From assembly GCA_034521575.1 (NCBI GenBank), contig JAXHMJ010000002.1, positions 156,706-220,705 of the forward strand: DNA of 64,000 nt, written 5' to 3'. The notes below the pieces were generated by a model. The model searched no databases and was not told where the DNA came from. It saw only the letters and a program-made list of their open reading frames with translations. The position numbers were made by a program, and so were the translations under genes. This document shows positions 1-64,000 of this stretch, one piece after another; positions within the stretch are counted from its first letter, which is position 1; each line of letters begins with the position of its first letter. The stretch is from a candidate division KSB1 bacterium (GTDB lineage Bacteria; Zhuqueibacterota; Zhuqueibacteria; Residuimicrobiales; Krinioviventaceae).

Positions 1-984
1 CCTCAATCGCTGCAGGCCCAGACAGTCAGCGGTGTGGGAACAACGGCCGCCAGTTTTCTCAAAATCGGCGTGGGAGCTCGCGCTCTGGGAATGGGAGAGG
101 CGTATACCACGCAGGCCACGGATGTGACAGCCCTGTACTGGAATCCGGGCGCCCTGGACCGTATCGACAATATCCAGATGGTGTTCAACCATTTTGATTA
201 TCTGGCAGATATCTATTTTGAATATTTTGGCGCTGCGGTGCCGATTCAAAATCTGGGAACGTTCGGCATATCTTTTTCATATTTGGGAATGCCGGATATG
301 GAGCGAACAACGGTCATGTCACCGGACGGGAATGGTGAAATGGTCTCTGCACATTCCTACGCCGTAAATGTTGGATTTGCCCGCGCTCTCACAGACCGAT
401 TTGCAATCGGTGGAAATGTAAAATATGTGGGCGAGAGCATCTGGCATGCTCAGGCTACCGGATTTGCGTTCGATGTCGGGCTGCTGTATCGTGCGCTTTT
501 TAGAAACGTAAAGATCGGTATGTCGATTACCAATTTCGGTACGGATATGAGCATGCAGGGACGCGATATGCTGATTCAGCATGATATCTCTGAACAATAT
601 GCAGGAAACAATGAAAATATTAACGCCTATCTGGACACTGACGGGTTTCCGATGCCGGTTCTGTTCCGGGTCGGTTTATCCGCAAATATCGGACGTGATT
701 TTTTCAATCTTGAGAAATACGACTGGATCGTTGCCGTGGATGCGGTTCATCCCAATGACAATCGGGAGTATCTGAATGTCGGTACCGAAATCGATGTGTG
801 GAATGCTTTGGCTCTGCGCACCGGATATCGGCAACTTTTCCTTAAAGACCGGGAGGGCGGCTTTACATTCGGATTTGGGGTCCGGTTTAATATTCTAAAT
901 ACGGTTCTGAATCTCGATTATGCAAATGTGGATTACGGTCGTTTGGATCATCACAATAAATTTTCATTGTTATTTTCATTTTAA
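1..984 (+). CDS. PorV/PorQ-family outer-membrane protein (5' partial)
   Basis: The reading frame is open from the first base, so the start and signal peptide lie outside the window. Residues near the N-terminus (FLKIGVGARALGMGEAYT, then LYWNPGAL) are the hallmark of the PorV/UPF0164 family, FadL-like beta-barrels. In type IX secretion systems PorV shuttles cargo at the outer membrane, and that is the likely role here. The rest alternates short hydrophobic beta-strands and ends in aromatic-rich FSLLFSF, typical of an outer-membrane barrel. The stop codon overlaps a possible start of the next gene, a large secreted T9SS-type protein, which supports a paired function. A general outer-membrane protein of the same family without a T9SS role is possible. 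Confidence 0.85.
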   Translation, partial: PQSLQAQTVSGVGTTAASFLKIGVGARALGMGEAYTTQATDVTALYWNPGALDRIDNIQMVFNHFDYLADIYFEYFGAAVPIQNLGTFGISFSYLGMPDMERTTVMSPDGNGEMVSAHSYAVNVGFARALTDRFAIGGNVKYVGESIWHAQATGFAFDVGLLYRALFRNVKIGMSITNFGTDMSMQGRDMLIQHDISEQYAGNNENINAYLDTDGFPMPVLFRVGLSANIGRDFFNLEKYDWIVAVDAVHPNDNREYLNVGTEIDVWNALALRTGYRQLFLKDREGGFTFGFGVRFNILNTVLNLDYANVDYGRLDHHNKFSLLFSF

Positions 985-1004
985 TGTTGAACAGAGGATT
1001 GGTT

Positions 1005-4000
1005 ATGAATTATAAATTATTGACAGTGTTGATTCTACTTGCCGGTTTTAGTGCGGCCTCTGCCGAAGAAATCGGGCACGGAGACGCAATCAACCGCGCC
1101 GAAAATGTGCACGCCGGCAATCTGGTGCGTGTCACATTTTACAATCACGGTATGATGGGGGGGATCAAAGGTGACCAGAGCACAGTGTACGGCGGTGAAT
1201 GGCCCATCGGTACCGGTATGGTACAAATGGGTAATACATCGTTCTATGTGATGAGTAATGTGCGGGTGTTCGCCGGCCTGGATTCTGCCACCGGTGATTC
1301 AACTTTTGAATATGTAACACCGGTGATTTTTTGTCAGGGTTGGGATCCCAATATGTTTTCTCATGATTCATTGGGCACATTTTTGGGGTTTGAACCTTTG
1401 CCCGGTTACCTGAATATTACACAGAAAGAAAAAGATCCGTCGCATGCGGTTGCCATGAGTCACATGCCGTTTACCTGGCCGCCGTTCTGGCCGGACAAGC
1501 AGGAAGACTCGAACGATCCGGGATGGAGTGGCAGCTGGAATGGATATTTCGGCAAAGATCAGCTGAATGCCGATGAAGAAAGCTATTTTATCCTGGATGA
1601 CTACCAGTACAAAAAACTGGTGCGCGGCTACCAACTTCCCGAACCGGTTCCTTCGGAACCGGACCGCGGCGGTCTGGGACTGCGTCTGGCTGCGCGCGGA
1701 CTGCAGTGGTCGAATCCGGATGCTGAGGATTGTATATTCTGGCTGTATGAAATCCGTAATTTTGGTGAACTGAGTCTGGATCAAACCGTATTCGGGGCCA
1801 ATGTCGGCGCTTCCAGCGGCGGATTAATCGGTGAGAATTCTGATTACGATGATGACGCGGCAAAGTATTACCGTGAAAGAGCGTTGGCCGTGAATTACGA
1901 TTCCGATAATACCGGAACCCGTGGATACACGCCCGTACCCTGGGTGGGATTCGCATTTCTGGAGAGTCCCGGCAATGCGTTTGACGGCATCGATAATGAC
2001 GGCGATGCTATAGGCTATGGCGGCGGTCAGATGATCACTCAGGATATGTTTACAAAATTCTATGATGTTGGAGATGAAATTGTCCTTATTGATTATGATA
2101 GTGAACATTATGAGCGCACAGTCAGCACCATGCCTGCTGAGGGCTTGACTTTTACGCTCAGGGACAGCGTTTTCAGACGCAGCCCCAACGCTCCCTTGAC
2201 GGAACAGCCGAGAAACGGTTTTGATGATAATCTGAATGGTTTTATTGATGAGAGCGACGGCGCCATGACTCAGGACTCGGTTGAATATTTTCTATACATT
2301 CGGCATCCCCTGTATAACGATCAGGATTATCTGGCTAAAAATTATATTACCGGAGAGGGGCTGAATAATCCCATGATTGATGAACGCCGTGATGACGGGA
2401 TTGATAATGATAACGATTGGGATTCTGAATTTGATGATGTGGGACTGGATGGTAAACCGGGTACCGGGGATCAGGGTGAGGGAGACGGCATGCCTACACC
2501 GGGAGCCGGAGACTTGCCGGGTGAACCCAATATAGATCAGGTGGATGTCGATGAAAGTGATCAGATCGGTCTGACCAGTTTCAAGTTTTATGAATATGGA
2601 GATATCACCTACAGCAATGATCCGCAAATGTGGGATATGTCACGACCCGGTTATTTCGATACAGAGTCCAGAACCCGAGCAGATTATGATTATGTCTTTT
2701 CCTCCGGTTATTTTCCTTTGAATCCGTCTCAGAAGGAATTCTTTTCCGTCGCCATGTTGTACGGATGGGATGAGGAAGATATTTTAAGAAACAAAGTAAC
2801 CGTACAGAAAATATATGATTCAAATTATAATTTTGCACTGGCGCCGTTCAAACCGCAGGTGCGCGCTGTTCCCGGTAATAATAAAGTGACCCTGTACTGG
2901 GACCGGCACGCAGAAGAAAGCTTTGACCGTTTTCTCAAGGCTTATGATTTTGAAGGATACAAAATCTATCGGGCGACTCATCATACCTTTGAAGATGCCG
3001 GCAGCATTACCGATGGACTCGGATATGAACGGTTTAAAGAGCCTTTGGAAATTTATGATAAAAATTGATAGTGTCTATGGCTTTTTCCCGGAAAGTTTTG
3101 GCACCGGTGTTCAGTTTAATCTCGGTAACGAAACCGGACTGGTTCATACCTATGTTGATTCACCTCTTGTCAATGGAATGCGTTATTATTACGCGGTAAC
3201 CGCATATGACAAGGGAGATCTTGAAAATAATATCGGTCCCACCGAAACAACAATATTTGTAAATGTGGATCAGGCCGGGAATATTCAGCTTGGAGAAAAC
3301 GTCGTGGCGGTAACACCGAGCGCCCCGGCTCTCGGTTATGACGGTCCCGATTTTGATAAAGAACCGCATATGATGGGAAGCGGTGTGTCACATGGCTGGG
3401 TTGGCGTCGATTTTCTGGACCCCGATTCGCTGGTTGATGGTGATGAATATGAAATTCAGTTTTTGGATCAATCCATGGATTTCCGGGATAATGATTTTGA
3501 CACATTGGTCGATATGGATGATCCCAGCGAGTTGATTCCCAATCAAACCACCGGTTTTGTGCTTCGGAATTTGACCCGGTCCGTGCTGTTTGATACAGTC
3601 TGGTTTAAAAATTATCGATCGCTTAACGGGGAAACTATATTGCTGAGCAATCTGTTTGATGATCGGGACGGTGATCCGAGAACCGCCTCAACCATTGTAA
3701 ACAGCTTGAAAATAACAGCCAGGGTACCGGAAGCCGGTCGGGTGCATATGCCTGAACGAAATATTTACAACGGTACGCAATGGAGCCGGAACATTGATCC
3801 GGATACCACCTATAAGCTGCTGTTCGGCCGGTTTAACCTGGGCGGATTTGTTCAGGGAACGGCCTATCCGCGGCAATATGAAATCGTCTTTTTTGATGAA
3901 TTGGTCACCACTACAAAGCAAATCGGTATTCCTCTGGCCTCTACCGGAACACTCTATCCACTGCCGTCGGCTGAGGTGAATTACAAGGTGTATGATAAAC

Positions 4001-4623
4001 AGAGCGGGGAAGAGGTCACATTCGGTGTTGTGGATGCGACCGTGGACAAGGATCTGGTAAATCCCGGATTTTTCTCGGCCAAAGACCGCCTTATCTTTGT
4101 TGAAAAACTGCCCAATGACTCGACACTCATCACTTTTAGTCTGCTTAATAATTCGGTTGAAGATACAACATTCATCAACCACTATGGGCGTACACTGGGC
4201 GCCGGGGATACACTGAGTCTGTATCCGGATTTCCCGTTTACGTCCGAGACCAAATTCCGCTTCAAGGTTAAAGGCCAAAAGATTGATCAGGAAGAGGCCA
4301 AAAACAGTCTCAACCGTATCAAAGTGGTTCCCAATCCTTATGTGGTTACTGCTGTTTGGGAACCTCAGAATCCGTATACATCCGGACGCGGGCCGCGCAA
4401 GGTAGAGTTTATTCATTTGCCGCAAGAGTGCACCATCCGGATTTATTCCCTGGACGGTTCTTTGATCAAAACGATCGAACACAACAGCAGCATGACCGAC
4501 GGCTCCGAAGAATGGGATCTGATGACCAAGGATAATATGGATCTCGCTTACGGTGTTTATGTTTATCATGTGGACGCCCCGGGAATCGGGGAACACGTCG
4601 GACGCATGCTCGTGATTAAATAA
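1005..4623 (+). CDS. Large secreted T9SS-type cargo protein (one frameshift)
   Basis: The start at 1005 is preferred over 984 because AGAGG lies just upstream and a clean signal peptide follows (MNYKLLTVLILLAGFSAASA). The first 690 residues carry Asp/Gly/Asn-rich segments such as DGIDNDGD and NGFDDNLNGFIDE that may bind calcium. An FN3-like region (KVTLYWDRHAEES, then YYYAVTAYDKGD) spans the frame break. The C-terminus (KVVPNPYVV, then YGVYVYHVDAPG and RMLVIK) matches the T9SS sorting fold, although it lacks YPNPFN. The frame breaks in an A5 run at 3060-3064; removing one A joins both halves into one protein of about 1200 residues. Its place directly behind the PorV-like gene suggests an exported surface protein. 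No enzymatic domain was recognised. Confidence 0.75.
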
Positions 4624-4705
4624 CGATCTCCCTGAAGAGTCTCGCCGCTGTCCTGAGGCAGCGGCAAGATTCTGGAGATTTTGATTTTTATTTAGCAACT
4701 GAATA

Positions 4706-6164
4706 ATGTATATTATGATGTATAGACTCAAAATAACCGTATTATTATTGACGGTTCTTTTTTTTATGAGCGCCTGCAGCAAGCAGGATAAAACGCCGGT
4801 CGCAGTCTTTGCTGATGAAGAGATCACGCTTGAAGAATTCAGGCTGGCTTATCTGAAACTGCTAAAAACACCGGATACGTTTGACAGCGAATCCCTGCGC
4901 GAATCCTTTCTGCAGGAATTGATAAACCGTCGTCTTATTGCAAGAGTTGCAGCTGAAACCGGAATGATGGATGAATATCTTGAATACCGGCGCTGATGCC
5001 TATCGTGACAAAAAGTGCCGGGATGCTCATTATCAGGCTGTCATACAGCCGAAAATTGATATCAGTGAAACAGAGGTCAGAAGGGTATATCAGTATATGC
5101 AGGAATCGCGCCATGTTCGGCATCTGTTCGCTGATACAAAAGAAAAAGCGGATTCATTGCGCTCCCTGCTTGCATCCGGTGTGCCGTTTGATAGCCTGGC
5201 CCGGATGATCTATCAGGATGCTGAACTGCGTGAAAATGGCGGGGACCTGGGATGGATCAAATGGGATGAACTGGATTACCCCCTGGCAATGACGGCGTTT
5301 TAACTGGCGCCGGGAACGGTTTCTAAACCGGTGCAGTCGCGGCATGGTTATCATATCGTTCAGGTTCTGGATTATAAAACTGTTCCCATCGTTACGGAAC
5401 AGGCGTTTGCAAGCCGTGCAAAAAAGATCAGATACCTTGCCGAATACAAATTGGGTGATTATATTGCTGCCAATGTCATAGACAGTATGATGCAGAACGT
5501 GGACATTAAGGTATATCCAAAGACCATGCAGCAGGTCGGCACCCGTCTTGGAGAACATTTTACCCGCCAACCGTCAAAGTATGACGCGATGTATGAACGG
5601 CAGCTCTCGGAAGCAGAGTATCATCAAATATCCAATTCTCTCTGGGATAATAGGAACAAACCATTGGCCATGATCAATGGTGAGGAGTTGACGATTGGAG
5701 AATTTGTGGCCGCTCTCGAATATGTTCCTTATGATCTCCTGTTTAAAGGCTTTAAACAGGCGCTTGATGTGGTGTGCCGCGATGTTTTGCTCACCCGCGA
5801 GGCCGAACAACTCGAACTTTATAACAAAGATGATGTCAAAACACAGACGACACTTTACAGAGAATATCTCCTGCAATTAAAATTGAAACGACAACTTGTA
5901 AGTCAGGTTAACGTCACAGAGTCAGAAATCCGCAAAGAGTTTAACGCTGTCAAAGCGCAGCATCCCAACGTCACTTTCGAGTCGACGGCAGATGTTTTGC
6001 ACGAAAAAATTCTACGCCGTAAGAAACAAAATGCTGTCCCTGTTTTTCTGGACTCTTTACAAAAAGATATAACGATAGAAACATTCCCGGACAGAATACA
6101 TCATTATTATGAATCCGTTTATCGTCCGCAGGAATCCGAAGCAAACTATGAATTAAAAAATTAA
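4706..6164 (+). CDS. SurA/parvulin-like peptidyl-prolyl isomerase lipoprotein (broken)
   Basis: The N-terminus is a lipoprotein signal (LLLTVLFFMSAC), followed by a SurA-type helical region (EITLEEFRLAYLKLL, ELINRRLIARVA). A parvulin core follows: VRHLFADTKEKADSLRSLL, then ENGGDLGWIKWDEL, then GYHIVQVLDYK. It probably acts in the periplasm as a chaperone or isomerase for outer-membrane or exported proteins. Two breaks are visible: a frame change near 4975-4987, and an in-frame TAA at 5301-5303 exactly where the family has a short loop before the PG..S motif. The remaining C-terminal third (to 6164) is helical and Lys/Glu-rich. Given the error pattern of this window I favour sequence errors over a true pseudogene. 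The start among clustered ATGs at 4706-4718 is uncertain. Confidence 0.7.
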
Positions 6165-6176
6165 TGGGAGTGATAC

Positions 6177-8013
6177 GTGAAGTTTATATCAGGTTTATTT
6201 CTTTGCCTTATAGTCAGTGTTGCGCTGCTGTTTGCCGCTTCAAATGATTCCGAGTTTGATCATTTTGTGACGGCAGAAGGAGATCAATTGTACGAAGGTG
6301 AGAATGTATTGCGTTTTGTGTCTTTTAATGTCCCCAATTTGCTTTGTATAGAAGATAATATGCAGTTCAAGAGCACAAATTTTTGGCGGCTTCCCAATGC
6401 GTTTGAAATTCAAGATGCTTTGAATTCTGTAAAACAAATGGGCGGTCAGGTGGTACGGACCTATACGATTACCGTCCGAAGACCCGACAAAGATCCGGAA
6501 ATTCCGCGTCATGTGGAAGGTCCGGGAGAATTCAATGAAGAGGCGTTTCAGGCGCTGGATCAGGTGCTGGCGCTGGCCAATGAGATCGGTATTCGCGTCA
6601 TTATTCCATTCGTCGACAATTGGAGCTGGATGGGAGGCAAAGCAGAGTATGCGGCTTTTCGCGGAAAACAGCCGCAAGACTTTTGGACCGATCCGCAGAT
6701 AAAACAGGATTTTAAAGAGACCATTCGATTTATGGTCAATCGAAAAAACACCCTGACCGGTATTCGCTATAAAAACGACAAGGCCATTCTTGCCTGGGAA
6801 ACCGGTAATGAACTCGGCGGTTGTCCCGATGCATGGACGAGTGAAATGGCTGCATACATCAAATCGCAGGATTCCAATCACCTGGTGGTGGAATGGACAT
6901 CAGAGCAGCCGGTTGCGGCAGGCATCCATTGACAATCCGCATATCGATATTGTGACATCGCATCACTATGAAAATCATCCCATGCGTATGCAAGAGCATA
7001 TCCTCGAAAATGCTGAAAGGGCTCAGGGTAAAAAACCTTATTTGATCGGCGAGTTCGGATGGTTGATGCCCCCTGCCCTGGATCGTCTGCTCAATAAAGT
7101 CAAAGATCACCCCGGCGTCTGCGGTGCGCTCTATTGGAGCCTGAGATTTCATAACCGGGATGGTGGATTTTATCGACATTCCGAACCGGCGATTGGAGGT
7201 CTGTTCAAGTCTTATCATTTTCCGGGTTTTCCCTCGGGTGCGGCGAATGCCGAACAGGGAATTCTCGAGGTCATGCGCAGCCGGGCATTTGCTTTTCAGG
7301 AGAGTCGGCAAGCCCCGATGCTTAACTGTTCCCGCTGCACCTGTCATGCTGCCGGCGGCAGGTCCAGGTCACCTCAGCTGGCAGGGTTCGGTTGGAGCCC
7401 GTGCTTATAAACTTGAACGTTCATTACATGGAAAAAACGAATGGGTAACGATTGCGCATCGGGTCTCAGATGCAAAAGTGGCGTACTTTTCCTTGTACAA
7501 TGATACCACGTTTGAAACCGGACTGGCTTATGATTACCGGGCGCGGGCCGTGAACGAGTCCGGAGTCTCGGAACCGTCAAAACCTGTTGGACCTGTTTCA
7601 GCCGACTCTAAAACAATGGTCGATGAACTTTTGTCCTTTGGAAACACCTATTTCCATAAAGGGGATTTTACCTTTGAATCTAAACAGGCCAGACAAACAA
7701 AGGAAGATTTGAATCGTCTAACAGGAAAACCGGGCAGCGAACTGGTTTATTATGTGCCGGGTTTTATACGCAGGCTGCGGGCTCAACGTTACTAAGATGG
7801 AACCCCAAGTTTTAACTGCTTCTGTCTGAAAACTTAGCGGAATCCAAAACATCAACCTAGTGATGAATCGTTTACAAAATCCATGAGCAATATAATTATC
7901 TGCCTCCGATTCTCTCTACCTATCACAATAATCAGCAAAAATACCGGTTTATAAAAATTATTTTCAACCATGACGCTCAGATCGGGAGGCTTGAAATTGA
8001 CTATTTCGAATAA
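6177..8013 (+). CDS. Secreted GH5 mannanase-like glycosidase with C-terminal binding domain (frameshifted)
   Basis: A GTG start at 6177 follows GGGAG at 6166-6170, and a signal peptide ends near LLFAAS. The catalytic domain resembles GH5 endo-beta-1,4-mannanases of subfamily 7: the acid/base Glu lies in WETGNELGG (codon 6810-6812, about residue 212) and the probable nucleophile in LIGEFGW (codon 7051-7053). After the barrel come an FN3-like segment (about 7370-7600) and a carbohydrate-binding-like domain. That domain ends in another frame with KIIFNHDAQIGRLEIDYFE just before 8013. At least three single-base frame changes (about 6920, 7350 and 7780) split the gene. It sits first in the mannan locus, directly before the epimerase and GH130 genes. 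Exact substrate (mannan, glucomannan or galactomannan) cannot be read from sequence. Confidence 0.75.
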
Positions 8014-9196
8014 TGAATTGCATCGTTTTGGCGAGTCTGTTAAAACAGAATTGTGGAACAATATTGTACCGTTTTGGAATACACATTGTTTGAACGATGC
8101 AAAGCAAATCAATGGCTGCATCAGCAATGATTTAAGCATAATCAAGAATGCGAATGTATCACTGATTCTAACCACTCGCTTACTATGGACGTTTTCAACG
8201 TTGTATCGCGCAAGCGGACAATCGGCATTGCTGAACCGGGCCCGGGATATTTACCGGATATTAATGGATACTTTTTACGACAAGCAACTCGGCGGATTCT
8301 ATTGGACGCTTGATCACCGGGACAACCCTCGTCAATAGTAATAAAAATTCAACGACAGGCCTTTACCACTACGGACTCATGGTATCTTCTCACCACATCC
8401 GGCGAGCAACAGGCGCTTGAGCATGCCAAAGACCTGTATACATTAATCGAAAAATACAGTTTTGATCAGGCGAATGCTGGATATTATGAGGCGGCAAACC
8501 GGGACTGTTCTTGCTTGCAACTATCCCAGACTCAGGACATTGATATGAATGAAAAGAAATCCATGAATACGCATCTGCATATCTTCATCAGGCTTATACT
8601 CATTTATACCGGGCCTGGCCGCATGAACTGAGAGAGCAATTGATACGTCTGCTCGATACGTTTCTTGAGCATATCATTGATCCGGAAACCGCTCATTTTA
8701 AATTGTTTTTTGATGAGAAATGGAATTCAAAATCCATGAATGTATCTTTTGGACATGATATTGAAGGCAGCTGGCTTTTATGTGAAACGGTGGATGTGAT
8801 TGCTGATGATGACCGGTTGAACAGAATCAGGCAATGGGCACTGCGCGTTGCCGAGGTGACCGCAGCCGAGGGCACTAGTAAAGATCATGGCATCTATTAC
8901 GGATGAATGGCAAAAGCGAGATCGATACGGATTTTCATTGGTGGGTGCAGGCAGAGGCGCTGGTTGGATTTTTGAATGCATATCAGATAAACAAAGATGA
9001 CATTTATTTGAGCATCGCCGATGATATTTGGGAGTTTATACGGAAACGTATTGTGGATCATAAACACGGGGAGTGGTTTTACAGAATTGACGAAAATCAC
9101 AACCCCTCTGCTGATGAATACAAGGTATCCGAGTGGAAGGGCCCTTATCATAACAGCCGGGCCTGTCTCGAAATTATCAGACGAATAAATGAATGA
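8013..9196 (+). CDS. Cellobiose 2-epimerase-like AGE-family protein (frameshifted)
   Basis: The pieces add up to about 390 residues, the usual size for N-acylglucosamine/cellobiose 2-epimerases with an alpha/alpha6 barrel. Family landmarks appear in order: GCISNDLSI, LTTRLLWTFSTLYRASG, GGFYWTLDHRDNP, KKSMNTHLHI, FGHDIEGSWLLCE, DTDFHWWVQAEALVGFLNAYQ, HGEWFYRID and WKGPYHNSRACLEIIRR. The conserved His and Trp residues of the active site are retained. It should convert mannobiose (Man-Man) to mannosyl-glucose, the substrate of the GH130 enzyme encoded next. The protein is probably cytoplasmic, as no signal peptide is seen. At least three frame changes occur (about 8330, 8560-8640 and 8900). The start is uncertain: ATG at 8013 overlaps the previous stop, while TTG at 8018 is in the main frame. 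Confidence 0.8.
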
Positions 9197-9220
9197 ACAG
9201 AATAATAAAAGGTGTAAAAA

Positions 9221-10385
9221 ATGAAAGCTGATTTTAAGCAAGCCGTTAAACAGTTGTTGGATGAACATAAAGCCTTTATTGACAAAAATAATGAGGAATT
9301 GCCGACTGAAAACGGCATTTTTACTCGATTTCGAAATCCGATCGTTATAGATAAACATGCTCCGGTTGAGTGGCGCTATGATCTGAATGAGAACACCAAT
9401 CCTTTTTTACTGGAACGGATGGGTGTAAACGCTGCTTTTAACGCCGGGGCTATCGAGATAGACGGCAAAATTGCATTAGCTGTTCGGGTCGAGGGCAATG
9501 ACCGAAAATCGTTTTTTGCGATCGCCGAAAGCGAGTCAGGTGTTGATAAATTTCGTTTTCGAGAATTCCCGGTTGTGATGCCGGAAACCAGCGAACCGGA
9601 TGTGAATGTTTACGACATGCGTTTGACCCGCCATGAAGACGGCTGGATCTATGGCGTGTTCTGCACCGAACGCAAAGACCCGAATGCGCCTCCGGGAGAT
9701 TTATCTTCAGCTGTCGCACAGGCCGGAATTGCACGCACCCGCGATTTAAACGAGTGGGAACGTCTCCCTGATCTCAAAACCCCGTCTCCGCAGCAGCGTA
9801 ATGTGGTGCTGCATCCGGAATTTGTCGACGGAAAATACGCCTTTTACACCCGTCCACAGGATGATTTTATCCAGGCCGGATCCGGCGGCGGAATTGGATG
9901 GGTCTGGCTGAGGATATTACAAATCCGGTCATTGAACAGGAAACCGTGATTGAAGAACGCGCCTATCATACCATCAAAGAATCCAAAAACGGGCTCGGAC
10001 CGGCTCCGATCAAAACGCCGCACGGCTGGCTGCATTTGGCGCATGGTGTGCGCGGCTGCGCCGCCGGACTGCGTTATGTTGACGGTGTTCACTACCACTC
10101 AATGACCCGACCCGATTGATTTTTCAGCCCGGCGGTTATTTCCTCGCCCCCCAATATGATGAACGCGTGGGCGATGTATCGAATGTGGTCTTCAGCAACG
10201 GCTGGGTGGCCCGGGACAATGGTGAGTTGTTCATTTACTATGGTTCTTCCGATACCCGCATGCACGTGGTCCGCAGCACGGTGGACAAGCTTGTGGATTA
10301 TACCATGAACACCCCGCAAGACGGCGGCCGGTCCTATGCATGCGTTCAACAGCGCATTCAGCTGATAAAAAACAATCAAAAATAG
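9221..10385 (+). CDS. GH130 beta-1,4-mannosyl-glucose phosphorylase (frameshifted)
   Basis: An ATG at 9221 follows AAAAGGTG. The sequence is a clear GH130 member, closest in look to the subfamily of 4-O-beta-D-mannosyl-D-glucose phosphorylase: [86 protein letters not shown] (across the first break), [18 protein letters not shown] and [21 protein letters not shown]. The Asp of YDMRLT is the expected catalytic acid. No signal peptide is present, so it should act in the cytoplasm, cleaving mannosyl-glucose with phosphate to mannose-1-phosphate and glucose. Coupling to the preceding epimerase gene is the known arrangement of intracellular mannobiose pathways. Two frame changes (about 9895 and 10085) split the gene. 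Confidence 0.88.
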
Positions 10386-10399
10386 ATGTGGTTCGACAA

Positions 10400-12205
10400 T
10401 TGAAAAATCATGGCCGTAAAATCAAATTGCACTGGTTGTTCCTGATCCGGGGAATAATCTTGAGTCGTGTTTCGTTTGTTAAGGTGCATTCCCCATTGAG
10501 ACGATAAAATGCCTGTAATGCTTCCGGGCCGATGATGCACCGCTTCGTATGGTGATCATGGCAGACCGGACAGGCGGTATGAGAGGCGGAGTGTTTCGTT
10601 CCGCTGTAGACAACGTCAATCGACTTCAACCGGATATTGTCCTTTCCGTTGGGGATCTGGTCGACGGTTATACAACGGATTCTACCTATTTACATGAACA
10701 ATGGTCGGAATTTAACGATATCATACAAAAGTTAACTTTACCGTTTTTTTATCTGCCCGGCAATCATGACATCAGCAATGAATGGATGCGTACGGAATGG
10801 GAACGTCGGTTTGGCCGGTCGTATTATTATTTTGTCTACAAAGATGTGCTGTTTTTGATGCTGAATACCGAACCGGATTCACGAATCGATGCCGCACAGA
10901 TCAACTATTTTACCCGGATTTTAAAAAAGTATCATGATGTAACGGACTTGCTCTCATGCATCGTCCCGCACCGTCACCAGAAAGGCGGCTATGATGCGCT
11001 GGAAGAGGTTCTGGCCGGGCGGGACTATACGGTATATTCCGGTCATCACCATCACTATCTCAAAGCCGAACGTCACGGCCGGCGCCATTACGTACTCGGG
11101 ACTACCGGAGGCGGTAGCGCAGGCCGCGCGGCCAACGATCGGGAGAGATTGATCACATCATGTGGGTGACCATGACTCCGGATGGACCTCAAAACGCTGT
11201 CATTACTCTGGATGGTATTTTAGGCGACAATATTGTCACGGAAAAGACCTATCCTGTGGTTACTGCACTGCGGAACGAAAACTGGTTTCGCATCAAGCCG
11301 GTGGTTCACCCCGGAGAGTATTTCAAAAAACTGAATACCTCTTTGTCGCTTATCAACAGGGCTGAACCCCCGATGCATATTACCGGCACCTTTGAGCGGT
11401 CGGATCTGGAATATGAACCCGGGTATGTGGATACCACCGTAGCGGCACAAGAACAGATCGACATCCCCATCACGTTGGCTGCGGAAAATCCGGTTTCTAT
11501 CCGGGATCTGCAGGATCATCTGCCTGTGGTGCAGTTAAAGGCCGCCTATTTCGAAACATCAAAAAATCCGATCAGTTTATCCGCCTCCAGGAAGCTGCTG
11601 ATAGACTGGCGGCACTCGTGCGACTTCCGGCCTGATCTGCGACCACCGAATGCCCTGTCTGGATGCGCAGTCGCCGAAAGGCGCGGTTTTTGATGCGCCA
11701 AAACACCTCAATGGATCAAGGAAGACTGGGCCCGGACCGGCGAGGAGGACAGTTGGTTCAAATTTGCTGTGATGCATGATTCCAGCCATATTTATATTGC
11801 AGCAGAGGCTGTCGATGAACAGATACTAACCGCGGATTCTATTGATCATTTACAGGATAAATTTATCATTCATTTTTCCCGCTGTGAAAATCAACCTGAG
11901 CTCTCTGCGAATCAAGCAAAGCCGCTGTATTCAATCGAAATTGCGCCCGGAAAAGAGGGTCAGATGATAATCCGTGACAAAGTGAACCTGGGCCGCAAGC
12001 ATTTGCCTGCGCCTAAACAAGGGACGGAATGAGAATGGAAATCAAAATCGCTCATGTCTCAGGACCAGAATCATTCCGGCTGAATGTCGCTTATATGGAC
12101 CGGGATCGTGAAACCAATACCAAGCCGGCTGTTTTATGGTGGCGTCCGCCATGGACAAGTGAATCAGCTTATGAGGCTTCCGGATGTTTTGATCGGGTTG
12201 AATAA
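10400..12205 (+). CDS. Calcineurin-like metallophosphoesterase with CBM9-like C-terminal domain (frameshifted)
   Basis: The N-terminal half is a calcineurin-like phosphoesterase: VIMADRTGG (first metal-binding Asp, without the usual DxH), VLSVGDLVDG, FYLPGNHDIS, CIVPHRHQKGG and VYSGHHHHYLKA. A beta-rich middle region follows (about 11160-11690). The end resembles a family 9 carbohydrate-binding-like domain: DWARTGEEDSWFKFAVMHDSSHIYIAAEAVDEQI, closing with LWWRPPW and SGCFDRVE. This domain usually binds sugar chain ends and suggests a secreted or surface protein. Neither the substrate nor a signal peptide can be fixed, because the first 150 bases are themselves broken; TTG at 10400 is only a working start. 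Frame changes occur near 10510, 11155, 11690 and 12025. Its position inside the mannan genes suggests co-regulation, but a phosphatase has no obvious step in mannan breakdown. Confidence 0.65.
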
Positions 12206-12239
12206 ATAGAAGTTGAGAATCTGGTTTAAAAGGAGTTGT

Positions 12240-15072
12240 ATGGACTTTTTGAATAGAGCAATGTATACATCCATTTGCTGGATTTCGATTACTTCGTCTT
12301 CTCCACACGACAACAGCAACACTCTCTGCCCAAACCGATCCGGTGATCAATGTTGTTGATGTAAATTCAACCGTGGTGGGCAAGTATGAAAAAATCGAAA
12401 TTCGCTTTCATATTGAAAAAGCCGACTATGACAACCCCTATAATCCTGAAGAGATTGATGTGAGAGGGGTTTTTGTCGCGCCCTCCGGCAAGGAATGGAA
12501 TCAATATGGATTTTATGATGATTATCAAAACCAAAATATCTGGAAAGTCCGGTTTGCCGCCAACGAAACCGGCGCCTGGAGCTATCGGTTACTCGCTCAG
12601 GCCTCCTCGGGGAATACCTCTACAGAGCTGTTTCATTTTCAGGTGTCTGAATCCGATTATCACGGCTGGATCAAAGTTTCTCCGGATCATCCGCACTACT
12701 TTATGCATGATGACGGAACGTCGTTCTATGGGGTCGGACCCTATTACCCCTGGGGTGTCAGTAACGGGTCTTCCGGACTCGGACAATTGGAGGAATACGG
12801 CGCCAATTTCTGGGGATACTGGAATATCCCGTACGGCGGAGAGATTCGTATCATCGAATCCATGCAATCCGGTCTCGGACGCTATGATCAGGAAAAATGC
12901 GGACGTATTGATCAGCTCATCGAATGGTCTGAAGAGCGGAATCTGAAAATGATGTTTGCGATTTGGCCGCATATTTGCTGTCCAATACGGTCTGGGCGCA
13001 TCAATGGCATAACAATCCTTATAATAGCATTACATCTGTGAATGATTTCTGGAGCAGTGAGGAGGCATGGACGTATCAGGAACGGCAGTACCGCTATCTG
13101 ATAGCACGCTGGGGATACAGTCGTGCTCTGGGGATTTGGGAAATTGTCAATGAAATCAACGGCACCGACGGCTGGCAAAACGGACGCCGGGATGACGCCC
13201 GGCGCTGGGTCGGCCGGGTACATGATTTTTTCAAAGCCCATGATCCAACGGGGCGGCCCACCACCGCTTCTATGAGCGGCGGACAATACTGGCCCGAGGG
13301 CTATGCCGAGGTGGATATATCGAATGTACACATGTATGAAACCGGCTGGCTGGCGCCCTATGGCGGTAATCCGTTGCGCAGCAGCGTATATACTTATTCC
13401 AATGTCACCCGTCAAATGTGGAATGATTTTGAACAGCCGGCTATTCTGGGCGAAGCCGGTTATACGGATAATTACGGCGACTTTGGCGGAGGCACGCCCG
13501 AATATACGCAAATGTTTCATAATGCACTCTGGGCAAGCTGGGCGAACGGACTGGCTGCTACTCCCGTGTGGTGGCCGGCGATTTCGGCTCCAAACAACTG
13601 ATGACCCGTGATGTTATGGAGCAAATGAATGCTTTTGCTGAAATTGTCAAACACATTGATTACGCGCATATTCCGTTCCAGCCTGCGGATATCAGCGCGG
13701 CGGATTGCGATGCCGCGGCTATGCACGCGGACGGAACAGCGTTTGGCTGGCTGCGTCAGCAATATGGTCTTGATGTGTCCCGAACGTTGGTCAAACTAAA
13801 GAATGTGCCGGATACGTCCTATTCTGTCCAATGGTATGACCCTGGTCCGGTAAACTGATTTCGACCCAAATTGGCGCGGGTTCCGATGGGGTATTGACAC
13901 TGCGTGTGCCCGAGCTCGCTCAAAACCGATACCGGATATCGCTTTTTCTCCTCTCCGATCCAGGACGGCACTGAGCCCTATCAATTGAGCCTGACGGCGG
14001 AACCGCCGCGAATTTTAAATCAAGAGTCTTTTGCGTCCCGGCTTTGCTGTTATCTTCTTGATCGGGAGGGTCGATTGTGTCGTGAGGCTGCTCCCGGCGT
14101 GGAATTCCAAAAAACCGGTCCCGGCGAATTTTCCGGAGAAACAACACAGGTGGTGAAAAATGGTGTGGCATGTATTGATCTCCACGCCACCCCGGAGACC
14201 GGCGCTGCAACAATAATTGCTGCATCCGATGGTTTGGTGAACGATACGGTCGAGGTCCTGATCACAGACCGTATGACTGTGGATTCATTTGATGCTTATC
14301 AAAATCAGGCCACAGTCGAATCGGCCTGGAGTATACGCTCCGGTACACAACTGCAGTTCAGGTTGGAATCGGAACACGTGGATACCGATCCGTATGCTCT
14401 GAGGGTGAGCTATGGCGTCGGAAGCGGTTATGCGCCGTATGCTGCCTTGGTAAAAAAGTTGCATGACCGTGATTTTTCTGCAGCAAAATCCATCCGATTC
14501 TGGCTGAAACCGGACGAGCTTCAAACCGGGATTTTGTGGTAATGCTGAAAGAAAAAAACGGCCGCTATTGGACGTATCAGCCGCAGGCTGTTCTCTCAAA
14601 CCGGGAGCCTGTGTATATCTCTATTCCATTGGATCAATTCACAGCTTCTGACACGGCGACGCAAATCGATCTTGAGAATTTAAACGAACTGGCCTTTAAC
14701 GTGCTGCCCGGCATCGGGGGGAGCGGATTGGGTGTGATTGTTCTGGATAGTATTCTGTTTTCGACCGGATTGAGTACAGGCGTAAAAGAAAAACCGGCTA
14801 TCGTTCCGGATGATTTTTATTTATCTCCGGTTTATCCGAATCCATTTAACGCCTCAACCCGGATGACCTACCGGTTGCCAAAATCCGGACTTTTAAAAAT
14901 ATCTGTGATGAATGTACGCGGACAAACTGTAAAATTGTTAGTCAAGGAGTATCAGAACGCCGGTGTACATAATCTGGTTTGGAATGCTGAAAATGCAGAA
15001 ACCGGAGTTTATTTTATCAGGCTGCAAACCAAAGACAAAACGCTCAGTAAAAAATGTTTACTCTTAAAATGA
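12240..15072 (+). CDS. Secreted DUF5060/TIM-barrel glycoside hydrolase with T9SS tail (frameshifted)
   Basis: AAAAGGAG at 12227-12234 precedes ATG 12240; a signal peptide becomes readable after a frame change near 12275. The DUF5060-like beta-sandwich follows (EKIEIRFHIEKADYDNPYNP, VFVAPSGKEW, ANETGAWSYRL). Next is a GH5/GH42-like TIM barrel: SFYGVGPYYPWG, LGIWEIVNEINGTDGW (probable acid/base Glu), ISNVHMYE and FEQPAILGEAGYTDNYG (probable nucleophile Glu). After it come an Ig-like segment (13980-14270) and a jelly-roll carbohydrate-binding-like domain (14280-14780). The T9SS sorting domain has VYPNPFNAST near 14835 and ends in CLLLK. At least five frame changes are needed. The substrate is unknown; neighbours point to mannan or associated hemicellulose. 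About 940 residues in total. Confidence 0.72.
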
Positions 15073-15083
15073 AAGGCTTTTCT

Positions 15084-16401
15084 ATGAAACGGATCATTGT
15101 TCTTGTATCAGCTCTGATGTTTATGGCCTGCGCTTCCATGACGCAACAAACCGATTTTGTAAAAGTTGAAGGAACACAATTTATCAAAGACGGCAAACCT
15201 TATTATTTTCTCGGTACCAACGTCTGGTACGGCGCAAATCTCGGGATGCAAGGCAATCAGGGAGATCGTGAACGCTTGATACGGGAGCTTGATCTGCAAT
15301 CGCTCGGGAGTGACCAATCTGCGTGTCCTCGGGCGTCGGAACAAACCGAATATTTCAATACCGTTAAACCGGCGTTTCAGACATCCCTTGGAGTGTATAA
15401 TGAAGATGTGCTTCGGGGCCTGGATTTTCTTCTAAATGAAATGAGCAAACGTGATATGGTGGCCGTGATTTATCTCAATAATTACTGGGTATGGAGCGGC
15501 GGTATGGCGCAGTATGTGTCGTGGTGTGAAAATGAAACCATGCCCAATCCGTTTCTAAAAGAGTATGACTGGCATACATTTATGCTCTACAGCGGACAAT
15601 TTTACGCGCATGAACAGGCCAATCAGGCGTATCGTGATTATATCAAAATGCTTATCAATCGAGAAAATACAGTCAACGACCGATTGTACAAGATGTGTCC
15701 GACCATCACGTCCTGGCGATCTTGCCAATGAACCGCGCCCCAGACCGGGAAAGATCAGGATCAGCATATCGACCGGTTTATCCTATGGGGTCCGATGAAA
15801 CAGCCGCTTATATCAAATCCCTTGATCCCAATCACCTGGTCTCAACCGGAAACGAAGGCCTCAAGGGCTCGCTCGAATCCGAACGCTGCTATCTCGAGAC
15901 CCATCAGTCCGGGAATATCGATTACATGACCTTTCATCTCCGGATATCGAATTTGGGCTGGTTCGATCCGCAAAAGCCGGAAGAAACCTATCCCATCGCT
16001 GAGCAGAATGCACTCGACTATCTGAATCAGCATATTGAATATGCGAGACAGGTCGGCAAACCGGTTACGTTCGAGGAATTTGGGATTCCGCGTGACGGTC
16101 ATTCCTATTCTCCAGAGGCGACAACCCAATGGCGGGACAAATATTTTAAAACAGTGTTTGACAAGATCTATCAAGGCGTTGAATCCGGGTCACCTCTGGC
16201 CGGATCAAATTTCTGGGCCTGGGGCGGATATGGCAAAGCGCGTGACCCAATTCAGGAGCCGTTTTGGCAGCAGGGTGATGATCTTGTCGGTGATCCGCCG
16301 CAGGAACCCCAGGGAACGAGAACTCCGTATTTGCCGGAGATTCCACCACGTTGGAGATTCTGCGCAGTCACAGCACAACATTAAAACAACTCATTCAATA
16401 A
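15084..16401 (+). CDS. GH5 subfamily 7-like endo-beta-1,4-mannanase, lipoprotein (frameshifted)
   Basis: The ATG at 15084 starts a lipoprotein signal (ALMFMACAS), giving a membrane-anchored enzyme. The catalytic domain matches GH5_7 mannanases: FIKDGKPYYFLGTNVWYGANLG near the N-terminus, YLNNYWVWSGGMAQYV, the acid/base Glu in ANEPRP (codon 15730-15732) and the nucleophile in VTFEEFGIPRDG (codon 16076-16078). SNFWAWGG and GDPPQEPQG follow, both usual near the end of this subfamily. The C-terminus is best read in a shifted frame (NENSVFAGDSTTLEILRSH and onward), giving a stop at 16399-16401 rather than 16384. Frame changes occur near 15300, 15710, 15770 and 16320. It should cut internal beta-1,4 linkages in mannans at the cell surface, feeding the epimerase/GH130 route. 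Confidence 0.82.
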
Positions 16402-16411
16402 AGGCGGCCGT

Positions 16412-19312
16412 ATGCTACGCTATCTTTGTTTGTTCGTGTTCGGTCCTGTGCTTCTTTTTGCACAGGTAACAGGTTTTTTAGAAAATTTTAATGATCATGA
16501 TCTGGCCGGCTGGGAATCTCCGCACAGCCATACATTCGCACTTGCCGTTGTTGACAGCGCTTTGGAAATTACCTATACGCGCGATGCAGAAAGCGACGCC
16601 CTGGATGGGTTCAACTTTATCCCGCCCCGGTCTACAGCGACGAACAAGCCGTATATTTCCGTGCGGGTGAAATCAAATATTTCGACAGATACTCACCTTT
16701 AAACCGATTTGTATGAAAACGGCAATGACGGCTGGCTGCGATAGATGCTGGTGCTCCGATCATTTTGTGGCACACTATTACGTTCGAGTTGACACAACAT
16801 GACGGCGCCGCGCTGAATCGCATCTATATGTATCTGGACGGCGGCACCACAGTGACCAAACAGGGAACGATCTGTTTCGATGATCTTGCCATCGGCGATT
16901 CGGTCAGTGTAATTCAAACCCCGGCCTATACCGCACTTGAGCTTGCGCTTCAGCAGGCAACAGCCTTGTATGAGAACACGGTCAAAGGCGGCGGAGAAGG
17001 CGAGTTCCCTGCGGGATCAAAAGCTGATTTGCAGGCTGCAATCAATGCTGCCCGGCAGGTCTATGAGCAGGACGATGCCCCGCCTGATACAGTAAAAGCT
17101 ATGGTCTGGGATCTGTATGATGCCTGCGCTACTCTGGAGGCCTCTGTAAATGCCTCCGAGATGGGCCTGGTGGATCCCCATGCCACCAAAGAAACCCGAT
17201 ATCTTTACGGAAATTTACTGCAATCAGCCGGCAAAGGGCTTGTTTTCGGTATGCATGATGTAACCGGTTATGGTGTCGGCTGGAGCGGTGATGATGACCG
17301 AAGCGATGTCAAAGATGTTTGCGGAGATTATCCGGCTTTGTACAGTGAAGATGCCAATAAAATTACCCGCGGGCTGCAGGTCGAGAGAATGCGCTATCGT
17401 TTGACGTCTGCCTATCGACGCGGTGGCATTATCACCTTTTCATGGCATCAATATGATCCGGATGACCGACATTTTTATGCGGATCGGATCAATAATGAAC
17501 GTATTGTTGAAACGATAATCCCGGGCGGTGAGCGCCACTCGGATTATAAAGAAAAGCTGAGACGTCTGGCGCTTTTTCTCAAGAGCTTGCGCGGAGATAC
17601 CGGCGAGTCCATCCCCGTTATTTTCCGCCCGTATCATGAACATCTGGGAGACTGGTTCTGGTGGGGGGCAGCCCATTGTACGAAATCAGAGTACAACACC
17701 CTATGGCAATTTACAGTGGACTATATGCGCGACAGCCTGAATGTGCATAACCTGATCTGGGCCTTTTCACCGTCGCTGAATCACATTGATCAGGGTGATG
17801 ATTATTTTGATGTCTATCCCGGAGATGAGTATGTGGATATTTTCGGCACCGATAATTATTTTTCTCATCCTGTTTCCAAAATGGCCAGAGATCAGTTTCG
17901 CATTGGATTGCATAAAGTGGTGGAACATGCCAACGCGCGCAACAAATTACCGGCATTGACCGAAGTGGGGCAGGAAGGTCTGAAGCCATGACTGGTTTAC
18001 GGATGTGCTTTTACAGCCTCTCAAATATGACTCGCTGGCAACCTCTATTGCCTATGCCGCGGTCTGGCGCAACGAAAGCACGTCCCATCATTTTGCGCCG
18101 TACCCGGGACACTCGAGTGTCTCCGATTTTCTTGACTTTTACCATGATCCGTTCACTTTGTTTGAGCAAAATCTTACAGATATGTACAGTTTTCCTCAGG
18201 CGGATGAAACCCCGCCTGTGCTGACGCTTTTGCATGAGAATCCCTTTGTCGCGACCCACCTAAACATTTCAATCAATGCGGAAACCAATGAACGGGCGGA
18301 TCTGCGTTACGAAAGAACAGATGTCGAGTGGCAAGACATGCCCCACGAGTTCGGGGAAGGTCAGGGCGGACGCCAGCACAGCGCTATATTGAGCGCTCAA
18401 CAGGGAGCAGTTTACACTGTATATTCGAGCACGGGATCTTTACGGTAACGTATCTGAATCGTATTCCCTGAACGGTTCAAGTCGATACCCTGGCAGGCGC
18501 CGGTGCTGTGGACTGATCCGGCATATCCGGACCGTGATTGGAAACAGGCGGTGGCTCCTCTGGGATTCGGTGCGGAATTCGAAGGCTCTGCGACCCGGGA
18601 ACAGACCACAATCTATTTCCGCAAGCATTTTGAGTTTAATGGTCCGAATGAGCCGCTGGGACTTTTACTCAAATTCAACAGCGGCGCCGTGGCCTATATC
18701 AACGGAACAGAGGTTTATCGAACCAATGTAGCGTCCGGTGAATTGTCCGCTGATGATCCGGCCTATGAACAAAAAACCAACAACAAAATCGTAACATTGA
18801 GCAACGACCTCGTCTCTACGGTGATGCGTTCGGGAGAAAATGTACTGGCTGTTGAGGTGCATACAGCCGGAGAAGACAATCCGTTGCTTTCCATGGATGC
18901 CCGGCTTTTTTCCAGCACGACCTTTTATGTGGATCTCAACAGTGAGTGGCTGTATGACGATTCCGGACAGCGGCCCAACGATCGAACTCTGGGTGAAATT
19001 CTAACGGTAGAGGAACCCGATGATTCTGAAAGCAAGAGTCTGACCGTAAAAGACTATGATCTGAAACAGAATTATCCCAATCCGTTTAATCCGGTTACAA
19101 CGATTGAATATCATTTGCCGGCTGCTGAGCATGTGAAAATTGAAATCATTGATATGAACGGCAGACGTGTTTCTATGCTGGAAAACGGACTCAAACCCGC
19201 GGGCGCTCATCGTGTGTCTTTTGATGCCGGACAATTGTCCAGCGGGATTTATTTTTACCGGATGCGTACCCAATCGCATGTTCAGGTAAGACGCATGCTC
19301 CTGCTTAAATAA
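16412..19312 (+). CDS. Multidomain GH26 endo-beta-1,4-mannanase with T9SS tail (frameshifted)
   Basis: A signal peptide (MLRYLCLFVFGPVLLFAQ) is followed by an N-terminal jelly-roll binding-like domain (16460-16910) and a FIVAR-like helical linker (16918-17160). The GH26 barrel follows: VDPHATKETRYLYGNLL, GDYPALYSEDA, acid/base Glu in FRPYHEHLGDWFWWG (codon 17638-17640) and nucleophile Glu in LPALTEVGQEG (codon 17962-17964). A C-terminal beta-domain (18500-18940: IYFRKHFEF, LLKFNSGAVAYINGTEVYRTNV) leads to the T9SS sorting domain with NYPNPFNPVTTIEYHLP near 19075 and MLLLK at the end. Frame changes occur near 16690, 16745, 17990 and 18450. It should be secreted and act on mannan outside the cell. 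Adjacent to a second GH26 lipoprotein, so the pair covers free and anchored positions. Confidence 0.85.
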
Positions 19313-19340
19313 ACCGTTCAGCAGCCAAAGAATTTATAAC

Positions 19341-20516
19341 ATGGATAAAACTATGAGATTTTTATACAGCTTTTGTATCATGCTGCTTTTTCTGTCCTGT
19401 TCCAATGACAGCGGAACCGGTCCCAATGATCCCGGTCCCGCCCCGGAGGTTCAAATTGTCGATCCGGATGCAAGCCGGGAAACAAAGTATTTGTTCCATA
19501 ATCTGCGTAAATATATGGGAGACGCCGTGATGTTCGGGCATCAGGATGATCTCGCTTATGGGATTGACTGGAACAGCGAATACGGCAAGTCTGATGTCGA
19601 ATTGGTGGTCGGCGATTATCCGGCGGTGTACGGCTGGGACCTCGGGGATATCGAATCGTCATCTTTTAATCTGGATGGCGTTGACTTTGAAGGCATGAAA
19701 TTCTGGATGCAACTCGGATATAAACGCGGCGGCATTAATACTGCCAGTCTGCATCTGGACAATCCAGTGTCCGGGGGCGATGCCTGGGATACGGAGCGTG
19801 CGGTTCCGTACTTGCTGCCTGGCGGCTCGCATCATGAAAAATTCAAAGAAATATTAAATGATATCGCAGCATTTTTCAAGGATATCAAAGGAGAAAATGA
19901 TGAGCCCGTTCCTGTCATTTTCAGACCCTGGCATGAACATAACGGCGCCTGGTTCTGGTGGGGGGTCGGATCCTGCACCCGCAAACAGTATATCGACTTG
20001 TGGCGGTTTACCGTCGAGTATTTACGTGATACAAAAAATGTGCACAATCTGCTGTATGCCTATTCACCGTCCGCTTATGTCAGTGATGCGGAATATCTGG
20101 ATCGATATCCCGGAGATGATTATGTGGATATTTTAGGCCTGGATTGCTACAGTCTTTATTCCTCGGACCAGATTCCTACATTCAGGGCTCAGATTACCCG
20201 GCTTAACCGTATGGCCGCGTCCCGAGGCAAGGTGCCTGCTTTGACCGAAACCGGTTACGAATCGATCCCGATTAAAAACTGGTGGACGCAGTATCTTTTG
20301 AGACCGATAAAGCATGACAGCGCCACCTCGCAGCTTTCATTTTTGCTGGTATGGCGCAATTGGACGCGGAATCATCATTTTGCACCCTATCCGGGGCATT
20401 CCAGCGCTCCTGATTTTATCGAGTTTTACAACGATCCTTTGACCTGGTTCGAAGCTGATTTACCGGACATGTATGGAAGAGAGACGTTGATTAAAGTGTT
20501 TAGACTATATAAATGA
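19341..20516 (+). CDS. GH26 endo-beta-1,4-mannanase, lipoprotein
   Basis: This 391-residue gene is intact. The signal peptide ends in a lipobox (LLFLSCSN), followed by a Gly/Pro linker, so the enzyme should be membrane anchored. GH26 landmarks: VDPDASRETKYLFHNLRKY, GDYPAVYGWDLG, KRGGINTASLHLDNPVSG, acid/base Glu199 in FRPWHEHNGAWFWWG, and nucleophile Glu303 in VPALTETGYES. The short length (single domain, no T9SS tail) contrasts with the preceding multidomain GH26. It cuts beta-1,4-mannosidic bonds; whether it prefers oligosaccharides, as some anchored GH26 enzymes do, is inference. Start at 19341 or at the next ATG (19353); both keep the signal peptide. Confidence 0.92.
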   Translation: MDKTMRFLYSFCIMLLFLSCSNDSGTGPNDPGPAPEVQIVDPDASRETKYLFHNLRKYMGDAVMFGHQDDLAYGIDWNSEYGKSDVELVVGDYPAVYGWDLGDIESSSFNLDGVDFEGMKFWMQLGYKRGGINTASLHLDNPVSGGDAWDTERAVPYLLPGGSHHEKFKEILNDIAAFFKDIKGENDEPVPVIFRPWHEHNGAWFWWGVGSCTRKQYIDLWRFTVEYLRDTKNVHNLLYAYSPSAYVSDAEYLDRYPGDDYVDILGLDCYSLYSSDQIPTFRAQITRLNRMAASRGKVPALTETGYESIPIKNWWTQYLLRPIKHDSATSQLSFLLVWRNWTRNHHFAPYPGHSSAPDFIEFYNDPLTWFEADLPDMYGRETLIKVFRLYK

Positions 20517-20550
20517 TTGAAAAATGCAATATGACCAGGGAAGGAATTAA

Positions 20551-21787
20551 TTGAATATTCAGCCACAGCCCTATTTGATGAGAAACCGGGTGATGAAATA
20601 TGCCTGGGGGACACGGGACAACAAGGCCTTTATTCCGAGGTTTTTAGGTGAACCGGCTCAGCCGGGAGAACCTTATGCTGAATTGTGGATGGGAGCGCAT
20701 GCGGGCGCTTCGTCCCGAGCTCAATATGAACGGACGCTATGTTCCCCTCAGTCGGCTTGTTGAGCAATTCCCGGTAAAAATACTGGGATCTGAGGTCAGC
20801 AGGCGTTTTAACAACACATTGCCTTTTTTGTTCAAGGTGCTCTCGATTGGTGAACCGCTGTCGATTCAAGCTCACCCCAATAAGGAACAGGCTGTGACCC
20901 TGTTTGAACGCGATCCGGTACATTATCCGGACAGCAATCACAAACCGGAAATTGCCGTGGCTCTGGATCATTTGACCGCGCTGGTCGGTTTAAAACCCAT
21001 CGATGATATCCTGTATACCCTCGAGAAATATCCCGAGTTTGTACATTTCCTGGGACGTGGTTTTGTCAGTCGCTGGATGAAGGTGTTGCCTCTGCCTGTG
21101 GATCGGCATGCCGGTCATATAAAAACCCTGATTGTAGAAATTTTGCACCAGTCAGAAAAGCGATCGGATGATTTAGCCCGAATCCTCACAGAATTGTACC
21201 AGCGTCTTTGCCAACAAATTAGAGACCTTGATAATGCCGAAAAACTGTTTGTCAAGCTATGGAATACGTATCGGCACGGAGATGTGGGATTGGTCTTTGT
21301 GTTTTTACTGCAGATCATGAACCTGAATGCGGGCGACGCCATATTTCTTCGGGCCGGTCTGCCGCATGCCTATGTATCCGGTAATATTATTGAATGTATG
21401 GCCAACAGTGATAATGTGGTGCGTGTGGGATTAACGCCGAAATACAAGGATGTTCAGACGCTTGCTGATATTATTGACTGTGATCCTGCGCCTTTAACGG
21501 TATTGTCCGACAAAGGGATGAAATGCGCCTTTTATGAAACGCCGGTGGATGATTTTGATCTGGAAAAAATACGGCTGGGTTCTCAAAAAATAGTCACAAA
21601 AAACCGCCCCGAGATTCTCCTGATTACAGAGGGTGAAATCAAGTTAACCTGGCGCCAGGAGGGACCCCACAGCGCTTCCTTTGGCCGGGGCCAGTCTGTC
21701 TTTATACCGGCGTGCCTGGACGAATATGGATTAGAAGGAATCCCGGAGGCTACCGTGTTTAGAGCGAGCACTCCAGAGGCCATTTAA
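20551..21787 (+). CDS. manA: Mannose-6-phosphate isomerase, class I (one frameshift)
   Basis: A TTG start at 20551 is supported by GGGAAGGA at 20538-20545. Type I phosphomannose isomerase features: VMKYAWGTRDNKAF, PYAELWMGAHAGAS, zinc-site region PLSIQAHPNKEQAV, DSNHKPEIAVAL, LNAGDAIFLRAGLPHAYVSGNIIECMANSDNVVRVGLTPKYKD. It interconverts mannose-6-phosphate and fructose-6-phosphate in the cytoplasm and brings mannose from mannan into glycolysis. One frame change near 20720-20730 separates the first 57 residues from the rest. Its place directly behind the mannanases supports a catabolic role, though supply of mannose-6-P for sugar-nucleotide synthesis is also possible. A phosphomannomutase, needed to convert GH130-derived mannose-1-P, is not in the window. 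Confidence 0.9.
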
Positions 21788-21806
21788 TCATCAATCAGCG
21801 GAGCTG

Positions 21807-22468
21807 ATGATGAAAACAGTCAGTTTCATTTTATTGGTTTGGGGAATACAGGGTTTTGGTAGCAGTATCACTCAAGATTCATGTTCTTTGCATATTTCAG
21901 CATCGCCGTGCAGTACGATTGTGAGGATGCAGGGCCTTTTAGACGCATAGAACACTTTTACAAAGGGGTATTCGCAGAACAGTAAGCAGGTGTTCCAGCC
22001 CATGGACTCTTTGTCTATTTGCAATACAGGTTCAACAACTGTCAAAGCTCCACGACTGGTTTTCAACAACCGGGCCAACTGGTATTCAAATCAAACCCTC
22101 ATCGCAGAAATATTATCCGGCACTGCATCGGATCGTGAGAAAGCATTGGTGTTGTGGATGTATTTTGTGGAAAACCGCAGTCACTATGAATCTCCCGTTT
22201 CCGGCTGCAACATCAGTAATCCTTTGAAATGTCTTTCTGTTTCCGGATATTCGTCTTGCGGACCGATGTCGCTCGCCTTGACCAGTGCAGCTGATCTGGT
22301 CGGCATTGACCTTTCACTGGGTGCCTGCTGTAGACCCGGACGGTGACCGCATATTACGAGTTGCCGTCTATTCCAAAATTGTATTATCGCGTCGCCAGCG
22401 GTCTGTATTTCTGTATCATGCAGGCTCAGGGAATAACCCAATCCCGAACTGTAAAGCTGGTTCGTTAA
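21807..22468 (+). CDS. Secreted transglutaminase-like protein (frameshifted)
   Basis: ATG 21807 opens a signal peptide (MMKTVSFILLVWGIQGFGSS). Two compensating frame changes (about 21890 and 21985) restore a natural stretch, YDCEDAGPFRRIEHFYKGVF. The core resembles the transglutaminase-like fold: REKALVLWMYFVENRSHYESP, NPLKCLSVSGYSSCGPMSLAL (probable catalytic Cys), then in another frame FHWVPAVDPDGD (probable His and Asp), then AYYELPSIPKLYYRVASGLYF. A read-through to TAA 22466-22468 gives about 215 residues. Such domains act as proteases, amidases or crosslinkers; no substrate can be named. It lies between manA and a beta-helix-like T9SS protein. The in-frame TAG at 21948 disappears when the compensating shifts are accepted. 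Confidence 0.5.
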
Positions 22469-22572
22469 ATCCGGGTTGTTTCACCTGTCTTTTAAGGGAA
22501 AAAATTTATATATTGTATCATGCAGTATAAAAGTGAATCAAGGGTAGCTTTTATAACACAAAGGGATTCAAT

Positions 22573-24454
22573 ATGGCATTTCATTACATAGTCTCAGCAA
22601 TCCTGACAGCGGCATCATTGCTTTCAGCAGGTCCGTTTGATATTCTGACAGGACCGCAGTCGATTTCCTCAAAAGCGAACCGTCTTTCTAGGGACGGATA
22701 TCGGACGTTGCAGACCGGCGATGACTGGGTGATTGGAGAAACCGACCCGAACGAGACCGTGAATGTTTCCGGAAATTATTACCTGGACGGTAATCTTATC
22801 ATTGTGAATAACGGTGTTTTGAATGTAACAGATGCAAATTTCCGTATCAAAGGAGATATTTATCTTTTCGGAACGCTGAACTGAATATTTCCGCAGGCCG
22901 GGTAGAGATCATCCAAAGCTACAGCTATGAGCATCAGGCCCTGCTGCTCGATAACAGCCTTTTAGATATCTCTGATATCCTGTTTCAATCGGGCAATGAG
23001 AGCTGGAGTATTGGAATGACCGACAGCAGCCATTATGTGATGAAAGATTCCCGGATTGAAAACGGTTTTATAACCGTGGCGCTTATGGGCGACAGCAGGG
23101 GCACCCTCTCTCGGGTTGACACGCCGGGTGAGTTTCTCTGTATGGGCAGAAATGCGCTTGAATTTACCGATTGCGAGTTTTTGCTGCAATGGCTGGTTCT
23201 TCCGGATTCCGCCGAGGTGGACATGACGCTTCCCGAACAGTCGCCGTTATCCTGGAGTTTTTCTGACTGCTTGAGGATATTGCCGGCATTCCCTATTCGA
23301 TTCAAATCAATAACTGCCGTGATGTCATGTGGGGACTGATATCAGAAAACGGCTCAGAAGCTGTGTTCCGGGATACACGATTTCGCACCGTAGGGCTCAT
23401 GTTTAAACAATCAGATTCAGTTCATGTGAGCAATATCACCAATTCTTCATCACACACGAATGATGTGATCGGGGTGCCGGACAGACATTTGAAATTGATC
23501 AACAGTGATGTGCAGACCTGGAGTTATTATGCATCCGGTGAGGTACGACTAACGATTGAAAATTCTGTGTTTGGAGAATGTTTGTCACAAGACAGCTCAC
23601 ATGTCACGATAAACAACTCGGTTTGTGACGGGACCGGCGGTTATATAGGCGCATTCAACAAATCTGCAACCATTGTTGTAGGCAGCATGATCCGGTCGCA
23701 GGCAGTATCCCGCAACAATGCGTTTTTGATCGGCGCTGAATCCGCATTTATGGGGCCGCATATTAATGCGGATGAAGAGTCTATTATGTTTCTGGCTAAT
23801 GTCAAGACCGTATCAGAACCTGAAGCAAAGCAGTCTGCTGTCGTGTTTCAGTCTGAATTGTTCTATCAGGAAGGTAATATCGACAGTGAATTTCCTTTAC
23901 ATGGAACGGCGCGAATAAAAAGCGGTCCGGAATGCGATATTCAGTTAGAGGGGTATAAATTGCACTACAGCCCGGCTGCTCAAGATCCGGTATGGCGGAC
24001 TGTTGACGGTATGCGCCACAATCCGGTCTATCGCGGTCAATTGGGGATATGGCCCACTCACGGACTGGTTGCCGGTGATTATGCATTGCGTTTGACATTG
24101 TATCACAGCTGGAATGATTCTGTTTCTATGATTTCCCGCGCCAGACTTTTGGCGCCTGTTGGCCTTCAGGCAAATAGTGGGCAGATTCCTAAAGCGTTTT
24201 CTCTGGATCAGAATTATCCGAATCCTTTCAATTCGGAGACGTTGATACAGTTTTTTATCCCCGGAATTGAAAATGTGTCTCTGCAGGTTTATAATATTCT
24301 CGGGAATCTTGTCTTTGAAAAACAATATCCTATGCTAAAACCGGGTCATCACACGCTTCGCTTTAACGGAAAGGATTTGCCCAGTGGGGTTTACATTTAT
24401 CGCGTGTGCACCGATGAGCTTGAACTGAAGAAACGTATGATGCTTTACAAATAG
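22573..24454 (+). CDS. Secreted beta-helix-like protein with T9SS tail (frameshifted)
   Basis: A signal peptide (MAFHYIVSAILTAASLLSAGP) is followed by many short strands of the right-handed parallel beta-helix type: NYYLDGNLIIVNNGVLNVTD, FRIKGDIYLFG, LLLDNSLLDISDILFQSG, YVMKDSRIENGFITVAL, VTINNSVCDGTGGYIGAF. The C-terminal sorting domain has DQNYPNPFNSETLIQFFIP near 24210, then GVYIYRV, and ends in RMMLYK. Right-handed beta-helices are frequent in polysaccharide lyases and sugar-binding proteins, but no catalytic residues were identified. Frame changes occur near 22880 and 23270. It closes the run of + strand genes before the LacI-type regulator, so co-expression with the mannan genes is plausible. 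Confidence 0.68.
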
Positions 24455-24588
24455 TATCAATGTGCACTAAATTTAACGGCTGTCAGTCGTCGATGCGGCC
24501 TTTTAAATAATTCTTGTTTTTTTAGCTATTCATTGTTACTTTATGCGTCTACTTTCAAATATCATTTAAATTTAGAGGATCAATTGTA

Positions 24589-25590
24589 TTGAAAACCATC
24601 AAGGACATCGCTCAAGCTGCTAATTGTTCTGTTTCAACCGTCTCTAAAGCTCTGAATAACAGATCTGATGTAAGTCAGACCACAAAAAAACGAATCCTAA
24701 AAATTGCCAAAGAAAATAATTTCTACCCGAATGCGTTTGGAAAAGCATTAAAGAGCAAATCTACAGAAAATATCGGTGTTATTTTTTGCCGCGAGAGTCA
24801 GCCGCTGTCCAGTAATCCGTTTTATTCCCGGGTGTTGGAAGGCATTGAAGCCGAGTTGGCTATTCACAATTACAACCTTGTTCTACAGCTGATTTCGGAT
24901 GAAAACAAGAGCGAAATTCCAAAAATGATCCGTGAGCGACAGATCGATGGTTTGATACTCGTCGGGGTGATCAATCAGACATTTGTAGACCAGTTGAAAC
25001 AAATCGATCTTCCTCTTATTTTGATTGATCCCAAGATTGAACAGGAATCAAAATGGTGCCAAATTTTGATAGATAACGAAGACGGCGCCATGCAGGCGGT
25101 GCAATATTTGATTCAAAGCGGCCATCAACGAATCGGTTTTATCAGCGGGGATCTGGAACGGCAAAGCTTTTCTCAGAGGTTCAGGGGATATAAACGGGCG
25201 CTGAAATTCAACAATATACCCTTTAGTGAAGAACTGGTTCAAACCGGCGGCCTGGAAAAAGGCTACGAGCACACCGCCAGATTACTCGATCTGGATAATC
25301 CGCCCACTGCCCTTTTTTCTGCTAATGATATTAATGCCATTTATGCTTATAAAGCTATTACTGAACGCGGACTGGCGATTGCAGGAGATATCAGTGTGGT
25401 CGGCTTTGATGATATCGAACTGTCGCGCATGGCGTCACCGCCTTTAACCACAGTCCGGGTTTATAAAGAAGAAATGGGGTCCATAGCCGTCAGACGCATG
25501 ATCAGCGTCATCCAGGACAGCGATATTGAGCCCAATACCACACTGGTTCCCACACGATTGGTGGTACGTGAATCCGTGCGGCATATTTAA
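24589..25590 (+). CDS. LacI-family transcriptional regulator
   Basis: This intact gene starts at TTG 24589 behind AGAGG at 24574-24578. Residues 1-50 form the LacI helix-turn-helix and hinge (TIKDIAQAANCSVSTVSKAL, then FYPNAFGKALKSKSTENIGVI). Residues 60-333 form the periplasmic-binding-protein-like effector domain (FYSRVLEGIEAELA, GHQRIGFISGD, FSANDINAIYAYKAI, DISVVGFDDIELSRMASPPLTTV). It should bind a palindromic operator and release it, or bind it, in response to a sugar. Its position right after the mannan genes makes a mannan-derived oligosaccharide the likely effector. I did not find a convincing shared operator palindrome upstream of the catabolic genes, so the regulon is inferred only from neighbourhood. 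Confidence 0.93.
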   Translation: MKTIKDIAQAANCSVSTVSKALNNRSDVSQTTKKRILKIAKENNFYPNAFGKALKSKSTENIGVIFCRESQPLSSNPFYSRVLEGIEAELAIHNYNLVLQLISDENKSEIPKMIRERQIDGLILVGVINQTFVDQLKQIDLPLILIDPKIEQESKWCQILIDNEDGAMQAVQYLIQSGHQRIGFISGDLERQSFSQRFRGYKRALKFNNIPFSEELVQTGGLEKGYEHTARLLDLDNPPTALFSANDINAIYAYKAITERGLAIAGDISVVGFDDIELSRMASPPLTTVRVYKEEMGSIAVRRMISVIQDSDIEPNTTLVPTRLVVRESVRHI

Positions 25591-25615
25591 AAATACACTC
25601 TTTTCCCACAGCATG

Positions 25616-25634
25616 CCTATCCGATAGATAGGCT
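25616..25634. terminator. Short hairpin after the LacI gene
   Basis: A perfect 7-bp stem (GCCTATC / GATAGGC) with a 5-base loop lies 26 bases after the LacI stop. It lacks a T-run, so a weak terminator or a regulatory palindrome are both possible. Confidence 0.3.
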
Positions 25635-25817
25635 CCTCTGCTCGATCGTATCGTGTACTCGTTTTTGTCGTTAAAGCATTTTTTATGATCAGATAAAACC
25701 TGCCTTGCCTGGAAAACATTATATTTTCCACATTGTGGATAATAAACTGAAAAGTAATTCGTTTAACTTTGTGTCATTAGAATGCTGACAACTTTTCATT
25801 ATCCAGCAGGAGGTATC

Positions 25818-28779
25818 ATGTCCCGGAATTTGTGTTTCTTTTCTGCAGTTTTGATGTGTCTGGGATGGACAATTTTCTTGTATCCACAGGAAAACACGGT
25901 CGGATTAGTAACGAAAGAATCCGGCTCCTGTCCCGGATATACACTCTTTGCGCCTCTGAGCGCCACTGACACCTATCTGATTGATCATGATGGAAACCTG
26001 GTGCATTCCTGGACGGGCGATTATTCGCCCGGTAACTCGGTGTACCTGCTCAAAGACGGCAGTCTGCTGCGCACCTGCGATCTGCAAAATTCGCTGTTTG
26101 CAGCCGGAGGACGCGGTGGAGCGATCCGAAACTTGGATTGGCAGAGTCAAGTGATCTGGGAATACATTTGCTCCAATGATACAATCTGTCAGCATCACGA
26201 TGTTGAACAGCTGCCGAATGGAAATATACTAGTGATCGCGTGGGAAATGAAATCCCGGCAGGACGCTATTCAGGCCGGCTGCGATTCGGCGCTGGTCAAT
26301 CACAAGGGACTCTGGCCGGATTGCATACTGGAAATTGAACCGCAGGGCAATAACGGCGGCAATATTGTCTGGAAGTGGCATGTTTGGGATCATTTGATCC
26401 AGGATTTTGATCCGTCAAAAGATAATTACGGGCATATTTCGGAAAATCCGCAATTGATTAATATCAATTATCGATCATCCACCGGTATCGGTGCGGACTG
26501 GAATCACACCAATTCTGTTGATTATAATGCGGATTTGGATCAGATTTTGCTCAGTGTCAGAGCTTTTAGCGAGATCTGGGTTATTGACCACAGTACAACA
26601 AGCGAACAAGCGGCAGGACATACCGGCGGGCGCTGTGGTAGGGGAGGAGATCTTTTGTACCGATGGGGCAATGATGCAACATGGGACAGTCATTCAGCCT
26701 CAGGCCAACAATTATTTTATCAACATGATGCGCAATGGATAGATGCAAATCTCCCCGGCGGCGGGAATATTTTATTGTTCAATAACGGCAAAGGCAGACA
26801 ACCGTTTGCGTACAGCAGTATAGACGAATTGACTCCGCTTTTAGATACGGATGATACCTATGTTAAAAATACAGACTCTACGTTTGCACCTGAGGATTTT
26901 ACCTGGACGTTTACAGCTGATCCCCGCAAAACCTTTTACGCTGATCATATCTCCGGGACACAGCGGCTGACGAACGGGAATACACTGATCTGTGACGGCA
27001 CGCATGGAACATTTTTCGAAGTAACAGAAAACGGACAAACCGTATGGAAATACATCAATCCGGTTACCAATCAGGGTATTCTGTCTCAGGGTGACAGCGT
27101 ATTCGAGTCTGGAAAGGACCGGGTCAATAATGTTTTCAGGGCTTGGCGTTATCCGGTGGACTATCCGGGATTACTCGGTCAGGATTTGATCCCGACCGGA
27201 CCTCTCGAACATGCCCGCGAATCGCAACGTGATCTTTATACACGTATACCCTGTAATGCTGCTTCTTCCGACGGTCTGCAGGTGCGTGTCACTGCACCTG
27301 AAACTCCGAGGTATCAAAACGGCGCCCCGATTGCCATCTATGTGGCCGGAGGATTTGACAGCGAAGGACTGGATGAAAGACAAACCGGATTGGCCGATGA
27401 AGGTTTTGTTGAAATTCGCTTCAATTTTCCCGGCGGAGGTAAAGGTGGAGCAAAAAGCGGAGGAGAGTATGATTATCGCGGACCGGGCAGTCTTCTCGCC
27501 CTGCGGGATATCATTCAATTTGCCGCTCAAACCCGACCGGATTCGTCCGGTCTAATGTTGGATGACCTATTACCCTGATATGCCTGTATCTTCTGATAAT
27601 ATCGGATTGGTTGGGTGGTCAAATGCAGGCAATACAAGTCTCCGCACAGCCGGGTTTCATGCTGATGGATGCCCCGGATTATCCTGGATATTGAATTGGG
27701 AATCACCAGTCGGAGATGGGTTGCCGCAGGCGGAAGCCGGAGCAAAGTCCGAAAATACGCTGCGGCCGTTTAATAGCGGTGTCAATCCTGCCTATGATCC
27801 GCAAACCGGGGACTGGGATTTTAGCAATCTGAAATGGGATCCTTCCATACAGGTTCCCTTGTTGGGAGGCGGCGGAAACGTGTCGGGCAGTCTTTATATC
27901 GATGAGGATCAGGATGAGCAGGTGGACCGCGGTACTGATTTTATATTCTATCCGCTTGTTTTTAAACTGAATGACACCTTGAAAGCTTTCTATTCCGAGC
28001 GCCTGCACACTGAGGCGTTGAACCGTAATCTGTTCCCGGCCGCCCCACCTGATCATATACCGGATTTGCAGGAAAATAAAAGATTCTGGCGTCTGCGCAA
28101 TGGAGAATACTGGATCGAAACGGTTGTGGAAAATGTTCCCGATTTGTTTTTCATGGTCGTGGCCAGTGATACAGATCATGTGCAGGTGGCCCCGGATCAT
28201 CCGCATATTCTGAATCAATATAACGCTTTTTTGAATACAGCCTGCCGATTTGTGAGATTAAATCCGGACCGGTCTTATGTCGAGTCGCTTCTCGGCTATC
28301 CGCTTGAATCAGCAAGCGATAATGACGCGGGGATGCATCTGGATCGCAGTACCCTATCCAATTCTCTGGAGCCCGGGAATTCTATCACTGATCGATTCAA
28401 CAAAGTAACCGTGGCGGCTGCGGGCGCCTGTGAGCTTGCGGATCGGGTACACTGGAATAACTCTGATGCGCAAATTGACCCATTGACCGGGGTGAAAGAA
28501 TCGGCTCCGGCAATACCGGATGCTATGCAGCTGACCTCCTGTCCCAACCCGTTTAATTCAACGACCCGCATCAGCTATACCCTGAACCATTCGGAGCATG
28601 TCCAATTAGATGTTTACAATATACGGGGTCAGCATGTCCAGCAAATTTTCAACGGATATCAGCACGCCGGCAGTTATAGCAGACAATGGAGCGCCGAACA
28701 GCTGCCCAGCGGCATTTATTTGATCAAACTGAAAACTGATCACTCGGTGCTCTGGAAACCATGTACACTGGTGCGTTGA
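25818..28779 (+). CDS. Arylsulfotransferase-like / alpha-beta hydrolase fusion with T9SS tail (one frameshift)
   Basis: The ATG at 25818 follows a GGAGG at 25809-25813; a signal peptide ends near TIFLYPQE. Residues about 30-450 resemble the arylsulfotransferase (ASST) beta-propeller family: TYLIDHDGNLVHSWTGDY, SVYLLKDGSLLRTCD, HHDVEQLPNGNILVIAWE, DWNHTNSVDYNADLDQILLSVR, HDAQWIDANLPGGGNILLFNNG. Residues about 490-700 look like an alpha/beta hydrolase: IAIYVAGGFDSEG, EIRFNFPGGGKGG and the nucleophile elbow GLVGWSNAGNTS. The tail is a T9SS domain (SCPNPFNSTTRISYTL near 28540, ending CTLVR). A single frame change near 27560-27575 splits the gene inside the hydrolase domain. Total about 980 residues. 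Whether the propeller transfers sulfate or only binds substrate is unknown. Confidence 0.68.
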
Positions 28780-28809
28780 ATCGAAACAGGAGGTTTAGCC
28801 TGGACCCTG

Positions 28810-28847
28810 ACACAAACAGTACGTTCTACAGAACGTACTGTTTGTGT
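28810..28847. repeat. Perfect 38-bp palindrome after the sulfotransferase-hydrolase gene
   Basis: Two perfect 18-base arms (ACACAAACAGTACGTTCT and its reverse complement) flank a 2-base centre. It begins 31 bases after the stop at 28779 and lies 12 bases from the end of the converging - strand gene. No T-run follows on either strand. Confidence 0.7.
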
Positions 28848-28859
28848 AAACTATGGATT

Positions 28860-29158
28860 CTAAAAGGGGATATCTACAATGAAATGCAGCTTTTCAAGAT
28901 AAGCATGGTTGCTGGCATTCGCCGAATGCGGAACGTCTACATCGCGGCCGGGTCTGGGCCATTCATTTTTGCCGAAACGATACCAGCGTCTGATCTCGGT
29001 TTTTGTTTGCTTGTAAACGTATTCTGCTTCAACCGCAAGCATGCTGTTCTGTTCTTCAAACACCATGTCTCTATCGACGATGGGTGAACATTCTGCTGAA
29101 AAAAGCGGTGTAAAGGACACAATCAAAAAAACAACAGCAGAGTTTTGGTACTCATCAT
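28860..29158 (-). pseudogene. Truncated secreted protein, N-terminal remnant of a glycan-active family
   Basis: Reading leftward from ATG 29158 (or 29155), a signal peptide (MMSTKTLLLFF, then IVSFTPLFSAECS) is joined by correcting one base in a T7 run (29125-29131 on the + strand). The mature part reads MVFEEQNSMLAVEAEYVYKQ, then IRRWYRFG and ASNHAYLE. This resembles the start of a beta-sandwich module found at the head of large secreted proteins of carbohydrate-degrading bacteria (GH115 C-terminal-like or DUF5060-associated). The frame then ends at 28860, only about 98 residues in, where relatives run for hundreds. It lies 46 bases downstream of the DsrE-like gene on the same strand and probably shares its transcript. 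A decayed remnant is most likely; a functional short protein cannot be excluded. Confidence 0.45.
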
Positions 29159-29204
29159 GTACTTTTTGGCAGATTGATAACCGGGTATAATTTTTTCATT
29201 TCGA

Positions 29205-29882
29205 TCAAAAAACAAGCACTTTATGCCCGGATTTCAGATACCGAGTGAGCGGTTTTCCCATATACTTGACATCAACTCCCAGGTTCTCCAGAACATCTAC
29301 AGCTTTATATTGTTCTGCACACCATTGACAAGCCGTAAGCGTGACACCGGATGTTTTTGCCTGTTTGAGCTTTTCGTGCAGGTCTTTGTCTTCCTTGACC
29401 CGGTTGGCCGAAGGGCCCCATATCAACACTTCCACACTCTGCCACCATCCCTGTTTTGCGGCATTAATACTGTATGGAAAAATGACCTTGCTGAACACAT
29501 CCGCATCACCGGTGGACCAGAGAATAACAAGACTGTCCGTTTGACATTGACAGGTTTTACAGCCCGAATGCGAATCATGTGCACAGTTGCTTTTGCAATT
29601 TTGTTGACACTCGTGTGTTCCTTTATCATGCCCGCAGCCTTTTAAAGCGGTGTTACCCTTGCAGCCGGTGTTTTTTGTGTTTTTATGGCAGGGATGCTGT
29701 TTGCTGCAGTGTGCAGAATCAGCCGCTTTCTCACAGCAGGGCGCTTGTTCATGATCTGAGAGCGGTTCCCATTGATGCGTTTCAGTGCAGGTCGTTTTTT
29801 CCGCGCTTGAGGTGTCCGGTTTTTGAGCAAACGCCGATACTGCCACTGCCAGTAGAATCAGTCCATAAAAGAATTGTTTCAT
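29205..29882 (-). CDS. Exported DsrE-like protein with Cys/His-rich N-terminal region
   Basis: The ATG at 29882 follows GGAGAA with 5-base spacing. A signal peptide (MKQFFYGLILLAVAVSAFAQ) is followed by about 90 residues with 13 cysteines and many histidines (for example HPCHKNTKNTGC, HECQQNCKSNCAHDSH, GCKTCQC). A DsrE/DsrF-like domain makes up the C-terminal half: DSLVILWSTGDADVFSKVIFPY, VEVLIWGPSANRVKED, then GVTLTACQWCAEQY and LGVDVKYMGKPLTRYL. DsrE-like proteins usually take part in sulfur relay, normally in the cytoplasm; here the signal peptide implies the periplasm. The Cys/His segment may bind metal ions, by resemblance to metallothionein-like stretches, which is inference. A 16-codon ORF and a terminator-like hairpin precede the gene on the same strand. 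Confidence 0.75.
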   Translation of the reverse strand: MKQFFYGLILLAVAVSAFAQKPDTSSAEKTTCTETHQWEPLSDHEQAPCCEKAADSAHCSKQHPCHKNTKNTGCKGNTALKGCGHDKGTHECQQNCKSNCAHDSHSGCKTCQCQTDSLVILWSTGDADVFSKVIFPYSINAAKQGWWQSVEVLIWGPSANRVKEDKDLHEKLKQAKTSGVTLTACQWCAEQYKAVDVLENLGVDVKYMGKPLTRYLKSGHKVLVF

Positions 29883-29943
29883 GATTGTTCTCCGTTTTCA
29901 GAATCAGCAAGATATAAAAAAACTTTCGGGTTGGAACTCGGTT

Positions 29944-30022
29944 AAAAAAAAGACTGTCTAAAAAGTACACCTTTTATGAAAAGGCGCTGCCCGAAAAAAT
30001 CGGTCAGTCTTTTTAGACAGTC
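29944..30022 (-). terminator. Intrinsic terminator or attenuator between small ORF and DsrE-like gene
   Basis: Perfect 14-bp arms at 29952-29965 and 30009-30022 (GACTGTCTAAAAAG and complement) enclose 43 bases with smaller hairpins. In the - strand direction the structure is followed by eight T residues (complement of 29944-29951). This is the layout of a rho-independent terminator placed between the 16-codon ORF and the DsrE-like gene, so it may end the short transcript or attenuate the gene behind it. Confidence 0.6.
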
Positions 30023-30066
30023 CATCTGTTTAAACGAAAAGTTTAACGTCGTATTCAGGACCAGAG

Positions 30067-30117
30067 TCAACAGCCCTCACTGCAATGCGCAACACGGGGA
30101 ATTGCAAATCGTTTCAT
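30067..30117 (-). CDS. 16-codon small ORF with strong ribosome binding site
   Basis: The peptide MKRFAIPRVAHCSEGC is encoded leftward from ATG 30117 to TGA 30067-30069. AAAGGAG lies six bases before the ATG, a better Shine-Dalgarno than most genes in this window have. A sigma-70-like promoter lies about 60 bases upstream and a terminator-like hairpin follows 44 bases after the stop. These three signals together argue that the peptide is translated, as a leader peptide or as a product. Two of its last five residues are cysteines. I do not recognise the sequence. Confidence 0.5.
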   Translation of the reverse strand: MKRFAIPRVAHCSEGC

Positions 30118-30175
30118 AAGATACTCCTTTGATGTAATGAATAAAATCAAACGTGGATGATTAAAAGTTATACTA

Positions 30176-30203
30176 AATATAAAATATTTTAACTGACAGT
30201 CAA
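30176..30203 (-). promoter_or_regulatory. Sigma-70-like promoter for small ORF/DsrE-like unit
   Basis: On the - strand TTGACT (30198-30203) and TATATT (30176-30181) are separated by 16 bases. Transcription would start near 30168, about 50 bases before the small ORF. The rest of the stretch to 30534 is AT-rich and shows no further gene; it presumably also carries the promoter for the + strand gene at 30535. Confidence 0.5.
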
Positions 30204-30534
30204 GGAAAAAGTCGAATTGGACTGTTCTTTAATACTAAACCGTAATTTTAGCAACCAATCCATGAATTTATCTGTTATGAAACACTAACTGATAAAGATA
30301 TAGCATATGACAAAAACCGGAGAAAACTATTGTAACGCGGGTTATCGTATTTCCCGTCGGAATAATAATTAAAAAAATACTGGACTTTATCTCTCAAATG
30401 TTTAAATTAGCACTGCTCACCGATACCGATCACACAATATTTTAACAGGTCCTTCCCGATTTTGAGCAAAAGTAGTAACGTAAAATAATAAAATTCTTAA
30501 ACGGCTTGAAAACACAACACGAGAGGAGAGAGGC

Positions 30535-32541
30535 ATGTCAAGGTACGCTTTGCTGTTTCTGATGGGGGTGGTAGGTGTTAGTCTGGTTTGGGGACAGGGA
30601 CACAGTGACGCGCTTGTTGTATCTGAAGCGCTGGAGGCCCAGGTGTTTCCGCAGATAGAGTACAATCCGGTTGAAAACGAATACCTGGCTGTATGGGAGG
30701 ACAGTCGTGATGACAGGTCTGATATTTACGGACAGTTTATTCATGCGGACGGAACATTAAAAGGCGATAACTTTGCCGTTTGCAGCGCACCCGGCCCCCA
30801 GTACTGGCCGCGTATGGCCTTTGATCCGGATAACAACCGGTTTCTCGTGGTGTTTGAGGACTGGCGTGAGGCAGGAAAAAGCGATATCAGCGGCGTGTTT
30901 GTCAATCATGACGGCAGCTTTTACGAACCCGCCGGGACCGATGAGTATCATTCGTTTGCTATTTGTTCCAATGACAGCAATATTTACACGTGTTCAGTCG
31001 CCTTTAACACGCGTGAAAACGTGTTCCTGGCTGTATGGGGTGATTTCCGCAACGAGCCGGAAGGTGAGAACAGCTGGACCGGTGCAGATGTGTTTGGGCA
31101 GCTCATTACAGCAGACGGAGAGTTGATCAATCCCGCAGATCCAACTGTAAACATACCCGTCGCTGCAGCGGACTGGACCTTTGAAAGTGTGCCGGATGTG
31201 ACCTATAATCACATAACCAATGAATTTTTCGTGGTATACGGAACAAGCTTTGGAAGAGTCCTGGGCCAGCGCGTTGATCATAGCGGACAATTGATCCAGC
31301 CGGACGGCAGTGTTCTGGCAAAGACAGGCGGCGCCATGTCGGTGCTTCCGGCCATGATGATCTCCGGCATGTTCAACAACGGACCGGACTGTTTTCAGGC
31401 CCGTGTCGCATCGCGTACAGAATTTCATGCCAATTCTCTGCAAAAAGCAGCATCCCGGGATACGACAGAAATGCAGGTTGTGTGGAAAGGCATGACAAAT
31501 GAAAATGATGATAATGAGATATGGGGTCAGCGTATCGGATTCGCCCGCCAGGATGAAGGCTGGGCAGCTTTTTATATTGACAAAGACGGTGCCATGACGG
31601 AATCTGTATCGAGCTTTATAATCAGTGAACAGATGGGCTGGCCTTCACCACCGGACCTGGCCTATGGTCAATACGATGATGAGTACCTGGTGGGATGGGG
31701 AAATTATGCAGAATTTGGGGTGAATGCTGATCTCTATGCACAGCGACTCGGTATCAATCCAGTGAATGAACTTTTGCTGTTGGATGATGATCAGATTGGT
31801 ACTGTCAGTGCGACTGAAACTATTCCGATTGATACAAGCATTCATGAAAATGGCGGCATTGGACTTGGTGTTGCCCATAACAGCAAAACCAACGAGTTTT
31901 TAATGGTATACAACCATGCGGATACCAGCGACAGGGATCAAAATATTTACGCGATCCGGTTTTTCGGGTCGCATATCCCGCAGCTTGCACAGGTGCAGGT
32001 GAGTCCGTCTGACACATTCTGTCTTACCGGCGAGTCCGTTCAGTTTACCGGACAGGCCTTTGATGATCTCGGCGATGCTATGGATGTTCCACTTGTCTGG
32101 TCGGCAAAAGGCGGCAGCATCGACTCCGCAGGATTCTATACAGCCGGCGATACGCCCGGAACCTACACCATCACCGCTACCGACGAGGAAAGCGGAATCG
32201 CAGGAATCGCCGAGGTTACGGTGTCCTGGCCTGCGGGTGTTGCCGACCGGGATGCGCTGCCGCGGGAATTTCTTTTGTATGCCAATTATCCGAATCCGTT
32301 CAATGCGTCTACGGTGATTGCTTATGATCTTCCGATTACGGCGCGGGTTGAGATTTTGATCTATAATATTTCCGGTAAAACAGTCAATCAATACCTCCTG
32401 GGCGATCTACCCGCCGGTACTCATAGAATGATTTGGGATGGTGTTGATCAAAAGGGGCAGCCGCTGAGCAGCGGGACATACCTGATTCATCTGAGGGCGA
32501 ATAACTATCAGGCCCTGGCAAAGGCTGTTCTGTTACGCTGA
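30535..32541 (+). CDS. Secreted beta-propeller-like repeat protein with Ig-like domain and T9SS tail
   Basis: Intact, 668 residues. A purine-rich GAGAGGAGAGAGG precedes ATG 30535; the signal peptide is MSRYALLFLMGVVGVSLVWG. The body carries repeated units of the form YNPVENEYLAVWEDSRDDRSDIYGQ, MAFDPDNNRFLVVFEDWRE, VAFNTRENVFLAVWGDFRNE, VTYNHITNEFFVVYG and VAHNSKTNEFLMVYNHADTSD. These resemble blades of a propeller with Asp-rich loops. Residues about 480-565 form an Ig-like domain (VQVSPSDTFCLTGESVQF, then YTITATDEESG). The sorting tail has ANYPNPFNASTVIAYDLP near residue 583 and ends AVLLR. No catalytic motif is seen; surface display or substrate binding is the most one can infer. Confidence 0.8.
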   Translation: MSRYALLFLMGVVGVSLVWGQGHSDALVVSEALEAQVFPQIEYNPVENEYLAVWEDSRDDRSDIYGQFIHADGTLKGDNFAVCSAPGPQYWPRMAFDPDNNRFLVVFEDWREAGKSDISGVFVNHDGSFYEPAGTDEYHSFAICSNDSNIYTCSVAFNTRENVFLAVWGDFRNEPEGENSWTGADVFGQLITADGELINPADPTVNIPVAAADWTFESVPDVTYNHITNEFFVVYGTSFGRVLGQRVDHSGQLIQPDGSVLAKTGGAMSVLPAMMISGMFNNGPDCFQARVASRTEFHANSLQKAASRDTTEMQVVWKGMTNENDDNEIWGQRIGFARQDEGWAAFYIDKDGAMTESVSSFIISEQMGWPSPPDLAYGQYDDEYLVGWGNYAEFGVNADLYAQRLGINPVNELLLLDDDQIGTVSATETIPIDTSIHENGGIGLGVAHNSKTNEFLMVYNHADTSDRDQNIYAIRFFGSHIPQLAQVQVSPSDTFCLTGESVQFTGQAFDDLGDAMDVPLVWSAKGGSIDSAGFYTAGDTPGTYTITATDEESGIAGIAEVTVSWPAGVADRDALPREFLLYANYPNPFNASTVIAYDLPITARVEILIYNISGKTVNQYLLGDLPAGTHRMIWDGVDQKGQPLSSGTYLIHLRANNYQALAKAVLLR

Positions 32542-32629
32542 GATTTACTGTAAAGACTCGGGATGCATGGTAAATTATTTATCCCGGTTTTATAGAACAA
32601 TTCCCCGAGTGTATATCGTGGACATAAAA

Positions 32630-32657
32630 AAAGCCCTGCATAAAAATGCAGGGCTTT
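32630..32657. terminator. Bidirectional intrinsic terminator
   Basis: A perfect 12-bp stem (AAAGCCCTGCAT and complement) with an AAAA loop. On the - strand it is followed by a run of T and lies 16 bases after the stop of the betaine-binding protein; on the + strand it can also serve the gene ending at 32541. Confidence 0.9.
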
Positions 32658-32673
32658 ATTAAAAGCATCCTGT

Positions 32674-33552
32674 TTATTCAGGAATCCAGGAACTGATCAG
32701 GTCTTCATTTTCAGCCATCCATTTTCTTGCCACTTCTTCTTCAGTTGCATCAGATTCCTTGACCTGAAGCATCAGATCGGCAAGTTGAGCATCGGTAAAG
32801 AACATGTTGCGCAGGAACTGCGCCAGTTCAGGTTTATCAGATTCAATGTTCAAACGACCTTTGATATGGATGTTACCCGATTTCCACATCATTTTGTCTT
32901 CATCCTGTTCCAGGAATTTCAGGTCCCAGCGACCGAATTTCCAATGCGGTTTCCATCCGGTTACCACGATCCATTCTTCATCGGCAATGGCTTCCTGCAG
33001 CGCTGCGGTCATGGCCGGACCGCTTGAAGAAACCAGTTCAAAGTCCAGGCCGTATTCATCGATCAGCTTTTCCGTTGTTTTCATAACGCCGGCGCCAGCG
33101 TCGATACCGGTGATTTTGCCGTCGAATTTATCAACGTGATCATTCATTTCACTGATTTTATCGATCGTGACATAAGAAGGAACGACCAGACCACTCTGGG
33201 TACCTTCATAAACATGACCGAGGTCAACGATTTGGTCTTTGTATTGTTCAACATAGTCGGCATGCAGTACCGGCAGCCAGGTTTCCATAAAGGCATCCTG
33301 ATCACCCTGTGCAACCGAAGTATAAGCAGGGCCGACATCTGCGGCTGTGATATTCACCTCATAACCCATTTTGTCTTCCAGAACGACTTTGGCAAGATTT
33401 GTGTATGCTACACCTTCTGCCCAGTTTACATAAACCAGGTTTGCCGTTTTTTCACCGGCGGCCTGTTGTGTACAACCATTGATCATCAGACCACCAATAA
33501 CGAAAACGACCAAGAGCGCTGCTAATAATGTACTGCGAAGTAAACGATTCAT
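32674..33552 (-). CDS. Glycine betaine ABC transporter substrate-binding lipoprotein
   Basis: A lipoprotein signal (VIGGLMINGC) anchors the protein to a membrane. The mature part is an OpuAC/ProX-type binding protein: LVYVNWAEGVAYTNLAKVVLED at the start, GDQDAFMETWLPVLHADYVEQY, TGIDAGAGVMKTTEKLIDEYGL, and ADEEWIVVTGWKPHWKFGRWDLKFLE. Trp residues in such segments build the aromatic cage that holds quaternary ammonium groups. The 292 residues fit the family. Last gene of a - strand operon porin-ATPase-permease-binding protein, 22 bases after the permease. It delivers betaine or a similar osmolyte to the permease, so osmotic induction is likely. Substrate (betaine, proline betaine or choline) is not fixed by sequence. 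Confidence 0.92.
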   Translation of the reverse strand: MNRLLRSTLLAALLVVFVIGGLMINGCTQQAAGEKTANLVYVNWAEGVAYTNLAKVVLEDKMGYEVNITAADVGPAYTSVAQGDQDAFMETWLPVLHADYVEQYKDQIVDLGHVYEGTQSGLVVPSYVTIDKISEMNDHVDKFDGKITGIDAGAGVMKTTEKLIDEYGLDFELVSSSGPAMTAALQEAIADEEWIVVTGWKPHWKFGRWDLKFLEQDEDKMMWKSGNIHIKGRLNIESDKPELAQFLRNMFFTDAQLADLMLQVKESDATEEEVARKWMAENEDLISSWIPE

Positions 33553-33574
33553 AGTTACCTCCCGTTTAGTTAAT

Positions 33575-34405
33575 TTATTTGTTTTGAGTTGATTGACCTA
33601 ATGCTTGTGTAACACGGTCGAGAAATATCGCTAAAATGACAATTGATATACCGCTTTCAAAACCCAACCCGATTTTCAGCTGGGTAATCCCTTTCAACAC
33701 CTCGTTACCCAGGCCGCCCGCGCCGATCATACCGGCGATGACAACCATGGACAAAGCCAGCATGATGGTCTGGTTTACACCAGCCAGAATGGTGGGCAGA
33801 GCCACGGGAATTTCAGCTTTGAATAAAATCTGGGACGGACTTGACCCGAATGAGACGGCTGCTTCTTTAATTTCCTTGGGCACCTGTCGAATGCCCAGAT
33901 TGGTGAGACGTACAGCCGGCGGGAGTGAAAAAATAAGTGTTGCAACCACTCCCGGAACCGCGCCCAGTTTAAAGAACAGCACGGCCGGTATTAAATAAAC
34001 AAATGCCGGCAGAGTCTGCATAAAGTCAAGGATCGGACGAACAATGCGTTCAACAACTTCACTCTTGGATGCCCAGATTCCTATGGGGATTGCGACAACC
34101 AAAGCAATAAATACCGCTGTAATGACCAGCGACAGGGTTTCCATTGTGGCTTGCCAAAATCCCATATTGTAGATCAGAAACATTCCAATCAGTGTAAAGA
34201 GTGCAATACCGCGCTTTGCCGTTATCCATGCCAAAATTGTAAAAAGTACAATGACAATCATGGGATGCGGCCATAACAACAGACCTTCAAAAGCCTGTAA
34301 AAGACCGGATATTGCATTGCTGATCGCATCGAATACAGGACCCAGATTCGCGGTCAACCAGGTGATGATTGCTTCAAATCCTTTTCCTATTTTTAAATCA
34401 ATCAT
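33575..34405 (-). CDS. Glycine betaine ABC transporter permease (ProW/OpuAB type)
   Basis: 276 residues with about six to seven membrane segments (for example MIVIVLFTILAWI, LVITAVFIALVVAIPIGIW, FVYLIPAVLFF). The binding-protein-dependent transport permease signature with the EAA loop is present (KEIKEAAVSFGSSPSQILFKAEIPVALPTILAG). It forms the inner-membrane channel with the ATPase encoded 19 bases upstream and the lipoprotein encoded downstream. A hydrophobic-free N-terminus of about 45 residues precedes the first strong membrane segment, as in ProW. ATG at 34405 follows AAGGAG, which fits an operon-internal start. Confidence 0.93.
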   Translation of the reverse strand: MIDLKIGKGFEAIITWLTANLGPVFDAISNAISGLLQAFEGLLLWPHPMIVIVLFTILAWITAKRGIALFTLIGMFLIYNMGFWQATMETLSLVITAVFIALVVAIPIGIWASKSEVVERIVRPILDFMQTLPAFVYLIPAVLFFKLGAVPGVVATLIFSLPPAVRLTNLGIRQVPKEIKEAAVSFGSSPSQILFKAEIPVALPTILAGVNQTIMLALSMVVIAGMIGAGGLGNEVLKGITQLKIGLGFESGISIVILAIFLDRVTQALGQSTQNK

Positions 34406-34424
34406 TGATTGAACTCCTTATTTC

Positions 34425-35642
34425 CTATTCGCTTAATGAGGTGGGAGCAATTTCATTGTCTTCTTCACTGCCGACTTCGGCAATGACAGACGCGCGGTCA
34501 ACAACTCCCAATAGGTGTTTGTCATCATCCACCACGGCAACCGGATAATGAGCAACCATGGCCGTCGGCAGCAGTTCTGCGATAGAACTATCAGGTGAGG
34601 TGATGTAAACATCATTCACGATCACCGGTTCAACCGACTTTACACCCTGCTTGCGAAGTTTTACCACATCATCAATATGAATCACACCTTTTAATACTCT
34701 GTCACTGTCAGTCACAAACAGGGTCGAGGTTCCGTGCTTTTCCATATTGTGTATAGCGACCTTGGGACCGTCCTTGGGACTGATAATGGTGTAAGGTTTA
34801 CGCATAATCGAGGACGCTGTGATCACTTTTGTGCGGTCAACGTTTTGCACAAAGGCTTTCACATAATCATCGGCCGGATTGGTCAGAATGTCTTCCGACG
34901 TGCCGATTTGGACAACTTTACCGCCCGGCCCCAGTATCGCAATACGATCACCCAGTTTAAGCGCTTCATCGAGATCATGGGTAATGAAAACGATGGTTCT
35001 GTGCATTTTAGCTTGCAAATCCAGGAGTTCATCCTGCATATTGGTGCGGATCAGAGGATCCAATGCACTAAAAGCTTCATCCATTAACAGGATTTCCGGA
35101 TCATTGGCCAACGCGCGGGCAAGGCCCACGCGTTGTTGCATACCGCCGCTCAGTTCATCAGGCATACTATGCTCATAGCCTTTTAATCCGACCAGTTCGA
35201 TGGCATTCATGGCCTTGTTTTCGCGCTCGGATTTATCCACTTTGGATATTTCCAGACCGTACTCGACGTTGCGAAGTACGGTCCGCTGAGGCAAAAGGCC
35301 GAAATGCTGAAACACCATCGACATTTTGGTTCGTCTGAGCTCCTGTAACTGCTGTTTGCTCATATCCGGTATGTTGACGCCGTCCAGAAGAATCTCACCC
35401 CGCGTGGGCTCGATTAGACGGTTCAGACATCGGATAATGGTTGATTTACCGCTGCCGGACAATCCCATGATCACAAACGTTTCTTTTTTCTCCACTGAGA
35501 AATTGGCATTGTCGATGGCAACGGTATTTCCGGTTTTTTCAAGAATTTCCTCTTTGGAGACATTTTTTTCCAATAGCGGAAATGCCCGTTCCGGATTCGA
35601 ACCAAATATTTTGTATAGATTCTTTACTTCTAAAAGGCTCAT
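34425..35642 (-). CDS. Glycine betaine ABC transporter ATP-binding protein with CBS domains
   Basis: The start at 35642 (MSLLEVKNLYKIFGS) is chosen because AAGGA precedes it; an upstream in-frame start would run into the porin gene. The ATPase domain has Walker A GLSGSGKST, Q-loop MVFQHFGLLPQRTV, signature LSGGMQQRVGLARAL, Walker B ILLMDEAFSALDP and switch His in IVFITHDLDEAL. Two CBS domains fill the C-terminal 130 residues (MRKPYTIISPKDGPKVAIHNM and VYITSPDSSIAELLPTAMVA). In OpuA-type transporters these sense ionic strength and gate uptake. 405 residues, normal for ProV/OpuAA. It lies 26 bases behind the porin gene on the same strand, so the two are probably co-transcribed. Confidence 0.94.
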   Translation of the reverse strand: MSLLEVKNLYKIFGSNPERAFPLLEKNVSKEEILEKTGNTVAIDNANFSVEKKETFVIMGLSGSGKSTIIRCLNRLIEPTRGEILLDGVNIPDMSKQQLQELRRTKMSMVFQHFGLLPQRTVLRNVEYGLEISKVDKSERENKAMNAIELVGLKGYEHSMPDELSGGMQQRVGLARALANDPEILLMDEAFSALDPLIRTNMQDELLDLQAKMHRTIVFITHDLDEALKLGDRIAILGPGGKVVQIGTSEDILTNPADDYVKAFVQNVDRTKVITASSIMRKPYTIISPKDGPKVAIHNMEKHGTSTLFVTDSDRVLKGVIHIDDVVKLRKQGVKSVEPVIVNDVYITSPDSSIAELLPTAMVAHYPVAVVDDDKHLLGVVDRASVIAEVGSEEDNEIAPTSLSE

Positions 35643-35668
35643 AATAGTTCCTTCGCTGGCAGTATGTT

Positions 35669-36895
35669 TTAGAAATAGTAACCAATGTTGATGTTGTATC
35701 GGATATTCCATCCGGCATCCGGATCACCCATACCCAGGCCTTTTCCAAAGGTATTGGTCAGCCAGGGCTGATTTTTACCCATGGCAATGTCAAAATAAGT
35801 GTACACACTGCCGGCGGTCGCCATGAACCCGAGAATGTTCTGCTGGGTATCCTCAAAGTCAGCATTGGCTTTGTCGGTCAATGTATAGTCATTGTAGAAT
35901 GTCAGACTGGACACCGGACCAAAGTCAACCGAAACCGGATAAGAAACACCCAGGTTCAACACAGTGGCTTCAGCGGCAACCGGGTATACACCGGAACCAT
36001 AAGCGCCCATCGGGATCACCTCGGCTTCAGAACCGTCATCCCATTTGGTGTCATGATTGTAATATATACCGAACAGTTTGACGTTGAATTTGTTCAGATT
36101 TGCATCAAGGTGACCGGCAACGGCGTAATGGCTGCCGTTTTCATCCAGAGCCGAGTTGTAAATCTGGCCGTACTGGGCGGACACACCGAGTTCAGATGTA
36201 CCCAGATCGCCGATCTCGAAAGACTTGGCGGCGCGGGCATTCACCTGATTGCGTTCGTAAACGCTCATGGAGCCTTCATCGCCAGGAAACAACCAGTTTT
36301 CAGAACCGGCGTCCTTGGGGATAATGTCGTATGAATAACGGCCGGAACCGCCGACGCCGTAGGACGGCCAGTCCGGTTCATAGCCTGTGGGCGCGGGACC
36401 TGCGGGTTCCGGCTGGAAGTAATAAGCCAGAGCAAAATCCCAGTCGCCTTTGCTGGTCAGATATTTCAAACCCATATCATAATCATCTTCCAGACCCATA
36501 TAATAGGCGCCGGAAAACCACCAGCTGTGAGAGGCCCAGGTCTGATCGCCGAACGGCACCTGGTTCACACCCAGCTGAATCTGATCTTCATTTTCAAATT
36601 CGTAACCCAAAAATCCATGATGGATGAAATGGGTGTCGAATGTGGGATAAAAGCGATATTCAAAATCAAGAATAACACCGGCGGAATTTTTACCGGAGAT
36701 ATTTAAACGCCACGTATCCCAGGTGAATTGTCCATCACTAAACTGGAATTCACCATCTTCATAATCTTTTAAAAAAATGTTGTAACGAACAGCGCCGCCA
36801 ATGTTAAATGATGACTCGCCGGCCATTACAAACGTGGCTGACAAAAGAGTTAAAACGATTACAACAGACATAAAGTGTTTTTGCGAGCTTTTCAC
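35669..36895 (-). CDS. Outer-membrane porin-like beta-barrel protein
   Basis: A GTG at 36895 with GGAGG four bases upstream is preferred to the in-frame GTG at 36922. A signal peptide (FMSVVIVLTLLSATFVMAG) is followed by about 380 residues of alternating amphipathic strands: GGAVRYNIFLKDYEDGE, FTWDTWRLNISGKNSAG, LDFEYRFYP, QIQLGVNQVPFGDQTWASHSWWF. The end is a typical barrel C-terminus (NIRYNINIGYYF, last residue Phe). It resembles phosphate-selective or general porins. It lies 26 bases before the betaine ATPase gene, so it may let osmolytes pass the outer membrane for that transporter. This coupling is inference from gene order. Confidence 0.78.
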   Translation of the reverse strand: MKSSQKHFMSVVIVLTLLSATFVMAGESSFNIGGAVRYNIFLKDYEDGEFQFSDGQFTWDTWRLNISGKNSAGVILDFEYRFYPTFDTHFIHHGFLGYEFENEDQIQLGVNQVPFGDQTWASHSWWFSGAYYMGLEDDYDMGLKYLTSKGDWDFALAYYFQPEPAGPAPTGYEPDWPSYGVGGSGRYSYDIIPKDAGSENWLFPGDEGSMSVYERNQVNARAAKSFEIGDLGTSELGVSAQYGQIYNSALDENGSHYAVAGHLDANLNKFNVKLFGIYYNHDTKWDDGSEAEVIPMGAYGSGVYPVAAEATVLNLGVSYPVSVDFGPVSSLTFYNDYTLTDKANADFEDTQQNILGFMATAGSVYTYFDIAMGKNQPWLTNTFGKGLGMGDPDAGWNIRYNINIGYYF

Positions 36896-37008
36896 AAAAC
36901 CTCCTTGATATGTTTGGTTCACTTGTTATTAGTTAGGGGTATTTAAAAAAGTGTGTATTGTAATAACACTCAGAGTAACAGAAATCTTCCGTTATCCGTT
37001 AAAAAATA

Positions 37009-37039
37009 CTCAGAACACCCCACAATTAGTTGTTCTGAG
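37009..37039. promoter_or_regulatory. Inverted repeat upstream of the porin/betaine operon
   Basis: A perfect 9-bp inverted repeat (CTCAGAACA ... TGTTCTGAG) with a 13-base loop lies about 115 bases before the porin start. The stretch 36896-37299 holds no gene. The repeat has no T-run and could be an operator for osmotic regulation or a terminator-like fold; nothing else is evident. Confidence 0.35.
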
Positions 37040-37299
37040 GGTAAGCTATAATGCAATAGGTAAACTGGATAGCAGAGATAAAATTGCGGGAAAAAGTGAA
37101 TCCTGTGTTATTGTATGATGTAAATATCATGCTATAACATAAGGTTTTATAAAACCAATTTCAAGGGAAAAATTAAAAAAATGGCATTCTGGGCAGTCTT
37201 TTGGGTTATAAAGGCTTTATGCGACGAATTCGATCGAATAAGGGCCACCCCTGTGCGGAAAATATACAGAGGTTTTACATCTGCCCTTGTTCATTTGCG

Positions 37300-37650
37300 C
37301 TATAGATACTGTATCCACTGCGCACTGATTTGAACCGGATAGTAATCATCATTCGGGTTCCAATTGGGCATGGACTGCAATTCGCCTAAAATGACAACCG
37401 GACTGCCTTTTTTCAGGTTTCTGCTGCACTGTACAGCCTGCTTGGACCACACCACTACGCTGATATAGCACGGTTTCCGGTCCGGACTGGTTTCAGGACT
37501 CTCAGAGTCGGGCGCCGTAACAATGATAAAGTTGGTGACCGGCACGCCTTTTCGTGTATAACGAAGCGGTGGATCATGCAGTAAAGTACCCGAGATATAT
37601 ATGCGGTTGATATCAGGATATGTTTCGTGCAGAGTTTCGTTATTATTCAA
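37300..37650 (-). CDS. SSB-like single-stranded-DNA-binding OB-fold protein, short form
   Basis: 116 residues with the OB-fold pattern of bacterial SSB/PriB: INRIYISGTLLHDPPLRYTRKGVPVTNFIIVT, then CYISVVVWSKQAVQCSRNLKKGSPVVILGEL, then YYPVQISAQWIQYL. The protein stops right after the fold and lacks the Gly/Pro-rich linker and acidic tip (DDDIPF-like) used by housekeeping SSB to recruit partners. Its ATG overlaps the stop of the NUDIX gene by four bases, so translation is probably coupled. An accessory role in DNA repair with the upstream ogt gene is plausible; a PriB-type restart factor is the alternative. Confidence 0.75.
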   Translation of the reverse strand: MNNNETLHETYPDINRIYISGTLLHDPPLRYTRKGVPVTNFIIVTAPDSESPETSPDRKPCYISVVVWSKQAVQCSRNLKKGSPVVILGELQSMPNWNPNDDYYPVQISAQWIQYL

Positions 37651-38405
37651 CAGATGACCTCTTGTGTTTGACTGTATAATACCAGACTTGAATAGGCTGA
37701 TGGACTGAATGTTTTATCACTTAAAAGAGCGCTTAATTTGTCACAGGGACAGAATAAAAGATCCGTATATTCAAAACGGTCTTTGGCGGTGCGGCCAAAG
37801 TTCTTTATGTCTTTTTCTGATAATTGCGAAAAGAATTTGAATATCAACTCGGGTTTTAGGGTTTCAAACGTTTCGATCATTCCAATAAGCTCAATTGGGT
37901 TCCGTACTGGAATTCCCAATTCTTCAATAATTTCCTGCTTGATGGAGGCAAAGGCATCGGGTGTTCCTGATTCCGGCACGTCAATATGACCTCCGGGAAT
38001 GTCGTGCACAAGCGGGTATTCCCCGACTTTGTCGCTGCGTTTTATATAGACAATGCTGTTGTTATTTGTTTCTACAATGGCGCTGATACCCAGTGCGCGG
38101 GACAGGTGTTCAGGATTTTTTTCAGCGAGTCGGGACGCGTGTTGGTTTGAATAAAGCAATGTCTTGTAATCCGATGCCTGAAGATAAAGCTTTAAACCCG
38201 TTTCCCGAAATTCGTAACCGGCCAGTCGGGCCAGGTCGCCGTTAAAGGTATGCCTGGCCTGTCTTTGACGCCAGAATTGATCAATGCTTTGCTGGAGTTG
38301 AGTCGGCAGAGGCGGCGCAGAGGGATTCCAGGCACTATCAACCTGCTGCGGTGACCATTCTCCTTTGAAAAGAATACGCCCGATTTTCGGATTGAGTGAC
38401 ATCAA
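37647..38405 (-). CDS. NUDIX hydrolase
   Basis: 252 residues. The NUDIX box is recognisable at about residues 138-160 (GGHIDVPESG, then IKQEIIEELGI). It has about four extra residues between the first Glu and the REUxEE part, and Gln replaces Arg. The metal-binding Glu pair of IEELG is kept. The first 100 residues are an unassigned alpha/beta region, so this is not a minimal MutT. Hydrolysis of a nucleoside diphosphate derivative is the family reaction; the substrate is unknown. The gene overlaps ogt upstream and the SSB-like gene downstream by four bases each, forming a tight three-gene unit that suggests DNA or nucleotide damage control. Confidence 0.8.
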   Translation of the reverse strand: MMSLNPKIGRILFKGEWSPQQVDSAWNPSAPPLPTQLQQSIDQFWRQRQARHTFNGDLARLAGYEFRETGLKLYLQASDYKTLLYSNQHASRLAEKNPEHLSRALGISAIVETNNNSIVYIKRSDKVGEYPLVHDIPGGHIDVPESGTPDAFASIKQEIIEELGIPVRNPIELIGMIETFETLKPELIFKFFSQLSEKDIKNFGRTAKDRFEYTDLLFCPCDKLSALLSDKTFSPSAYSSLVLYSQTQEVIC

Positions 38406-38902
38406 ATGTTTACGCCCTCCAGCTGCAGCAAGGCTCTTTTGATATCAACTCCGGCGCCAAATCCGCCGATCCTGTTGCCGGCTGCAATTACCCGGTGGCA
38501 GGGGATAAGAATGGGCAGGGGATTGGCGCCATTGGCGCTGCCGACAGCGCGTGCCGCGCCCGGATTGCCCATTTGACCGGCAATCTGTCCGTAGGTTCGA
38601 ACCTCGCCGCAGGGGATAGTCCGCAGCGCTTGCCAGACCGATCTTTGAAATGAGGTGCCGGCGATAATGTCAATCGGGGTTTTGAACGCGGATAGAGCGC
38701 CTTGAAAATAGCTGTCAAGTTCACGTTCAAGCTGTTTCAAATACGGGCAGGTTTGCTCTGCCGGGGAATCAAACTGTTGTTTGAATACATCAAATCTCTG
38801 ACTGACTGCAAATGTTATATTGCAGATACCATGGTCTGTACAAGCCAACAGTAGAGGAAATGCAGGGTTATGATAGGCAGCTACATGAATAGATGTGTTC
38901 AT
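38402..38902 (-). CDS. ogt: Methylated-DNA--protein-cysteine S-methyltransferase
   Basis: 166 residues, full length for Ogt-type proteins. The active-site motif is PILIPCHRVIA (Cys about residue 137), preceded by the DNA-binding segment SFQRSVWQALRTIPCGEVRTYGQIAGQMGNP, which includes the helix-turn-helix and arginine finger region. GGFGAGVDIKRALLQLE completes the domain. It removes methyl groups from O6-methylguanine by transfer to its own cysteine. First gene of the ogt-NUDIX-SSB operon with overlapping stops and starts. No Ada regulatory domain is attached, so induction by methyl damage would need another factor. Confidence 0.95.
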   Translation of the reverse strand: MNTSIHVAAYHNPAFPLLLACTDHGICNITFAVSQRFDVFKQQFDSPAEQTCPYLKQLERELDSYFQGALSAFKTPIDIIAGTSFQRSVWQALRTIPCGEVRTYGQIAGQMGNPGAARAVGSANGANPLPILIPCHRVIAAGNRIGGFGAGVDIKRALLQLEGVNI

Positions 38903-38980
38903 CGCAAAATATGGATATTCAGTTTACATGTTTCATATACTATTATCAAAATTAAAGTATTTATTCATGAGATTCAAGGG

Positions 38981-39013
38981 AAAAATCAGCCCGGCGGATT
39001 CCGCCGGGCTGAT
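38981..39013 (-). terminator. Intrinsic terminator of the FG-GAP/Ig protein gene
   Basis: A perfect 13-bp GC-rich stem (ATCAGCCCGGCGG and complement; arms 38985-38997 and 39001-39013) with a 3-base loop lies just after the stop at 39017. On the - strand it is followed by five T residues. Confidence 0.92.
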
Positions 39014-39016
39014 ACT

Positions 39017-42000
39017 CTATTTTATCAGCATCATCCGGCGGGTTTCGCTAAAGCCTTCTGCATCAATACGATAGAAATAGATGCCGGATGACAGGGCGCC
39101 GCTGTGAGACGTTTTGGCATTCCAGTTGATCATATAGGTTCCTGCGGGCTGCTGCTGATCGACCAGACGGTCTATCAGGCGTCCCTGAATATCATAAATC
39201 GAAAGCGTGACCCGTGTTGTTTTGGGCAGTGTATACACAAGTCTCGTCTCCGGATTGAATGGATTCGGATAGTTTGCTTTTAATGAAAACGCCGCCGGTA
39301 TTTCCCCGCCAAGCCGGGCCACCCCGGACGCGTAACGGATATGAAAAATATCCGTCGTGTCCGTGACGGCGCCGGTTGTATCCAAAGCCGCCAGCAGACA
39401 GGTTTCGCTCACCGGTTCTGTTACCGTCCAGGTGTAGCTGTTAGCGTCTTTGATGACAGACAGTTCTTCCCAGGATTGCCCGTTGTCCCGTGACAGGCTT
39501 AACCGGATGCGGGAGTTTAGATTAGTCGTCCCCCAGCTTACAACGGCCTGTTCACCCACGATCCAGACTGTGCCGGCCTCGGGTGAGGACAGGGTGATTT
39601 GGGGAGCGGCCTGGATTTGAAAAACCGGACTGATGGCTGAAACGGAACCGGCGGTATCTGAAATGCGGATCAGGCAGAGATTCGAAGGTGTCGTTTCTAC
39701 CGTCCAGTTGTACCCGCCATTGTTCTGCACAGAGTCCGCGATGGTTGTCCAGGTTTCTCCATCGTCGACGGAGAATTCAAGGGTTACAAGCGGACTGATG
39801 TTTATCGAGCTCCACTGAATGGAATGACTCTCACCAACGCTCCAGAGGGCGCCGGAATCGGGCGCTGTGATCACCAAACCGGGCTCCACTTGTATCGAGA
39901 AAACAGAATCACTGATAGCAGATGCGGAATCCGCTTCCGAGGAAATTTTAATCAGACAGGAATCTGAGGCCGGCCCGCCGGCGGTCCATTCAAATAAAGA
40001 GCCGTTATCCCGGCGTTCCAGCAATTCCCAGGTCTCCCCGTTATCCCGGCTGAGATGAATGTCAACAGCGCCGCTGATATTGACGCTGTTCCACGAGATC
40101 GCGTACGTTTGTCCGATGTTCCACACTTCACCGCCGTTGGGCTGGACAAGCGCCAGGGCCGGAACGCGATCAATCGAAAAGTTGTCATCACTGTAATCCT
40201 GTGCCAGGCTGTCTTGTGTCATCACCCGAACCAGACAGTGTTCTGAAACATCACCGCTCACTGTCCAGTCGTAATATGCGCTGTCAACAGCGGTCTGTAA
40301 TGTTTCCCAGGCGCCACCATTGTCCCGGCTCAGGTAGACATCGACCGGACTGTCTGAATGGTCCAATTGCCATTCGATCCGGCGGGTTTCACCCAATGTC
40401 CAGACTTGGCCGCCGTTGGGTTTGATCAGGGTCAGTGAGGGAGGAGGGGTGATGGAAAACACGCCATCACTGGTATCTGCGACACCGGCCTGATCAAATA
40501 TTCGAATCAGGCAGGAATCGGAGGCGGGTTTGTCAATTGTCCAGTTAAATGGGCTGTCATCCGTGACCTGATAACTCAAGGCTGTCCAGCTTTTTCCATG
40601 ATTCAGAGAGAGTTCAATCGTCAGATCGCCTGAAAGATTTTGCGACTGCCATTCGATCGGATGCGTGGTGCCTGACTGCCAGACTTCACCGCCGTTCGGA
40701 CTTTTGATCGCAATGGACGGAATCGGGACAATTGAAAAAACGGCATTGCTCGTGTCCGCGGTATTGTACTGGAGTTCCGTAATCCGGATCAGGCAGGAAT
40801 CGGAGGCGGGCGCATTGACATTCCAGTTGATCACGCCGTCGTTATCCGTGCTGTCCACCAGGGTTTCCCATTCGTTTCCGTTATCGCGGCTGAGGTCAAT
40901 ACGGACCTTGGCGCCGCCGCCCTGGGCCTGCCAGGAGATACGTTGGGTTTCACCCACCATCCAGGCTTCACCGCCGTCGGGCGCGGTCACCGTGATTTTC
41001 GGATCAGGCATGATGGAAAACAGTTCGTCGCTGGTATCACTGACCGAGCCGTTCAGAGACTGAATACGAACCAGACATTCATGCGATAATGGTTTTTCGA
41101 CATTCCAGGTCCATGATTCATCAGCCGCCGGAACCCGGGCAATGGTTGTAAAACCGCCGCCGGCATTGCGTGAGACCATGATTTTCACATCTCCCCGCAT
41201 GTCAATCGCTTCCCATCTGATTTCATGTTCTGTGTTATATCTCCAGCGCTTGCCGCCGTTTGGAGCCACTACGGTTATGCTGCCCTCGACGACGTCAAGA
41301 GGTTGAAAAATCAACGCGTCTACCCGGCCATATTCTCCCTTGTGATGATTCAGATCAATGCTAATCTCATCGCCGAGTGCAAAATCCTGCTCGCCGAATT
41401 CGCGGATATAAAAGGAATCCATCTCTGTTTCTTCGTTAAAATACCATTTGTCAATCAGTAAATCGTTTACATAGACTTTACACAGTGAACTGCCGTCTAT
41501 CTCGTCCAGATAGCGAATTCCCCATTGATAAGTGCCGGGCTGAAAATTAAATTCGGCGCTCAGCGTGCCGGTTCTCACACTGCGAGGCACCGCAACAGTC
41601 TGTCCGTTGCTGGCATCCGGCCGGTCTTCTATCTCGACACCTTCAGTTCGGGTCATATGCTCCGCCTCCAGGAACAGCGTCGTGGATTCCTGAATGCTGA
41701 ATGGTATATTGTTGATATCCTGATTCGCCGGGTCATTACTGTCGACCAGCCGGATATAACAACGAGAAGAGGAAAGGTTGGGAACAAGCCAGGTAAATGT
41801 ACCGTTATTGTCGGCCCGGCTTGCGATTGACGTCCATGTCGCCCCCCCGTCTGAAGAAAACTCCAGACTGACGAAACTCCCGGATCCGCCCGGCAGCCAG
41901 GTGATATCAAAAGTGGATAAACCGTTTAACTGTTCTCCGCCTTTCGGCGCCCTGAGTACGAGGTCGTTCGGTCTGGAGATGCTAAAGGCATGGTCGCTTG

Positions 42001-43711
42001 CATCCGACGGACTGCCGTCTGCGGCATCGCTGACCTGTACATAGACAGTTGCGGCGGGGCTTGATGGCAGCTTCCAGTCGAATGAGCCGTCATTGGGTGT
42101 AGACTCGATAATGGTCTGCCAGGCGCCGTTGATTCCGCTTTTGTATTTGAGCGAAACATTGTCAATACCGGTTAGGCGGGTCCAGCGGATTGTTTCGGTT
42201 GTGCCGGTGAACAGCTCTTCTCCGCCGTTCGGATACAAAAGCGTCAGGCCCGGCGGCGGTGTGAGAAAAAGATAAGCTTTGCCCATCCCGTTCTGTTTCC
42301 AGGCGGAGATCAAAATGTCGTTGCTGTTATCCCCGTTTACATCTCCGGCGCCTGAACAGGAAAATCCCGCTTCATCGCCCGCGGATTCGCCGTGGAACCG
42401 GATGTCAAACTCATCAATGGACAAGGTGGTAGGCCAGTTGCTGCGTCCGTAAAAAACATACGCCGCACCGGCTTTGCCGCCGGTTTTCACGTCACTGTTG
42501 GAGACGCCGATAATAAAGTCATCAATTCCGTCCCGATTATGATCACCCAATGGATGAATATCATGACCAATGTCATCATTTTCACCGTGTGATTCTATTG
42601 CAACGTCGGCAGCATCCGTAATGAGCTGATTGCTTTGGTAGGTGAGGTTTTGCGCCAATAGAATATAAAATGTGCTGTTTTTCTGGACGCTGATCAGTAT
42701 GTCATCAAGTCCGTCATCATCCACATCACCGATGCCGGCTACATTCCATCCAAGTTCCTGTTTGAATTCCGAACTGTACCAGGAAGCGTCCGCAAATTCG
42801 AGGCTTTTATTTTTTGAAAAAGAACCGCGAGGACCACCCAATACAAGATAGGCCTTGCCTGTGTAATTTGTGTTTTGAAAGGCCACCCGATTGGCGCCGA
42901 TGAGAAAATCATCATAACCGTCGCCGTTGACATCCCCCGCGGCGGCAACCCGATGTCCGGCCCAGTCTCCGGCTGCTTCTCCTGTAAAGCCGGCATCGGC
43001 TGTGGTTGTGGTGTCATTCACCTGCCACTCTGCTGTGGGTTTGCCGAAATAGATATAGACGTTGCCCGCGTCCTCGCCGTTACTATCATTAAAGCCGGAC
43101 CCGATTATAAAGTCATCATAATGATCATTGTCGATATCTCCGACACCCTTGATGTGAACAGCTTCGCTTTTTTCCTCCTCGCCGATAATCGAGGCATCCG
43201 CGGTTTCCAGCGAAAAAAGACCCCGTCTGCGTTCATTTTTTCCAAAGAACAGATAGACCTTGCCGGCGCGAATGCCGCCCTGATTGTACTGGGTTTTTTT
43301 GATGCTGATGCCAAAATCCGGATATCCGTCATTGTTGATATCGCCGATTCCAAAGGCGTCGTGACTGGCTTCATTGGCCGGCATTTCTCCGTGAAAAATG
43401 GCTTCCGCGCTGCTCAAATTTGTATTTTTGTCCCAGCTATCCGCTTTTCCGTAAAACAAATAGACAAGACCCGCGTCTGTCTTTGCATCGTAATCCGCTC
43501 CGGGAGCGGTGATCAGAAAATCATTATATCCATCCTGATCAATATCGCCAATGATGGAAACATGGTGCCCGGCCATATCACCGGTATCATTCCCCAAAAA
43601 TGATGCCTGCACGGATATCAACGGAAGTTCAAGAGGTTCCTGCGCCAGGACCGGTATCAGTGAAAACAGCAGGATACTCGCAATTGTTTGACAATATAAT
43701 TTCATGGACAT
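39017..43711 (-). CDS. Giant T9SS-exported FG-GAP propeller / Ig-repeat protein
   Basis: 1564 residues, intact. Signal peptide MSMKLYCQTIASILLFSLIPVLA. Residues about 30-480 contain seven FG-GAP units (for example GDIDQDGYNDFLITAPGAD, GDVNGDGYDDFLIGANRV, GDHNRDGIDDFIIGVSNSD), which fits one seven-bladed, calcium-binding propeller. Nine Ig-like repeats follow with the pattern PNGGExW ... IxW ... LSRDNGxxWExL ... CLIRI ... DTSDxxFSI. Between repeats 2 and 3 sits a carbohydrate-binding-like domain (TTLFLEAEHMTRTEGVEI, then YQWGIRYLDEIDG). The sorting tail (KANYPNPFNPETRLVYTLPK, ending RRMMLIK) marks export by T9SS. It probably stays on the surface as an adhesin-like protein. It is transcribed divergently from the dcw cluster. 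Confidence 0.88.
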   Translation of the reverse strand: MSMKLYCQTIASILLFSLIPVLAQEPLELPLISVQASFLGNDTGDMAGHHVSIIGDIDQDGYNDFLITAPGADYDAKTDAGLVYLFYGKADSWDKNTNLSSAEAIFHGEMPANEASHDAFGIGDINNDGYPDFGISIKKTQYNQGGIRAGKVYLFFGKNERRRGLFSLETADASIIGEEEKSEAVHIKGVGDIDNDHYDDFIIGSGFNDSNGEDAGNVYIYFGKPTAEWQVNDTTTTADAGFTGEAAGDWAGHRVAAAGDVNGDGYDDFLIGANRVAFQNTNYTGKAYLVLGGPRGSFSKNKSLEFADASWYSSEFKQELGWNVAGIGDVDDDGLDDILISVQKNSTFYILLAQNLTYQSNQLITDAADVAIESHGENDDIGHDIHPLGDHNRDGIDDFIIGVSNSDVKTGGKAGAAYVFYGRSNWPTTLSIDEFDIRFHGESAGDEAGFSCSGAGDVNGDNSNDILISAWKQNGMGKAYLFLTPPPGLTLLYPNGGEELFTGTTETIRWTRLTGIDNVSLKYKSGINGAWQTIIESTPNDGSFDWKLPSSPAATVYVQVSDAADGSPSDASDHAFSISRPNDLVLRAPKGGEQLNGLSTFDITWLPGGSGSFVSLEFSSDGGATWTSIASRADNNGTFTWLVPNLSSSRCYIRLVDSNDPANQDINNIPFSIQESTTLFLEAEHMTRTEGVEIEDRPDASNGQTVAVPRSVRTGTLSAEFNFQPGTYQWGIRYLDEIDGSSLCKVYVNDLLIDKWYFNEETEMDSFYIREFGEQDFALGDEISIDLNHHKGEYGRVDALIFQPLDVVEGSITVVAPNGGKRWRYNTEHEIRWEAIDMRGDVKIMVSRNAGGGFTTIARVPAADESWTWNVEKPLSHECLVRIQSLNGSVSDTSDELFSIMPDPKITVTAPDGGEAWMVGETQRISWQAQGGGAKVRIDLSRDNGNEWETLVDSTDNDGVINWNVNAPASDSCLIRITELQYNTADTSNAVFSIVPIPSIAIKSPNGGEVWQSGTTHPIEWQSQNLSGDLTIELSLNHGKSWTALSYQVTDDSPFNWTIDKPASDSCLIRIFDQAGVADTSDGVFSITPPPSLTLIKPNGGQVWTLGETRRIEWQLDHSDSPVDVYLSRDNGGAWETLQTAVDSAYYDWTVSGDVSEHCLVRVMTQDSLAQDYSDDNFSIDRVPALALVQPNGGEVWNIGQTYAISWNSVNISGAVDIHLSRDNGETWELLERRDNGSLFEWTAGGPASDSCLIKISSEADSASAISDSVFSIQVEPGLVITAPDSGALWSVGESHSIQWSSINISPLVTLEFSVDDGETWTTIADSVQNNGGYNWTVETTPSNLCLIRISDTAGSVSAISPVFQIQAAPQITLSSPEAGTVWIVGEQAVVSWGTTNLNSRIRLSLSRDNGQSWEELSVIKDANSYTWTVTEPVSETCLLAALDTTGAVTDTTDIFHIRYASGVARLGGEIPAAFSLKANYPNPFNPETRLVYTLPKTTRVTLSIYDIQGRLIDRLVDQQQPAGTYMINWNAKTSHSGALSSGIYFYRIDAEGFSETRRMMLIK

Positions 43712-43963
43712 TTCCTTTTGACTTTATTCAAACACTCAAATAAATACGGACAAAACTTAATTTTCACAGACCACTATCCTGTCGGATGGATGAAAAAGAT
43801 CTGAACTTGTCTCGAATTTAAACCGAAAAGTTGGCGATAAAATCGATAAAAAGCAAGGTGAAATATGATAAATTTCAGACAAATGGTAAATGAATTATTA
43901 TTCAGCGCAAAGTTCTCCTGTTGAAAAAAAATTGATTTTAAACCCCTGTTTTGGCTTTTTTTC

Positions 43964-43992
43964 TTGACTTTTATTGCATACTATATTATCTT
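43964..43992 (+). promoter_or_regulatory. Promoter of the dcw cluster
   Basis: TTGACT (43964-43969) and a moderate TATCTT (43987-43992) are 17 bases apart, placing transcription start within the MraZ-box repeats. The intergenic stretch 43712-44045 has no gene and also holds the start signals of the divergent - strand gene. Confidence 0.5.
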
Positions 43993-43996
43993 GCTT

Positions 43997-44042
43997 TGGT
44001 GAATCGTGGTGATTAATGGAAAACCAAAACATAAAATGGTGA
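43997..44042 (+). promoter_or_regulatory. MraZ-box-like direct repeats
   Basis: TGGTGA at 43997, TGGTGA at 44007, TGGAAA at 44017 and TGGTGA at 44037 lie in an exact 10-bp register with one position skipped. In several bacteria MraZ binds TGG-type repeats spaced by one helical turn in front of its own gene. These repeats directly follow the -10 box, so binding would block transcription of the cluster. Confidence 0.7.
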
Positions 44043-44045
44043 ATT

Positions 44046-44495
44046 TTGGCTGATCTAAACGGACAATACACTGTAACCTTTGACCCAAAGAGCGGACGCC
44101 TGGCCATTCCGGCGCGCCACCGCAAGGGTATGCCCGAAGATCAGCGCAGCGAGTTGTATGTTACCCGCGGTTTCGAGCATTGTGTAACAGCCTATTATAA
44201 AGATAGTTGGGCAGAATTCAAAGAGAAAATTACCGATAAAACACTAAAGAAAAAACAGTTGAATGCTTTAAAACGCCAGTTTATTGGCAGAATGACCCAG
44301 GCCGCGTTTGACAAGCAGGGACGTATTTCCCTGAATTCCGATCTCGTGGAATGGGCCAATCTTCAGAAAGAATCTGAAGTGATTGTAGTCGGGTGTGAAG
44401 ATTATCTGGAAATCTGGAATGCCAAATCGTACAAAGAATACGCGCAGAAAACCGAAGACGATATTCAGGCTTTGTATGAAGCTGATCATTTTTAA
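44046..44495 (+). CDS. mraZ: Transcriptional regulator MraZ
   Basis: 149 residues with the two tandem SpoVT/AbrB-like MraZ domains: NGQYTVTFDPKSGRLAIPARHRKGM and FIGRMTQAAFDKQGRISLNSDLVEWANL. The only in-frame start that keeps the first domain is TTG 44046; it has no evident Shine-Dalgarno, so translation may be weak. MraZ is a DNA-binding repressor of the division and cell wall cluster. Matching repeats are found directly upstream. Seven bases separate it from rsmH, and the same transcript should run to ftsZ. Confidence 0.92.
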   Translation: MADLNGQYTVTFDPKSGRLAIPARHRKGMPEDQRSELYVTRGFEHCVTAYYKDSWAEFKEKITDKTLKKKQLNALKRQFIGRMTQAAFDKQGRISLNSDLVEWANLQKESEVIVVGCEDYLEIWNAKSYKEYAQKTEDDIQALYEADHF

Positions 44496-44501
44496 CAAAG
44501 A

Positions 44502-45449
44502 GTGGGAACCGTGCAGCATGGCTATCATATACCGGTTCTTGCCGGGCAGGTTGTAAGCGCACTTGATGTACACAACGCATCGACGATTGTTGATGTGTGT
44601 CTCGGGGACGGTGGACACTCCAGGGCGTTGTTGGAAAGCGCTTCCCACCTGCGGATTATCGGTATCGATCAGGATGCTCAGGCGATTGAACGCGCTGCGA
44701 ACCGTTTGTCTGAATATGGCGATCGCTTTACCGCGGTACAGGGAAATTTCAAAGATATTCGTGCGTTGCTGCTCAGTCATGATGTGGATCAGGTTGATGG
44801 TCTGCTTGCGGATCTCGGAGTTTCGACGTTACAGATCAGCGAGCCTGATCGCGGTTTTATGTTTTCGAAAAACGGACGGCTCGATATGAGGATGGATATA
44901 GAAAATAATTCCTTAACCGCAGCATGGCTGTTGAATACCTATGACGAAGAGGATATTTCGCGGTTATTGTGGGAATACGGCGAGGAAAAAAAGAGCCGCC
45001 GGATCGCGCGCGCAATAATGCGCGCTCGCCGGGACCATCGTATCGAAACCACCGGACAATTGGCGGATATCGTCCGAAACGCCGCCGGTGAACAGTTTCT
45101 GATCAAAACTCTGGCCCGTGTTTTTCAGGCTCTGAGAATTGCTGTAAATCAGGAATTGTACAGTCTGCAGGCGCTGCTCGATTCCAGTCTAAATATACTG
45201 ACACCGGGCGGGCGTCTTGCGGTCATTGACTATCATTCTCTGGAAGCAAAAATTGTAAAATCATTTTTTAGAAAACAGGCTGATCCGTGCACATGTCCGA
45301 AGGAACTGCCTGTCTGTGTGTGCGGAGAAAAGCCCCGGCTGAAAATTGTGCATCGCTTGATAAAGCCGGATGCTCAGGAGATCGAAAATAATCCGCGCAG
45401 CCGGTCAGCGCGCTTGCGGGTTGCCGAACGCACCGGGGTGCCGGTATGA
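44502..45449 (+). CDS. rsmH: 16S rRNA (cytosine(1402)-N4)-methyltransferase
   Basis: About 315 residues, full length. Near the start HGYHIPVLAGQVV, then the SAM-binding motif TIVDVCLGDGGHSRALLE, then GLLADLGVSTLQISEPDRGFMF with RLDMRMD, and at the end GGRLAVIDYHSLEAKIVKSFF and NPRSRSARLRVAER. All are RsmH hallmarks. It methylates C1402 of 16S rRNA. GTG 44502 and GTG 44511 are both possible; the second gives the more usual N-terminus (MQHGYHIPVL). Four-base overlap with ftsL. Confidence 0.95.
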   Translation: MGTVQHGYHIPVLAGQVVSALDVHNASTIVDVCLGDGGHSRALLESASHLRIIGIDQDAQAIERAANRLSEYGDRFTAVQGNFKDIRALLLSHDVDQVDGLLADLGVSTLQISEPDRGFMFSKNGRLDMRMDIENNSLTAAWLLNTYDEEDISRLLWEYGEEKKSRRIARAIMRARRDHRIETTGQLADIVRNAAGEQFLIKTLARVFQALRIAVNQELYSLQALLDSSLNILTPGGRLAVIDYHSLEAKIVKSFFRKQADPCTCPKELPVCVCGEKPRLKIVHRLIKPDAQEIENNPRSRSARLRVAERTGVPV

Positions 45450-45754
45450 GACAGAAACTGCCGAAAAAACAACGCAATGCTGTTCGCTGGGGCCGGTATG
45501 CGGTCATTCTCCTGGTGCTTTTGACGGTGTATTTTTTTACAAATGTCTGGCAGAGTGTTTCCATTACCCGGCTGTTGCGGCAAAACTCTGAATTAAAGGC
45601 GGATCTCCGGACGCTGAAAAACAAGAATGCCTTGCTTGTGGTTCAGCACGATTCACTGACCCGTCCGGAACGCATACGTGCGGTATTGAAAGGCAAGGTT
45701 CAGCTGCAAAACGCAGAAACGATCAATATTTTTACGAATGAAAGCGGAGAGTAG
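45446..45754 (+). CDS. ftsL: Cell division protein FtsL
   Basis: 102 residues with a basic cytoplasmic head (MRQKLPKKQRNAVRWGRY), one membrane helix (VILLVLLTVYFFTNV) and a coiled-coil stretch (SITRLLRQNSELKADLRTLKNKNALL). This is the FtsL topology, and the position between rsmH and ftsI is the conserved one. FtsL forms the FtsQLB complex that activates septal peptidoglycan synthesis. Assignment rests on topology and order, since the family is poorly conserved. Confidence 0.85.
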   Translation: MRQKLPKKQRNAVRWGRYAVILLVLLTVYFFTNVWQSVSITRLLRQNSELKADLRTLKNKNALLVVQHDSLTRPERIRAVLKGKVQLQNAETINIFTNESGE

Positions 45755-45757
45755 GCA

Positions 45758-47842
45758 ATGGCCAAACGGCGGAAAAAATATTCCAGACGCTATATCACGA
45801 TCATGGTTTTTATGGCTGTGATGTTTCTGATGATTGGCGCCCGTCTGGTCGATATTCAGATTTTCAACCGCGGACGCTATGTTGAGCTGGGTGAGGAGCA
45901 GCATATTCTGCGCCGGGAGCTGCAGCCGAACCGCGGCAGAATTTATGATCGCAATCGTGAACCGCTTGCCATTAATGTGCCCGCCGCAACCCTGATTGTT
46001 GACACGCGCCAGGTAACGGATGCCTATCAGACAGCCGCACATCTCAGTCCGTTGATTGACGCGTCTGTCGGTGAAATAGCCCGTCAGATTAAAGGGCGCC
46101 GCGGCTCTTTTGAAATCGCACGCAAAAAAAATGTGACGCTGGCTGAGCGTGCTGAAACGTTGAATCTCCCCGAACTGGGGGTGAGGCGTGTGATGAAACG
46201 TCGATACCCCAAAGGACGCACCGGCGCTCAGATTATCGGTTTCACGGATATTGATGGGGTGGGTCGCTCCGGTGTGGAAGGAAAGCTCGATCATGTGCTG
46301 CGCGGTGTGCCCGGTGTGGAAGTATTGCTGAAAACGGCAAAATCGAAAACGTTGCCGCATCCCCGTTATCAGCAAAAACCTGCTGCAGATGGAAACGATG
46401 TGGTTTTGACGCTTGATATCCGCTACCAGCGTATTCTTGAAGAAGAGCTGCTTCGCACAGTCAAACAATATAGCGCTGAAAGCGGCGCCGCGGTGTTGAT
46501 GGATCCCCGTAGCGGTGATATCCTGGCCATGGCTTCCGAGCCTTCTTTTGATCCCAACGCCTATCGGCAATACGATATGGCATCCTGGCGTTTGCGCGCC
46601 ATCACCGATCAGTTTGAACCCGGCAGTACCTTCAAGGTTGGCGTCATGGCGGCCATGCTGGATGCCGGATTCAAACATCCCCTGGATACAGTCTATGCGG
46701 AAAACGGCGTCTATCATGTGATGGGTGAAACGATTCGCGATACAAAGTCCCTGCAAACCATAACCATGCGCGAGGTCATTGTAAAATCGTCAAATATCGG
46801 AATCGCCAAGTCGGTTCAGGGTTTTGACCGTAACACATTATATTCGTACCTGAATCAGTTCGGCTTTGGTGCAAAAACGGACATTGATCTGGTGGGTGAA
46901 ATTAACGGAATATTGAAACCGACAAAAGACTGGGTACCTTTTACACAGCTGGCGCTTTCCTACGGACATGCAGTCGCGGTTACGCCATTGCAGATGTGCA
47001 TGATGTATTCCACAATCGCCAATGACGGCGTTTACACTCAGCCGCGCCTGATCCAGGCTACGATACGCGACGGCAAGGTGTTTCCGCGCACTGGACGTAA
47101 AAATCACAAAGTGATTTCTTTACAAACAAGCCGTATCCTGAAACGGTTCATGTCCGATGTGGTTGAGCGCGGCACCGGTGTTCAGGCGGATATTGACGGA
47201 GTTGAACTTTGCGGCAAAACCGGCACCGCACACATGGTACGTCCCAATGGCGCCGGGTATTACAAGCACCGCTATATCGCGTCATTCGGCGGCTTTATGC
47301 CCAAAGAGGATCCCGCTGTCTGCCTGTTCATTATGGTCAAAGACCCAAGAAATGTTTATTATGGCGGTCAGGTGGCGGGTGTCTGTTTCCGCGAGATTAT
47401 GGAACGGATTATCGCGCTTGAAGGGCTGGACTATTTTTCACAGCCATCGGCGCGGATCGCCAAAACCTCTGTGCGTGTACCGGATTTTATCGGAATGAAA
47501 TCCGGGAATGCGGTGGAGGTTGCCGCCTCGTCTGGGCTGACCACCTTAAAGCAGGGTGAAGGCCGGGTTGTTGTGGACCAGCATCCGTCGCCGGGCGCCC
47601 GCGTGCAAACGGGAGAGCGGGTGGTGTTGTTTGCCCGCAATGAAAAAAATGTGCCCAATGTGGTCGGCATGTCCGTACGCCGGGCGCGCAATATTCTCAT
47701 AGAGCACAACTATGAATGTGTGATTGAGGGGAGCGGTGTCGTTGTGGACCAGCATCCCAAAGCCGGGCGCAGCGCAGAGCCGGGAACACGTGTAAAAATT
47801 AGTTGTAAGAATCAATTTTCGCTGAGTGAGCAGCTTGAATGA
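45758..47842 (+). CDS. ftsI: Septal peptidoglycan transpeptidase FtsI (PBP) with two PASTA domains
   Basis: 694 residues. A short cytoplasmic part and one membrane helix (YITIMVFMAVMFLMIGARLVDI) precede the dimerisation domain (NRGRIYDRNREPLAINVPA). The transpeptidase has SxxK in FEPGSTFK (about residue 290), SxN in VKSSNIG (about 344) and KTG in LCGKTGTAHMV (about 486). Two C-terminal PASTA domains (VPDFIGMKSGNAVEVAASSG and VPNVVGMSVRRARNILIEHN, each closing with VVVDQHP) extend the enzyme, as in several FCB lineages. It crosslinks septal peptidoglycan. The stop overlaps the murF start by four bases; murE, which usually stands here, is missing. Confidence 0.95.
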   Translation: MAKRRKKYSRRYITIMVFMAVMFLMIGARLVDIQIFNRGRYVELGEEQHILRRELQPNRGRIYDRNREPLAINVPAATLIVDTRQVTDAYQTAAHLSPLIDASVGEIARQIKGRRGSFEIARKKNVTLAERAETLNLPELGVRRVMKRRYPKGRTGAQIIGFTDIDGVGRSGVEGKLDHVLRGVPGVEVLLKTAKSKTLPHPRYQQKPAADGNDVVLTLDIRYQRILEEELLRTVKQYSAESGAAVLMDPRSGDILAMASEPSFDPNAYRQYDMASWRLRAITDQFEPGSTFKVGVMAAMLDAGFKHPLDTVYAENGVYHVMGETIRDTKSLQTITMREVIVKSSNIGIAKSVQGFDRNTLYSYLNQFGFGAKTDIDLVGEINGILKPTKDWVPFTQLALSYGHAVAVTPLQMCMMYSTIANDGVYTQPRLIQATIRDGKVFPRTGRKNHKVISLQTSRILKRFMSDVVERGTGVQADIDGVELCGKTGTAHMVRPNGAGYYKHRYIASFGGFMPKEDPAVCLFIMVKDPRNVYYGGQVAGVCFREIMERIIALEGLDYFSQPSARIAKTSVRVPDFIGMKSGNAVEVAASSGLTTLKQGEGRVVVDQHPSPGARVQTGERVVLFARNEKNVPNVVGMSVRRARNILIEHNYECVIEGSGVVVDQHPKAGRSAEPGTRVKISCKNQFSLSEQLE

Positions 47843-49209
47843 AACTCAATTTGAATGACATACTGGCGATTCCGGAACTTGACGCGGAATGGCGGGGCGA
47901 AAGCCCGCCGGACCGCGAACCTGTTTCTGGCTGGTCTACGGATTCGCGCCGGATTAATGCAGGCCAGGTCTTTGTAGCGCTGACCGGTGACAAATTTGAC
48001 GGCCATGATTTTGTCAAAACCGCCTTTGAGAACGGCGCGCGCGCCGCGGTCGTATCACGGGACTGGTGTGGTTCAGAGGCCGCCCATTATCCCTTGATCG
48101 CTGTAAAGGATACATTGACCGCCTATCAGGAGATCGCGCGGCATTGGCGCAACCGCTTCAATGGCACGCTAGTGGCCCTGACCGGCAGTTCCGGTAAAAC
48201 GACCACCAAAGAAATGATTTATTCGGTATTGTCACAAAAATACAATGTACTGCGCAATATAAAATCATATAACAATCATGTCGGTGTGCCGGCCACTCTG
48301 CTGGAACTGCGTGATGAGCATGAAATTGCCGTGATTGAAATGGGAACATCCAATTTTGGAGAAATAGAACGCCTCAGCTACCTGGCCCGTCCGGATATCT
48401 GCGTTCTGCTGAACATTGGCTTTGCGCATCTAGAAAATCTTAAAAGCCCGGAAGGCGTCAAGCAGGCCAAACTGGAAATCTGCAGTCACGCGAATCCCGA
48501 CGGCAGCGTCATTTTTAATGCGGATGATCCCCGGCTCTCGGGAGAGGTCTACAGCCTTAAAATGCAGGCCGGATTCGGGGTCGGCGCGGGTAAAGACTAT
48601 GCGGCTCAACACCTCAAGTGTGATCGAAAAGGACGCTACTCGTTTCGGTTTATGGGCGCACAGATTCATTTGCCGCTGCCGGGACGCCACAATGTTTATA
48701 ACGCTCTGGCCGCCGCTGTAACCGGTGTGCGCTTTACGTTGCCGGTGTCTGACATCAAAGCGGGACTGGAGACGCTGCCGCAGGTTCAGGACAGAATGCA
48801 GGTGAACTGGACGAACCGCGGTATCATTATGAATGATGTCTATAACAGCAATCCCGGAAGTTGTCTGGCTGCCATGCGCACCGCTGCCGATATAAAGATT
48901 CCCAAGACCGGCCGACGGCTTGCGGTTTTGGCGGATATGCTGGAACTGGGAAGCTATTCAAAATCCGAACATGAGGCGCTAACTGTGCGCGCCATTGAAA
49001 ATGCTTTTGATGAACTGTTTCTTTACGGTGAAGAAACAAAACACACGCACCGCGCCGCAAAGTCCGCGGGAATCGTTTCGCGGCATTTTGCAAGCCGGGA
49101 TGATCTGATAAATGCCCTGCTGAAAGCCATTCGGCGGGAAGATTTGATACTTGTGAAAGGATCGCGGTCCCTGCATATGGAGCACGTGATCGAAGCCTTG
49201 AAACCATAA
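47839..49209 (+). CDS. murF: UDP-MurNAc-tripeptide--D-Ala-D-Ala ligase
   Basis: 456 residues, intact. The N-terminal substrate domain has GWSTDSRRINAGQVFVALTG, the ATP loop is LVALTGSSGKTTTKEMI, and VLRNIKSYNNHVGVPATLLEL with AVIEMGTSNFGEIERLSYL marks MurF rather than MurE. The C-terminal domain carries NDVYNSNPGSCLAAMRTAA and LAVLADMLELGSYSKSEHEAL. It adds D-Ala-D-Ala to the UDP-MurNAc-tripeptide in the cytoplasm. It is the only Mur ligase in this cluster. Confidence 0.95.
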   Translation: MKLNLNDILAIPELDAEWRGESPPDREPVSGWSTDSRRINAGQVFVALTGDKFDGHDFVKTAFENGARAAVVSRDWCGSEAAHYPLIAVKDTLTAYQEIARHWRNRFNGTLVALTGSSGKTTTKEMIYSVLSQKYNVLRNIKSYNNHVGVPATLLELRDEHEIAVIEMGTSNFGEIERLSYLARPDICVLLNIGFAHLENLKSPEGVKQAKLEICSHANPDGSVIFNADDPRLSGEVYSLKMQAGFGVGAGKDYAAQHLKCDRKGRYSFRFMGAQIHLPLPGRHNVYNALAAAVTGVRFTLPVSDIKAGLETLPQVQDRMQVNWTNRGIIMNDVYNSNPGSCLAAMRTAADIKIPKTGRRLAVLADMLELGSYSKSEHEALTVRAIENAFDELFLYGEETKHTHRAAKSAGIVSRHFASRDDLINALLKAIRREDLILVKGSRSLHMEHVIEALKP

Positions 49210-49226
49210 CCGAAAGCAGGCAGAGC

Positions 49227-50311
49227 ATGCTATATTATCTGTTCGCACCATTGAGTGACAAGTGGATCGGATTTAACCTGTTCCGGTATCTGAGCTTTCG
49301 CGCCAGCATGGCAGCTGTTTTGGCTTTGCTGATCGGCTGGGTTGTCGGTCCCTTTGTTATTCGCCTGCTGAAAAATACCAGATCGGCGAAGAAATTCGCT
49401 CCGACGGCCCGGCGTCGCATCAGTCAAAAAAAGGCACGCCGTCCATGGGCGGTGTGATTATCCTGATCAGCACTCTAATCCCGGTTCTGCTGTTGGCCCG
49501 TATCCGGGAACTGAATGTGCTCATGGTTCTGGTGTGCATGGTTGCACTGGGATTGATGGGCTGGTATGACGATTATCTAAAGCTGATTAAAAAAATGCCC
49601 AAAGGCCTGGTGGGACGTTACAAGCTGGCCGGACAGATTTCCATCGGCTTTCTGCTCGGTTGTTCTGTTTACTTTTTCCCCGAGGTGGAAGCGGTGCGGA
49701 GTTCAACCACTGTACCGTTCTTTAAAAATCTGGAACTTGAAATGGGCGCGTTCTATATACTCGTGGTTACGTTTATTATCACAGCCACATCCAATTCCGC
49801 CAATCTTACGGACGGTCTGGATGGGATGTTGTCCGGGCTCACCGCTATTGCCGCTGTAACGTTTGGCGCTGTGGCCTATGTAACCGGACGTGTGGATTTT
49901 AGCAGCTATTTGAATATTGTCTATTTGCCGAACGCCGGTGAATTGACGGTTTTTTGCGCGGCTCTCTTTGGCAGCTGTCTGGCATTTTTATGGTTCAACG
50001 CCCCGAAAGCCGAGGTTTTCATGGGAGACACCGGCTCTCTGGCCCTTGGCGGCGCGATTGGCGCGGTCTCTGTCCTGGTGCGCAAGGAATTGTTACTGCC
50101 GATCATCTGCGGCCTTTGGCTGCTGGAAAGCCTGAGTGTCATCATACAGGTTTATGTGTTTAAACGCACCGGCAAGCGGGTTTTCCTGATGGCGCCGCTG
50201 CATCACCACTATGAATTAAACGGATGGAACGAAAGCAAGGTTGTGATCCGCTTCTGGATTATCGGCATTTTGTTGGCTCTTTTGACTCTAACGACATTCA
50301 AGATCAGGTAG
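49227..50311 (+). CDS. mraY: Phospho-MurNAc-pentapeptide transferase MraY (one frameshift)
   Basis: The N-terminal piece MLYYLFAPLSDKWIGFNLFRYLSFRA and the following transmembrane stretch are typical of MraY. The frame breaks in the A5 run at 49371-49375; adding one A restores the family segment that continues into KGTPSMGGVIILIST. Further motifs are GWYDDYLKLIKK, ATSNSANLTDGLDGM, KAEVFMGDTGSLALGG and FLMAPLHHHYELNGW. It transfers phospho-MurNAc-pentapeptide to undecaprenyl phosphate (lipid I) at the inner membrane. Because MraY is essential, the break is almost certainly a base-calling error. murD, usually next, is absent; ftsW begins four bases later. Confidence 0.93.
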
Positions 50312-50314
50312 ACG

Positions 50315-51607
50315 ATGAAAGTCTCGAATATCGATTACATATTATTGTTCAGTGTGCTGATTCTGGTGATCCTCGGCGCTGCCGCGGTTTACTCGGCCAG
50401 CTCCTACAAAGCTGACGAGGATACACGCGCTCGTCTGCTCAGGCGGGCTGAAAACGTTGAATTGTCCGGACATACCGAATTGGCTGCATCTTTGCGGGAA
50501 AATGCCAAAACAATTGACGGCACCAAATACTATATGCTGCGCCAGGTTCAAAAAATTGTGATTGGCCTGCTTGTCATGGTCATTGCCACGTTTGTGGATT
50601 TCAAAAAATGGCTGGGATGGTCTCCCTTGTTTTACCTGGTCTCGCTGATCCTGCTGGCGCTGCTGTTTACCGGACTGCCCATTGTGGTTTCGCACGGCGA
50701 GGCCTGCCGCTGGCTGTCTATAGGCGGAGTTACGTTTCAGCCGTCCGATTTTGCCCGTTATGCGCTGATTCTGCTTTTGGCGCGGTTTCTGGTCGAGTAC
50801 AAAGACGACCTAAATGATTTGAAAACCTATTTGATATTTTGGGGTGTGATCGCAGTTGTAGTCGCCATGGTCGCTATGGAAACGGACATGGGTACCGCCA
50901 TAATGATCGCCCTGATTTCAATACTGATATTTTATCTGGCTGATGTCAATTTTAATTATATCCTGGCAACAGTCACCACCATGATGACCATCGGGATTTT
51001 CTATCTGCGGATTCATCCTTATATGCTCAAACGTATCTGGCATTTTATGGCCCAGATTGTTCATCAGACTGAACCGAGCTATCAAATCAAACAGTCGCTG
51101 ATTCAGCTTTGCCTCCGGCGGTGTCATGGGTGTCGGTGTGGGGAACAGTTTTCAAAAATTCGACTTTTTACCGGAAGCCTATAAAGATATGATTTTTTCT
51201 ATTATTGGAGAAGAACTGGGTCTCTGGGGCACCCTGGGGACCATGGGGTTGTTTCTGATTATTTTTTATCGCGGCATGATGATCGCCCGGCATGCCCCCG
51301 AATGATTACGGACGCCTTTCGGCGACCGGAATCACGGTCCGTGATTTCGCTGTACGCTTTTTTAACGCCGCTGTGGCTCTGGGACTGATCCCGACAACCG
51401 GCATTCCCGATGCCGTTTATCAGTTACGGCGGTTCAGCTTTGGTCTCCCACCTGGGCGCGGTCGGGATTTTACTCAATATATCGGCACAGGGTTCGAGAT
51501 CTTTTGCCAATTATCCCAATAGTGGTCTGTATAAAAAACGTATCAGCACATTGCCGTTTCAGGGAACCTCAAAAATGAAACAGCGCAAGGAACACTCATA
51601 TGACTGA
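50315..51607 (+). CDS. ftsW: Septal glycosyltransferase FtsW (several frameshifts)
   Basis: SEDS-family membrane protein. Motifs in order: DYILLFSVLILVILGAAAVYSASSYKA, ATFVDFKKWLGWSPLFYLVS, GEACRWLSIGGVTFQPSDFARYALILLLARFL, METDMGTAIMI, then in shifted frames SFASGGVMGVGVGNSFQKFDFLPEAYKDMIFSIIGEELG, and LIPTTGIP followed by SYGGSALVSHLGAVGILLNIS. It polymerises glycan strands at the septum together with FtsI. An insertion of about 40 residues between the first and second helices (DEDTRARLLRRAENVELSG) is unusual. Frame changes occur near 51100 and in homopolymers at 51295-51299, 51358-51363 and 51406-51408. The end overlaps murG by eight bases. Confidence 0.92.
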
Positions 51608-52694
51608 ATCGCGGACATATATCCTCGCCGGCGGCGGCACAGGCGGGCATCTTTATCCGGCGCTGGCCATTGCAGAAATGATAAAACGCAATCAACCCGA
51701 TTGTGATATTCATTTTATCGGCACGGCAAGAGGGGTGGAAACCCGGGTCGTGCCAAAGCAGGGTTACCCGCTGCATCTCATCGCAGTCCGCGGCGTCGCC
51801 CGAAATCGTTTCTGGATGAATGTCTCTGTTCCGTTTCGGCTGCTCTGCAGTCTGGTTCAAAGCCGCAACCTCTTGAAACAGCTGAACCCTGTCATTGTCA
51901 TCGGGACCGGCGGTTACGTGAGCGGCCCGATTTTGTATATGGCGCAAGCCATGAATATCCCGACTCTGATCCAGGAACAAAACAGTTATCCCGGTATCAC
52001 CACTCGACTGCTGGCCAAACGCGCGGATCGGGTGCATTTAAGTTTCGAGTCCTCTCTCAACTGGCTCAAGCGTCATGACAATTGTCGGATCACTGGAAAT
52101 CCGGTCAGGCGGCCAGCTGAGCTGTCAAAGCAACAGGCCCGCCGGGCATTTGGACTGCACTCTGATAAACTGACCGTGCTGATTTTTGGTGGCAGTCAGG
52201 GTGCGCATGCCGTCAATCAGGCGGTGCTGGAAATTATTGATCCGCTTATTGCAGATGAGATTCAGCTCATCTGGGGAACCGGTGAGGCGGACGAATCCAT
52301 GATCCGTTCATCTGTATCGGACAAACCGGTGTGGCTGAATGCGTTCATTGATGATATGCCCGCTGCTTATCGTGCTGCGGATCTGGCTGTGACCCGGGCC
52401 GGCGCGATGACACTGGCCGAACTGGCTGTGAATCAGATACCGTCACTGTTAATTCCGTATCCGTATGCTGCTGCCGATCATCAGCTGAATAACGCCAAAG
52501 CGCTGGTAGAAAAAGGCGCAGCTGTGGTCATCGAACAAAAAGATTTGCATTCAGGACTATTGCTGAAAAACATCAAAGCGCTGCTGCAGGATGACCAAAA
52601 ACGAGCCGCAATGGCGCAACGGGCGGGGGAGATGGCCTTTCCCGATGCCGCAAAAGATTTGTATGGTTCTATTCAGGAGGTGAGTAAATCATGA
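51600..52694 (+). CDS. murG: Lipid II synthase (UDP-GlcNAc:MurNAc-pentapeptide transferase) MurG
   Basis: 364 residues, intact GT28 enzyme. N-terminal loop ILAGGGTGGHLYPALAIAE, then FIGTARGVETRVVPKQGY, VIVIGTGGYVSGPILYMA, TLIQEQNSYPGITTRLLAKRAD, second-domain loop VLIFGGSQGAHAVNQAVLE, and VTRAGAMTLAELAVNQIPSLLIPYPYAAADHQLNNA. It adds GlcNAc to lipid I on the cytoplasmic face of the membrane. The ATG of ftsQ overlaps its stop by four bases; murC, murB and ddl, often found here, are missing. Confidence 0.96.
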   Translation: MTESRTYILAGGGTGGHLYPALAIAEMIKRNQPDCDIHFIGTARGVETRVVPKQGYPLHLIAVRGVARNRFWMNVSVPFRLLCSLVQSRNLLKQLNPVIVIGTGGYVSGPILYMAQAMNIPTLIQEQNSYPGITTRLLAKRADRVHLSFESSLNWLKRHDNCRITGNPVRRPAELSKQQARRAFGLHSDKLTVLIFGGSQGAHAVNQAVLEIIDPLIADEIQLIWGTGEADESMIRSSVSDKPVWLNAFIDDMPAAYRAADLAVTRAGAMTLAELAVNQIPSLLIPYPYAAADHQLNNAKALVEKGAAVVIEQKDLHSGLLLKNIKALLQDDQKRAAMAQRAGEMAFPDAAKDLYGSIQEVSKS

Positions 52695-53375
52695 AAACAT
52701 GTCAGAAATCCCATAACGGCCTGCGTCCTCATTTGGCCTTAATGGTCACGCTTATTATTGCGGCAGTTGTGATCAATCACATGATGATCCAGGCTCCTGC
52801 TGTGAAAAGAACTGCCGATATAAATATTCGGACAGCCGGAACCGGTCAGATTCGTCAAAATGAACAGATGCCGGCTGCCATACAAAAGAGCGTCCTGGAT
52901 AACCGGAAAAAAACTCATGACCGTGAAACTGTTTTGTCCAGGGCCGTTGCGCTATTCAGAACCGACAGGTTTTATCTGATTGACAAAAACGGTTCAATTC
53001 TGGCTCCTGTGGATTCGGTCGGTTTTGTGGACATGCCTATTTTATCCGGCCAGTCACTGGAGATCGACTCGATGTCGGGCGTACTCACAGGACCATTTAT
53101 CAGTGATGCGCTGAATTTTACAAGGTTGTTAAAAACCTATCCGGACCTGTATGCGCAGTGTTCCGAGATTATTATCGATGATGAAAAAGGTGTTGTAGCG
53201 TTTATGGATTGGGATGATGTGCTTCCGATTATTCTAGGGAGCCGGGATATGGAACGTAAACTACATAAACTCGATGTTTTATCCAGACATGTTCATACCG
53301 TGCCGGAAATTCGCAAAGCCCGTTATGTGGCACTTGCGTATCGCCGGGCGCGCTGTTGTAAAAAAGAATACATAA
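52691..53375 (+). CDS. ftsQ: FtsQ-like cell division protein (one frameshift)
   Basis: One membrane helix near the N-terminus (LALMVTLIIAAVVINHMM) is followed by a periplasmic domain. Its second half has the FtsQ/DivIB beta-domain pattern: VLSRAVALFRTDRFYLIDKNGSILAPVDSVGFVDMPILSG, then LPIILGSRDMERKLHKLDVL. The POTRA-like part is short or diverged. A frame change near 53325 gives the expected ending LRIAGRAVVKKNT and a stop at 53373-53375, eighteen bases before ftsA. Position between murG and ftsA is the conserved one. It should form the FtsQLB complex. Confidence 0.82.
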
Positions 53376-53393
53376 AGGAAAGTGAGGCCAATT

Positions 53394-54638
53394 ATGGCAC
53401 AACAGGATATTATCGTTGGTGTAGATATTGGCACCACAAAAATCGGCTGTATCATTGCCGAAGTGAGTGATACAAACACGGTCAAGATTATCGGTGTCGG
53501 CAACAGTGAATCCGAAGGTCTGCGCTATGGCGTGGTTGTGGATGTGGATAAAACCGTAAAGTCCATCCAGACCGCGATCCAGCGCGCCGAGGATATGGCT
53601 GATGTCGATGTGGATACTGTTTTCGCCGGCATCGCCGGTGATCATATTCGTAGTATCAACGGCCGCGGTGTGGTCGCCGTTTCCGGTGAAGGCAATGAAG
53701 TCACCCAGGAAGATGTGCGCCGGGTTGTGGATGCCGCCAAGGCGGTGGCTCTGCCCATTGACCGGGAGATTATTCATATATTGCCTCAGGAATTTATGGT
53801 TGATGATATGAAAGGCATTCGCCATCCGGTCGGCATGAAGGGCGTTCGTCTGGAAGCCGAAGTGCATATTGTAACCGGCGCCATCGCATCCGCGCAGAAT
53901 ATTCACCGCTGTATCGAAAAAGCCGGTTACGAAGTAGCCGACCTGGTGCTGGAACCGCTGGCGTCCAGTCATTCTGTTCTTACCGATGATGAAAAGGAAC
54001 TGGGCTGCATCCTCATTGATATTGGCGGCGGCACCTCGGACATCGCCATGTTTTACGAAGGATGTATCCGGCATACGTCAGTCGTGGCTCTGGGCGGACG
54101 CAATATTACCAATGATCTGGCGATTGTGTTGCGCACTCCTATTGAAGAAGCGGAACGGCTTAAAATCAAACATGGCCATTGCATGCATCAGGATAACGAG
54201 CGTGACAAAATGATCACCATACCGGATGTGAACAAGGTGTCTGACCGCAAAATCTCTTCAGGGTTGCTGGTTGATGTCATCCAGCCGCGTGTGGCGGAGA
54301 TATTGACGTTGGCTCATGAAGAAATCAAAAAATCAGATTACATCAATCTCATGACCACCGGTGTTGTTCTGACCGGCGGCGGTATGCTGGTTGCCGGTAC
54401 ATTGGAAATAGCAGAGGATGTTTTTAATATGCCGGTTAAAATGGGCGTGCCGCAGGGCTTTACCGGAATGATCGAGGAAGCGCGCACACCGCAGTATGCA
54501 ACCGGTGTCGGCCTGGTCCAGTATGCAGTCAAGCATCAGGATGAGATTAAGGAGAATCTGCAGAACGGAAATACCGGCGGATTCGAAACCATCAAAAAAC
54601 GATTCAGAAGATGGTTCAATACAGTGAGTACAATTTGA
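53394..54638 (+). CDS. ftsA: Cell division protein FtsA
   Basis: 414 residues, actin-fold. The start at 53394 (MAQQDIIVGVDIGTTKIGCII) has GAGG upstream and is preferred to GTG 53382. Motifs: phosphate 1 VGVDIGTTKIG, domain 1C with RYGVVVDVDKTVKSI, phosphate 2 LIDIGGGTSDIAMFYEG, adenosine motif VVLTGGGMLVAGTLEIA. The last residues form a basic amphipathic helix (IKKRFRRWFNTVSTI) that tethers FtsZ polymers to the membrane. Fifty-four bases separate it from ftsZ. Confidence 0.96.
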   Translation: MAQQDIIVGVDIGTTKIGCIIAEVSDTNTVKIIGVGNSESEGLRYGVVVDVDKTVKSIQTAIQRAEDMADVDVDTVFAGIAGDHIRSINGRGVVAVSGEGNEVTQEDVRRVVDAAKAVALPIDREIIHILPQEFMVDDMKGIRHPVGMKGVRLEAEVHIVTGAIASAQNIHRCIEKAGYEVADLVLEPLASSHSVLTDDEKELGCILIDIGGGTSDIAMFYEGCIRHTSVVALGGRNITNDLAIVLRTPIEEAERLKIKHGHCMHQDNERDKMITIPDVNKVSDRKISSGLLVDVIQPRVAEILTLAHEEIKKSDYINLMTTGVVLTGGGMLVAGTLEIAEDVFNMPVKMGVPQGFTGMIEEARTPQYATGVGLVQYAVKHQDEIKENLQNGNTGGFETIKKRFRRWFNTVSTI

Positions 54639-54692
54639 AACGGGATCAATAATTGTCAAAGCACGTTGGTGCGATGACGAAAGGAGTGGGTT

Positions 54693-56012
54693 ATGAACAT
54701 AGCAATCGATATTGACGACACACAAAAATCACGGGCTGTCTTGCGCGTGGTGGGTGTTGGCGGCGCCGGTGGAAACGCCATCAACCGCATGGTGGATGAA
54801 GGTCTGCGCGGTGTAGAGTTTGTTGCCATTAACACGGACGAAAAAACAGGCTTCCAGACATGTCCGGCAAAGCTTCCACGCCGAAAGATTCAGATCGGCA
54901 ACCAAAACCACCCAGGCGCTCGGCGCCGGGGCGGACCCGGACAAAGGGCGCCGGGCGGCTGAAGAAGACCGCACGGCCATTCACGAAGTACTGGCCGGAT
55001 CCAATATGGTGTTTATTACCGGCGGCATGGGCGGCGGAACCGGAACCGGAGCCGCGCCCGTCGTTGCCGAAGTGGCCAAGGATATTGGCGCTCTGACCGT
55101 CGGTATTGTCACCACACCGTGTTTCTTTGAAGGCCCCGAAAACGCATGGAACGTTCGCAAAAAGGTGTTGAAGAATTCAAACCCATGGTGGATACGCTGA
55201 TTGCGGTGCCCAACGAACGCCTGATTCAGATTGTGCCCAAAGCCACACCGCTCAACGAGGGAATCCGCTACGCGGATGAAATTCTGTTCAGCGCCACAAA
55301 GGGTATTTCGGATCTGATTACCATTCCCGGACTGATCAATCTGGACTTTGCCGATATCGTTACCGTAATGCATGAAGCCGGTGACAGCCTGATGGGAACC
55401 GCAGCCATCGCCGGGGAAGAACGGGCGCGGATCGCTGCGGAACAGGCGATTACCAGCCCTCTGCTTGAAAATGTATCCATCAGCGGCGCGCGCGGACTGT
55501 TGGTGAATATCACCGGCGGACCGGATATGACCCTGCATCAGGTGAACGATGCCGCCAGCATTATACAGGAAGAAGCCGGACCCAATGCCAATCTGATTCT
55601 GGGCGCGGTCATTGATCCGGAAATACAGGATGAAATTCGTATCACCGTCATTGCAACCGGTCTGACTTCGGAACAAAAGCGGCATTCACAGATCGCTCTG
55701 AACCGGCCCAAAACCGACCACTCGCGTTACCGCACCTATGACCGCCGCGAGATTCCGGCTATTGACCGTCTCGATGAAATCAATCGCGAAAAGGAAAACG
55801 TGCGCAAAGAAAAACCACAGGAACCCGATCCTGAAAACGGCGGCAATGGGATGCAAAAAAAATCCGCGTTTGAACGCGAAAAAGAACTGACGCAACGCAA
55901 CGAACAGGCCCGAATTACCTTTGTGAACAGTGACCAGGATTCGGATGAATTTAATCCCGATGACCTGGATATTCCGGCTTGCCGCCGCAAACGCTTGAAC
56001 GTTTTAAGATAA
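54693..56012 (+). CDS. ftsZ: Cell division protein FtsZ (two frameshifts)
   Basis: AAAGGAG precedes ATG 54693. Tubulin-fold motifs: [20 protein letters not shown] and VEFVAINTD, then in a second frame [20 protein letters not shown] and [25 protein letters not shown], then in a third frame [40 protein letters not shown] and [15 protein letters not shown]. The linker (about 5700-5970 of the 50 kb offset, i.e. 55700-55970) is charged, and the C-terminal peptide reads [12 protein letters not shown], close to the usual binding tail for FtsA. Frame changes occur near 54900 and at the A4 run 55139-55142 (one A missing). FtsZ is essential, so these are taken as errors. Confidence 0.94.
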
Positions 56013-56079
56013 CCCCACTCCATATTGTGGCGCCATGTATTTCAGAAAAGTTCTGGATACGGCCACAGTTGCTGTTGGA

Positions 56080-56111
56080 CCGGGCCTGTTTACCCGCAGG
56101 CCCGGTTTTTT
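56080..56111 (+). terminator. Intrinsic terminator of the dcw cluster
   Basis: A perfect 9-bp GC-rich stem (CCGGGCCTG and complement; arms 56080-56088 and 56097-56105) with an 8-base loop is followed by six T residues, 68 bases after the ftsZ stop. Confidence 0.95.
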
Positions 56112-56262
56112 CGTAAAATCTTGATGCTATACAGAAACTGTTCAAAAAGGATAACCGCATCGAGTTCGAGCTTCAGGGGTATTTACCATGCGTTAATCCG
56201 GCCTGGTCGGGTAGGCTGTGAGCATGGCGGTGCTCAATCGAGCGGCCCGGCTCAACCGCCCA

Positions 56263-56312
56263 CGAATGAATCAGCCGGTTGGCGGAGGCGCTCCGTGGGC
56301 TCAGCAACGAAA
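56263..56312 (+). repeat. Dispersed intergenic repeat, copy A
   Basis: This 50-base unit (begins CGAATGAATCAGCC, ends GGGCTCAGCAACGAAA) matches 63611-63660 at about 43 of 50 positions. It includes short inverted segments such as GCCGG/CCGGT-like pairs. No reading frame with protein-like content overlaps it. Confidence 0.7.
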
Positions 56313-56567
56313 GGGTGCTCAAGCACCCTATCCTTAGTGTGAATCCAAAGCTATTGGTGAAAATTGTTTTAATTGTAACCTTTGCAAGTAACCATAACGT
56401 TAGCCTCCGCCACCTGGCGGAGGCTTTCTTTTCTGAGCCCCGGTGTTCACGCCGGGGCGGAGCGCGGTTCACGGTTTGCAATGCCACAATGCTCAAACCC
56501 CGATCCCCGGTGCTGCGTCTGCCTGGTCCGTAGGGAAAAAATATCTATAGAACCAATGTGAACCCCA

Positions 56568-56594
56568 TAAAGCACCCCGTCAGGGGCGCTTTAT
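56568..56594. repeat. Hairpin ATAAAGC.CCCC/GGGG.GCTTTAT
   Basis: A near-perfect stem around GTCA. A relative with the same AAAGCACCCC left arm occurs at 57015-57047, each 20-25 bases after a REP-like unit, so the hairpin seems part of a longer composite repeat. Confidence 0.6.
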
Positions 56595-56840
56595 GCCGGA
56601 AACAGCAGTCACCGCTGCAAACGATTGATTCCGGGATGTGCTGAAAGGGATTTCCCAGCCCCTGATCAACATGACGCCTGTCGCGTCCCTGCCGGGACGC
56701 CGGTTACGAACGACGATGGTTGCTATAGATATGCCGTCCCTGCCGGGACGTGGATTGTGCAAAGTTTCATCAGACCGAGTGTTTCACGGATTTGAAAATG
56801 CCTGTTTTTTGAAAATAGCGGCGCGCGATGGGTGACAGGG

Positions 56841-56929
56841 ACTGCGCTGCTGCCACGGATTTATACGTAATCAAAAGCAAAAATTATACGTAATCTTCTT
56901 GTCTGCTTTTCCGTGGCCACAGCAGTGCG
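56841..56929. repeat. Inverted repeat enclosing a duplicated 12-mer
   Basis: Arms around 56842-56859 and 56910-56929 (left reads CTGCGCTGCTGCCACGGA; the right arm is its imperfect complement). They enclose two direct copies of TTATACGTAATC at 56861-56872 and 56884-56895. No coding potential. Confidence 0.6.
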
Positions 56930-57009
56930 GCCCCGCGCCACTATTCCATTCCATGCCGTCGATGCCCCTGTCCCGTAGGGACAAAATATCTATAGCCTGA
57001 AACAGCCAC

Positions 57010-57047
57010 AAAAAAAAGCACCCCTTTAGGGGGCGCCATATGCTTTT
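57010..57047 (-). terminator. Intrinsic terminator of rpmB
   Basis: On the - strand a GC-rich hairpin (GCGCCCCCTAAAGGGGTGC) is followed by eight T residues, about 50 bases after the rpmB stop. Confidence 0.85.
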
Positions 57048-57095
57048 GTAAAATGGTTTTTTACATCAAAGAACTAAAAATGCGACCCGAAAAAA

Positions 57096-57287
57096 TCAGA
57101 TCGCTTTCATCACCTTGCCGGAACGCAAACAACGCGTACAGACAAAAGCGCGTTTCGTGGACTCTCCGTCCTTGATGCGCATCTTTTGCAAATTGGGCAT
57201 CCAGCGGCGTTTGTTCAGATTGTGAGCGTGACTGACATTATTGCCGACCGACGGACCTTTGCCGCATATTTCACATTTTTTGGACAT
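57096..57287 (-). CDS. rpmB: 50S ribosomal protein L28
   Basis: 63 residues: [20 protein letters not shown], then [20 protein letters not shown] and [13 protein letters not shown], the standard L28 signature. Two CxxC-type pairs (CEIC and CTRC) mark the zinc-binding form of L28, which is expressed under zinc-replete conditions in many bacteria. Monocistronic, with a terminator directly behind. Confidence 0.97.
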
Positions 57288-57562
57288 AATAGACTCCTGT
57301 ATTCAAAATATCTGATTTTCAAGTTTATAGTTTAAGAGTTTTTATTGATAAAATCAAGATAAAAATACGGGTTACAGTAAAAAATAGATCGGTTTGCAAA
57401 ATGACTATCATTTGACCGGACTGCTGTGATGAGGACAAAAAAACTTTTTATAACTCATACGCGTGTATCATTCGGAAAAAAATAAACCCGTGTCTTGACT
57501 TTTGATTATTAAATAATTAGTTTTTGTAAAGTTATGTGATTAACTCATAAAAGGATGCATCT

Positions 57563-57633
57563 AAACATAAAGAACATAAAATCAGAGTCTTGAACCGCAG
57601 GCGCTAACGAATCATTTTATGTCTTTATGTTTT
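57563..57633. repeat. Long imperfect inverted repeat before the polysaccharide genes
   Basis: AAACATAAAGAACATAAAAT (57563-57582) pairs with ATTTTATGTCTTTATGTTT on the right (57615-57633) with one bulge, enclosing about 30 bases. The stretch 57288-57770 has no gene. The fold may be a regulatory stem-loop or a small inverted-repeat element; no T-run of terminator type follows. Confidence 0.5.
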
Positions 57634-57770
57634 TACTTGATTAAAAACGAATTTCGCTTTAAATTTTACTTCCATTTCGCTCTTTATGGAGTGACATGGC
57701 GAAGCTGTATCCCGTAACCATAAGTTGCACGTATTGCCTGTTTTTCCGCACAAAACAATCAAAGGAAATT

Positions 57771-58749
57771 ATGACCCCCCTCAATTTCGGACTCATCGGC
57801 GCAGCCGGATACATTGCGCCCAGACATCTTCAGGCCATTCGCGATACCGGCAACGACCTAATTGCTGCTCTGGATGTCAGTGATTCAGTCGGTATCCTGG
57901 ACCGCTATTTTGACAATGTTGATTTTTTTACTGAATTTGAGCGCTATGACCGGCACGTGGGCTTGTTGCGCAAGCGCCTGCCGGAGCGCGCTGTAAAATA
58001 TGTCAGTATCTGCACCCCCAATTATTTGCACGATGCCCATATTCGATTTGCGCTTCGCAATGATGCCGATGCCATCTGCGAGAAACCGCTGGTCTTGAAT
58101 CCCTGGAACCTCGATGCCCTGAACGAAGATGAAAAAGAAACCGGCTGCCGGGTTTACAACATTCTGCAGCTGCGTGTGCATCCGGCGATTATGAAATTGA
58201 AACAGGATTATGGCCACTCCTCTTCAAAACGCCATCAGATTGAATTGACCTATATTACCGGCCGCGGCAACTGGTATCATTATTCCTGGAAAGGAGACGT
58301 GCACAAATCAGGCGGTGTGAGCACCAATATCGGGATTCACTTTTTTGACATGCTCATGTGGATATTCGGAAGCGTGCAGCGCAGCGCTGTGCATCTGTCT
58401 GAAAAATGCAAGGCAGCCGGATTTTTGCAATTGAAAAATGCCGACGTCCGCTGGTTTTTATCTGTGGACAAGACAGATTTACCCGAAAGCGCCGTCAGGC
58501 AGGGCAGTCCACTTTCGCTGTATTAAAGTCAATGATCAGCAACTGGAATTTTCCGGTGGATTCACCGATCTGCACACTATTGTATACAGGGATATCCTGG
58601 ACGGCAAAGGCTATGGTCTGGAAGCGGCCCGGCCCTCGATTGAGCTGGCCTATGATATCCGCAATGCACAAACAGAAAAAGGCGATCCGGATGAATGGCA
58701 CCGGCTTTTAAAACAAACCCGGCACACAGAGGTTAACCGGCTTTGCTGA
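57771..58749 (+). CDS. Gfo/Idh/MocA-family sugar dehydrogenase, WlbA/WbpB type (one frameshift)
   Basis: AAAGGA at 57761-57766 selects ATG 57771. The Rossmann fold starts NFGLIGAAGYIAPRHLQAI; the rest matches UDP-N-acetyl-glucosaminuronate 3-dehydrogenases of surface polysaccharide pathways: AALDVSDSVGILDRYF, KYVSICTPNYLHDAHIRFAL, DAICEKPLVLNPWNLDAL, VYNILQLRVHPAIMKLK, and GGVSTNIGIHFFDMLMWIFG. One frame change near 58495 separates the last 85 residues. It oxidises the C3 hydroxyl of a UDP-sugar with NAD, a step toward 2,3-diacetamido sugars. The aminotransferase and acetyltransferase of such a pathway are not in the window. The capsule/EPS export genes that follow support the assignment. Confidence 0.82.
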
Positions 58750-58960
58750 ATGGCCAAATCGAAAAAGAACTTGATTTTAAGCTTTGTCCTGATTACCTTT
58801 CAGGGATATGAGAGGTCATGCAGGTTCTGATGTCAGGTGTGATACATCAAATCCCCTCCCAACCGCGAAAAGACACGATTTCACCAAAAGATGGCACAGA
58901 ACGAAATAGTTTTCCTTCTTTTGATGTTATTAATTCTCAACTGATTAATGTGAGACTGCT

Positions 58961-59889
58961 ATGAAATTGAAATGTTGCGTCGTTTTTCTTTTATTTTTAT
59001 TATTTATCGCTCAGCCCATCGCTTCGCAGGACCGGATCATCAAGCCGGGTGATTCTATTGAAATCATGGTCTACGGACACCAGGAATTAAGCCGCATCGT
59101 CACCGTGGGAGCGGACGGTTCTGTCGATTTTCCGTTCATGCAGAACATCCCGGTCGACGGCATGACCATAGAGGAACTGCGCCGCTTTATGGTTGCGCAG
59201 TTGTCAAAATACCTGGACGGCCAGCCCGTGGTCACGGTCAGCTTTACCGAAAGTCAGCTGATCCGGGTCAGTGTACTCGGATATGTACACAGTCCCGGCA
59301 CCGTACAACTGCCGCTCAGCGGAACCCTGCAGGAAGCTGTCAGCAAAGCCGGCGGACCCCTCGATGGCGCCAAAATGGACAAAGTCACCCTGATTCGCAA
59401 AGAAGACGGCGCCACCAAACGCCGTGAATTCAATCTGGTGTTTCTGAATCTGCTCGGCGATATGCAGCAGAATCCCACGCTCCGGGATCAAGATATTGTC
59501 CTGGTCACCGGCAATCCCATATTCGCCGGCGTCAAGGTCATCGGAGCGGTCAATGATCCCGGCATCTATGACGTGTTTTACGGCGCCACGGTGCTGGACA
59601 TGATCTTCAAAGCCGGCGGCTTGAGCGAAGACGCGGATATCAGCGCCGTGCGCTATGTCTCGCCGTTGAAAAAGCGCTCGCGCGAAGTCCGGTCAATTTG
59701 CAGGAATACTACCGAATACCGCACGGCTATGAACTGCCGGTGGTGAATGCGGGGGATATTATTATTATTCCGGAACAGGGGGAATCATTGTGGCGGAATA
59801 TTGTCAGCGTTGTGCGCGATATTTCCGGATTTGCCAGTTTGTTTACCATGGCATATTATATTATTCGCATACAGAACGAGAGCAATTAG
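58961..59889 (+). CDS. Wza-like polysaccharide export protein with SLBB domains (one frameshift)
   Basis: A signal peptide (CCVVFLLFLLFIAQPIASQ) is followed by the Poly_export domain: RIIKPGDSIEIMVYGHQELSRIVTVGADGSVDFP. Two SLBB domains come next (RVSVLGYVHSPGTVQLPLSGTLQEAVSKAGG and GVKVIGAVNDPGIYDVFYGATVLDMIFKAGGL). The protein ends with NAGDIIIIPEQGESLWRNI and a hydrophobic segment (ISGFASLFTMAYYIIRI) that may anchor it. No lipobox Cys is evident. It should form the periplasmic to outer-membrane conduit for exopolysaccharide. A frame change near 59690 splits the end. The copolymerase/kinase gene follows 15 bases later. Confidence 0.87.
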
Positions 59890-59904
59890 AGAGGAGGCGG
59901 GGGT

Positions 59905-62207
59905 ATGCAGAACGGTCAAATAAACGGTTCGGAACACAAGGAATGGAAGCTTGAGGATTATCTGGATCTGGTCCTCCGGCGGCGCTGGTTGATTTTGATT
60001 GTGTTTGTTCTTGTCGCCGGCGTGACCGCATTTTACGCCTTGTCCCGTCCTGAACAATATGCCTCGTCCATTACCTTTTCGAATTGATATGCAGAGCCAG
60101 TATTCCGGTCTTAGCGGCTCGGATAATGTGTCGTCCTATTATTATTACATGCGCAGCAATAATTTGCGCTATTATCAGGCGTTGCTCAGCAGCGCGCCGT
60201 TTCGCGAACAGGTGATCCGCGAGGCCTTGTCGGACAGTACACTGAATGCCCGGGGCGGTATCCGGACAGAAACGATTCAGCAAATTTTAAACTCCGGACT
60301 GACTTTGAGTAAACCGGAAGAGTATTCCAATTTAATGAATATGCGGTTGACGGCCTATGACCCGGTGGTTTGCTACAGAATTGCCGTTATTGCTGCAGAT
60401 GCTTTTAAACAGCGATCACGCAATATCGAGCAGGAACAGTCCCAGAATGTCGTCGAATACGTCGAGAGTCAGAAACGCGAGGCGGAAAAAAATCTGGAAA
60501 AAGCGGAAACCGAGCTGCAGGAATTTAAAAACGAGACCAATATTACCATCAGCGATGCCAGCGACGGTATCCTGCAGCGTCTGAACGAGATCGAATCCAG
60601 GATTACCGAGATCGAGACCAAACGCCGGCTGGCTGAGGAGAATCTCAAAACCTATAACCTGCGTCTGGCGCAGATGCAGGGTAAGAGTTCACCCGGTATG
60701 CTGGATATGGAAGCCCCGCATGTTAAAGAACTGCGCATGGATATCCAAAACCTTGAAGAACAGATTTACCAGCTGCAGGAAGCCGGGGATGAGGGCTCGG
60801 AAGATCTGACGCGTCTGCAAACTCAGCTGAGTACCAAAAAAGATCAATTGCGCGCTGCTGTCCTGCAGGCCGGGGAGGGGGAGCAGGAACCGGTCTTGGG
60901 CGCGGATGACAATACCTTTGCCGTACTGCGCGAACGCAAGATCAATGAAGAGCTGGAGCTGTATTCACTGAAAAACGAAGAGCGCTTTTACAAGCAACTG
61001 CTGCGTAATTACCAGAGCCGTCACCCCCAATGTCCTCGAGCACGCCATCAAGCTCGCCAAACTGCAGCGCGCCAAAACGGTTTCGGAAAATTTATATTCT
61101 TTTCTGATCACACAGGGTCAAAAAGCCAAAATTCAGGCGGAAACCGGCACCGGCGGCGTCCTCATCGTCTCTCCGGCCGCCATGCCCGGCGCGCCCATTC
61201 CGGATAACAGCACCCGAAATATTATGGTCGGATTGATCCTCGGCCTCGGATTGGGACTGGGACTCGCCTTTGCCATGGATTATTTTGACAAATCCGTGCG
61301 CACCATAGAAGACATCGAACGCTATACCGGCAAGTCGGTGCTCGGAACCATCCCGGATATCAACCGGGTGCGCGTCAAACGCTCCGGTTCGTCAAAACCG
61401 TCCGTTCCGAAAAACGGCCACAACGGCACGACGGAGCATGCTTATCAGCTGCTGCCGGCTATCGGTTCACGCAATCCGCTTGTAGAAGCCTATCGCAGCT
61501 TGCGCACCGATCTGCAGTTTGTCAATGTGGACGAGCCGCTCAAAAGCGTCATGATCACCAGTTCGGTGCCCGGCGAGGGCAAAACGCTGACCACCGCCAA
61601 TCTGGCTATTTCCTATGCGGAACTGGGCAAAAAAGTGCTCATTGTAGACGCCGATATGCGCAAGTCCATGCAGCACAGAATCTTTTCTATCGAAAAATCG
61701 CCCGGACTCTCGGACTGGCTGGCCCGCGATGATCTGGCCATCGATGACGTGATCCAAAACAGCGGCATCAGCAATCTGTCGATCATCACCGCCGGAACCA
61801 CGCCGCCGAATCCCGCGGAAATGCTGGACAGTCAGAAAATGCGCCAATTGGTTGATGAACTGGAAACCAAATTTGAACTGGTGTTGTTCGATTCGCCGCC
61901 TCTGACCGTGGTCAGCGATCCGCGCATCATGTCCACCCGCATTAAAAATGTACTGCTGGTGGTGCGCGCCGATTATACCAAATATCCGGCCGTGCAGACC
62001 GCTGTCAATCTGGTTACCAATCTGGATGCAAAAATTCTCGGCGCCATCCTCAACGGCGTCGGACGCAGCAAAGGATACGGATATTACAATTACCGCTATT
62101 CGTATTACAATTACAGTTATTATTATTCGCATGACGGCGGCAAGAAAAAGAACAAAAGCAACCGTACAAAAGCCCTCAAAGACAAGGTGACAAAAAGCAA
62201 AGTATAA
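59905..62207 (+). CDS. Wzc-like polysaccharide copolymerase with tyrosine autokinase domain (frameshifted)
   Basis: A Wzz-type N-terminal part (WKLEDYLDLVLRRRWLILIVFVLVAG) has the first membrane helix, followed by a long periplasmic coiled coil (QNVVEYVESQKREAEKNLEKAE, then RRLAEENLKTYNLRLAQMQ). The second helix is IMVGLILGLGLGLGLAFAMDYF near 61230. The cytoplasmic BY-kinase carries Walker A TSSVPGEGKTLTTANLAIS, Walker A' KVLIVDADMRKS and Walker B FELVLFDSPP. A Tyr cluster ends the protein (YGYYNYRYSYYNYSYYYSH), the usual site of autophosphorylation. It controls polysaccharide chain length and export with the Wza-like protein. Frame changes occur near 60080 and 61025. About 765 residues. Confidence 0.9.
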
Positions 62208-62214
62208 AAATCGC

Positions 62215-62370
62215 AAGGTCTGAAAGTCGAAAAGTATAAGCTCTCCAGTTGGCTTTTGCTGACTTGATCTTTGACGTTATGACTTTATAGCTTTACGACT
62301 TTGCTTTGGACTTTAACTCAGCACTGATTGCAAACCGCCCAAGAATGAATCCGCTGACTTTTTGACTTGA
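62215..62370 (+). repeat. Dispersed intergenic repeat, copy I of the tail family
   Basis: Begins AAGGTCTGAAAGTCGAAAAG and contains GCACTGATTGCA (62321-62332) followed by AAGAATGAATCCGC. Shares these blocks with 62848-62900 and 63517-63660. Confidence 0.65.
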
Positions 62371-62377
62371 CCTAAAA

Positions 62378-62638
62378 TTGATAAACATCCAATACACCAA
62401 ACACGCTCTTGAAAAAACAAAAGCACGAAAAATTGCATCGCAGCATATACGAGACTGTGTGATGGAACCGGATTGGACAGAACAAGATAAAATAGACAAG
62501 ACGCTGATTCATTATATTAAAGAGACAGATAACAAATATTTAAGAGTAATCGGACGTCGTAAAGATAATAATTTGTTGCTGATTAGCGTCTTTTTTGACA
62601 GGCGGTTATTGAGGAAAATCAATAATGATAATGATTAA
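62378..62638 (+). CDS. DUF4258 family protein, toxin-like
   Basis: 86 residues: INIQYTKHALEKTKARKIASQHIRDCVMEPD, then KYLRVIGRRKDNNLLLISVFFDRR. The H-A-E-K-x-x-A-R-x-I start and the terminal VFFDRR strand are the DUF4258 pattern, a RelE-like small alpha/beta fold often found in mobile toxin-antitoxin pairs. The start is TTG 62378, weakly supported. It overlaps the DUF2283 gene by 14 bases, which is the usual partner order. Confidence 0.8.
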   Translation: MINIQYTKHALEKTKARKIASQHIRDCVMEPDWTEQDKIDKTLIHYIKETDNKYLRVIGRRKDNNLLLISVFFDRRLLRKINNDND

Positions 62639-62825
62639 TTATGATAAGCATGGCGATGTCTTGGAAATAAAGTTTTCTGAAAACGAGGTCGAGAGCAGTG
62701 AATACTTGCAGGAAACAGGATTTGTGGTGGATTATGACAAGGCCGGAAAACTGATTTCCGTAGAAGTTTTGTCCTTTAGTAAGAGAGTCGATGACAAGCA
62801 GGTTATAGAAGCCATTGCAAGTTAA
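62625..62825 (+). CDS. DUF2283 family protein, probable antitoxin partner
   Basis: 66 residues: MINYDKHGDVLEIKFSENEV, then GFVVDYDKAGKLISVEVLSFSKR. This is the DUF2283 pattern of a short beta-rich fold with a YDxxGDVLyI-like start. DUF4258-DUF2283 pairs are recurrent in bacterial genomes and behave like toxin-antitoxin modules, although the biochemistry is not settled. Start at ATG 62625 or 62631. Confidence 0.82.
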   Translation: MIMINYDKHGDVLEIKFSENEVESSEYLQETGFVVDYDKAGKLISVEVLSFSKRVDDKQVIEAIAS

Positions 62826-62847
62826 AAAATGATGTGGAGCAAGTCTG

Positions 62848-62900
62848 AGGTCTGAAAGTCAAAAGCCTTTTAGGCGGCTTTTACTGCCTCTTGATTTTTT
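62848..62900 (+). repeat. Dispersed intergenic repeat, copy II of the tail family
   Basis: GAGGTCTGAAAGTCAAAAGCC followed by TTTTAGGCGGCTTTTACTGCC; the inner part can fold as AAAAGCC/GGCTTTT, so it may also terminate the DUF2283 transcript. Confidence 0.65.
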
Positions 62901-62930
62901 ATTATTCATATTTGACAGACTAAAAATATT

Positions 62931-63122
62931 ATGCCTTTAATAAAAAAATACGATTCATTTGATAAAGCCGAAAAGGCGGATGTTGAATATTGGCAATCCT
63001 TGTCCGGTGAAGAAAAATTAGTTATTTTAGAAGGCATTCGACAACAATATTGGGCGTTTCAAAATGAACATCCCTCAAGACTACAAAGAGTTTATAGAAT
63101 TATTAAACGGAAAACGCGTTAA
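62931..63122 (+). CDS. Small protein paired with a nucleotidyltransferase, antitoxin-like
   Basis: 63 residues beginning MPLIKKYDSFDKAEKADVEY, with WQSLSGEEKLVILEGIRQQYW in the middle and a basic end. The W-x-x-L-S-x-x-E-K-L pattern is common in short proteins encoded just before MNT-type nucleotidyltransferases. It overlaps the next gene by 59 bases in another frame, so the two are probably translationally coupled. No fold is assigned with confidence; an antitoxin or partner role is inferred from position only. Confidence 0.65.
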   Translation: MPLIKKYDSFDKAEKADVEYWQSLSGEEKLVILEGIRQQYWAFQNEHPSRLQRVYRIIKRKTR

Positions 63123-63518
63123 ATATCTTATCATCGGCGGGTATGCTGTCGGATATCACAGTCGACCCAAATTTACGAATGCTATTGATTTTTGGATTGA
63201 AAACAGTGCGCAAAATGCGGATAAAATATTAAAAGCGCTGAGAGAATTCGGATTCTCTGATTTAGACATCGAACAAAGAGATCTGATTGATCCTGACAAG
63301 GTTATTCAATTGGGATTTGCCCCTGTTCGTATCGATATTATTACAAGTATAGAGGGTGTAGACTTTGATGATGCATTCCAAAATAAACAATTGGCTCCTA
63401 TTTGGGGGTAGAAGCATACTTTATTTCTAAAAAATATCTGATTATGACCAAAAAACAAGCGGGAAGAAAAAAAGATCAGGACGATATTGAATGGATCATA
63501 AAGTACTCGAAAGATTAA
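63064..63518 (+). CDS. Nucleotidyltransferase-like protein, AbiEii/DUF6036 type (one frameshift)
   Basis: MNIPQDYKEFIELLNGKRVKYLIIGGYAVGYH and TNAIDFWIENSAQNADKILKAL show the minimal nucleotidyltransferase start; the usual T.D.D motif reads TNAIDFWI, so one metal-binding Asp is altered to Asn-Ala. PVRIDIITSIEGVDFDDAF follows. The frame ends early at 63411, but adding one G to the G5 run at 63404-63408 continues into GVEAYFISKKYLIMTKKQAGRKKDQDDIEWIIKY, the expected family ending, with a stop at 63516-63518. 151 residues in total. Such proteins act in toxin-antitoxin or abortive infection systems. Confidence 0.78.
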
Positions 63519-63660
63519 AGGTCTGAAAGTAAAAAACCTTTCAGGCGGCTTTTACTGGCTTTTATTTTTGACTTTGGACTTGACTTTTACCCGGCACTGA
63601 TTGCAGACGACGAATAAATCCGCCGGTGGGCGGACACGGTCCGTGGGCTCAGAAACGAAA
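63517..63660 (+). repeat. Dispersed intergenic repeat, copy III of the tail family
   Basis: Contains AAGGTCTGAAAGTAAAAAAC, then TTTCAGGCGGCTTTTACTGG, GCACTGATTGCA (63594-63605) and the 50-base unit (63611-63660) also found at 56263-56312. Confidence 0.7.
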
Positions 63661-63742
63661 AAGAAAAGCCCCCTATTGCTCTGCAGCATTTTTTATGTAC
63701 TTTGCGTTCTGACTTTTGATTTTCCGGCGATTGATTCTCATC

Positions 63743-64000
63743 ATGCTAACCAAAAACACATTAAAAAACAAAATTACGTCTCACCTGCAAAGCAATGAAA
63801 ATATCATCTTTGCCGTGACATTCGGATCATTTAATTCCCCAACGTTTGGAGAGTTGAGTGATATTGATATTGGTATCTTTTGCCGGAAAAAACTCGAATT
63901 GCTTGAATGGGGTGGACTCATTTCCCAATTGCAGTCATTGACTCAACGCAGGGTTGACCTGGTGCAGCTGAATGATCTTTACAATAAAAATCCATTGTTT
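63743..64000 (+). CDS. MNT-type nucleotidyltransferase (3' partial)
   Basis: 86 codons to the window end. The nucleotidyltransferase signature is intact: FAVTFGSFNSPTFGELSDIDIGIF (GSF followed by SDIDIGI), then LTQRRVDLVQL, which supplies the third acidic residue. This is the MntA-like antitoxin type that AMPylates or pairs with a HEPN toxin; the toxin gene, if present, would follow beyond the window. The start ATG at 63743 has no clear Shine-Dalgarno. Confidence 0.82.
   Translation, partial: MLTKNTLKNKITSHLQSNENIIFAVTFGSFNSPTFGELSDIDIGIFCRKKLELLEWGGLISQLQSLTQRRVDLVQLNDLYNKNPLF

Follow-up and report, generated by a model that had tools for sequence, protein, structure and literature searches.

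The locus analysed here raises the question of whether a 16-codon open reading frame (ORF) and a terminator-like hairpin upstream of a DsrE-family gene form an attenuation unit for that gene, or whether the ORF is a gene in its own right. The window, a stretch of 64,000 nucleotides, carries on its minus strand a promoter, the small ORF with an AAAGGAG ribosome-binding site, the hairpin with its T-tract and the DsrE-like gene. An earlier note had described these four elements in this order on one strand, and both order and positions were confirmed. The features of the locus are as follows.

30176–30203, minus strand: promoter TTGACT-16-TATATT of the peptide gene, from a sequence scan, with a predicted start site.
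30124–30130, minus strand: Shine-Dalgarno (SD) sequence AAAGGAG, with the ATG 6 nt further on, from sequence.
30067–30117, minus strand: micropeptide gene encoding MKRFAIPRVAHCSEGC followed by TGA, 16 codons from the ATG; conserved in KSB1-phylum genomes and IMG/VR phages.
30036–30056, minus strand: remnant of a KSB1-specific 3′ hairpin with 4 of 5 pairs retained, from an alignment of 8 genomes.
29952–30022, minus strand: terminator stem with two inner stem-loops, from folding.
30022–30009 and 29965–29952, minus strand: terminator arms GACTGTCTAAAAAG and CTTTTTAGACAGTC, 14 nt each, from complementarity.
29944–29951, minus strand: U8 tract (T8) of the terminator, from sequence.
29205–29882, minus strand: exported DsrE-family gene of 225 codons with a Cys/His-rich segment, a neighbour outside the unit; Pfam DsrE, 6.9e-05.

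From the positions of the promoter and U-tract, a short transcript of about 225 nt (∼30168–29944) is predicted; dsrE starts 62 nt past the U-tract. A scan with a generic promoter model gave 5 sites against 4.4 expected, and by this model the window promoter is ordinary. The motif TTGA-N17–20-TAnnnT is, however, enriched 5′ of genes in the source genome (44 occurrences versus 9 in reversed sequence), and TTGACT-16-TATATT conforms to it. No promoter of this type lies in the gap before dsrE, which is weak evidence given that most genes here lack one. In shuffled regions, an SD sequence with an ORF arose in 0.13% of cases for the AAAGGAG version and in 1.7% for the AGGAG version. Among 14 intergenic SD-led small ORFs found in 464 kb of the source genome, that of the window is the strongest having a terminator and a gene start both within 300 nt; one other (L145) has a weaker terminator.

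Codon usage alone gave no decision on whether the ORF is coding. An alternative, frame B (27 codons, with a TAA ahead of the stem), was considered because of indels elsewhere in the window; its coding scores were equal and it had no homologue, and it was abandoned because relatives of the peptide fixed the reading frame. The window assembly contains several probable indels. An arylsulfotransferase-like gene at 27540–27600 is apparently split by a one-base indel and runs into a T9SS-tailed ORF at 27.56 kb; a DUF5060 gene seems to be split in the same way at its start, at 12.3 kb (12240–12400), and so does a small secreted ORF at 29100–29165, where a T7 run lies near 29.13 kb. These three apparent one-base splits are assembly errors or pseudogenes.

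The earlier description of the hairpin as a perfect 14-bp stem followed by eight T holds for the arms and the T-tract but not for a simple hairpin: the arms enclose 43 nt that hold two further stem-loops, giving a branched structure. With its flanks, this element folds with a minimum free energy of −36.3 kcal/mol (z −6.9) and ranks third in stability among hairpins beside a run of at least six T in 464 kb of the source genome. Its pairing probability within the full leader fold is 0.999. Thus, an intrinsic terminator does stand ahead of dsrE. The hairpin is single-copy and therefore not a dispersed repeat or mobile element, an origin that the earlier note had raised. A known RNA family was likewise ruled out, as no Rfam cis-regulatory RNA was matched at gathering score in the window, with weak sub-gathering matches at 29800–30300. 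One terminator arm has a 21-nt match in genome G079, where the partner arm is absent.

The succession of promoter, small ORF, intrinsic terminator and gene is that of classical attenuators such as the trp and ilvB leaders (PMC1262725). By this reading, the position of the ribosome on the ORF, for example at its Cys codons, would decide whether the terminator forms and hence whether dsrE is transcribed. The order of elements on one strand, the gap between terminator and dsrE devoid of a motif-type promoter and the rarity of the layout in the source genome are consistent with such control. Folding of the leader is not. At its best, the leader pairs with the terminator's 5′ arm at −10.6 kcal/mol, a value equalled by 29.5% of shuffles, and the terminator stem, at −21.2 kcal/mol, is about twice as stable as this duplex. 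A leader fold deprived of the 3′ arm was no better than shuffles (z +0.56), and the terminator persisted when the ribosome was masked at the start codon, Cys12 or Cys16. Moreover, the 5′ arm lies about 45 nt past the stop codon of the ORF. There is thus no alternative fold above chance, and none dependent on ribosome position as in trp-type attenuation. Nor does MKRFAIPRVAHCSEGC contain a regulatory codon run; it has two separated Cys codons, and its conserved residues do not form codon runs.

The comparative evidence is similar. Upstream regions were compared for 85 DsrE-domain homologues of 33–51% identity, drawn from the same class and from GTDB genomes. An SD-led small ORF was present in 6 and a terminator-like site in 18, and none of the 85 had the two in order, contrary to the conservation that the earlier note proposed to look for in related genomes. 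Given that these homologues are distant and all lack the Cys/His-rich segment, the comparison is fair but not close-range. Relatives of the peptide, for their part, have neighbours other than DsrE. Attenuation of dsrE by read-through control, one of the two readings offered by the earlier note, is accordingly quite improbable.

The gene itself is as first described, exported and rich in Cys and His. The C-terminal part of its product (gene 29882–29205) matches Pfam DsrE (6.9e-05), the protein matches PDB entry 2fb6 (4.6e-27), and residues 31–115, between the signal peptide and the DsrE domain, form an 85-residue segment with 13 Cys and 9 His that is absent from all DsrE homologues compared. 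By inspection, a heavy-metal P-type ATPase gene precedes one KSB1 DsrE homologue (L097), and arsR/arsC-like genes are close to a broken homologue (L010). No relation between DsrE and the peptide was seen, and the best reading is that the proximity of the two genes is incidental.

The second of the earlier readings, a stand-alone peptide product, is borne out by the distribution of the peptide. When the phylum was searched at the DNA level with positions 29941–30134, short matches appeared in three other families, beginning at or just before the ATG. The three genomes concerned (G079, G037 and G080) encode the peptides MKRFTIPRTAHCSDGCLCQSRA, MKRFTVPRIAHCDEGCCILS and MKRFIVPRIAHCSDGCMRQSRT, which together with MKRFAIPRVAHCSEGC belong to a family with the motif MKR[F/Y]x[I/V/L]PRxAHCxxGC. 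Its core, [R/K][F/Y]x[I/L/V]PRxAHCxxGC, ends at the C-terminus or a few residues before it; in the window peptide (…AHCSEGC), the CxxxC pair is the extreme C-terminus. A degenerate pattern of the common residues was found in 7 of 82 phylum genomes, six of them at zero mismatches, and the reversed control found none; a more diverged member in G046 raised the number to 8 of 82. Pairwise comparison of seven members gave 140 synonymous versus 71 nonsynonymous codon differences. The peptide was absent from all nine other genomes of the same family, and none of the other genomes compared is from the same genus.

A GGAG or GGAGG Shine-Dalgarno site precedes all eight KSB1 copies, and clear or strong terminators follow those in G078, G079 and G080. 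The flanking genes mostly differ; by inspection they include methylenetetrahydrofolate-type, flagellar-type and MarR-type regulator genes and an acetyltransferase. The only conserved synteny among bacterial copies is seen in two genomes of one family (L156 and L167), where the peptide gene comes after a gene identified by inspection as nuoN (NADH dehydrogenase subunit N). Given that the ribosome site and 3′ end are kept while the neighbours differ, the peptide gene travels as a ribosome site, a peptide and a 3′ end, without DsrE. The other KSB1 copies have 20–22 residues, in most cases with 4–6 beyond the GC, as compared with 16 in the window, so constraint at the C-terminus is not uniform.

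A stem-loop common to the KSB1 copies (L163–L169 and L128) lies just 3′ of the ORF; its stem has 5 bp, its 11-nt loop reads nGACGYUAAAC, and an invariant GTCC precedes it. Over the eight genomes, 95% of cells in this stem were paired versus 33–50% in slid controls, and compensatory changes were observed at two of the five pairs. The hairpin is absent from the phage members. To judge from these eight sequences, it may set the stability of the mRNA 3′ end or termination.

The family also occurs in phages. The first occurrence in IMG/VR was MKRFIIPRVAHCNDGC-TAA on a contig judged by eye, from its proteins, to be Mu-like. A looser pattern was then present on 56 IMG/VR contigs, compared with 0 for the same pattern reversed. 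The phage set comprises 57 loci, equivalent to 41 distinct 48-mers and 38 peptides of 16–23 residues. Since the pattern itself fixes the positions that it names, their conservation is built in, and the evidence comes from the comparison of counts with the control and from the positions that the pattern left free: position 3, which was unconstrained, is K or R in 41/41 distinct sequences, and position 5 is M in 30/41. An ATG with an SD sequence is present in 32/41. The stop falls right after GC in 40/41, codon 17 being TGA in 33, TAA in 5, TAG in 2 and a sense codon in 1; the window ORF, with GC-TGA, has the phage form of ending. A scan for continuing forms added three genuine members, which end in GCTN, GCRR and GCR and so are longer by one or two residues; four copies of one further sequence were set aside as a chance match. 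No tblastn match was obtained in INPHARED phages and plasmids with 20–22-letter queries, which are near the detection limit of such a search, and in four named or uncultured phages with related terminases, the regions flanking these terminases lack the peptide.

The settings of the phage genes vary. In one group, which has a T4-like terminase with best matches of 31–33% to cultured phages, the peptide gene ends a row of genes and is convergent with a gene for a membrane protein of ∼95–115 residues. Elsewhere it lies directly upstream of or overlaps a different terminase gene, or is found in two further settings. In a second phage group (L185, L188, L191, L202, L214, L217, L219, L221, L226 and L228), it abuts or overlaps the gene for an 85–95-residue protein that has no Pfam or PHROGs match.

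The small membrane protein beside the phage peptide belongs to DUF1360 (PF07098; Pfam E-values of 2.4e-4 and, weaker, 0.0073; phrog_781, 4.5e-8). It is the commonest neighbour of the phage members and belongs to phage packaging modules. Among 60 phage contigs, 36 have it adjoining the peptide; these were counted as a blast cluster plus clear carriers of the CPxCxGFW motif, are not independent samples, and show convergent, upstream co-directional and downstream co-directional arrangements. Like the peptide it carries a Cys motif (CxxC), but it is a different protein of about 90–115 residues. A DUF1360 membrane protein with a CPxCxGFW-type motif is likely to be the partner or functional neighbour of the peptide in phages, and the Cys/His peptide would work with it. 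An alternative is that the two simply share a common place in the packaging module. Cultured Microbacterium and Gordonia phages that lack the peptide carry, between their terminase and portal genes, DUF1360-like genes for CPWCxxFW membrane proteins, annotated only as membrane or hypothetical proteins (L230, L231, L233 and L234), so the link may be positional. No DUF1360 protein was found by motif in the window, in 400 kb sampled or in the ∼1.5-kb flanks of the KSB1 copies.

These distributions bear on the remaining explanations. That a chance ORF lies beside a real terminator would be compatible with the indecisive codon usage, but the scans refute it: counts of 56 versus 0 in IMG/VR and 7/82 versus 0 in the phylum, together with the synonymous excess, leave it a negligible probability. 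The conserved end directly before the stop, with TGA in 33/41 distinct phage copies, could instead mean that the peptide stalls termination and acts in cis, as an arrest or leader peptide, on whatever RNA follows, and some phage copies do overlap or abut the next co-directional gene. However, at least 29 of 57 phage contigs have a convergent gene as the next one, so that no gene downstream of the peptide is available there for regulation in cis; the genes that do follow are unrelated, and most KSB1 forms continue for 4–6 residues past the GC. Action in cis of this kind is therefore unlikely, if less so than attenuation of dsrE.

The stop codon itself admits a further reading, in which the window copy is a 20-residue selenopeptide, MKRFAIPRVAHCSEGC-U-LWS, with the TGA at codon 17 read as Sec and the TGA at codon 21 as the stop. 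Position 17 is Cys in 5 of 8 KSB1 copies and TGA in the window, and the next in-frame stop of the window, at codon 21, coincides exactly with that of the 20-residue relatives. On the other hand, two KSB1 relatives have Leu or Met at this place, and 7 of the 41 distinct phage sequences have TAA or TAG. Given that phage members end at codon 17 with these codons, ending there is normal, and a selenopeptide is possible but very unlikely.

Cys-motif ORFs upstream of metal genes are known from CruR (DUF2946, PMC9426467) and CutF (PMC9973294), and the Actinobacterial Cys-run leaders of cys operons place Cys codons near the stop (PMC1262725). With these and the classical attenuator order on record, the earlier assertion that no described system has this layout was too strong. 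The window resembles the classical attenuators (trp, ilvB, leuS and cys) in its promoter and short ORF and, for most of them, in the intrinsic terminator before the gene, but it differs in having no codon run, antiterminator or conserved target gene, and in that the amino-acid sequence itself is conserved in phages. As with CruR and CutF, a Cys pair (CXXC or CxxxC) is encoded by an ORF upstream of a gene whose product probably handles metal or thiols. Both CruR and CutF, however, have C-terminal Pro-containing stalling motifs, in CruR a RAPP motif at residues 139–142 with the CXXC 45 residues ahead of it (PMC9426467), and CutF needs a Sec signal (PMC9973294). The window peptide is 16 residues in all, has its Cys pair at the C-terminus and has no stalling motif. 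A CxxxC metal-sensing ORF of the CruR/CutF type was thus rejected, since length and motif do not fit.

The peptide had no Pfam or PDB match, and its motif was not found in a full-text literature search; the family is apparently undescribed and new. It was overlooked because ORFs of this size are beyond the reach of gene callers and family libraries, the peptide being below the length cut-offs of the libraries used. The GMSC small-ORF catalogue predicts ORFs from 30 nt, and recovery by homology search falls drastically for sequences of ∼20 residues (PMC11364881). Members may be listed, unannotated, in such catalogues.

Taken together, the data indicate that positions 30203–29944 (minus strand) are probably a self-contained gene for a conserved, trans-acting micropeptide, with dsrE a mere neighbour. 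The promoter, strong ribosome site, 16-codon ORF and intrinsic terminator would give an mRNA of about 225 nt, translation of which would yield a member of the micropeptide family. Expression of dsrE would depend on read-through or on an unrecognised promoter of its own. Given that the peptide is short, conserved and lacks a constant downstream gene, action in trans on a fixed target is most likely, and this target must be a precise one, since the 16-residue sequence is near-constant in unrelated phages and in several families of bacteria. Its near-invariant residues (P, R, A, H, C, G and C) follow a basic-aromatic pair, and the C-terminal H-C-x3-C appears suited to metal binding or thiol chemistry, the conserved His and two Cys perhaps binding metal or forming a thiol site. 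More tentatively, the peptides of 16–23 residues that end in PRxAHCxxGC could be a phage trans-acting factor that works with DUF1360, for example in a membrane function that is Cys/His metal- or thiol-linked and serves packaging, lysis or exclusion, the KSB1 copies being independent small genes with a conserved 3′ RNA hairpin.

If confirmed, the family would provide a minimal, easily synthesised peptide as a probe for its target and a first functional handle on DUF1360. It would also serve as a warning that “leader peptides” before genes can be independent micropeptide genes.
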